Made by a program: the position numbers and the translations under genes. From a virus, in IMG/VR virus record IMGVR_UViG_3300025809_000068, positions 1-32,235 of that record: a stretch of DNA of 32,235 nucleotides, one strand, 5' to 3'. This document shows, one piece after another, positions 1 through 32,235 of this stretch (its first letter is position 1; each line of letters starts with the position of its first letter). The notes under the pieces are model-generated. The model was not told the DNA's origin. It saw only the letters and a program-made list of their open reading frames with translations, and made no database searches.

Positions 1-24
1 TACGCTAGAGATTAAAAATTTATT

Positions 25-1053
25 TTAGAATGTACCGCCGTCAATTGCACCTGTATAAGTGCTTCCAAAGTTTGCGGCAGTTAATATTACGGAAGTTGCA
101 CTTCCATTGCTCACAGTCCAGTTATCGTTGCCTTCGTTCCAAAGAAGCGATACATTTGTCGCAGTTCCTCGTTCAACTTCGATACCAGCATTTGCAGAAG
201 GAGTACCTGTTTCGTCTTTGTTAAGAACCATGATGTTATCACCAATGGCAACAGTAGTAGAATCAACAGTAGTTGTAGTACCTTCAACTGTAAGATTACC
301 CGTAATTGTAGCATTACCAGCAACCGAGATATTTGTAGAAGTAATGTCATCAGAAGTTAGAGTACCGTCTACCTGAACATTATTGAATGTTACATTAGAG
401 GTGGTAGCAACTGCCTGTCCGATTGCAAAAGAAACCGCATTGTTACTAACAGTTGTGGCAACACCTGTTCCGCCTGTAAGTGTTAAAGTTTCACCATTAT
501 TGAAAGTATCGTTGGTGCCGCTGTCTGCCGCTAGAGTAAAACTAGAAGAAATACTATTAGTACTAACCGCTGTAACAAGACCTTTTGCATTTACAGTGAT
601 TGCAGGAATTGCCGTTGCAGTACCATAAGATCCTACGTCTGAGTTTACTGTTGCAAGAGTACCTGCTGCGGTAACATTGCCAGCACCTGTAAAGCTAGGA
701 GAAGTATACGCTAAGTCCCCTGTGATTGCAATCGTTCTGCCTGAAGCAAGAGCTGTGGCAGTATCTGCGTTACCAGTAACATCACCTGTTAAAGTAGCTG
801 TAATTGTACCAGCACTGAAGTTTCCTGAACCGTCTCGCAGTACTAATTTACTTGCAGTGTTCGCACTTGCGGCACCATCAATAATGCCTGTGTAATATTG
901 ACCACCAATAGCAACAACACCTGTAGTGCCGTCGGGGTGTCCGATAAATAGTTTATTACTGTCTGACTTACCTGAATATGCTAATTCACCTGCAGTAAGG
1001 CTTGAGGGGGTTGTAGTACTAGTACTACGCTTGATTTGAATTGTTTGAGCCAT
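25..1053 (-). CDS. Tail fibre / receptor-binding protein with Mtd-like N-terminus
   Basis: 342 residues, complete (stop TAA at 25-27). The first 45 residues carry the pattern IQIKRS, GELAYS, NKLFIGHPDG, which matches the small N-terminal attachment domain seen in Mtd-type and other fibre proteins. The rest is Thr/Ser/Gly-rich and beta-prone, with alternating stretches such as NATITGNLTVEG that suggest a repetitive fibre shaft. It ends in GAIDGGTF, a tail also found in altered form on the next gene. A good ribosome binding site (GGAG, 7 nt before ATG) supports the start. It is the last gene of the P1 unit, so a surface-exposed host-recognition role is inferred. There is no C-type lectin fold or reverse transcriptase in view, so a diversity-generating system is not supported. 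Confidence 0.75.
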   Translation of the reverse strand: MAQTIQIKRSTSTTTPSSLTAGELAYSGKSDSNKLFIGHPDGTTGVVAIGGQYYTGIIDGAASANTASKLVLRDGSGNFSAGTITATLTGDVTGNADTATALASGRTIAITGDLAYTSPSFTGAGNVTAAGTLATVNSDVGSYGTATAIPAITVNAKGLVTAVSTNSISSSFTLAADSGTNDTFNNGETLTLTGGTGVATTVSNNAVSFAIGQAVATTSNVTFNNVQVDGTLTSDDITSTNISVAGNATITGNLTVEGTTTTVDSTTVAIGDNIMVLNKDETGTPSANAGIEVERGTATNVSLLWNEGNDNWTVSNGSATSVILTAANFGSTYTGAIDGGTF

Positions 1054-1074
1054 TTAGGATCTCCGGGATTAGCC

Positions 1075-1440
1075 TTAAAAGGCTCCTGCGTCAAGTGTAT
1101 CAGAATCTCCAGAGGCTGAACCTACCATTATAGGTACCCACTGATATACTCCGGTGCTTGTCTCGCGATATATTTTATATTGATTATCATCTGTATCGTA
1201 CCATGTGTCCCCTTCATTGACTTGAGACCCCGTTGGTGTGTTGTCTTGTTGGAACGTAGAACCTGCAAGTTCTTCAATAGCAGTCTGCACGTTTGTAGCA
1301 CTTAAACCTGATACACTGGAAATACCCATTGCTGTTGCATTAGTATTTGCAATAGCTACTCCTGCTGCGGTAATAGTTGTACTTCCACCCGTAACTTCGA
1401 TGCCGTTCTGTATAGGCGTTGCGGTAATTGTAATTGCCAT
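1075..1440 (-). CDS. Small tail-fibre accessory protein
   Basis: 121 residues. Residues 44-58 (SGLSATNVQTAIEEL) and 77-87 (GDTWYDTDDNQ) are motifs I associate with phage fibre and tail-tip proteins. The C-terminus DTLDAGAF resembles the GAIDGGTF end of the downstream fibre gene, which suggests a shared docking or trimer-tip element. The start overlaps the upstream stop as TAATG, so translation is probably coupled; AGAGG also lies about 10 nt upstream. It is transcribed from P1 between two other fibre-type genes. A virion-surface role is inferred; the exact function is unknown. Confidence 0.6.
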   Translation of the reverse strand: MAITITATPIQNGIEVTGGSTTITAAGVAIANTNATAMGISSVSGLSATNVQTAIEELAGSTFQQDNTPTGSQVNEGDTWYDTDDNQYKIYRETSTGVYQWVPIMVGSASGDSDTLDAGAF

Positions 1441-1778
1441 TATCGGGTAACCTCTTGAGTGAGGTCTACAGACCCTTGAATTAATCTAGTTACACTGGCA
1501 TTGTTAGCGGTGAAGATTTCTAAATCATAAACGTAAGTACCTGCGGTTAACGGGCTGCTCACTGAATTTGCTAAAGACATTGTAATTGTTCCGTTTGCTG
1601 GAGTATTAATAGCGCAATTAAAAGTAGCCGCAACTGAGGAAGCTGTCTTTGAAGTTCTCATTTGAGCACGCGCAGAATAGCCTGTCAGGTTTTTAACTGA
1701 TCCGTTGTCTTTAACAGTAAAGTTAATGGCAAAGTCGGAACCTTGGTCAATAACTAGGTTGTAGCGGGCTGCACTCAT
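1440..1778 (-). CDS. Beta-sandwich fibre-base protein (BppU-like N-domain type)
   Basis: 112 residues. The opening LVIDQGSDFAINFTVKD followed by NLTGYSARAQMRTS resembles the N-terminal beta-sandwich of baseplate or fibre-base proteins (BppU-like), which describe a property added to the tail tip. The second half (TAGTYVYDLEIFTA) is the usual closing strand of such folds. It is the first gene after promoter P1 and has a strong ribosome binding site, GGAGG, 7 nt before ATG. The gene overlaps the next by one base. Family assignment is from sequence pattern only; a virion structural role is likely. Confidence 0.55.
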   Translation of the reverse strand: MSAARYNLVIDQGSDFAINFTVKDNGSVKNLTGYSARAQMRTSKTASSVAATFNCAINTPANGTITMSLANSVSSPLTAGTYVYDLEIFTANNASVTRLIQGSVDLTQEVTR

Positions 1779-1798
1779 TTGATTTCCTCCATTACAGA

Positions 1799-1827
1799 AT
1801 TATAGCTAACTTGGGGTGTTATGTCAA
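1799..1827 (-). promoter_or_regulatory. Promoter P1, perfect sigma70 consensus
   Basis: Minus strand TTGACA (1827-1822), 17-nt spacer, TATAAT (1804-1799). Both hexamers match consensus exactly, and an A-rich UP-like tract (AAAAAAATAATTC) lies upstream. The predicted start near 1792 gives a leader of about 14 nt carrying the GGAGG site of the gene starting at 1778. The spacer contains CACCCCAA, shared with P3 and partly with P4. Confidence 0.88.
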
Positions 1828-1840
1828 GAATTATTTTTTT
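1820..1840. repeat. 21-bp exact repeat (copy 1; copy 2 at 17391-17411)
   Basis: The block that contains the -35 hexamer and the A-rich upstream tract of P1 is repeated exactly at 17391-17411, where it forms the same part of P2. The copies are 15.5 kb apart, have the same orientation, and the flanking bases differ. This suggests either duplication of a promoter cassette or strong selection on UP element plus -35. Confidence 0.9.
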
Positions 1841-1845
1841 CATGG

Positions 1846-2085
1846 TTATTCCCAGTCTACTCTATTTTCGTAGTCATTCCACCAAAATCCTTTTTCTTGA
1901 TTTTCTTCATCTTCTAAAAACTCGTCTTGTGCTAGAGTATTCTTTATATCATCTAATGTAAAAGCTAAAAAAGCTTGTACCTGCTCCTCTTCTATATCGG
2001 TTATAGGTACTTCTAAGTTTAACCCTTCATGTGTGAAGCAAGCAAAGACTACAGAATCTTCTGTTCTTGTTGTATATTCAATCAT
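1846..2085 (-). CDS. Hypothetical acidic protein
   Basis: 79 residues and strongly acidic, with an Asp/Glu-rich second half (EFLEDEENQEKG) and an aromatic C-terminal end (FWWNDYENRVDWE). There is no membrane segment or signal peptide. The ribosome binding site AGGA lies 7 nt before ATG. It follows the 204-residue tail protein and is the last gene before P1. Its position among fibre genes would suit a small fibre chaperone or assembly factor, but nothing in the sequence proves it; I do not recognise a family. Confidence 0.55.
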   Translation of the reverse strand: MIEYTTRTEDSVVFACFTHEGLNLEVPITDIEEEQVQAFLAFTLDDIKNTLAQDEFLEDEENQEKGFWWNDYENRVDWE

Positions 2086-2094
2086 TATATTTTC

Positions 2095-2709
2095 CTATGC
2101 AAAAGTAATTGTCGAACTTGTTCCGTTGGGGAATAGGGAGGCGGTAGTAGACCACTGCCAATATGAGTAACTAGCACCAGACACATGGGTGGCAGAAGTC
2201 CTATAAAAAGTCAGATTTAAAGAACCCTGAACAATATTCATAGAAGTCCATCCACTATTTGCTTGTGCACCATTTACTCTTAAAAATAACTTATTATTAA
2301 GGCTCGTGCTGGCGGTGCTAGTGTTTTTGTAGATTCCTAAAATAGTCGCTCCGCTTTTCAGAGCAAAAGTAGTAGGACTTAAAGTACCGTTCTGCGAAGT
2401 CGGGCTGCCATAAAAAGGCATATATCCGTAGTAGTTTGTATATGTAGAAGAGCCTCCCGACCTGGAGCTAAATGTAGTTTGTTGGAAACCTGCTGTTAAA
2501 GTATGTATATTAGGATTAGTTGAAGATGCCTCGAAAAAATCACCAATATCAATAGCAGTTTGATCTCCTGTAGGGATAGTATAACCTGACCCGGGTGTTA
2601 GCCCTCTAATGTCGCTATCATTTAAAGAGCAAGTGGTACCAGAAGTACCTCCTGCCTCTATATGAATTTGATTTAAAGATAGACTATTCCCTGCCGCTGG
2701 TAGTGCCAT
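2095..2709 (-). CDS. Tail-tip associated beta-rich protein
   Basis: 204 residues. The N-terminus (SLSLNQIHIEAGG, CSLNDSDIRGL, DIGDFF) follows a pattern I know from phage tail-tip and fibre-associated proteins: an SLSQI-type opening, then LNDS.IRGL, then a D..DF end. The remainder is Ser/Thr/Tyr-rich and probably a beta-sandwich receptor-binding or decoration domain. It begins one base inside the stop of the J-like gene (TAATG), so the two are translationally coupled and likely act in the same tip complex. The function is inferred from pattern and position. Confidence 0.6.
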   Translation of the reverse strand: MALPAAGNSLSLNQIHIEAGGTSGTTCSLNDSDIRGLTPGSGYTIPTGDQTAIDIGDFFEASSTNPNIHTLTAGFQQTTFSSRSGGSSTYTNYYGYMPFYGSPTSQNGTLSPTTFALKSGATILGIYKNTSTASTSLNNKLFLRVNGAQANSGWTSMNIVQGSLNLTFYRTSATHVSGASYSYWQWSTTASLFPNGTSSTITFA

Positions 2710-5700
2710 TATTTACTCCTTTTTAACTCTTCGATTTCTTCTTTGAGTTCTTTAATTGCTTCTACTAAAAGACCTACGACATTGCCATAAGCTACCGACT
2801 TTATACCTGATAGCTCATTAGTTTCCACAGCTTCAGGCAACACTTTTTCTAGTTCTTGAGCGATAAGTCCCGTTTGTCTGGGAATGGCTTCTTTATCGAT
2901 TCGGTCAAAAGTAACACCTCTTAGTTTACTGACTTTATCTACGGCATTATCAATAACTTCTATATTTTCTTTAAGACTTATATCTGAGTAAGCTGTTACA
3001 TTTCCTGTAAAGACACCTGAGCCTGCTGATAGATTAAACGTAATGGTATCATTGCCATCACCAGTATTTCCTAGTCTAACGTAATCATATCCTGTGCTTA
3101 CTTCAACTAACTCCATCATTGTAGCATTACCGGCTAGAAAACTTATTTTGTCGTTGGTGAAAGATATCTTAGTATCTCCATCGTCGAGCTGTTTTAAGTC
3201 TCCTGTGAACCTAATGTCTCCATTATTATCAAATGAATGATGTGCACTAAGATTGTCCTGCAATTGCAAGGCATTACCATTCAGTCCAAATACTATCCCG
3301 TTAGAGTTGCTACCTAGATTCACGCTAAAAACATCAGTACCCGTACCGTAGTTACCATAGTTTATGCTGGCAGTGTCTGTTCCCCAGTTAAGCGCACCTG
3401 TAAAAGTACCTCCTGTAATAGGCATATACTCTATATTAAAAGTAGAATCTTTAACGTGAGGTGGACTAGTATTTGTATTAATAGTATAACCAGCACCTGC
3501 TGTACCTCCTGTCGAAGAACTAGAACCTACAATGTACACTCTATCTGCATTTTTTGCAAAAGCCTGAGCAGGGTCGTTCGAGGAGCCGCTACCATACTTA
3601 TGGAAGGTATAGCCATAGCCAGTATAAGACCCGGCAGTCCATACAATTCCTGAATTACCGGAAGTACCTGAAGTATCATCTATTCTAAATAAGTAAGTAC
3701 CTGCTGATAAATTTCCTGAACCTGTTATAGTGCCTTTTAAGCCGCCTGTTGCAGATACTGCTCCTTTATTACTAACAATATGTGCTACGTATCTGGTACC
3801 GCCCGAGCGAGCATCATAAGAATCTCCATGAACAAGATACTGAGAGGCGCTTGTAGTAGCATTGGCGTCTGTACTAGATAGTCTACTAAAAGTTTGAGCA
3901 CCAAATAAACTCCAAGATGCTCCATTATTAGTAGAGTACTCAACATTTACTTTAATGGCTGAAGGTAACGCATTCATAACGTCAGCTACACTTGTAGATA
4001 CGTCACTCACATAGGGATTTCCTAGAGGTACTTCATAACCAATTTGTACGTTTTGAGCAGCCCCTAGTTCTACTTTGATATGACCGGAAGCGTGAATAGA
4101 GGTAGTAACACTATCTGTAAAATTCCCTACCAAGTTCTGAATCTGAGCTAGTACGGGTCCACCTAATAAGTTTTCTGAGTCAAATACAATAGCGCCTGCA
4201 GTATCAGTAAGCTGATAAGACCGCATAGTTACATTACCGTTCTTTTCTACACCAAAAGGAGGAGGAGCGTCTGTAGTCACTGGATCATCATCTGTAGGAG
4301 CATGACCTGCATAAATAACATAATCATCTTCAGACCTGGAAGATAAAGTCACACTTTGATCTATGTTATTTCCGAGATCAGAACCAAGTCTTAATATAGT
4401 GTCTTGGCTAGTGGTCATGGCATCATCACCGAACGTAAATCCGCCTATAATACCAGTAGAAGACCTAAATTCACCTGCCTGTGTTACTCTAAAAGGTGCT
4501 GTTGCTCTGTTGGCAAAAGCTGCTCCCGAAAAAACTCTAATATCGGTTTCTGCAGTTCCTACTCCTGATAAGCCTGCTCGGTTAGTTCCGCTAGTTCCTA
4601 CTGTAACAGAGCTGCCTGCGTTGATCTTACCTCCATCAATAGTTGAGGTGTTGGCTCCACCAATATGGTCTGCGACATCTGCTGCCTCCATAAAACTACT
4701 TACATCTTGGTGAGTAGTAAGAGGCGTAATCGAATATTGGTCGTCCTCTAACACACCTGCTGAAGTAAAGGTAACTAAGCCGGAGAATCCTATAGCTTGA
4801 GTTGTATTACCGAAAGTTATAGTCTGAGAACCTCCAAAAGAAGACTCGGTAATAGTCGCAAAAGAGTAGTAGTATTTATTAGAGTTACCCGAAGCATACG
4901 TTGGTGCTCCATGCTGCCATCCTGTTTTTATAGTCCCAAAAGTACTAGCTGCAAAATTAAATGTGTGAGTATTGGAAGTAGTTGGCTTTGCAGGAGTACT
5001 TCCATCAGTCACAGCAGCAGAATAATGCAACTGTATTGTAGCTGTTCTAGGCCCTGTCTTTATTTCTGCAACTAGTCCGTTGAAAGTCCAAGAGCTATCG
5101 CCTCCAGTTAATGTGAAGGTTCTTTGTCCTGAATAAACTCGATCGCCTTCAACACTTATAGAAGGATAAGCAATAGTCCAACCGTCTAGCTCATTTGTAG
5201 GATTCGAGTGGGTTTGATCTGTTGCATTATTGCCAGAAGTAAATGTAATTGCTGTAGGCGCTGATACTCCTGCGGCAAACTTCTTGTATACAATGACTGT
5301 TTTTTCATCTACAGCGGGATTACCAGGAGCTCCGTCCGTTGTTCTAGTTAAAGACTGGAATCTAACAAGGGAGAAAGCTGTTCCGTCTGCTCGCTTACCT
5401 GTTATAGTATATTTTACGAGTGCCGTATTTCCTGTTATTCCCGTGATCTGGTCAAAGGTTGCCGAAAGAACATTAGAACCTTCACCAGTTAAATTACCTG
5501 GAGTACAGTTAGTAGAGCCTGTAGTAACAACTTTATAATGACTGGCAGCGGTGCCTGTATTATCGTGGTCTAGTTCTGTTGTCCCCTCGAAGACTCTAAT
5601 AGTATTTCCTGAGCCTGTGAAGTCAGGTGTAGCCGTTGCCGAAGCTCTAGGAATTGCATGAGCTTCGTTTGTCATAACTACAGTTAGTGCATCTATTGCG

Positions 5701-8700
5701 TCAACACCTGGCTTAATTGAAGGAATAGTAAGAACATCTCTAGCTTCTTCGGAGCCGGAACTACTATCTTTAACTTGCACAGTAAAAGTAATAGGGTCTG
5801 CATTGTAGCTTGTAGGTATACTATACGTGGCTGTTTTGGTATTTGCGGTAGTACCATCAACCCAGTCTACTGTAGTAAAAGAGCCATCATCTGCTGTAAA
5901 TCTAAAATATCCATCATCAAAGTTTTTTGATTCCGCAGTTAAAGTAATAGTTTGACCTGAGCCAGTAGTACCATCTGCAGCATACTCTATAACTGATTTA
6001 CTAGCGCGCAAAGATACTACTTTTGCAGCATTACCTGCCGCACCATCTTGTCGTCTTGCAACAATAGAAGCGGTTGACCAACTAGCCTCTTGAGGGGCTA
6101 GACCATCGTTGGTAAAGATACGAGTTATAGCATAAATAATATCGCCATTGGCTTGTAGTCCAGGATTTGCTAACTGCCACCCTGTGGCTGCTCCAGTTGC
6201 AGGGTCGTCAAAAGTACCTCCAGTAGTATTAATAGTGCCCGCTGCTCCATTATTAGTAGCTCTGTAGTATAGAGTTCTGGTAACACCTTGTTGTGCTTGG
6301 ACATTTGCGTCCAACGACATATAAGGCTCCATCGAAAATACTTTATTGGCTGCTCCATTATCTGTAGCGTAAACTTTGGCTATAATAGTTTCATTATCAA
6401 AATCAAATCTATGATTGTTAGTCTGAGCGGTTATACCCGATCCGTCTGGTAAAATTCTATCAATATAAACGGCTGTGTCACTAACTACCGAGGTAACTAT
6501 AGCTGCTGCAGTAGATGTTGTTTGTAGAAGTGCTCCTACTACTAGTTCAGAAGTAAAACTTGTACCAGAACCTGTAACAGTAGAACCCGATACACTTATA
6601 GTACCTGTAAGATTCGTTAAACCAGTTGTATTACTACCGTTCCCCGCATCATACCAATATGGAACACGGTGATTTGGTGTTTTATTATATTTAAGTAGTG
6701 TGAGGTTATCAGTGGCTACAGCTGAGTTTAAAGATACATAATAATGCCTGTCAATAAAAGTACCAGACTCTGAAGAAGCTACTGCAGCTGTTTCCGCAAT
6801 TCCTGATACATCTTGTTGATATGTAGAAGCTGCTGTTGAAGTCTGGTTTATACCGAACCCGTTTGTTTGTTCAGGACTAAAGATGTAAACACTTTTTGCC
6901 AACTCAAATAATCCGTAGTCTGAATCGCCAGAAGTACTGTTTATGGTTTTTATAGCAACATTAGACGTACCACCATAGGGAAGACCTAAGGGGAATCTGG
7001 GTATGGCATCCTGGAAACGATCAGTTATAGTTGTTTGAACACTAGTTGCTTCTGATACATTATCTATCGCATTAACTGTTCTTACCGTTATTGTATAGTC
7101 GTCTGGGACTAAATCCGAAAATAAAAGTTCAGTTGTGTCCCTGCCTACCCTCATAGGATTTTCATATTCGGGTAAATTGTGTTCTACGATATATCCAAGT
7201 AAGTATTCGTATTCTTGACTAACCGTTTGATTATGTCTACCTCCGGTACTGTTTCTAACGTAAGCTTGTCCTGCCCCTGGTGGATCCCAAGAAACAAGTA
7301 AGGTTTCATGGGCTGTACCATTATCTCTGCCGTGACTTCTTGCTATCAAGTTTTCGACAGGCGGAACAACATCTGTGCTTAGTAGAGAGGGCTCTAAATC
7401 TCCTTGTATGTATGTAGTAAAATCTTCTTCTACAGAAGTCCACTTGCTGTCATAATGTTCAATACACGTTATATCGTAGACATTGCCAGAGTTTTCAGAG
7501 ATAGATAAAACTTTGTATTCTTTTTTAGACCCTTTTACCTGTAATCCAGTTTTTGTCTCTTGAAGAACCCACAAGGATTCTCTAGTAGGAGCCTCTGTAA
7601 ATGCAGAGGTCACAGTGATAGAAGTTACAGAACTTCCAATTTGACTAGAAGTTATATCTTTTGTTTCTGTTCGTAGATTGGCATTGAAGTCAAGTGTTAA
7701 AGGTTCGGCTCCGGAAGATGCAGATACTTTAGCGTTTACAGACTTTTCTTTAGTATCAATTACTGTTAAAGAGCCATCAACATACGCTTGATGTATTAAA
7801 TCTCCTGCTTCATAACTAACTCCGCTTATAGTAACAGCTTCTCTAGTGAATGCAGCAGGCTTAGGATAAACCAAGCTTAAAGTATATGTAGATCCTGAAT
7901 TCAAAAGAACAGTAGAGTCTAAAGGTATAGTAGTAGTGCTAAGAGTTCCTGTATTTGAAACTCGTCCGCCCAGTCTTACAGCATATCTATCCGCATCTTG
8001 GATATTGATTATATCGCCAGGAGCTACAAATGCACCTTCTAGGCTTGCTGAAAAAGTAGCTATCTCTTTCTGATTTGCTGCTGTCCATAGTTTCCATTTA
8101 CCGTATCGTGTAGCTTGCCCTTCTGAAGTACAGCCGAAAGCAACTGCAGTTTCAGATATAATTCTGCCTGTATTGACTATATTTCGCTCATCTTCAACGA
8201 TTAAAGGCTCCATCTTATAGTCTTTTGTTGGGTCATTCCAGTTTACAATAATTTGATTGCTTCTAGTTTTCTCCGAAGAACTCTCGTAGCTAAATGTACC
8301 ATCTATTACATTAGTTTTATTGAATGTATAGACCGGAGCTGCTGGAGCATCAAGAGAGGTATAAAGCTGTCCATCTAAGTAGTAAAGCAAACCTAAAAAG
8401 TTAGTTGCTAAGTCTTTGAGAACTTTATAACTATTTGCCCCTTTTGTCAAGTAGGTATTTAATGTAAACCTAGGCTCTAGTCCTCCTTTTCCATCGGGAA
8501 CTAAGCCGTCACAATATCTTGCAACGCGGTAAAGAGCATACTTATCTATATCCACTTCTTTAATGAAGGAACCCAAACCGTATCTATTATTAGTAAGAAT
8601 GTCATAGTAAATCCAAGCAGGGTTGTTACTATAAACTAATTCATCTCGAAAATCCCCGTCCCAGTCTTGGTAATTGCTAGTAATGACTCCAGTACTTGTA

Positions 8701-10229
8701 TTTCTATTATAAGAAGCTACTCCATTGGTTGCTTCTTCTCTTGTAACATAGTTTGAAGGCACTCTAACCATTTTACCGTATAGATCATAAGTTCTTTGAG
8801 GTATACCTTGATACTGCTTCGTGCTAAAAGAAACATCAGCCATAGCAGTATAAGGATGGTTAAGTTTTTCATTTAGAATAGAAGTCACGCCTGTAAGACT
8901 ACCTGCAGTAACATTTGTCCAGTCTTTGTAAGTTTGTCCTACAGATTTAAAACCGGGGTCGTCATCTGTATCTAGTCTTTCTAATTTTAGTTTGAAGTCT
9001 GTGAAAGGGCGAAATCTTTCAAGATTTAAGTCGCTTTCAAAAGTTTTAGAGTTAGTATAGTTACCACTATGAGTTAGAGGATTTCTAATAATAGTAAAAC
9101 CTCCGAAATCAGAGTCTCCTTCCTCTTTTATTGCTATACTTATTCTATACCTTATGTAAGTAGTTTTATCATTGCCTTTACCGCTGATTGCTTTAAATCC
9201 TGCAGGATAAGTAATACGCCATCTTAGTTTGTCCACTTCTAGAAGCTGAGCTTCTGTGAGACCGCAGTTACCACTGCCCACTAAAAATCGAGCAGTTCCC
9301 ACCTCCATTTGTTCGCCAATAGTTCTACTAATTGCAGTTTCGCCACCGCTGCGCATGGGAGTTTGGTTTAATGTGCCTGGTCTGAAATTAACAGTACCAC
9401 CTTGTACTCGCTGAGAAGCTCTACTGCCTACCTCAGAAATATCCATATTAACTACACTTATTTTATCCCAGCTATATGTCCCCGATATTCCGTCCCAAGC
9501 ACTTGCAAGTGTTATAGAGGAGCCATTAATACCTCCTGCATTTATATTTACTATTTTATCTAGTTCTAGCTTGTACGTTGCGTCATCGAGCCTGAAATCG
9601 TTATAATCACCGAAAGCACCTGATCTCCAAAGAGCCTCGGTACCGCTAACTCTACGCCATATAAAACCTTCTATAGGAAGGCCGTCAGGAGTAGTACTGC
9701 TACCCGTCGGTTTAATGCGCCCAGGAACTAAACTATCTGGTCTTGCTCGTTGACCAACTGCGGTAACCATAGTTTGAGTAAAAGTACTTGAAGAAGTAGA
9801 TAAACTTACTTTATGTCTAGTATCATAACTACTTGTTACACTTGTTTCTGTTAAATTTCCTCCTCGTATTAATAGTTGTGCTCCTAGCGAGGCATTTGCA
9901 GTCAAGGGAGTGGTAGAAGTTGCATTATTAATTGTTGCTGAAGTAGACCCATTAGTAAGAGTGATAGTCATAGGGCCATGAGATACACGTTGCCCTGCCG
10001 CAGATACTTCGTGAATTCTGTCATTATTCAGGAATACAGAAGCCGAACCGTCTACTAAACCTAGTATGGGGCCTTCTGAAATAACATCTGTAATAGAAAC
10101 AAGCTGCGCATCGCTAGCGCTTGTACTAATTGTAGCAGCATTATTGCTAGATGTGCCTGTACCTCCTGGATTGGAATTACCACTGTTACCTGTGCCGGCA
10201 CCACCACCGCCATTTCCGCCATGTCTCAT
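2709..10229 (-). CDS. gpJ-like tail tip protein with C-terminal S74 chaperone
   Basis: 2506 residues, more than twice lambda J (about 1130). A Gly/Asn/Ser-rich leader (residues 1-35) precedes the gpJ-type core, which starts with SDAQLVSITDVISEGPI. A fibronectin III-like segment lies around 955-1065. A long, beta-rich fibre region follows, with a GSGTSFTSEL-type motif near 1220. At the C-terminus, SDISLK begins at residue 2415 and starts a peptidase S74 (intramolecular chaperone) domain with the Ser/Lys pair S2415 and K2420, ending in the helix LKEEIEELKR. Family knowledge predicts autocleavage just before S2415, releasing a 92-residue chaperone after trimer folding. It sits directly after gpI, as in lambda. 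It probably forms the central tail fibre that contacts the host surface. Confidence 0.9.
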   Translation of the reverse strand: MRHGGNGGGGAGTGNSGNSNPGGTGTSSNNAATISTSASDAQLVSITDVISEGPILGLVDGSASVFLNNDRIHEVSAAGQRVSHGPMTITLTNGSTSATINNATSTTPLTANASLGAQLLIRGGNLTETSVTSSYDTRHKVSLSTSSSTFTQTMVTAVGQRARPDSLVPGRIKPTGSSTTPDGLPIEGFIWRRVSGTEALWRSGAFGDYNDFRLDDATYKLELDKIVNINAGGINGSSITLASAWDGISGTYSWDKISVVNMDISEVGSRASQRVQGGTVNFRPGTLNQTPMRSGGETAISRTIGEQMEVGTARFLVGSGNCGLTEAQLLEVDKLRWRITYPAGFKAISGKGNDKTTYIRYRISIAIKEEGDSDFGGFTIIRNPLTHSGNYTNSKTFESDLNLERFRPFTDFKLKLERLDTDDDPGFKSVGQTYKDWTNVTAGSLTGVTSILNEKLNHPYTAMADVSFSTKQYQGIPQRTYDLYGKMVRVPSNYVTREEATNGVASYNRNTSTGVITSNYQDWDGDFRDELVYSNNPAWIYYDILTNNRYGLGSFIKEVDIDKYALYRVARYCDGLVPDGKGGLEPRFTLNTYLTKGANSYKVLKDLATNFLGLLYYLDGQLYTSLDAPAAPVYTFNKTNVIDGTFSYESSSEKTRSNQIIVNWNDPTKDYKMEPLIVEDERNIVNTGRIISETAVAFGCTSEGQATRYGKWKLWTAANQKEIATFSASLEGAFVAPGDIINIQDADRYAVRLGGRVSNTGTLSTTTIPLDSTVLLNSGSTYTLSLVYPKPAAFTREAVTISGVSYEAGDLIHQAYVDGSLTVIDTKEKSVNAKVSASSGAEPLTLDFNANLRTETKDITSSQIGSSVTSITVTSAFTEAPTRESLWVLQETKTGLQVKGSKKEYKVLSISENSGNVYDITCIEHYDSKWTSVEEDFTTYIQGDLEPSLLSTDVVPPVENLIARSHGRDNGTAHETLLVSWDPPGAGQAYVRNSTGGRHNQTVSQEYEYLLGYIVEHNLPEYENPMRVGRDTTELLFSDLVPDDYTITVRTVNAIDNVSEATSVQTTITDRFQDAIPRFPLGLPYGGTSNVAIKTINSTSGDSDYGLFELAKSVYIFSPEQTNGFGINQTSTAASTYQQDVSGIAETAAVASSESGTFIDRHYYVSLNSAVATDNLTLLKYNKTPNHRVPYWYDAGNGSNTTGLTNLTGTISVSGSTVTGSGTSFTSELVVGALLQTTSTAAAIVTSVVSDTAVYIDRILPDGSGITAQTNNHRFDFDNETIIAKVYATDNGAANKVFSMEPYMSLDANVQAQQGVTRTLYYRATNNGAAGTINTTGGTFDDPATGAATGWQLANPGLQANGDIIYAITRIFTNDGLAPQEASWSTASIVARRQDGAAGNAAKVVSLRASKSVIEYAADGTTGSGQTITLTAESKNFDDGYFRFTADDGSFTTVDWVDGTTANTKTATYSIPTSYNADPITFTVQVKDSSSGSEEARDVLTIPSIKPGVDAIDALTVVMTNEAHAIPRASATATPDFTGSGNTIRVFEGTTELDHDNTGTAASHYKVVTTGSTNCTPGNLTGEGSNVLSATFDQITGITGNTALVKYTITGKRADGTAFSLVRFQSLTRTTDGAPGNPAVDEKTVIVYKKFAAGVSAPTAITFTSGNNATDQTHSNPTNELDGWTIAYPSISVEGDRVYSGQRTFTLTGGDSSWTFNGLVAEIKTGPRTATIQLHYSAAVTDGSTPAKPTTSNTHTFNFAASTFGTIKTGWQHGAPTYASGNSNKYYYSFATITESSFGGSQTITFGNTTQAIGFSGLVTFTSAGVLEDDQYSITPLTTHQDVSSFMEAADVADHIGGANTSTIDGGKINAGSSVTVGTSGTNRAGLSGVGTAETDIRVFSGAAFANRATAPFRVTQAGEFRSSTGIIGGFTFGDDAMTTSQDTILRLGSDLGNNIDQSVTLSSRSEDDYVIYAGHAPTDDDPVTTDAPPPFGVEKNGNVTMRSYQLTDTAGAIVFDSENLLGGPVLAQIQNLVGNFTDSVTTSIHASGHIKVELGAAQNVQIGYEVPLGNPYVSDVSTSVADVMNALPSAIKVNVEYSTNNGASWSLFGAQTFSRLSSTDANATTSASQYLVHGDSYDARSGGTRYVAHIVSNKGAVSATGGLKGTITGSGNLSAGTYLFRIDDTSGTSGNSGIVWTAGSYTGYGYTFHKYGSGSSNDPAQAFAKNADRVYIVGSSSSTGGTAGAGYTINTNTSPPHVKDSTFNIEYMPITGGTFTGALNWGTDTASINYGNYGTGTDVFSVNLGSNSNGIVFGLNGNALQLQDNLSAHHSFDNNGDIRFTGDLKQLDDGDTKISFTNDKISFLAGNATMMELVEVSTGYDYVRLGNTGDGNDTITFNLSAGSGVFTGNVTAYSDISLKENIEVIDNAVDKVSKLRGVTFDRIDKEAIPRQTGLIAQELEKVLPEAVETNELSGIKSVAYGNVVGLLVEAIKELKEEIEELKRSK

Positions 10230-10238
10230 TTTTATCTC

Positions 10239-10970
10239 CTACCGTTCGTGGGCTTTTTTAGAGCCTGTCTTTTTATGATGTGATATTGTATTACTAGAGG
10301 TGGTTGTTATTGATCCGTCTCCTCCAAAAATAGCCCCTGTATTTCTTCTATACCCTGATGCGTTCTGAATATTTATACTTATAGGTCTGCCTGGTACTCT
10401 TAGTCTCCCGTAGAGTATGGGAATAGGATCGCCTTCCTGCATGTTTTGAGCATTTCCATTGAAAGCATAGTTTTCCGGACCTTCTCCGTCTACAGAAGGG
10501 TCTGGAGCCATCATTTGACTAATGCCTGCCATTGCTAGATTTAGTGCAACTGCCGCTGTTGCCATACCAACTGCACTGAGACCGTTTGCTAAAGATGCAA
10601 ATCCTGGTCCCATGCCTCCTGCTCCAAAAGTTGTCGTACCAAAAACTGCTGGAAACATAAACATAACAGCTACTATAGCAATAGCTGCAAGTATCTTTCC
10701 GAATGCAGATTTAGATCCTGCAGGAACAATTGCTATAGTTACGTCCCCCTCTTTCAAAGGCACTAAAAGATCCTCTTCACCTGCTTGCTCGCCCGCAGTA
10801 TCTACAGCAAAGCTTACATCATTTTCATGGCATTCTCTGACATAAGCCAAAAAATCGGGTCTATTCGCATTAATGCATTTGAATACTTCAGTATAATTAG
10901 TCGCATTTATTCTAAAAACAGAACCAAACTGTTCGCCTAGTTCTCCTTGTAAATATACGTTACGCATCAT
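10239..10970 (-). CDS. gpI-like tail assembly protein
   Basis: 243 residues. The hallmark is GDPIPILYGRLRVPGRP at 180-196, typical of lambda gpI-type proteins. The N-terminal 85 residues form a small alpha/beta domain. A hydrophobic stretch at 88-110 (ILAAIAIVAVMFMFP) and Gly/Ala-rich 115-155 form the membrane-like centre usual in the family. The C-terminus is basic (HHKKTGSKK). It starts inside the end of the K-like gene (11-nt overlap) and is followed by the J-like gene. It is needed for tail-tip assembly by analogy with lambda; the biochemical role of the family is poorly known. Confidence 0.85.
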   Translation of the reverse strand: MMRNVYLQGELGEQFGSVFRINATNYTEVFKCINANRPDFLAYVRECHENDVSFAVDTAGEQAGEEDLLVPLKEGDVTIAIVPAGSKSAFGKILAAIAIVAVMFMFPAVFGTTTFGAGGMGPGFASLANGLSAVGMATAAVALNLAMAGISQMMAPDPSVDGEGPENYAFNGNAQNMQEGDPIPILYGRLRVPGRPISINIQNASGYRRNTGAIFGGDGSITTTSSNTISHHKKTGSKKAHER

Positions 10971-11664
10971 GGCGATACACTCCTGTTATGTACTTTTTCC
11001 AAAATGGATACAGATTTTCTCTGCATGATAATCTTTTGTCTGCGTGGTGATAAAAAATATCTTCCCCTAAATAAACTCCACAGTGATTACCTACAGAGGC
11101 ATTTACTGTGAATATAATAACATCGTTCTTTTCCATATTTCCTTCTACGGGCTTATACCCATAATCTTGAATTATTTCGTCTGTAAAGTAGTCTAATTTC
11201 TTCTCCCACCAATCGTCTTCGAAAGCGGCACGAGAAGGTATTTCTATATTTTGTGAAGCTAGATAGTCTCTCATTGCTTCAAAACAATCAGAGACACCAA
11301 ACTCATAGTCTCTACCGTAAAGAGGTTTAGATTCTTTCTCAGGCTGTTGTATGTGAACATCCATACTAGGATAACTAAATATGTAGTAAGGAACTCCTAT
11401 AGCATTACAGTGCTTTATGTCTGACTCGCTAGGGTCACAACTTGCATCAGGGTGACTGTGGACTATTCCTACTATATCACTTTTTCGTGATATGTTTAAA
11501 TACTCTGTGGAATCCAGTATGAAATCGTCTTCATGTTCCGCAACATTAGTACAAGGAAACCACTGTAATTCACCCTTAACGACAGCTAGCAAACCACACC
11601 CTTCTCGCGGATAATTCTCCTTAAAATGTTCTTCTATTTCATCTAAAAACTGTAACATAATCAA
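10960..11664 (-). CDS. gpK-like tail protein: JAMM metalloprotease plus NlpC/P60 hydrolase
   Basis: 234 residues in two domains. The N-terminal JAB1/MPN domain shows E21 (YPREGCGLL) and the metal motif HSHP at 69-72 followed by S79 and D82, so the JAMM site looks complete. The C-terminal NlpC/P60 domain shows C127 (VSDCFEAMRDY), H194 (GNHCGVYLG) and a histidine at 206/207 as a plausible Cys-His-His triad. This is the usual lambda gpK architecture. The second domain probably opens peptidoglycan during tail assembly or DNA entry. It overlaps the L-like gene by 4 nt (ATGA) and the I-like gene by 11 nt. It is the only cell-wall hydrolase I can see in the window. Confidence 0.92.
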   Translation of the reverse strand: MIMLQFLDEIEEHFKENYPREGCGLLAVVKGELQWFPCTNVAEHEDDFILDSTEYLNISRKSDIVGIVHSHPDASCDPSESDIKHCNAIGVPYYIFSYPSMDVHIQQPEKESKPLYGRDYEFGVSDCFEAMRDYLASQNIEIPSRAAFEDDWWEKKLDYFTDEIIQDYGYKPVEGNMEKNDVIIFTVNASVGNHCGVYLGEDIFYHHADKRLSCRENLYPFWKKYITGVYRHDA

Positions 11665-12815
11665 AACTTCAATGTGCCAGGGAAACCGCCAAAAGGTAAA
11701 ACAGCAGAGCTGTCTGTTCTTGCATCTATTTTTACACCGCTTGAGTTATCTCCTATTAAAGTCGCCCCGTACCTACACTTACAAGAATGTAAAGTTTTTC
11801 CACACATTTCTTCTCTAATCCAATGCGGAGAGTTAAGAGCAGGAGCATTATTTATATTGCCCGAGTGTAAAGACTTCCATACCGTGGTTATAACTACACT
11901 ATTAACAGTAGTGACATCGGCCTTGACTAAAGCCCCCTCTGCATAAGTAGTAGAGGAGCTATAGGTGGAATATCCTAGTGCTTCTACCCAAGTTCCATCA
12001 TTTTCTTCGGGGTCATTACTGCCGCTGCTAGTATGCCCTATTTGTGCTCTATACCATTTATTATTGTACTTTCTATAAGATCCTTGTGTTATGGCGGCCC
12101 CGGAAGCCCAGTTCGATACTCCATTTAAAAGAGTCTGAGTTAGTAAAGGCTGATCTTTTGCGTTATAGAATATATTATAGTTATACGGAGAGGAAGAAGG
12201 TATTGTGGAGGATCTTGCTCGTACAACACTATCTGCTCTCCAGACACAACCCCCATTCTGTTCCAAAGCTTGTCCTTGATACATCCAACTGCAGAACTTA
12301 CCTACGACTACACGTCGAGGTATAGTTACACCTTCCAGGTCGTATACAGCGGCTAGCTCAAACTGTACTGCTAATTGATTTTCGCTAGCAACTCTATCAA
12401 CTCTGTATTTTAAAGTAGGCATCTCTATCGGAGGGTTGGCGTCTCCAGACTCTCCGTAAAGATATTTTTGCATCGTTTGTCTACGAACAACTGTTGCGCC
12501 CACTACTTCATCATAATCTGTGACACCTACAGTATCTTTCAGAAGGGAGCTGACATTGGCTATTGTTATTGTTGGTCGTGCAGAAGCACCCGTCGCGCTA
12601 ACTTCTACGCCTTCAATCTGCATAGGAATAGCTTTATAGGTACGTATATTTGAAGGAACTTCTTTGTCCCTCATCTGTATATCTTCAAGGTCGTCTCCAA
12701 TACCTTCACAAAAGTAAAAAGTATTACCACTATGAAGTAGTGTTATTTCGAAGAGACTAACAACGCCACTATCGACTGTAGTGCCTTGTACGTCTGTTGC
12801 TATTAAATTGGTCAT
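11661..12815 (-). CDS. gpL-like minor tail protein with inserted sugar-binding-like module
   Basis: 384 residues, against about 230 for lambda L. The tail-tip L domain occupies 1-190 and resumes near 338. Cysteines C175 (FCSWMYQG), C190 (GGC), C338 (MCGKT) and C345/C347 (HSCKC) match the cluster that binds iron-sulfur in lambda gpL. Between C190 and C338 lies an insert of about 147 residues with two W/Y-rich repeats (WASGAAITQGSYRKYNNKWY, then YAEGALVKAD to VWKSL) resembling CBM5/12-type chitin or cellulose-binding modules. It overlaps M and K by 4 nt each. The insert probably presents a glycan-binding surface at the tail tip; that part is inference. Confidence 0.87.
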   Translation of the reverse strand: MTNLIATDVQGTTVDSGVVSLFEITLLHSGNTFYFCEGIGDDLEDIQMRDKEVPSNIRTYKAIPMQIEGVEVSATGASARPTITIANVSSLLKDTVGVTDYDEVVGATVVRRQTMQKYLYGESGDANPPIEMPTLKYRVDRVASENQLAVQFELAAVYDLEGVTIPRRVVVGKFCSWMYQGQALEQNGGCVWRADSVVRARSSTIPSSSPYNYNIFYNAKDQPLLTQTLLNGVSNWASGAAITQGSYRKYNNKWYRAQIGHTSSGSNDPEENDGTWVEALGYSTYSSSTTYAEGALVKADVTTVNSVVITTVWKSLHSGNINNAPALNSPHWIREEMCGKTLHSCKCRYGATLIGDNSSGVKIDARTDSSAVLPFGGFPGTLKF

Positions 12816-13210
12816 GCTTCGTATACTCGCCTTACGCTAACGGTTAATGAATAAAAGTTTCCGTACAAATATGTAGTTGTATACGTATCAGAAACTACTT
12901 TAATTTCTTTTTCTCCTACACCTGCATCACCTGCAGGGTCAGAAGTTACATTTGAATCTGGAATAATTAGAGAAAAAGGTGTTACACCTTTTTTGCCGTC
13001 TAAAAAATTAACAACATCGTCAATGAACTCTTTCTCTCTGTGTTGAAATTGTAGGTTATATGTTTCTCCTATAGAGTTTAAGCCTCTAACTATTCGTTGC
13101 TCATAACCGTCTCCAAACTTTGCAACATTAACATTGTGCTTACTCTGCCTGTTTAATCCTTTATCAGGAATTGCGTAGTTTGCTCCTAAGTATTTAAAAC
13201 CTACAGTCAT
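12812..13210 (-). CDS. gpM-like minor tail protein
   Basis: 132 residues, slightly longer than lambda M. The motif FGDGYEQR at 32-39 is the family signature, followed by the usual TYNLQF and a strand-rich C-terminus ending in SLTVSVRRVYEA. It lies between the tape measure and the L-like gene, as in lambda. It overlaps the tape measure stop by one base and the next start by four. By homology it joins the tail tip complex on which the tube polymerises. Confidence 0.9.
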   Translation of the reverse strand: MTVGFKYLGANYAIPDKGLNRQSKHNVNVAKFGDGYEQRIVRGLNSIGETYNLQFQHREKEFIDDVVNFLDGKKGVTPFSLIIPDSNVTSDPAGDAGVGEKEIKVVSDTYTTTYLYGNFYSLTVSVRRVYEA

Positions 13211-16200
13211 TATGCTACTCCATATGGGTTAAGTATACCGCCCGATCGTTTTTGATTCTGTAATTCATTTTGTACGGCAACTGCGATGGCTTTTCCTAGA
13301 CGCTCTTGATCCATTCCACCATCGTTTTGCCCTGTTTGAGAACTTGTATTACCCGCTTCGGTTGAAACATTTACAGTTACGTTTGAAACGTTTCCTCCAG
13401 AATTCTTCATTTCAACAGGTATAGATCTGCCGTTAGGTAGAGGTACTACTGCTTCTGTACCGTGTAGCATTGCGGGATATCCTCCTTGAGACCCTTTTGC
13501 AACACCTCCACTTCTATAGCTGTTTTGTTTTTTACCTCCCTCAAATACTCCACCGTTTCTGCCTCCGTCTATTCCTAGGAAACTACCGAAACTAGTACCT
13601 CCTAAAGTACTTTCTAGCATTTTCATTACTAACATTTTAGTAATCATTTTTGCAATATCTGCAAGAATTGCTTTGGCCATATCTGCAAAGGCTTGTTTTG
13701 CGGACTTAGTTCCGTCTATAAGGGAGTTAAATGCACTTTCCATATTACTTTGTAAAGAGTCGCCAATCTTTAAACCCATTTGAGCCATTTCGTCTGCGGC
13801 CTTCTCAGCTGCGTCTCGTTTTGCTTCTGCAAGATCTATCTCTCTCTGTCCTTGCTCCATTGCTTTTTGATGTATTTCTTGTTGTACCTTGTCCATAATC
13901 AGAACATCTTCATTCCGTAGTTTGGCTAGGGCGGCCCTCTTTTCATCTAAAGCAAGAATAGCTTCTTTATGTCCTATTTCAAGTTGTTCTCTTTGCCCGA
14001 AAGCAGAGTTTAAATTTGCACCCGCATCGACTTTGGCAATTGCATTGACACTTTTTTCGTTTGCAATACGCTTTTCTTCTGCTTCTACTGCTCTTAAATT
14101 TGCAATATACTGATCGACCCCACCTGCTGCTTCGAATCTCTTATCTATCTTTGCCTGAACATCGGAGGTTAGTCCTAGTGCCTTTCCTGCGTCTTCTGCA
14201 GAGGTTCCTAGTTTTTCTATATTTTCTACATAACTTAGTACGGCCTCGGAGCTTGCTCCTTTAAGAGCAGAACTCATATTACCTAGTTGATTATGGGCTT
14301 CTTCAATATTGCGGTTAAACTTCCCGGCATTCTCGGTCATTTCCTGAACCGCTGCACTATTACCAGAGATTACAGCTTTATGAAATGCAGGAGATATTTT
14401 CTCCAAACCCTTCATTTCAAGTCCTATTTTCTTTAGACCTTGTGAGTAGAGCTCAGCATCTCCTTTAGGAATCATCTCACCAAGCTCGTTTTGCTCTAGT
14501 CTAGGTTTGAGCTCGTCTAGCTCTCTCATCATATCCAGAACAGGAAGGCTTTGCATAGTATTAGCTTTAGCCCTATCTGCTTTCATAGGATCATAGTCTT
14601 TATCTTCGACATTAAATACTTTACCCGCAACGATAGTATTTAGCTCTTTTCCTAAGTCTTTCGCACTATCTCGTATTTGCTCTAAAGCGTCCTTATAACC
14701 CAGGGCCTCTTCTCTACCTTTTTGATGCTCATCTGCAATTTTATAGATACTTGAGTTTTTAATGCCGTCTTCTATTTTCTTTCCTAAGTCATCTCCGAAA
14801 GTAAAATCTTCAGACATTTCCAGCTTAACTCCAGGTATTTTGTTGAGCTGCTCTTTTAAGTAGTTTACAAGACCAATAGCCATATTTGCCATACCTTGTA
14901 TCATTTTTAGAGCAAATTTAATACCTTTGATAATTCCATCAAGCATAGTTCTAGGGGCGTTTACTACTGCCATGATCATATCATAGATCATCTGAATAAT
15001 TCCTAGAATAACAGTACCTTTCATAGCCATGTTCATAGCTTTGCCTGCCATAGTGGCTGCTCTGCCTACTGCTTTAAATCCATTTGCTAAACCTCTTTTG
15101 AGTGCTGTACCTACAACCTTTGAACGTAGTTGTATGCGTTTAAAGAACCCCTTTATCTTTTGACCGGTGCTTCGTGTTTGGGTCTCTGTTTTCTTTAAAC
15201 CATTTCCAATTTCTCTTGCAATATCTATACCAACTTCTTTAAAGATGCCTTTCGTAATTTTTCCGTGTTTCTTATACTGATCTTCCGCGGACTTAAGAGC
15301 TTTCTTTAGATTAGATTTATCTGCTCCTTTCATTTCGCCAGACGCTGCTCTTGCTAGTACTTTTGAAGTGGAACCAGCTTCTACGGCTTTGCTAGCACCT
15401 GATTTTACTTCGGCTCCGCCTTCTTCTCGTAAGCTGGCGGCTGCTTGTTTAGTCTTTTTGATTTCTTCTGCATAAGCTGCCATTGCGGACTTAGCTTCTT
15501 CGGCTTTTTGTTCCTGGGAATCGAAGAAAGATGAAATAGCTTCTTTTGCTTCTGCAACAAAAGGCATATTCTTTATGATGCCCATACCAATTGCTCCAAA
15601 GAATAGAGCAGCTACTGCGGCATTTTCGTTAAGAAAGCCTGCTAAAGCTTCGAAAGGAGGAAGTATAAAACCTGAAAGCGTTTTGGCTAAATCATTGAAG
15701 GTAGCGGCTAGCTGCATAAAGGGATTTGCTTGACCTTCCGCGTCTCCCACAACCTTATTTAGTTGTTCCATAGTCTCTAAGTATACTGCTTGTGAAGCAT
15801 CCGCAGACGAAAGAGCGTCTGCTGAAATACCTAAAGATTCTGCATATTTTCTTTTTGCGGTTTCTAGTTTGAGAGTAATACCCAATTCATCAAGAAGTTC
15901 AGGCTCTGCTTTTGACACACCTCTTGTTAGTCGATCAAAAGAATCTGTAAAGTTTCGTCCTAGAACATTGGAAACTTTAAGAGCTCCTTCTGCCATTTCA
16001 TCCATCTGCTCAGAGGAAAAACCTTTAGCCAGTCCCATTGCGGAAGCTGCTGCGGCAGATTGAAAGTCTAGCATTCCTTTGGAAGCTGCTCTTAGTTTAT
16101 TGGTGAGACTCTCCATAGCGATACCACTATTTTGAGCGAATTGAACCTGACTTTGTTCGAGAAGGGCTACGTCTGCGGCATTCTTTAGAAAGTTAAATGC

Positions 16201-16455
16201 GGCAGATAAAGCGAATACACTGGCTGCAAAAGTTGCATAAGCGCCTACTAAGCCACCCATACCTTGAGCCATTTTTGAAAAGTTTTTTGTACCGTTTGCA
16301 GAAGCCTGAGCAGCACCTTTGAGATTACGGTCTGCAGTTCTGGCACTTTTTGAAGTTTGATCGAGTGCGGCTGCGGCTTTAGTTGCATCTTTCCCAATAG
16401 CTTTTAAGCTACCGTCTTCCATGACTTTAAACTTTACTGTTATTGTATCTGCCAT
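13210..16455 (-). CDS. Tape measure protein
   Basis: 1081 residues, mostly alpha-helical and coiled coil, rich in Ala, Lys and Glu. Hydrophobic segments occur near 281-300 (AALFFGAIGMGII) and 485-505 (VILGIIQMIYDMIM), typical of tape measures that insert in the inner membrane during ejection. The C-terminal region carries MLHGTEAVVPL, a hallmark of lambda-type tape measures, followed by a small strand-rich end. At about 1.5 Angstrom per residue it predicts a tail near 160 nm. The start overlaps the stop of the frameshifted chaperone gene (TAATG). It is probably bound by the G and GT proteins encoded just upstream. Confidence 0.95.
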   Translation of the reverse strand: MADTITVKFKVMEDGSLKAIGKDATKAAAALDQTSKSARTADRNLKGAAQASANGTKNFSKMAQGMGGLVGAYATFAASVFALSAAFNFLKNAADVALLEQSQVQFAQNSGIAMESLTNKLRAASKGMLDFQSAAAASAMGLAKGFSSEQMDEMAEGALKVSNVLGRNFTDSFDRLTRGVSKAEPELLDELGITLKLETAKRKYAESLGISADALSSADASQAVYLETMEQLNKVVGDAEGQANPFMQLAATFNDLAKTLSGFILPPFEALAGFLNENAAVAALFFGAIGMGIIKNMPFVAEAKEAISSFFDSQEQKAEEAKSAMAAYAEEIKKTKQAAASLREEGGAEVKSGASKAVEAGSTSKVLARAASGEMKGADKSNLKKALKSAEDQYKKHGKITKGIFKEVGIDIAREIGNGLKKTETQTRSTGQKIKGFFKRIQLRSKVVGTALKRGLANGFKAVGRAATMAGKAMNMAMKGTVILGIIQMIYDMIMAVVNAPRTMLDGIIKGIKFALKMIQGMANMAIGLVNYLKEQLNKIPGVKLEMSEDFTFGDDLGKKIEDGIKNSSIYKIADEHQKGREEALGYKDALEQIRDSAKDLGKELNTIVAGKVFNVEDKDYDPMKADRAKANTMQSLPVLDMMRELDELKPRLEQNELGEMIPKGDAELYSQGLKKIGLEMKGLEKISPAFHKAVISGNSAAVQEMTENAGKFNRNIEEAHNQLGNMSSALKGASSEAVLSYVENIEKLGTSAEDAGKALGLTSDVQAKIDKRFEAAGGVDQYIANLRAVEAEEKRIANEKSVNAIAKVDAGANLNSAFGQREQLEIGHKEAILALDEKRAALAKLRNEDVLIMDKVQQEIHQKAMEQGQREIDLAEAKRDAAEKAADEMAQMGLKIGDSLQSNMESAFNSLIDGTKSAKQAFADMAKAILADIAKMITKMLVMKMLESTLGGTSFGSFLGIDGGRNGGVFEGGKKQNSYRSGGVAKGSQGGYPAMLHGTEAVVPLPNGRSIPVEMKNSGGNVSNVTVNVSTEAGNTSSQTGQNDGGMDQERLGKAIAVAVQNELQNQKRSGGILNPYGVA

Positions 16456-17293
16456 TAGCCTTTCACATTATGGGTGTACTGTTTTCCACCGCTCGCAGAC
16501 TTTCTTTCCTCTGCCTTTCTTTTTCTTTCTGCTTTATCTGAGTAGTGCTTGACTATTATTCCTTCATACATTTTCATTATGTATAAAACTTCTGCTTTAT
16601 CTTCTACATCGAACAACTCAAATAAGTACTGTAAATTATTCCAGGATTTGCCCATGTACTGTCCCGACATTCCTTCGAATCTATCTTCAAGGTAGCTGAA
16701 TATAAAAAATGCCACTTGGACCTCAGAGGGAAAGTCTGAGATCTCGAGCGGCATCTTATTGGGGTCTGGCTCTTGTCCAAGTTGCTCACATATAGATAAG
16801 TATTTATCTATGTCAATGGATTGATCGTCTTCTTTTACGAATCTTTCAAGTAAACCCCGTATCTGGCTTACTTGTTTCCAGTAAAATTTTCCAGTTCACT
16901 CACAGTCTCTGTAACCCATGTATCAAATACGCCAGAGTTCTTCATAAGTAATTCGGAATTTTCTTGTGTGTGAGGCAATACATCATCTGCGTCAAGTGCC
17001 GAGACATCTACCAATAGAAGCTCTTCTAGGTAACGATACTTCAGGCCTGACCATCCTTTGATTACTGCCTTGCAATACTCTACTAAGAATTTATCCTCAT
17101 CTAGAATTTCTTCAGGTTGATGAGTCTTTTTATTGAACTTGTTAGTTATACACTTCTTTCGTAGTTTTACTAGTTCTTCTCGTGCTAAATAACACAATTC
17201 TACTGACATACCTTTAAAGCCGGGGAAGTCAATTGCTACGGTTTTACTAGGGGTCATAAGACTCGCTAGTGAAATTGGTTGGGTTTCGTTCAT
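16455..17293 (-). CDS. Tail assembly chaperone GT, made by -1 frameshift
   Basis: About 279 residues if ribosomes slip at A AAT TTT (16889-16883). The first 137 codons are those of G; after the slip the frame runs 16883 to 16455. Decoding through the slip gives ELENF then YWKQVSQIRGLLERF, continuing without a stop for 142 residues to the Lys/Arg-rich end. The T part has a possible internal ATG at 16754 with no clear ribosome binding site, and the 43 codons before that ATG also look like real protein, which argues for fusion. In lambda, GT binds the tape measure through its G part and recruits tube subunits through T. The GT stop overlaps the tape measure start. Confidence 0.9.
16848..16889 (-). 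promoter_or_regulatory. -1 ribosomal frameshift signal: slippery heptamer plus stem-loop
   Basis: The heptamer A AAT TTT (X XXY YYZ) is in frame with G at 16889-16883, four codons before the G stop. After a 9-nt spacer, minus strand AAGTAAGCC (from 16873) can pair with GGTTTACTT (ending 16848). This makes a 9-bp stem with one G-U pair and an 8-nt loop. The spacing suits a stimulatory hairpin, and the G stop codon lies inside the stem. Confidence 0.87.
16868..17293 (-). CDS. Tail assembly chaperone G
   Basis: 141 residues ending ENFTGNK. It is the unshifted product, placed between the major tail protein and the tape measure like lambda gpG. The N-terminus (PISLASLMTPSKTVAIDFPGFKG) and the helical remainder are consistent with the family. 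The start follows AAAGGATATAAA, which offers a usable AAGGA site. It is expected to be made in excess over GT and to coat the tape measure during tail assembly; it is not found in finished virions in known systems. It is the first gene after P2 and the leader hairpin. Confidence 0.87.
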   Translation of the reverse strand: MNETQPISLASLMTPSKTVAIDFPGFKGMSVELCYLAREELVKLRKKCITNKFNKKTHQPEEILDEDKFLVEYCKAVIKGWSGLKYRYLEELLLVDVSALDADDVLPHTQENSELLMKNSGVFDTWVTETVSELENFTGNK

Positions 17294-17328
17294 TTTATAT
17301 CCTTTATTGTAAAGTTGTCTAAATAAAA

Positions 17329-17350
17329 CAGGGGTGAAAAATCACCCCTG
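17329..17350 (-). terminator. Terminator-like hairpin in the P2 leader
   Basis: On the minus strand the arms CAGGGGTGA and TCACCCCTG form a perfect 9-bp stem with a TTTT loop, followed by TTTTATTTAG. This looks like an intrinsic terminator for transcripts coming from the major tail protein gene. It lies about 13 nt after the predicted P2 start, so it could also act as an attenuator or a 5' protecting stem for P2 transcripts. Confidence 0.75.
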
Positions 17351-17369
17351 CTTCGATTTTCTATTTCAT

Positions 17370-17398
17370 AGTATAGTCGAAATGACCTCCTATGTCAA
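17370..17398 (-). promoter_or_regulatory. Promoter P2, near-perfect sigma70 consensus
   Basis: Minus strand TTGACA (17398-17393), 17-nt spacer, TATACT (17375-17370), with the same A-rich upstream block as P1. The predicted start is near 17363, giving a leader of about 70 nt to the G gene that contains the 17329-17350 hairpin. The spacer (starting TAGGAGGTC) differs from the CACCCC spacers of P1 and P3. Confidence 0.83.
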
Positions 17399-17421
17399 GA
17401 ATTATTTTTTTGATGCCTCTA

Positions 17422-18534
17422 TTACTGAGAAGTAATGCCCTTATAGTGAACTTTCACTTCATCCGCAGTAGAGATACTTGTTGGCAGTGCGTGGAAGTTT
17501 AACTCCATACCAATAACATCTTCAACTGTGTGGCTTGGAATTTCCAAGTGCGCTTTAGGACACTCGAACTCAATACCAGGTGCAGCATCTGCTCCGCCTA
17601 CTTGTAGCTTGAGAGAGAACGAGTTAGTTTCTTTATCGCTTTCAAGACGTAAGTCTTCCATAAGATCAGCAGAAGCTGCGGCATTATGGTCTAGATAACA
17701 AGTTACGCTACCTGAAACAGAACGAGTACCCATTACGTGGCCTAGAGGAATATTTACAATACCTAAGCTAGAAGGAGTTACATACTCAACGTTGTTCGTA
17801 ATAGTAACACTACCGCCTGTTAATACTAAGTTATAAGTAGCAAGTAGGTTACCTGCTGCTGAAGTAGTAAGAGCAAGAGTACTTAAACGGTTACGAATAA
17901 AGTTAGCAGTGTTAGTAAGCTCTCCAGCAGTTACTTCCAAAGTACTAACAGTAGGTGCGCTAGAAGGCTCTTTGATTTGCTTAGCCATTCCTGACCAGTT
18001 CAAAGTAGCAATCCCGTCAATATCAAAATCAGCCTGACACTCATTAATTGTAGCATCTTCTAATTCGTACCAAAGATCACTGCCGCCATTTGCTGGGAAC
18101 TTAAAGTAAATAGTAGCTGTTGGGAAGGTCAAAAGGTTAGAGCTTTCAAAGTCAATAGTTGCCTTAGTAGCTGCATTATTGATAACATCAGTCCACTTGT
18201 CTGAAGTAGCATCGTACTCAGCGTGCTCTGCACCTGCCATCATTGCCCAAAGAACTTCTTCTACTGCGTGATGCTCGTCTGCACTTGATACGTCACGAGT
18301 AAACGGACGCGCATAAGTAGAGAAGCTCCACTCTGCCGGAGCCAACGAGTCTGTAAATAACTTACGTGCTCGCCTATTAGCATTGGAAGCACCTGCCATT
18401 TCTTTGAGGGTTACCTCTGCTGTGTTTGTAGCTTGCGAGAAGCTGAAGCCATCTAAAACTGGAATTTCCCAATATTTGGTTCCAAATTTTACATAGACCT
18501 TTACCTCGCGACTTAAATGTAAAGAATTTGCCAT
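17422..18534 (-). CDS. Major tail (tube) protein
   Basis: 370 residues. The N-terminal part (KVYVKFGTKYWEIPVLDGFSFSQATNTAEVTLKEM, abbreviated here by its ends) is a typical tail-tube beta-barrel start. The position between tail terminator and G/GT is that of the tube protein. Tryptophan- and Asp-rich strands continue to about 180, then a longer C-terminal region (to 370) may hold an additional surface domain. The site TAGGAGATTAACT precedes ATG. Strong terminator-like and promoter signals follow the gene, as expected for a gene whose product is needed in large amounts. No cysteine cluster or enzyme motif is seen. Confidence 0.85.
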   Translation of the reverse strand: MANSLHLSREVKVYVKFGTKYWEIPVLDGFSFSQATNTAEVTLKEMAGASNANRRARKLFTDSLAPAEWSFSTYARPFTRDVSSADEHHAVEEVLWAMMAGAEHAEYDATSDKWTDVINNAATKATIDFESSNLLTFPTATIYFKFPANGGSDLWYELEDATINECQADFDIDGIATLNWSGMAKQIKEPSSAPTVSTLEVTAGELTNTANFIRNRLSTLALTTSAAGNLLATYNLVLTGGSVTITNNVEYVTPSSLGIVNIPLGHVMGTRSVSGSVTCYLDHNAAASADLMEDLRLESDKETNSFSLKLQVGGADAAPGIEFECPKAHLEIPSHTVEDVIGMELNFHALPTSISTADEVKVHYKGITSQ

Positions 18535-18598
18535 AGTTAATCTCCTATGATTATCTTGAAAAGGCTAGGACGTGAACGTTTGCTCGTGCCTGCATTTT

Positions 18599-19051
18599 CT
18601 AGTAACGAACTTCTATAAGTATTTCTCCTACTCCTAGAGGTTCTAGTACACCTTCGTCAGTATCTATACTGATTATTGTGATTTGTTGTGTATACTGAAC
18701 CGCACCTGTGCGATCAATATACGTTAAACGAGAGTTATCTTCTAATACAGTTTCTACATCTTCTAGTAGTTCATCTAGTGCTTCTACTGCATCTTCTGCC
18801 TGTACATAACAACGAAGAGTTACCGAAAGAAATCTATCTTTATAACCGCCCCCTTGATACTCTCTTGATTCTGATCCAGCATTTAAGTGTATTGCTGGAA
18901 ATTCTTCTACTTCATCCCAGAATTTTAAACGAGGAGAAACGTTCTCATTCACATCTGATAGAAAGGAACCAGACCCGTCGATATCTTTTAACCTCTCAAC
19001 AAGAGCAGCAATAATACCAAGTCTTCGTGTTGTATATTCTCTTGTTCCCAT
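18599..19051 (-). CDS. Tail terminator protein (gpU-like)
   Basis: 150 residues with an alpha/beta pattern: an N-terminal helix (RRLGIIAALVERLK), a central strand set with FPAIHLNAG and RFLSVTLRCYV, a helix rich in Asp/Glu (AVEALDELLEDVETVL), and closing strands ending GEILIEVRY. This layout and the position just before the major tail protein match gpU-type terminators, which cap the finished tube and join it to the head. It overlaps the upstream gene by one base (TAATG). The 64-nt gap to the tube gene holds only its ribosome binding site; I see no promoter there. Confidence 0.75.
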   Translation of the reverse strand: MGTREYTTRRLGIIAALVERLKDIDGSGSFLSDVNENVSPRLKFWDEVEEFPAIHLNAGSESREYQGGGYKDRFLSVTLRCYVQAEDAVEALDELLEDVETVLEDNSRLTYIDRTGAVQYTQQITIISIDTDEGVLEPLGVGEILIEVRY

Positions 19052-20355
19052 TATACTCTCCTAGTGTAAAATCTTCCGATTGCAAACTCTGCCGCAATCT
19101 CTCTTATAGATTTGTCAATCAGATCTCTTGGATCTCTGTTTCCGTCTGCCCAAGGGGGTGTGCCTTCTCCTTCTTCAAATACTTGATAAGGGTTCTTTTG
19201 GTATGTATATCCAAAACTAGGAAACCCTTGGGGCGTGGGCATCACATCTACTACTTTTACACTATCTGCGAATCTTCCTGTCCTATTAACAAGTCTAGGG
19301 GTTGACATATTTTTTCTAACTGTATCTGGTAGTTTCTTATTTAGCATTGCTACCATTGCCAAAGGTTGAGAAGCTGCCGAGCTTTTTGCTTTTGACTTCT
19401 TCTTTTTACTTTTTAGTCTTTTTGAACTTAAAGCTACTGAGGCAGATACTTTTGCACCTTTGCCTTTACTCTTAGTTTTAGTTTTAAGCTTTACTGGCTT
19501 GCTTTTAACTTTGATACCTTTCTTACCTTTAAAATTATCAACAAGTACTGCCGCTGTTTTCTCTTTTAAGGTGGAAGACCCTTTCATATCTAAAAGGTCA
19601 GGAGTGAGTTCTCCTATAAATTTTCTAAATACTGCTTTTACTGCTTTCTCTTCTACAGAGTCTTTTATATTGTCAGTGCCTGATTGAAATGCAATAACAG
19701 AAACATAATTTGCTGTAAGCTTACCTTTCTTTGTTACTATCTGTTCCCCATCAGTAATAAGTCTTTTTATCTCTCTATGAGATATGCTATCTATGTTGCC
19801 TGATCTAAATTGCCCTTCTAAGTTATACAGAAGGAGCTTCTTAGTTGCAGGGTCTAATCCCGAAACAGAGGAAGCTATCTGAACCTGAGAAACTGCATTA
19901 CCTCTTGCTCCGTGACCTTTGTGAAGATTCTTAGATACTGTTTTTGAGTCTGCATCTGAGATGGCTCCGCTTGCTACTAAAGTTTTTAACATAGTATTCT
20001 TAATAGTAGTAATGGATCTAGAAAAACTACTTACTATGAACATATCAGTATTTAGAGTATAAGGTAATCTTATCTCTGGTAACTTAGCAACTATTGCATT
20101 GTACCTTCTCTTATTTCTTGTCTTAAAATTACTTTGTAGCTTTTTAGCGTGTTTCTGCGCTTCTTTTAAAGCTTGTGCTAAGTGAGCAGCTTTCGGTTTA
20201 TGTCCTGTGGAAGCTTCTATTACCTGCTGTAATTCTTTTGTATCTGTTAAAATTAAAAGCTGTCCTCTTTGACGAGTTACAGCTTTACGGGCTTCTGCAT
20301 CCAATTTTCTAAGCAGAGGCTTTGTGAATTTTCTGTCAAAAGCCTGTCTACTCAT
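19051..20355 (-). CDS. Enlarged neck / tail-completion-like protein
   Basis: 434 residues, far larger than usual neck proteins (100-200). The C-terminal part (about 350-434) resembles HK97 gp10 or tail-completion proteins: VNRTGRFADSVKV, then FGYTYQKNPYQVFEEGEG, then a conserved-looking RDPRDLIDKSIREI helix. Residues 275-325 are an extreme Lys/Ser linker (KTKTKSKGKG, KSKKKKSKAKSS). Residues 1-270 are helical and basic and match nothing I recognise. It overlaps both neighbours by one base. A head-tail joining role is likely for the C-terminus; the N-terminal part could contact DNA or another neck component. Confidence 0.6.
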   Translation of the reverse strand: MSRQAFDRKFTKPLLRKLDAEARKAVTRQRGQLLILTDTKELQQVIEASTGHKPKAAHLAQALKEAQKHAKKLQSNFKTRNKRRYNAIVAKLPEIRLPYTLNTDMFIVSSFSRSITTIKNTMLKTLVASGAISDADSKTVSKNLHKGHGARGNAVSQVQIASSVSGLDPATKKLLLYNLEGQFRSGNIDSISHREIKRLITDGEQIVTKKGKLTANYVSVIAFQSGTDNIKDSVEEKAVKAVFRKFIGELTPDLLDMKGSSTLKEKTAAVLVDNFKGKKGIKVKSKPVKLKTKTKSKGKGAKVSASVALSSKRLKSKKKKSKAKSSAASQPLAMVAMLNKKLPDTVRKNMSTPRLVNRTGRFADSVKVVDVMPTPQGFPSFGYTYQKNPYQVFEEGEGTPPWADGNRDPRDLIDKSIREIAAEFAIGRFYTRRV

Positions 20356-20939
20356 TAAAAGTTCTTATACAGATCCAAGACTCTTTTAATATGATCAGGA
20401 AACGCTACATTGTTTCTCTGACTTGAAGAAGAGTTGTTTTGAATGCTAGCGCCTTGAAGTGTCTGACGCGCTTTATGCTCGTCTTTTACATAGTAAGTAA
20501 TCAAATCAATAACAGCAAGTTGTAAATCTTTAGGACACTCTGCGTATCCTGCTTTATAGGTAATCTTTACAGCACCAGGGCCTGTAGGCCAGTTTTTTCT
20601 AGTACCGTCTGTGGTAACTCGATATACACTATCAGTTCCACCATCTACATAGTATTCTGTGGAAGGTACAGTAGCATATGCTTTACTGAAGTCTTCTCTT
20701 TCTTGTACGGAAGTAATACTTACAAAAGGACTCTCTGTAAGTTGAACGAAGTTTGTAGACCAGTTTATACTAAACTCTTCTGCTTTGTCGCTAGAGTAGT
20801 GATCTACAATCGTTGTTCCGCAGTAAGTTTTTACTAATTGACTTACGGCAGTAATTAAAGAATTGATGCGAGCATCTTCCTTTGTGCTCTGAATGTTTTC
20901 AGAGGTTTTATATTCATCTAATGTGATTAAATTTGCCAT
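20355..20939 (-). CDS. Head-tail connector / adaptor (gp6-like)
   Basis: 194 residues. The opening MANLITLDEYK with two helices (SLITAVSQLVKTYCG), the central beta part (YYVDGGTDSVYRV, WPTGPGAVKITYKAGY) and the closing helix (PKDLQLAVIDLITYYVKDEHKARQ) are typical of HK97 gp6/phage connector proteins that bind beneath the portal. It lies directly after the capsid gene, as expected. Only a weak GGA precedes the ATG, and a hairpin separates it from the capsid gene, so expression is probably lower than that of the capsid. Confidence 0.85.
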   Translation of the reverse strand: MANLITLDEYKTSENIQSTKEDARINSLITAVSQLVKTYCGTTIVDHYSSDKAEEFSINWSTNFVQLTESPFVSITSVQEREDFSKAYATVPSTEYYVDGGTDSVYRVTTDGTRKNWPTGPGAVKITYKAGYAECPKDLQLAVIDLITYYVKDEHKARQTLQGASIQNNSSSSQRNNVAFPDHIKRVLDLYKNF

Positions 20940-20960
20940 AAGTCCATTACTAAAAACTTA

Positions 20961-20978
20961 AGGGGAGCGAACTCCCCT
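20961..20978 (-). terminator. Terminator-like hairpin after the capsid gene
   Basis: The minus-strand arms AGGGGAG and CTCCCCT form a perfect 7-bp stem closed by a TTCG tetraloop, a very stable fold. It is followed by TAAGTTTTTAG, so the T-run is short and offset. No new promoter follows before the connector gene, so this is best read as a partial terminator that raises capsid over neck transcript, or as a 3'-end stabiliser. Confidence 0.65.
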
Positions 20979-20995
20979 CTCGTTTTGCTTTTAAA

Positions 20996-22975
20996 TTAAG
21001 CTACGCAGTCAATCTTAACTACAGGTTCGTTACCAGTCGCACCGGCTACTAGCTCTTCAAAGCCTAGGGCTTGTGAAGCAACTACTACGTTGCGCTGATT
21101 ACCAACTTCATAGTCAGTCTCAACAGTTACGCCACGTAGACGTGGGATAACATAGTTACGTGAGTTAACAGCGAAGGCTACAGGTACACCAGCACCTTCA
21201 GTAGCGAAGCTGTCAGATACGATTACAGGTGAACCGAATACAGATCCGATTTGACCAGTGATCTTAGTTGCCAGATCAGAACCTACATCAGTAACGTCCT
21301 GGAAGCCTGCATCTTCGATAAGTTCGAAGTAACGAGCTTGTGACACGATGTATGCAACATCAGCAGGGTTAACACCATACTTACCCATAGCTTTACGAGC
21401 AGTAAGGAGGCCAGCTGCAGTCAATGTAGCTGAGTTACCTGCGGCGATTGAACCGCCATCGAGGTCGATGCTTGAACCACTAGCTGCGGCATAGCCGTCA
21501 AGACCAGTGATAGAACCTGAACCGTTGATGATAGCGTTATCAACAGCGCGAGCGTGAGCACGTGCTACTGAGTCAACAAGCATAGGCATTAGGTTGATAA
21601 GAACTTGCTCATCTACGTTGTTGTCCATGAAAGTCTGGCTAATCAAACGATAAGCGTTCAAGATTACCTGTGAAGGCTTGAAAGTGTTGTCTGAAGCACC
21701 ACGGTTTTCCAAGTTACCTGCTGCAGCTGCACCAGTTTGGAAAGTAGCGGCCTCTACGTCAGGCTGGATTGGCATTACAGTAGCAGCACCATTCACCTGA
21801 ATCTCACGGAACAGACCAGCTGTACGCAAGTTTAGAGTAACTTCTTTTTCGATTTGACGAGCAACTTCTTGATCGATGTCACCAGCGTTGCTAGCATAGT
21901 CGATACCAGCTTTTTCCATAACGCCACGAGCAAAATCAGTGTCCATGCCCTTGCCAGTCATAGTACCAAGCAATGAAGCGTGCATGAAGTCTTTGCCCCA
22001 CTTAGTAACGTCGCCTTTTTCAGAACGGTCACCGAAAGTACGCTTGCTGTTACGCATAGCTTCGATTTCAGAAGACTTCTCTTCTAGTTCTGTTTTGAAT
22101 GATGCGAGTACTTCGTCCATCTTAGCGTCCTTTTCAGTCAGCTTAGCTTCGAAGTTGCTCATTAGTGATTCAACGCCAGACTGAATACCAGTCTTAACTT
22201 TGATTTCTTGTGCTTCAATAAATGAAGCCTGTTCAGCTGCTTTTTCTACTTCTGCTTGCTCAGCTGCTTTTTGCTCGGCTTGCTTCATAGCAATCTTAGC
22301 AGCTGTGTCTTCAGCTACCTTCTTTGCAAAAGCTTCCAAGTCGATGTTTTGATTATCCATCTTGATCTCCTGATCTACGGATTTCTCCGCGCTTTGAGGT
22401 GTGTCACTAGCTATTCCCGAAGTAATAACTTCATCCTTAGCCAGAGACTGACCTGCTAGATCTACACGATTTGTGAAAGTTTTTTTGAATTCTTCGTACT
22501 CAGCATCTGAGTCGAAAGACTTCGCGAGCGAAAAAGTAGCTGACTGATTGCAGGGTACAGATACAACTGATACCTCGAATAATTCAGCGTCCTTAATCAT
22601 TAGTCCGTCGGTTTCCTTAATATAATCAGCATCCTTGACTCGGAAACCTACGGAAAAGGCCCCAAGAACACCGTCTTTAACTAGTTGAGCAACATTAGCA
22701 GGCGCGGCCTTACTAATCTTACATTCCAGCTCCAAGCCATCTGGTCCGGACTTCAGACCTGTAGCTCGACCAATTGGTTTATCATAGTCATGATTAAACA
22801 GGATAATTGGATTCTTTTCAAAGTTCTTTAGTCCACCCTTCTGCCATGCTTCTGCTGAAATGGAGTCACCCGCGCGATCAAAGTCAGCCGTGCTTGCCAT
22901 TCCACGAATCATTACAGAGCCGTCATCTTCTGCATGAGTCTTGAAAGTAGACGTCAGATTAAAGATTTTATTCAT
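20996..22975 (-). CDS. Fused prohead protease and HK97-type major capsid protein
   Basis: 659 residues in one frame. Residues 1-155 are an S78-type prohead protease: H62 (LFNHDYDKPIG), S108 (GAFSVGF) and E134 (ELFEVSVVSVPCN) are the likely catalytic positions. A spacer (155-205) leads to the capsid part from about 206: a charged coiled-coil delta domain (210-315), then the HK97 capsid fold (about 330-659) with FREIQVNGAATVMPIQ and RAHARAVDNAIINGSG. Maturation cleavage probably falls near 310-330. An internal ATG at 22360 has its own strong ribosome binding site. The capsid part uses more GC-rich codons than its neighbours, fitting high expression. The gene follows the portal and a small protein. 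Confidence 0.93.
   Translation of the reverse strand: MNKIFNLTSTFKTHAEDDGSVMIRGMASTADFDRAGDSISAEAWQKGGLKNFEKNPIILFNHDYDKPIGRATGLKSGPDGLELECKISKAAPANVAQLVKDGVLGAFSVGFRVKDADYIKETDGLMIKDAELFEVSVVSVPCNQSATFSLAKSFDSDAEYEEFKKTFTNRVDLAGQSLAKDEVITSGIASDTPQSAEKSVDQEIKMDNQNIDLEAFAKKVAEDTAAKIAMKQAEQKAAEQAEVEKAAEQASFIEAQEIKVKTGIQSGVESLMSNFEAKLTEKDAKMDEVLASFKTELEEKSSEIEAMRNSKRTFGDRSEKGDVTKWGKDFMHASLLGTMTGKGMDTDFARGVMEKAGIDYASNAGDIDQEVARQIEKEVTLNLRTAGLFREIQVNGAATVMPIQPDVEAATFQTGAAAAGNLENRGASDNTFKPSQVILNAYRLISQTFMDNNVDEQVLINLMPMLVDSVARAHARAVDNAIINGSGSITGLDGYAAASGSSIDLDGGSIAAGNSATLTAAGLLTARKAMGKYGVNPADVAYIVSQARYFELIEDAGFQDVTDVGSDLATKITGQIGSVFGSPVIVSDSFATEGAGVPVAFAVNSRNYVIPRLRGVTVETDYEVGNQRNVVVASQALGFEELVAGATGNEPVVKIDCVA
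22358..22371 (-). promoter_or_regulatory. Internal ribosome binding site and start for free capsid protein
   Basis: Minus strand AGGAG (22371-22367), six bases (ATCAAG), then ATG at 22360, in frame as M206 of the fused gene. This is a better site than the AAGGAT before the full-length start. Initiation here would give a 454-residue protein that begins exactly at the delta domain and lacks the protease. Confidence 0.75.
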
Positions 22976-22978
22976 ATC

Positions 22979-23290
22979 TTAATCCTTTTTTACTGCCGGT
23001 TTAGGGGCAGGCTTGACCGCGGCCTTTGGTGCTGGCTTTGGTGCTGGAGCAGGAACAGGTTTAGCTGCTTCTGCTTTTTTCTTCTCGATCAATTCCATAA
23101 GTTCTGGATGTGCTTTTTGCATCATAATAATTGCTCGTGAATAACTTCTTCCTACGTTGCGAATCCCTGTTAACATAACGGGTTTGTCGGTTTGCTTAAC
23201 ATACTCGTCTTGGGTCATAATCTTACCTTTTTCAGCAAAATACATTGCTAAGTCACGACATAGTTTAATTCTTTGTGGTCTATTCGCCAT
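22979..23290 (-). CDS. Small hypothetical protein with Ala/Pro/Lys tail
   Basis: 103 residues from the ATG at 23290, which has AGAGGA upstream and overlaps the portal stop by 11 nt; a longer form starting at 23323 lacks a good site. Residues 1-75 are basic and helical (RIKLCRDLAMYFAEKG, TGIRNVGRSYSRAIIMMQ). From about 76 the chain is a repetitive Ala/Pro/Lys tail (VPAPAPKPAPKAAVKPAP), probably extended and flexible. It sits between portal and the protease-capsid gene, so a head-assembly role is plausible. I do not recognise a family. Confidence 0.65.
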   Translation of the reverse strand: MANRPQRIKLCRDLAMYFAEKGKIMTQDEYVKQTDKPVMLTGIRNVGRSYSRAIIMMQKAHPELMELIEKKKAEAAKPVPAPAPKPAPKAAVKPAPKPAVKKD

Positions 23291-24479
23291 CTTCGTTTGT
23301 TTCCTCTGGTCTTCCGCCCTCATCGGGATTAGTTGCAGAACCTGCGATATTTGCAGGAACTCTTATTTCTTCTGTGCCTTCGATAGCTTCGAAACCCAAT
23401 CGTTCTCTTGCTTCTGCGGCAGTAATAATACCACCGTTTACTAGTGATGTGTAGTAAGCGGATGCATCTCTCAGCTCAGGCTGTAGAGCGGGTATATCAC
23501 TGATGTCTTCTTTTAACTCGAAACCGAAATATCTTTCGCATGCAAAATTAATTTTTCGAACTATAGGAAGTATAGTCTCAAGATAATACATCCGCATATT
23601 TGGGCGAATGTTGGCGTTGTTGCCAGAGTCCATCATAATTGGAGGTACTCCGAGCGCCTTCAAAATTATCTTTTCATTGTCTGCGATACTATTTTGAAAA
23701 TCAAGATCTTTAAAATTTACATTTGAGATAGAATCTACTTCAATTCCACCGTCCAAAATAAGGGGTCTACGACCGCCTGCTTCTGGTTGATATCGTGACT
23801 GCCACGACACCATCATACGTTCTTTAATCTTCTCAGAGAGTGTGTTTGGTGACTTGAGTACCAAGCCTGGAACAGCACCATTCTTAAAGAAGTTATCTTG
23901 GAACTTACGCATCTTCATCATAAGTTGCATAGTACGTAAAGCAGGGCTTAAACGTGGAACACCTCTATAAATTGAGTAAAAGGAGTTCTCTTTAATATGT
24001 ATAATCTCACTAGGCTTATAATTTACTTTCTCATTGTAAGTGAACTTTTCAATGTAAGTATCCGAGCTAGCGTGAATAGTCATCTTGTCTGCTGGTAAGT
24101 GATAGAGATGTGCTCCATCATAGTAGATAAAGATGTTACCATCAAGTATAAAGTCAATAATTAAGTTACGCTTGAAAGTATTAATGTCTTGGAAAGGATT
24201 AGGCTCTTGGTTTAAAAGTAAGTCTACTTTAGCACGTTTGATGCCTTTAATGATGCTATTGCCTTTATGTTGTCCGCCTACTTGTGTAGGGATTTCGGCT
24301 GCATCATCTACAATAATGTTTACTGCACGATTTACGACTTCTAGCTCTTCGTAAGCTCTCTCATAAGAAAAGGTAGGCTCACGAGAAGTTTGAATATCGT
24401 TGCCGTAAAACTGCTGTGCAGGATTCAGCTTCTCTTCAACTTCTACAGGTTTTTTCTCAAAAGGATTATACCAAGCCAT
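23280..24479 (-). CDS. Portal protein (HK97 type)
   Basis: 399 residues from the ATG at 24479 (MAWYNPFEKK); the upstream in-frame ATG would add 17 unlikely residues inside the HNH gene. Typical portal features: VNRAVNIIVDDAAEIP in the N-terminal part, DFILDGNIFIYYDG, SIYRGVPRLSPALRTMQL, and IILKALGVPPIMMDSG with the following helix (MRMYYLETILPIVRKI). The C-terminus is Glu/Asn-rich. The dodecameric portal forms the DNA entry vertex and terminase docking site. The gene overlaps the HNH gene by 14 nt and the next gene by 11 nt. Confidence 0.92.
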   Translation of the reverse strand: MAWYNPFEKKPVEVEEKLNPAQQFYGNDIQTSREPTFSYERAYEELEVVNRAVNIIVDDAAEIPTQVGGQHKGNSIIKGIKRAKVDLLLNQEPNPFQDINTFKRNLIIDFILDGNIFIYYDGAHLYHLPADKMTIHASSDTYIEKFTYNEKVNYKPSEIIHIKENSFYSIYRGVPRLSPALRTMQLMMKMRKFQDNFFKNGAVPGLVLKSPNTLSEKIKERMMVSWQSRYQPEAGGRRPLILDGGIEVDSISNVNFKDLDFQNSIADNEKIILKALGVPPIMMDSGNNANIRPNMRMYYLETILPIVRKINFACERYFGFELKEDISDIPALQPELRDASAYYTSLVNGGIITAAEARERLGFEAIEGTEEIRVPANIAGSATNPDEGGRPEETNEDGE

Positions 24480-24831
24480 GTTTTTCTCTTTGAATCTCCA
24501 CCCAGCGCATCTGCTTTTTAGCTGTTCCAAGCCCAGGGTCTTTGCCGTAAATTGAGTGCAATTTTAAATGATGAGTATGGCACAGAGTAACTGTGTCGTC
24601 ATATAGCTCAGCATGATGCTCTTCTATAAAGTCATCCCGAAGTGACTGAATGTACTCAGGATTGTGTTTGTTCTTTGTTAACCATTGATTCAACAAAGGA
24701 GTTAAACTGTAAAAGTGGTGAAAGTCTAACTGCTCTGTTTCGCCACAAATCTCACAAGAGGAACCCTTTGCATACTTGGACTTTGCCTTATCTCGTACAT
24801 ATTTTACTACATCGCGTTTTAGCTTAGGCAT
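24466..24831 (-). CDS. HNH endonuclease, packaging-associated
   Basis: 121 residues. C26 and C29 (CEIC), H38/H39 (DFHHFYSL), and the late cluster C84, H87, H88, H92 (TLCHTHHLKLH) give the HNH beta-beta-alpha-metal site with a structural zinc. The basic N-terminus could hold DNA. HNH proteins next to terminase and portal are common and in HK97-like systems are needed for terminase cutting during packaging. It is the first gene after P3, with AAAGGAAA before the ATG. A free-standing homing role is less likely because it is integrated in the operon with overlapping ends. Confidence 0.88.
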   Translation of the reverse strand: MPKLKRDVVKYVRDKAKSKYAKGSSCEICGETEQLDFHHFYSLTPLLNQWLTKNKHNPEYIQSLRDDFIEEHHAELYDDTVTLCHTHHLKLHSIYGKDPGLGTAKKQMRWVEIQREKHGLV

Positions 24832-24864
24832 TTTCCTTTGGTTCCTCGATTTTTCATTTAAAGA

Positions 24865-24893
24865 ATTATATCGGCTTTGGGGTGACTTGTCAA
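24865..24893 (-). promoter_or_regulatory. Promoter P3, perfect sigma70 consensus
   Basis: Minus strand TTGACA (24893-24888), 17-nt spacer AGTCACCCCAAAGCCGA, TATAAT (24870-24865). The predicted start near 24858 gives a leader of about 27 nt for the HNH, portal and capsid unit. It lies in the 85-nt gap after the large terminase; I see no terminator hairpin before it. Confidence 0.88.
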
Positions 24894-24916
24894 TAACTAT
24901 TTTTGAGTAGGTATCG

Positions 24917-26221
24917 CTAGAAGGACACTTGTGAGGTTTGGAATGAATAAAGTGCGTAGCGAAGACCGTCTGCCATGTGCGAAGCCATGTTGTGCTTCGG
25001 TTTTTCTCTTATTAGATTTGGGTTAGGATCCCATTGATAAGAGTCTAGACATATGAGCGATTGTTTACACTCCTGGTCCACATAAAGTTTATCATTATCA
25101 ATAATTGCAGACACATGACCAATGCCATCCAGTACAGACTTCTTCGCGTTAATAGTACTAATATCATAGTTCTGCGCTAAGTCAAAACGAGTTTGCTGTG
25201 CTGCGGAATCAATATAGATATAGTCTATATCCCATTTGTTAATGAGTTTTTGTATCTCTTCTGCGTGCTGTTCTGTAGTGCGCTCATTATTCATATACTC
25301 ATCCACTAGATAGTATTTGTCATCATCCCAGTCATAGGCAATTACACACATTGCTGTTGGATCTTTGAAACCTACGTCCAACCCCGCAAAGACGTCCATC
25401 TTACTAGTATCAAACTGAGACAGGTCTTTCACCTGTGTCTCAAAGTTAAACTTCCAGATCTGTCCTTCATAAGTATTAAAGTCAGCTTCGTACTCTTGCT
25501 TAAACTCAGCCTCTGACATAGACTTACGCGCTTCTGAAATATCAGACTCAGACATACGAGGGTTGTCTCGATAAGTTGCTCTTATTGATGCCCATTCTGG
25601 GAAGTCGTCAGAAAAGCCTCTGTAGAAGAACTCAGAGAACCAGTTGTTACGACCCCGTGGTGTGGAAATAAAGATTGCTTTGGAGTTTGGCTTGTCCAGA
25701 GTAGGACGAAGTGCAACGTTGAAGGCGTCCTTGCCGTCAGCGAGTGCGGCCTCATCAAAGATGATAAGGTCATAAGATCTACCTACACAAGAATCGACCT
25801 GATTAACAGAACCCATTCTTACAGTAGATCCATTAGAGATTTCGATAACTTTATCCTTGGCGTTATCTTTTGTAACCTCTAAATCAAAATGTTTAATTAG
25901 ATTTCTCTGTAGATCGAAAGAGATCTGAGACAAAGAGTAGTTGGGGGACATTATTAGAATGTTGGAGCCAGGTACCAAAGACACGAGCTGTCCAATGATA
26001 TTGGCTATGTAGGTTTTACCCTGTCTGCGCGAGACTGCGGCAGAGACAAAACGATACTTTGGATCGTTAATCGCATTGATAATTGCTATCTGCGATGGTA
26101 AGGGAGTGACATTCAATAGCTCCAGGTACGGAGCTATTGGAAGTTTTAGAAACTTTGTCTCAGATCTTAATTCAACTATTTCGTCAGAGATAATATCTCT
26201 GCGGCTTACTTCTACTGCCAT
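24917..26221 (-). CDS. terL: Terminase large subunit
   Basis: 434 residues with both motor and nuclease parts. Walker A-type SRRQGKT at 64-70, Walker B LIIFDE at 152-157 (D156, E157), and coupling motif FISTP at 184-188 form the ATPase. The RuvC/RNase H-like nuclease shows D282 (GLDVG), D338 (YIDSA) and D418 (HMADGLRYA). It pumps DNA into the prohead and cuts it. The start follows the stop of a 44-residue gene by one base with only a weak site, so translation is probably coupled. The gene is separated from the small subunit by about 2.9 kb of small genes. Confidence 0.96.
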   Translation of the reverse strand: MAVEVSRRDIISDEIVELRSETKFLKLPIAPYLELLNVTPLPSQIAIINAINDPKYRFVSAAVSRRQGKTYIANIIGQLVSLVPGSNILIMSPNYSLSQISFDLQRNLIKHFDLEVTKDNAKDKVIEISNGSTVRMGSVNQVDSCVGRSYDLIIFDEAALADGKDAFNVALRPTLDKPNSKAIFISTPRGRNNWFSEFFYRGFSDDFPEWASIRATYRDNPRMSESDISEARKSMSEAEFKQEYEADFNTYEGQIWKFNFETQVKDLSQFDTSKMDVFAGLDVGFKDPTAMCVIAYDWDDDKYYLVDEYMNNERTTEQHAEEIQKLINKWDIDYIYIDSAAQQTRFDLAQNYDISTINAKKSVLDGIGHVSAIIDNDKLYVDQECKQSLICLDSYQWDPNPNLIREKPKHNMASHMADGLRYALYSFQTSQVSF

Positions 26222-26222
26222 A

Positions 26223-26357
26223 TTAATCTTCTTTTATGATTGACCAGATTCCCCAAGCTAAACCAGCCCAGGCTAATAGATTTCCAAACAGTAGAACTGC
26301 TGTGGAAACACCTATAAGTATTAATGCATCTTTTTTCTTTAGTAATTTATGCAACAT
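26223..26357 (-). CDS. 44-residue single-pass membrane protein
   Basis: A short ORF reading MLHKLLKKKD, then one hydrophobic segment (about 11-41, ALILIGVSTAVLLFGNLL then AWAGLAWGIWSII), then KED and TAA. AGAGAGG lies 8 nt before the ATG. It overlaps the DUF1353 gene by 11 nt and ends one base before the terL start, so it fills a gap that otherwise would be empty and looks co-translated with both. A basic N-terminus followed by one helix suggests an inner-membrane protein with the N-terminus inside. A small lysis or exclusion role is possible; no family is recognised. Confidence 0.78.
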   Translation of the reverse strand: MLHKLLKKKDALILIGVSTAVLLFGNLLAWAGLAWGIWSIIKED

Positions 26358-26925
26358 GAGTGCCTCTCTTTTTATGTCCGTTCCAAGCTACAAATCCTGC
26401 TAAACGTAAAGACCAGTATGCGAGGTAGTTAAGAACTCGAAAACCATTAACTTCGATACAGATGTCTCGGAAGATTCCATCCATAAACTTCTGATCATGA
26501 TAACCGATATCGCTTCCATCTTTCTTCATAAGAGTTGCATACTTGTACCCATAATCGTGCACTAGGCCACCCATAAGCAGTACTCCTACTGGTGATAAGA
26601 AAGTTGCGAGAAACTTAGGAACAGATGCTCCATCAAACTCAAACCCCGCAGGAATCTTATATTCTACATCATTCAGAGTATAGTTAAAATCTTGTTCGAT
26701 TTTCCACTTACGTGTACCGAGTAACCACATTAGGATACCTTTCCAAAAACCTTTATCTTTTGTTTTGATCGGTAAAGGTGACATAACTGGCATAAACTTA
26801 TATTTAAATCCTACCAGTGTTTCTTCTTTTTTATCTACTTTGTTTACTATAAAACCAATGAGTACCAGTACTGCGAGTACTGTCCACTGCCAAAAAGTCA
26901 TTGCTAAATCAAGTAACATTTCCAT
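26347..26925 (-). CDS. DUF1353-family protein with N-terminal membrane anchor
   Basis: 192 residues. One membrane helix at about 8-28 (MTFWQWTVLAVLVLIGFIV), a linker, then the DUF1353 domain with IPAGFEFDGASVPKFL near 91-106 and LVHDYGYKY near 121-129. DUF1353 is common in phages and its function is not established; the FDGASVP and HDY motifs may form a metal or catalytic site. The start overlaps the EF-hand gene stop by one base (TAATG). Membrane anchoring and position among lysis-like membrane genes suggest an envelope role, which is inference. Confidence 0.8.
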   Translation of the reverse strand: MEMLLDLAMTFWQWTVLAVLVLIGFIVNKVDKKEETLVGFKYKFMPVMSPLPIKTKDKGFWKGILMWLLGTRKWKIEQDFNYTLNDVEYKIPAGFEFDGASVPKFLATFLSPVGVLLMGGLVHDYGYKYATLMKKDGSDIGYHDQKFMDGIFRDICIEVNGFRVLNYLAYWSLRLAGFVAWNGHKKRGTHVA

Positions 26926-27242
26926 TATTTCTTCCCTGCATATGCGTTGGCTCCAAAGAATGCTGAAACCAGGGCTGCGATAGCTACAAAGTAAGTGGGA
27001 GCAATATCACCGATTATTTTAGCGGCGCTATCTAATCCGAATAATGATGTGCAGAATATGCCGAAAGGATAAAGTAGCATTCCTGATAAGGAAAACCATG
27101 TCATCTTTCGCATTGCATCACGCTGTGCATCTTGGTCTTCAAGTTCTTTGCGCTTGAATTCCATATACATTTGTTGTTCGGCGTCGGAAACTTCTCCGTC
27201 CCCATTAGTGTCTGCGGGATGAAAATTCTTGTCGTCTACCAT
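26925..27242 (-). CDS. Membrane protein with one EF-hand loop, holin candidate
   Basis: 105 residues. D11-N13-D15-G16-V18-E22 (DTNGDGEVSDAE) is a complete canonical 12-residue EF-hand calcium loop at the N-terminus. A charged helix (about 23-48) follows, then two hydrophobic segments (near 49-70 and 84-102), ending AYAGKK. Two helices, small size and company of other membrane genes fit a class II holin-like protein, but no holin family is recognised. It overlaps its upstream neighbour by 7 nt and the next by one. A calcium-gated membrane protein would be unusual in a phage. Confidence 0.7.
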   Translation of the reverse strand: MVDDKNFHPADTNGDGEVSDAEQQMYMEFKRKELEDQDAQRDAMRKMTWFSLSGMLLYPFGIFCTSLFGLDSAAKIIGDIAPTYFVAIAALVSAFFGANAYAGKK

Positions 27243-27541
27243 TTTACTTTATCCGCCCAATATGCTGCTGACATTTTGCCTTTAGCGATATTCTTAGCGT
27301 GTCGTGCTTTGAAACTTTTACGCTTTGCTTTTGCTGCTGCAGATTCTCCAGCCTTCGGCTTCCCTGCCGTTTTAGCTCCTTGCTGGCCGAAACGAATCGT
27401 TTTTACTTTACCGCCAGATTTAGCTACTACGATATGAGACTTCTTAGCATGGCCTGGAGTACGTTTTGGTTTGTTATAACCGCTAACGCCTGCCCGTTTC
27501 AGTCTTGAGTCTTTTTTCTTCGCTTTTCGCTTTGCTGGCAT
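27236..27541 (-). CDS. Basic conserved phage protein (DUF6321-like)
   Basis: 101 residues, very rich in Lys and Arg. Characteristic segments are RLKRAGVSGYNKPKRTPGH, IRFGQQGAKTAG and FKARHAKNIAKGKMSAAYWA, a combination I recognise from many marine phages and believe belongs to DUF6321 (name from memory). There is no membrane segment or signal peptide. Its charge suggests DNA binding, either in packaging or as an internal virion protein. It lies in a run of small basic genes between the terminase genes. Confidence 0.7.
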   Translation of the reverse strand: MPAKRKAKKKDSRLKRAGVSGYNKPKRTPGHAKKSHIVVAKSGGKVKTIRFGQQGAKTAGKPKAGESAAAKAKRKSFKARHAKNIAKGKMSAAYWADKVKW

Positions 27542-27546
27542 AAAGA

Positions 27547-27738
27547 TTACTCCTTGTCTTGCTTGCCGGAATCGACGACACCTTTGACGTCTTGTCCGAC
27601 TGCTACTGTAATATCTGCTACTGTGTTGCCTACTCCGCTTAGAGTATTGTTTACCATGGCCTGCGTGCCGTCAATGGCTGCATTCATGGTTCCACAAGCT
27701 CCGAGTAGTAGTGCAGATACTATAACTAAATACTTCAT
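27547..27738 (-). CDS. Small lipoprotein
   Basis: 63 residues with a lipoprotein signal: MKYLVIVSALLLGAC, a classic lipobox (LGAC) with C15 as the lipidated residue. The mature 49 residues are Ala/Val/Gly-rich with helical periodicity (TVADITVAVGQDVKGVV) and end in a charged tail. GGAGAAACAG precedes the ATG. Size and lipidation fit an outer-membrane spanin subunit or a superinfection-exclusion lipoprotein; it lacks the proline-rich stretch common in Rz1. The 85-nt gap upstream holds no clear signal apart from a weak stem. Confidence 0.75.
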   Translation of the reverse strand: MKYLVIVSALLLGACGTMNAAIDGTQAMVNNTLSGVGNTVADITVAVGQDVKGVVDSGKQDKE

Positions 27739-27823
27739 CTGTTTCTCCGTATTGTCCTGCCCTTGGTAAAAAATGTGTCCGATATATCAGGAAAGGGCCT
27801 AGCAAAGAGTGCCACTTGACACC

Positions 27824-28096
27824 CTATTTCTTTCTTCGCTTCATAGTAGCTTTACGCTTCTTTTTCACGAATGTTTTTACCATAGTGGGTTTACCACCAG
27901 GGTTGCCTGCTTTTCTTTTTCTTCTAATAGCAGACTTTTTCTGTGCTGCAGTCATACGAGCTGCTTTTGCTTTGGGCACACACTTCGGGTACTTGCTGCT
28001 TTTTGCTTTGCCTCTACCACACTTAGCGTAACCTCCGCCCTTCTTTGGACGGGAGATGTCTACCCATTCTTCTTTGAACCATTTCTTGAGACTCAT
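27824..28096 (-). CDS. Basic Cys-containing phage protein (DUF5872-like)
   Basis: 90 residues, highly basic. WVDISRPKKGGGYAKCGRGK, then YPKCVPKAKAARMTAAQKKS, then RRKRKAGNPGGKP form a pattern I know from many marine phages (DUF5872 from memory). C26 and C39 might bind a metal or form a disulfide. The C-terminal 20 residues are almost all Lys/Arg. The start overlaps the previous gene by 4 nt (ATGA). A DNA-associated or virion role is inferred from charge and location near terminase. Confidence 0.68.
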   Translation of the reverse strand: MSLKKWFKEEWVDISRPKKGGGYAKCGRGKAKSSKYPKCVPKAKAARMTAAQKKSAIRRKRKAGNPGGKPTMVKTFVKKKRKATMKRRKK

Positions 28097-28281
28097 TTCT
28101 TGACCCCCATTCGGTACTTACCACCTCTTCGCTTATACTCTTTTACTAGGAAGGCATTTGCATATGCGGAAGGGTATACTTTAAACTTTCGTTTTACTGT
28201 AGCTTTTACAGAGGCATAGAGTCTTTTATTTGTCGGTACCGGCTTTTTCTTTGCCGTCTTCCTTCTTTTCTTTGCTGCCAT
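28093..28281 (-). CDS. Small basic protein with YPSAYAN motif
   Basis: 62 residues: 16 Lys and 7 Arg against one Glu. Central motif FKVYPSAYANAFLVKEYKRRGG recurs in small marine phage proteins in my memory (given here as YPSAYANAF, VKEYKRRGG). AGGAGATTTTAG before the ATG supports the start even though it lies 56 nt inside the upstream gene. The fold is unknown; nucleic acid binding is likely from charge alone. Confidence 0.7.
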   Translation of the reverse strand: MAAKKRRKTAKKKPVPTNKRLYASVKATVKRKFKVYPSAYANAFLVKEYKRRGGKYRMGVKK

Positions 28282-28408
28282 CTAAAATCTCCTCTACTGG
28301 AGGAACCCAGCCAGCGGCTTTTTTGGCCTCTTCTTCTGTAGCATGCTTAGTAGTCTTTCCATTATTATCAATAAGCACCCAGCGTCCGCGTCTTTCTGAA
28401 ATTTCCAT
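28226..28408 (-). CDS. Small hypothetical charged protein
   Basis: 60 residues from ATG 28408 (MEISERRGRWVLIDNNG); the longer frame upstream runs through the 25-residue gene and lacks support. GAGAGG lies 9 nt upstream. Residues 7-40 (GRWVLIDNNGKTTKHATEEEAKKAAGWV) look like a tiny strand-helix domain, here quoted by its ends GRWVLIDNNG and AKKAAGWVPP. The last 18 residues are a Lys/Glu/Asp tail that overlaps the next gene by 56 nt in another frame. I do not recognise a function. Confidence 0.62.
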   Translation of the reverse strand: MEISERRGRWVLIDNNGKTTKHATEEEAKKAAGWVPPVEEILDGSKEKKEDGKEKAGTDK

Positions 28409-28409
28409 A

Positions 28410-28487
28410 TTACTTGCCTCTCTTCTTCGGCTTCTTCTTTTTTGGTCGACCGACTGTTGATCCGTATGTTCCTTTACCTTTTGGCAT
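28410..28487 (-). CDS. 25-residue basic microprotein (MPKGKGTYGS type)
   Basis: Reads MPKGKGTYGSTVGRPKKKK then PKKRGK and TAA: 9 Lys and 2 Arg in 25 residues. TAGGAG lies 8 nt before the ATG, and the stop is adjacent to the next start. The opening MPKGKGTYGS is one I recall as widespread in marine phages, which supports it as a real gene. An internal virion or DNA-associated peptide is possible; the function is unknown. Confidence 0.72.
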   Translation of the reverse strand: MPKGKGTYGSTVGRPKKKKPKKRGK

Positions 28488-28497
28488 AGACTTTCTC

Positions 28498-28926
28498 CTA
28501 TGAGGCTAATCCTACGATTAACCATACTAGAGCGGGTACCAATATTGTGATACCGGCTACTACTTTTATCCATAGTAGGATGAATTCCATTTGTTTTGCT
28601 TTACGCTGCTTTTCTTCTCGAATCGCTTTTTCTCTAGCTCTTTTTGCATTGGACTGAAACTGGAGCCACGCATCCCAGATTCCTGGGTCGCCTGCATAAA
28701 TCATATGCTCTCGTAGCCATTCTTCTTGCTTTCTAAGTTTCTGTAACTCCATGAAAGCTGAGAGTTCTTCTTTGTTGCCGTGAGCGTTCGACTTCTTCGC
28801 TACAACAGACTTATTATCAAAATATCTTGTAGCTTCTTCTCCAACTTCAAAGATTTCTTTTCCGTTGCTAAGAGCTTGCTTGATGACCGAAAACGCAGCA
28901 TTTGCTGCGGCTATTTCGGCTAACAT
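28498..28926 (-). CDS. Hypothetical C-tail-anchored membrane protein
   Basis: 142 residues. The N-terminal helix (IAAANAAFSVIKQALSNGK) leads to a charged helical body with LRKQEEWLREHMIYAGDPGIWDAW (near 64-87, quoted by key parts LREHMIYAGDPGIWDAW). A strongly basic helix (AKRAREKAIREEKQRKAK) precedes one hydrophobic segment at about 114-139. This gives a cytoplasmic coiled-coil protein held at the inner membrane by its C-terminus. The family is familiar from marine phages but has no known function. It overlaps the holin-like gene by one base. Confidence 0.65.
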   Translation of the reverse strand: MLAEIAAANAAFSVIKQALSNGKEIFEVGEEATRYFDNKSVVAKKSNAHGNKEELSAFMELQKLRKQEEWLREHMIYAGDPGIWDAWLQFQSNAKRAREKAIREEKQRKAKQMEFILLWIKVVAGITILVPALVWLIVGLAS

Positions 28927-29132
28927 TATATTTTAGTAAGAAGGGTGACCAGAACACCCGCTAGGAACATTATCATAGTTCCACCCATAGTTAGCATTCT
29001 AGACTCAATACGCATGAGTCCTGTTTCCATATCTTCGAGTCTTTGAAAACAAGTTTTCCAACGCTCTTCACACTGAACTTCATGAGCGTACATCTTCTTT
29101 TCAATTTCAGTTATTCGATCAATCTGTTCCAT
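28926..29132 (-). CDS. Coiled-coil plus C-terminal helix protein, XhlA/holin-like
   Basis: 68 residues: an amphipathic coiled coil (1-45, with two cysteines C21 and C28) then one membrane helix (46-66, MLTMGGTMIMFLAGVLVTLL). The layout matches the XhlA haemolysin family, whose members support holin action at the inner membrane. It overlaps terS by 14 nt and the next gene by one, so it is co-transcribed from P4. Holin assignment is by architecture only. Confidence 0.62.
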   Translation of the reverse strand: MEQIDRITEIEKKMYAHEVQCEERWKTCFQRLEDMETGLMRIESRMLTMGGTMIMFLAGVLVTLLTKI

Positions 29133-29580
29133 TGAGTAGTTTATCCATTAGCTTACCATAATTACCTTGACCGAATGGAACAGCTTCATTAATCTGTACA
29201 TTAGTCTGGTTTTTGATATTGCTACCTTCTGCTTTAGCGAGGTCGGCTTGTGCCTTGATCTCGTCTATACGCATTTTATGTGCCATTTGTAATAGATCTG
29301 CTAAGTCTTTGCTAGAGTATACGCCAGATTCCTGGGCTTCTTCTAACTTAGATGCGATCATCTCGTCTAACAGGGAACCAATGTTGTTCTTGTTACGGTA
29401 GCCCATGTCCAAGTACACTGTGTCAATGTACTTCTTTACTTCGCGTGTATTTAACGCATCAACTACTCGCTGTTCGGGTACTTGAAGATATTCGCATACT
29501 GCCCGAATATTTCCGTATTGAAGATAACTATTCGCTATCTCCAGTCCCTCAGGACTAATTGTAGTTAATTCTTTTGCCAT
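29119..29580 (-). CDS. terS: Terminase small subunit
   Basis: 153 residues. The N-terminal part (about 10-45) reads as a helix-turn-helix, EIANSYLQYGNIRAVCEYL followed by VPEQRVVDAL, which would bind the packaging site. Helical oligomerisation segments follow (SLLDEMIASKLEEAQ, DLADLLQMAHKMRIDEIKAQ), and a polar C-terminus that may contact the large subunit. The ATG lies only 7 nt after the P4 -10 hexamer and has no ribosome binding site, so the message is probably leaderless. Assignment rests on pattern and on being the first gene before a terminase block; sequence divergence in this family is high. Confidence 0.75.
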   Translation of the reverse strand: MAKELTTISPEGLEIANSYLQYGNIRAVCEYLQVPEQRVVDALNTREVKKYIDTVYLDMGYRNKNNIGSLLDEMIASKLEEAQESGVYSSKDLADLLQMAHKMRIDEIKAQADLAKAEGSNIKNQTNVQINEAVPFGQGNYGKLMDKLLNGTD

Positions 29581-29587
29581 GGTTCAA

Positions 29588-29616
29588 ATTATACTCAGTT
29601 AGGGTTGTTTTGTCAA
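29588..29616 (-). promoter_or_regulatory. Promoter P4, perfect sigma70 consensus
   Basis: Minus strand TTGACA (29616-29611), 17-nt spacer AAACAACCCTAACTGAG, TATAAT (29593-29588), with an A-rich tract upstream. The predicted start falls at or next to the terS ATG (29580). It lies in the 53-nt gap after the coiled-coil membrane protein gene. Confidence 0.88.
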
Positions 29617-29633
29617 GAGATTTTTTTCTCAGG

Positions 29634-30092
29634 TTAATCAGAGAGTGGATTATCTAGGGCTCTCTGTAGTTTCTTTTCTAGTCGATCTTCCAGATCTTCC
29701 ATGTCTTGTTCCGAGTCTGCTTTCATAGCGTCGCGCTTAGTTTCAAAGCGTTCGCTTGCTTTATCTATCATATCTCGTACTTCGGTTTCCATAGCACGTA
29801 CTTTATCTTCCGCGCGATCTGCTTGCTTCTCGATTGAAAGTATATCATCTCTCAACCCAGATTTAATGTCTCGTGTGTATTCAATAGCATCGTCGAGCTT
29901 TTGCTCTATTTGAAGGTTTCGTGCTGCGATAGCATCTGTGTCGATATTCTGGACGATTTCTTTCATGTCCATATAATCTGCGTAAAATTCAAAGCCTGCC
30001 CATGCTGCACCACCAAGTGTGGAAAGTGCTGTAAGCATAACCATCATTCTGCCGCCTTTAAACGTCATACCTCCAAATTCAAACTCTGCCAT
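29634..30092 (-). CDS. N-anchored coiled-coil membrane protein (i-spanin-like topology)
   Basis: 152 residues. A short head (FEFGGMTFKGG), one membrane helix at about 16-36, then a long charged coiled coil (45-145) rich in Asp, Glu, Lys and Arg, ending ALDNPLSD. AGAGGAG lies 5 nt before the ATG, a strong site, one base after the previous stop. The topology is that of an inner-membrane spanin (Rz-like), but related sequences in marine phages are usually left unnamed. It closes the exported-protein cassette just before P4. Alternative roles include an envelope scaffold. Confidence 0.68.
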   Translation of the reverse strand: MAEFEFGGMTFKGGRMMVMLTALSTLGGAAWAGFEFYADYMDMKEIVQNIDTDAIAARNLQIEQKLDDAIEYTRDIKSGLRDDILSIEKQADRAEDKVRAMETEVRDMIDKASERFETKRDAMKADSEQDMEDLEDRLEKKLQRALDNPLSD

Positions 30093-30093
30093 G

Positions 30094-30519
30094 TTACTCC
30101 TCTACAAATTGTAGGTTCCTGAGATTCGCTATCTCTTGTTTTAACTTCATTACTTCCATGCGTTTCTTTTCTAACTCTAACTGGTAAAGAGTATTACAAT
30201 TGATGCGTTCTTTTGGAGCACCAATTGGTATTGTAATTTTTGCGTATACACCTATGTCACTTGCTCGTGTTGTAGGCATAGTTGCGTCATAGGGCGTGTT
30301 ATTGTAAGGGTCTTGATATTGATTGTCAATAAAACCCACAACCCCAAACTCTACGTTGGTTGCTGAACCAATCGCATTTTGACAATCTAACTGCCCTGCC
30401 CTAATTCTATCTGATGCGTAGCTCTGTGGCGAGCTAGGCAGATTAAGGTTTAGAGAGCTCGAATCCGCCCAGGCTACTCCGCAGAGCAGACATAGAGCTA
30501 GTAGTAGTATTATTCGCAT
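30094..30519 (-). CDS. Secreted protein with C-terminal helix
   Basis: 141 residues from ATG 30519; a GTG nine bases upstream is also in frame. The signal peptide is MRIILLLALCLLCGVAWA, cleaved before DSS. The mature part has SYASDRIRAGQLDCQNAIG, a beta-rich centre (NVEFGVVGFI, DIGVYAKITIPIG), then RINCNTLYQLELEKKRMEV leading into a charged helix. Two cysteines (in LDCQN and INCNT) could pair. The start lies 77 nt inside the upstream gene. It travels with two other exported proteins, so a shared periplasmic or surface assembly is inferred. I recall similar proteins in marine phages without a function. Confidence 0.75.
   Translation of the reverse strand: MRIILLLALCLLCGVAWADSSSLNLNLPSSPQSYASDRIRAGQLDCQNAIGSATNVEFGVVGFIDNQYQDPYNNTPYDATMPTTRASDIGVYAKITIPIGAPKERINCNTLYQLELEKKRMEVMKLKQEIANLRNLQFVEE
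30301..30329 (-). promoter_or_regulatory. Promoter-like element inside a coding region
   Basis: Minus strand TTGACA (30329-30324), 17-nt spacer, TACAAT (30306-30301): 11 of 12 consensus bases. It lies within the secreted-protein gene, encoding IDNQYQDPYNN, and lacks the A-rich upstream block of P1 to P4. It could drive the membrane coiled-coil gene, but chance is possible. Confidence 0.35.
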
Positions 30520-30904
30520 CGTTCTCACTTTTTATTTTTGAACATATTCTTGAGGTTATGATAGAAGGATCTTTTGTACCTGAAAGGATTTTTGATTTAG
30601 AGCATATGTATGCTACTTTTTCTGCATCTCTTTCTCTTATGTACACTTCTATGTTTTTTCTTTCTAAGTATGGTAAATTGATGAGTTTGTTTGTGCTGGC
30701 AAAAGCTACACTATTCCAGTCTCGATCATAAACACCAATAGAGTACCAATCAATTTCTTGCCGACTATTGAATAGACTCATTCGAACTACCTTTACTCCG
30801 CTTACATATGACGTTTGTAAGTCTGGGTAAGTGGGAGTAAATTGATGGGCACTTGCGTACCCACCTAAACACAATAAAGCAAAAAGTATTATTGAGCGAT
30901 ACAT
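30443..30904 (-). CDS. Secreted Ig-like protein, pilus-chaperone-like
   Basis: 153 residues. A signal peptide MYRSIILFALLCLGGYASA is cleaved before HQFTP. The mature part reads like the first domain of a PapD-type chaperone: VKVVRMSLFNSR, WYSIGVYDRDWNSVAFA, then LPYLERKNIEVYIRE and YICSKSK. Order and spacing fit an Ig fold in which an N-containing strand precedes V.D..W..V.F. Two cysteines (YICS, RICS) may form a disulfide. A second chaperone domain is absent. It overlaps the pilin-like gene by 16 nt and runs 77 nt into the next gene. The chaperone idea is inference. Confidence 0.7.
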   Translation of the reverse strand: MYRSIILFALLCLGGYASAHQFTPTYPDLQTSYVSGVKVVRMSLFNSRQEIDWYSIGVYDRDWNSVAFASTNKLINLPYLERKNIEVYIRERDAEKVAYICSKSKILSGTKDPSIITSRICSKIKSENDANNTTTSSMSALRSSLGGFELSKP

Positions 30905-31392
30905 TCTGCCGTTACCATAGCTGTGTAATCCCCTGCTGGGAAAGATTTATCATAACCATAGTCTGCGGTAGATGAAACGTCAAACCATACAGAACCTGCG
31001 ATCGTTAGATCAAACTCGACTGTATTGTTATACTCGACTTTATTAGTTTCAAACTCTGACATACTTGCGTCCGAGGTTTGACCCACTACTACATCGCCTG
31101 TCCAGTTTACTACGTCTTCTAATACGGGACTAGAGGAGAAGGAGTCTGGGTAGGTGACAATTGCTTTGTAGTGGTCTGCTGCTAAGATGTCGTAACGAAT
31201 AATGGGTTTTACACCACCAGACGCAGAAGACGTACTTAGTTCGCTTGGACTTGGGTTACCGTACACTCCAGACGTATCAGTTTGAATGACACATTTGGAC
31301 TCTACTGTTCCCAAGATGGGTACGTTAGCGAGTGCCGAAGTAGATACTAAGGCGGCTAACAGGATGAAAGGCTTTTTCATATGAATGTCCAT
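30889..31392 (-). CDS. Secreted pilin-like beta-sandwich protein
   Basis: 167 residues; a more natural signal peptide start is M5 at 31380 (MKKPFILLAALVSTSALA, cut before NVP). The mature chain has C36 near its start (VESKCVIQTD) and one more cysteine at the very end (AMVTAECIAQ), which could link the first and last strands. The closing GDYTAMVTAEC resembles the final strand of fimbrial and spore-coat-U-type subunits. The body is strand-rich with many Ser/Thr/Asp. It sits directly upstream of the chaperone-like gene and overlaps it by 16 nt. A surface fibre subunit or adhesin is a reasonable guess; no family was confirmed. Confidence 0.7.
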   Translation of the reverse strand: MDIHMKKPFILLAALVSTSALANVPILGTVESKCVIQTDTSGVYGNPSPSELSTSSASGGVKPIIRYDILAADHYKAIVTYPDSFSSSPVLEDVVNWTGDVVVGQTSDASMSEFETNKVEYNNTVEFDLTIAGSVWFDVSSTADYGYDKSFPAGDYTAMVTAECIAQ

Positions 31393-31422
31393 TTAGGCAT
31401 TAAAGCCTCTGTGGTAGTGTTA

Positions 31423-32235
31423 TTAGTCATATTGGGCCTCTACCATTTCTTCATGAAGCAATTGTTGAGCCAGCCCAACTCTCCTTGCTTTTTCATTGTC
31501 TGGTAGCTTTCCATCTACCAGTACTACTGTATCCGCATACACGCCACCATTGAGTGACCCTGTATAACTGCGGGGTATGTAGTTCATTGCAAAAAGTGCG
31601 TTAGCCTGTGCTGCGGCTTGGTCACTCATTGCTCCAGTATTAATACCACCTAGCATCTTCTCTAGGTTTACTTTTACTTTTTTGATGCGCATCTTGCGCT
31701 CGTATTCTTCCTCTTCGTCAATCTTCGCTTGCTTTTCCATCTCTGCAAGAACAAACTCATCCTGAAGCGGGTCATACACATCTACGTCAGGTATTAACGA
31801 AGGATCATACGGTATTTGGTAGTCAGGGCACGAAGGATCTGATTGTGGGTCAAAGCAAGGATCATACCTATAGCTGTACACCACTGATGGGTTTGCTACT
31901 GTACCGAATCCTTCGACCGAGATCGAGCCGTCACCCCATGCTTCAATCGGAATATCTCCTACACCAACTACTTTGTAAATCTTGTTGCCAGGTAATCCTG
32001 ACCAGTCATCACTTTCTCTAAAAATATACCCGTCTCCGAGTGCATTCTCGTTTGAAACGTGTACAATCATGTCATCTTCTACGTTTTTTATCGCTTGGTA
32101 ACGATATATTACAGATGAAACGGTTAAACCAGCTTGCTGAGGCAGTACATTTTGCATGTACCAGTCATAAGCTGATATTCGTGCCTGTCCGTATACTTCC
32201 TCAGAGTATGAGGAGGGCGCCAAGCAAACTAAGGA
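31423..32235 (-). CDS. Exported hypothetical protein, 5' end cut by window
   Basis: 270 residues visible. The frame is open to the window edge, and the first residues SLVCLAPSSYSEE look like the end of a signal peptide, so the true start lies beyond 32235 and an apparent TTG start at 32223 is not credible. A central Asp/Pro-rich stretch (DPCFDPQSDPSCPDYQIPYD) holds two cysteines. A charged helix follows (EMEKQAKIDEEEEYERKMR), then a conserved-looking end (AAAQANALFAMNYIPRSYTG, GVYADTVVLVDGKLPDN, LAQQLLHEEMVEAQYD). It begins the secreted cassette. A proline after the alanine makes the cleavage site uncertain. I do not recognise a function. Confidence 0.7.
   Translation of the reverse strand, partial: SLVCLAPSSYSEEVYGQARISAYDWYMQNVLPQQAGLTVSSVIYRYQAIKNVEDDMIVHVSNENALGDGYIFRESDDWSGLPGNKIYKVVGVGDIPIEAWGDGSISVEGFGTVANPSVVYSYRYDPCFDPQSDPSCPDYQIPYDPSLIPDVDVYDPLQDEFVLAEMEKQAKIDEEEEYERKMRIKKVKVNLEKMLGGINTGAMSDQAAAQANALFAMNYIPRSYTGSLNGGVYADTVVLVDGKLPDNEKARRVGLAQQLLHEEMVEAQYD

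What the first reader, a model, noticed from the sequence alone, without database searches (positions are those of the whole stretch)
29634..32235. Phage cassette of exported, pilus-like proteins
Three complete adjacent genes have clear signal peptides, and a fourth at the window edge retains what looks like the end of one. They include a pilin-like protein with first-strand and last-strand cysteines, a protein resembling one domain of a pilus chaperone, and a secreted protein with a C-terminal helix. They overlap and run into an N-anchored coiled-coil protein. Virion proteins are not normally exported by the Sec route, so these should act in the envelope of the infected cell: a surface fibre, receptor masking, adhesion between cells, or lysis. 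This is the best candidate here for an undescribed system.
Basis: inference. Interest (0 to 1): 0.75.

Follow-up and report, generated by a model that had tools for sequence, protein, structure and literature searches.

The report
Phage-encoded usher-less pilin-chaperone envelope cassette
Marine bacteria-infecting viruses carry a conserved set of exported proteins that includes a pilus-subunit-like protein and a half-sized pilus chaperone but no outer-membrane pore, so they probably remodel the surface or envelope of the infected cell rather than form part of the virus particle.

Summary
The window ends inside a six-gene cassette, Z-A-B-C-D-E (upstream part read from a near-identical 72.9-kb contig). 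Z, A, B, C and D have signal peptides in essentially every relative; E is an N-anchored coiled coil. The order never varies (144 loci with all six; >560 viral contigs encode C). AlphaFold plus Foldseek supports the structural guess: C (core pLDDT 93-97) hits chaperone-usher chaperones (PapD, SafB, Caf1M, FimC; 11 of 12 hits at E<=1e-3), with only domain 1 present and two invariant cysteines on the F and G strands; B (core 94-97) hits fimbrial subunits first (CfaB), weakly (E 1e-3). No usher or CsgG pore was found in 28/22 records. B-C-D is also a stand-alone module in cultured Vibrio phages (T5-like, podo-, sipho-, T4-like, jumbo), in the first three beside a conserved large, non-exported, fibre-like gene. 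In the window's family A-B-C-D is exchanged as a block: neighbours 98-99% identical, B/C 50-55%. Best reading: a periplasmic donor-strand-type complex that blocks or alters a surface receptor (superinfection exclusion). The function is inferred. Curli and a complete pilus are unsupported.

The parts
31423..32235 (-). Gene A, exported protein, 5' end outside the window (full 288 aa in L004:3152-4018): signal peptide, N-terminal domain with two conserved cysteines, charged helical stretch, C-terminal motif LPDNKKARRxGLAQQLLHEEMVxxQY
   Evidence: SP-like in 91/92 distinct relatives; no meaningful Pfam/PHROG match; co-varies with B, C, D
30889..31392 (-). Gene B, pilin-like exported protein, 167 aa; signal peptide MDIHMKKPFILLAALVSTSALA, mature NVPILGTVESKC...; invariant Cys34 and Cys164
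   Evidence: AlphaFold model mean pLDDT 89.1, core 94-97, residues 23-33 unpaired; Foldseek best hits CfaB (E 1.0e-3), FimF, PapG pilin domain, CsuA/B, FimG; 106 distinct relatives, all SP-like
30443..30904 (-). Gene C, exported one-domain PapD-like protein; invariant Cys101 (F strand) and Cys121 (G strand); no second domain; ~28-residue C-terminal tail not shared by most relatives
   Evidence: AlphaFold model mean pLDDT 85.8, Ig core 93-97; Foldseek PDB: 11 of 12 hits with E<=1e-3 are chaperone-usher chaperones; more than 563 viral contigs encode it
30094..30528 (-). Gene D, exported protein of ~120 mature residues; two invariant cysteines (Cys49, Cys111), 'SSLNLNLP' N-terminus, C-terminal charged helix; start most likely ATG 30519
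   Evidence: PHROG 37374 E 1.8e-5; profile finds Vibrio-phage homologues at 2.5e-13 to 6.7e-29; SP-like in 104/105 relatives; fold not predicted
29634..30092 (-). Gene E, N-terminal membrane anchor plus coiled coil, conserved C-terminal (R/K)ALDNPL(A/S)D; follows the cassette but is not exchanged with it
   Evidence: homologue in pelagiphage HTVC115P gp49, which has Z but no B-C-D; identity correlates weakly with A-D (r 0.47-0.56)
29119..29580 (-). Terminase small subunit, downstream boundary of the cassette (context only)
   Evidence: PHROG 3802 terminase small subunit E 5e-36

Best explanation
The cassette encodes an envelope complex made in the infected cell. Shown or well supported: Z, A, B, C and D are Sec-exported and under purifying selection; C has the fold of the N-terminal domain of a chaperone-usher chaperone; B has a fimbrial-subunit-like fold; no usher or pore goes with them; A-D are inherited and exchanged together. 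Inferred: C folds or caps B by lending it a beta strand (donor-strand complementation), the cysteines form disulfides, and B with D and A stays in the periplasm or on the outer membrane instead of being polymerised by an usher. Most likely role: acting on an outer-membrane receptor or surface structure so that further phages, or released progeny meeting cell debris, cannot adsorb to it. That would be superinfection exclusion, analogous in effect to T5 Llp but with unrelated proteins. Block exchange of A-D between near-identical phages, and the stand-alone B-C-D module beside a conserved large fibre-like gene in unrelated Vibrio phages, fit a factor that must match the receptor in use.
For: Export and cysteine content; C fold and B fold; sequence homology between the window's B/C/D and those of T5-like Vibrio phages (B 8.9e-6, C 1.1e-6, D 1.1e-21 in pVp-1); invariant order; identical number (179) and host breakdown of Vibrio phage records with B and with C; fibre-like neighbour directly upstream of B, homologous over ~700-860 aa in six Vibrio phages; exchange block: L004 vs L028 has Z 98, A 78, B 55, C 50, D 71, E 98, TerS 99 % identity, nucleotide identity falling at the Z/A junction and recovering at the D/E junction; A-D identities correlate with each other (r 0.74-0.85) more than with TerS (0.33-0.47) or E (0.47-0.56). 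Precedent: T5 Llp is a periplasmic lipoprotein that blocks FhuA; such proteins also prevent adsorption to lysed cell fragments (PMC9586334).
Against: No functional datum. The jumbo and T4-like phages have the trio in the order C-D-B without a fibre neighbour (D479: close to rIIA/rIIB), and in the window's near-identical contig the genes upstream of Z are not fibre genes. In Vibrio T5-likes the module also lies next to holin and endolysin, which fits lysis too. The window's A-D are not lipoproteins, unlike Llp. Only four of 28 close pairs show the exchange pattern. The fibre-like gene has no Pfam match and a PHROG of unknown function.
Confidence: 0.4

Rival explanations
1. Lysis or lysis-timing factors: the exported proteins, with anchored Z and E, destabilise or bridge the envelope late in infection, or sense superinfection to delay lysis.
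For: Trio sits next to holin and endolysin in T5-like Vibrio phages and close to rIIA/rIIB in D479; in the window it lies beside E, an anchored coiled coil of spanin-like layout.
Against: Thalassa already has an annotated Rz-like spanin elsewhere; K251 g3 carries the module between head and tail genes; pilin/chaperone folds are not known lysis folds; lysis factors have no evident reason for block exchange between near-identical phages.
Confidence: 0.22
2. A true surface filament or adhesin: B polymerises by donor-strand exchange, using C and a host usher or another route.
For: B resembles donor-strand pilins; its first mature residues V24-P-I26-L-G28-T-V30 alternate hydrophobic with an invariant glycine and are unpaired in the model; C is PapD-like.
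Against: No usher or CsgG in the records searched; C lacks domain 2 and the strand-A arginine; B has only ~11 residues before its first cysteine, one copy per locus, and no C-terminal tyrosine motif.
Confidence: 0.13
3. Interference with host chaperone-usher pili: B and C mimic subunit and chaperone and jam host pilus assembly, as the assembly inhibitor FimI does.
For: Both parts imitate that pathway's proteins; FimC chaperones from FimI-bound complexes are among the hits.
Against: Hosts of the window's family are unknown, and it is not shown that hosts carry such pili; does not explain D, A or Z.
Confidence: 0.1
4. Virion or post-lysis decoration: the exported proteins bind the phage fibre after lysis and are part of the particle.
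For: Linked to fibre-like genes and to late structural genes.
Against: Signal peptides on all five; assembly of tailed phages is cytoplasmic (established knowledge). No proteome paper on these phages was found in the library, so there is no direct test.
Confidence: 0.08

Closest known systems
Chaperone-usher pathway chaperones (PapD/FimC; FGL type Caf1M, SafB)
   Same: C has the fold of domain 1 (11 of 12 PDB hits at E<=1e-3); two invariant cysteines on strands F and G, where FGL chaperones have their F1-G1 disulfide (PMC4133393); conserved lysine at the end of strand G
   Different: One domain only; no strand-A arginine; no PapD_N match; F-G loop about 13 residues; no usher
Chaperone-usher fimbrial subunits (CfaB, FimF/FimG, CsuA/B, Caf1)
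   Same: B's best structural matches; first mature residues alternate hydrophobic and stay unpaired in the model; gene next to a chaperone-like gene
   Different: Weak match (E 1e-3, TM about 0.4); no Pfam fimbrial match in 44 members; short N-terminal segment; cysteines in the first and last strands; single subunit, no usher
T5 Llp / T1-type Cor superinfection-exclusion lipoproteins
   Same: Small exported phage proteins made in the infected cell; D of some Vibrio phages has a lipobox-like LAAC (L002, L131) and the module is followed by a small putative lipoprotein there
   Different: Unrelated proteins; several proteins with pilin/chaperone folds; the window's D has no lipobox
Curli (CsgA/B/E/F/G)
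   Same: Exported proteins proposed to act at the surface
   Different: No CsgG in 22 records; no Csg family match; folds differ

Membership tests
Chaperone-usher chaperone (PapD superfamily) | Domain 1 of Ig/PapD fold | tested here: met
   C model core pLDDT 93-97; PDB hits PapD 1.3e-4, SafB 2.1e-4, FaeE, SfaE, Caf1M, FimC
Chaperone-usher chaperone (PapD superfamily) | Second Ig domain | tested here: not met
   C family ends at strand G (...SRICSKIK); median length 128 aa with signal peptide
Chaperone-usher chaperone (PapD superfamily) | Subunit-anchoring Arg in strand A and Lys in strand G (R8/K112 of PapD; PMC4133393) | tested here: inconclusive
   Strand-G Lys125 conserved in >=90%; no Arg in the TPTYP strand-A segment
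Chaperone-usher chaperone (PapD superfamily) | F1-G1 disulfide (FGL class only) | tested here: inconclusive
   Cys101 and Cys121 invariant in 49 sequences and on strands F and G of the model; bond geometry not measured
Chaperone-usher chaperone (PapD superfamily) | Sequence match to PapD_N (PF00345) | tested here: not met
   No match at E<=1 in 28 records; none in 49 members
Chaperone-usher system | Outer-membrane usher (PF00577) | tested here: not met
   0 of 28 records, control E. coli positive; the IMG/VR records may be fragments, the phage records are mostly whole genomes
Fimbrial subunit (pilin of the chaperone-usher pathway) | Pilin-type Ig fold | tested here: met
   Best PDB hits are pilins, about 20 of the top 50; E only 1e-3
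Fimbrial subunit (pilin of the chaperone-usher pathway) | Missing last strand, completed by a donor strand | not testable with these tools
Fimbrial subunit (pilin of the chaperone-usher pathway) | N-terminal donor extension with alternating hydrophobic residues | tested here: inconclusive
   V24/I26/G28/V30 pattern, G28 invariant, unpaired in the model, but only ~11 residues
Fimbrial subunit (pilin of the chaperone-usher pathway) | Match to a Pfam fimbrial family | tested here: not met
   0 of 44 members
Curli | CsgG pore | tested here: not met
   0 of 22 records, four control genomes positive
Superinfection-exclusion lipoproteins (Llp/Cor) | Lipobox and outer-membrane receptor blockade | tested here: inconclusive
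   No lipobox in the window's A-D by inspection; LAAC in D of L002 and L131; blockade not testable

The most novel reading that the evidence does not exclude
Phages in the sea carry a stand-alone, usher-less donor-strand system (one-domain chaperone, pilin-like subunit, partner D) that is exchanged as a specificity cassette and coats or locks a surface receptor of the infected cell: a use of pilus-assembly chemistry not described before.
Probability: 0.35. Interest if true: 0.8.

Novelty: new variant of a known kind. Interest (0 to 1): 0.62.

Why it matters
Exported proteins of tailed phages are few and mostly unstudied. Here one family is common in marine viromes (over 560 contigs for C), recurs in several unrelated kinds of phage, and can be tested at once because cultured Vibrio phages (pVp-1, Thalassa, 252E42.2) carry it. 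If the proposed role holds, it would show pilus-type folds reused by viruses to control the surface of infected cells.

Tried and rejected
Sequence searches failed to name anything: Pfam for all proteins and for all members of the B and C alignments, PHROGs only families of unknown function, PDB by profile (chance-level hits). Curli/CsgG was my first guess for marine phages and was rejected. Usher: none. A bacterial origin was looked for in 84,980 genomes: only 5 loci, in metagenome-derived assemblies and with the same phage-type gene order where enough is held, so the family looks viral. Literature searches for phage-encoded pilins or chaperones and for virion proteomes of these phages found nothing relevant; the library is open-access only. 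A donor role for D's N-terminal SLNLNL strand was considered and set aside because Vibrio and jumbo D lack it. Foldseek against viral models for C gave mostly unnamed or uncharacterised proteins and generic Ig domains. E was considered part of the exchange unit and excluded.

Full report
What is there. The window is an IMG/VR virus record of 32,235 bases. Its right end holds, on the minus strand, five genes in transcription order A (31423-32235, cut), B (30889-31392), C (30443-30904), D (30094-30528) and E (29634-30092), followed by the terminase small subunit (PHROG 3802, E 5e-36). A contig of 72,864 bases (L004) encodes identical A-E proteins and supplies the missing start of A and one further exported gene, Z, whose end overlaps the start of A. 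Z has a signal peptide, a KSPPPSAITP segment, four cysteines and a C-terminal hydrophobic segment.

More than chance. With profiles built here, 144 loci show Z-A-B-C-D-E exactly; nearly all the rest are contig ends or the distant groups below, and no other order occurs in the window's family (loci partly overlap; the distinct proteins number 106 B, 109 C, 105 D). Signal-peptide-like N-termini occur in practically all Z, A, B, C and D but in 1 of 54 TerS and 3 of 50 TerL; after cleavage B, C and D nearly always keep two cysteines, A two or three, Z four. dN/dS in comparisons with the window's sequence is about 0.04-0.27.

Folds. C was modelled at mean pLDDT 85.8, Ig core 93-97. Of 12 PDB hits at E<=1e-3, eleven are chaperone-usher chaperones and the twelfth an MSP domain of the same superfamily. 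The family ends with strand G, so the second chaperone domain is absent. Cys101 and Cys121, invariant in 49 sequences, lie on strands F and G; a disulfide there is a mark of FGL chaperones, and an Arg in strand A and a Lys in strand G anchor the subunit (PMC4133393). A strand-G Lys is kept, the Arg is not. B was modelled at 89.1, core 94-97, with residues 23-33 unpaired. Its best hits are CfaB, then FimF, the PapG pilin domain, CsuA/B, FimG, Caf1; about 20 of the top 50 are chaperone-usher subunits, but no E-value is below 1e-3. The unpaired segment reads V-P-I-L-G-T-V with an invariant glycine, as a donor strand would; this is inference. No usher was found in 28 records and no CsgG in 22.

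Elsewhere. The D profile finds cultured Vibrio phages at 2.5e-13 to 6.7e-29, and the B and C profiles find pVp-1 at 8.9e-6 and 1.1e-6 (E-values for the set of reading frames held here). The trio B-C-D is complete in T5-like pVp-1 and Thalassa and in 252E42.2, K251 g3, D81 and K120. C-D-B, with a more distant B, is seen in jumbo-sized 2.275.O and D479 and in T4-like 1.081; there B and C are named from position, signal peptide and cysteines, not from a significant score. B and C were each found in 179 Vibrio phage records with the same host counts. In the first six the gene before B is a large non-exported protein, homologous in all six over ~700-860 aa, fibre-like by position and composition, of unknown PHROG function. 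Pelagiphage HTVC115P has Z, an A-like gene and E without B-C-D, so B-C-D is an insertable module.

Exchange. Pairwise identities of A, B, C, D correlate with each other at 0.74-0.85, with TerS at 0.33-0.47. L004 and L028 are 98% identical in Z and E and 99% in TerS but 78, 55, 50 and 71% in A, B, C, D, with nucleotide identity dropping at the Z/A and recovering at the D/E junction; L015 and L019 show the converse, sharing A-D at 93-98% with E at 64%. Four of 28 close pairs show the first pattern. A-D therefore look like one unit that is replaced as a block.

Mechanism. Shown: export signals, folds of B and C, absence of an usher in the records searched, co-inheritance. Inferred: C lends a strand to B; the complex stays in the envelope; its target is a surface receptor. 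I put superinfection exclusion at 0.4, lysis or lysis timing at 0.22, a filament at 0.13, interference with host pili at 0.1, a virion part at 0.08. T5 Llp gives a precedent for the effect, not for the proteins (PMC9586334).

Limits. Only two structure jobs were available, so D, A, Z and all complexes are unmodelled; signal peptides come from a simple rule; hosts of the window's family are unknown (its TerL is about 50% identical to that of T5-like phages of Gammaproteobacteria).

Noticed in passing
27236-27541, 27824-28096, 28093-28281 (-): Three small, very lysine-rich proteins in a row; the first is PHROG 7595 (unknown), and similar proteins occur in Roseobacter phage CRP-810 (gp50) and pelagiphage HTVC023P. 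Possibly DNA- or capsid-associated.
   Followed up: partly
20996-22975 (-): One 659-aa reading frame appears to join a prohead protease to the major capsid protein.
   Followed up: no
24466-24831 (-): HNH-type protein directly after the large terminase gene, as in cos-packaging phages.
   Followed up: no
27547-27738 (-): 63-aa putative lipoprotein (LLGAC) on the same strand downstream; small putative lipoproteins also follow B-C-D in Vibrio phages (ISGCTFNFTIDTDYA). Candidate exclusion or spanin component.
   Followed up: no
L004:2677-3240; HTVC115P gp54; CRP-810 gp53; JWAlpha gp25: The Z domain (SPPPSA...C...NCE...CQD...GTPCP) is shared by pelagiphages, Roseobacter phages and an N4-like Achromobacter phage (PHROG 20531, unknown), each with a signal-peptide-like start.
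   Followed up: partly
30443-30528 (-): C of this lineage runs ~28 residues past the usual end of the family, giving the long overlap with D; the tail is modelled with low confidence.
   Followed up: yes
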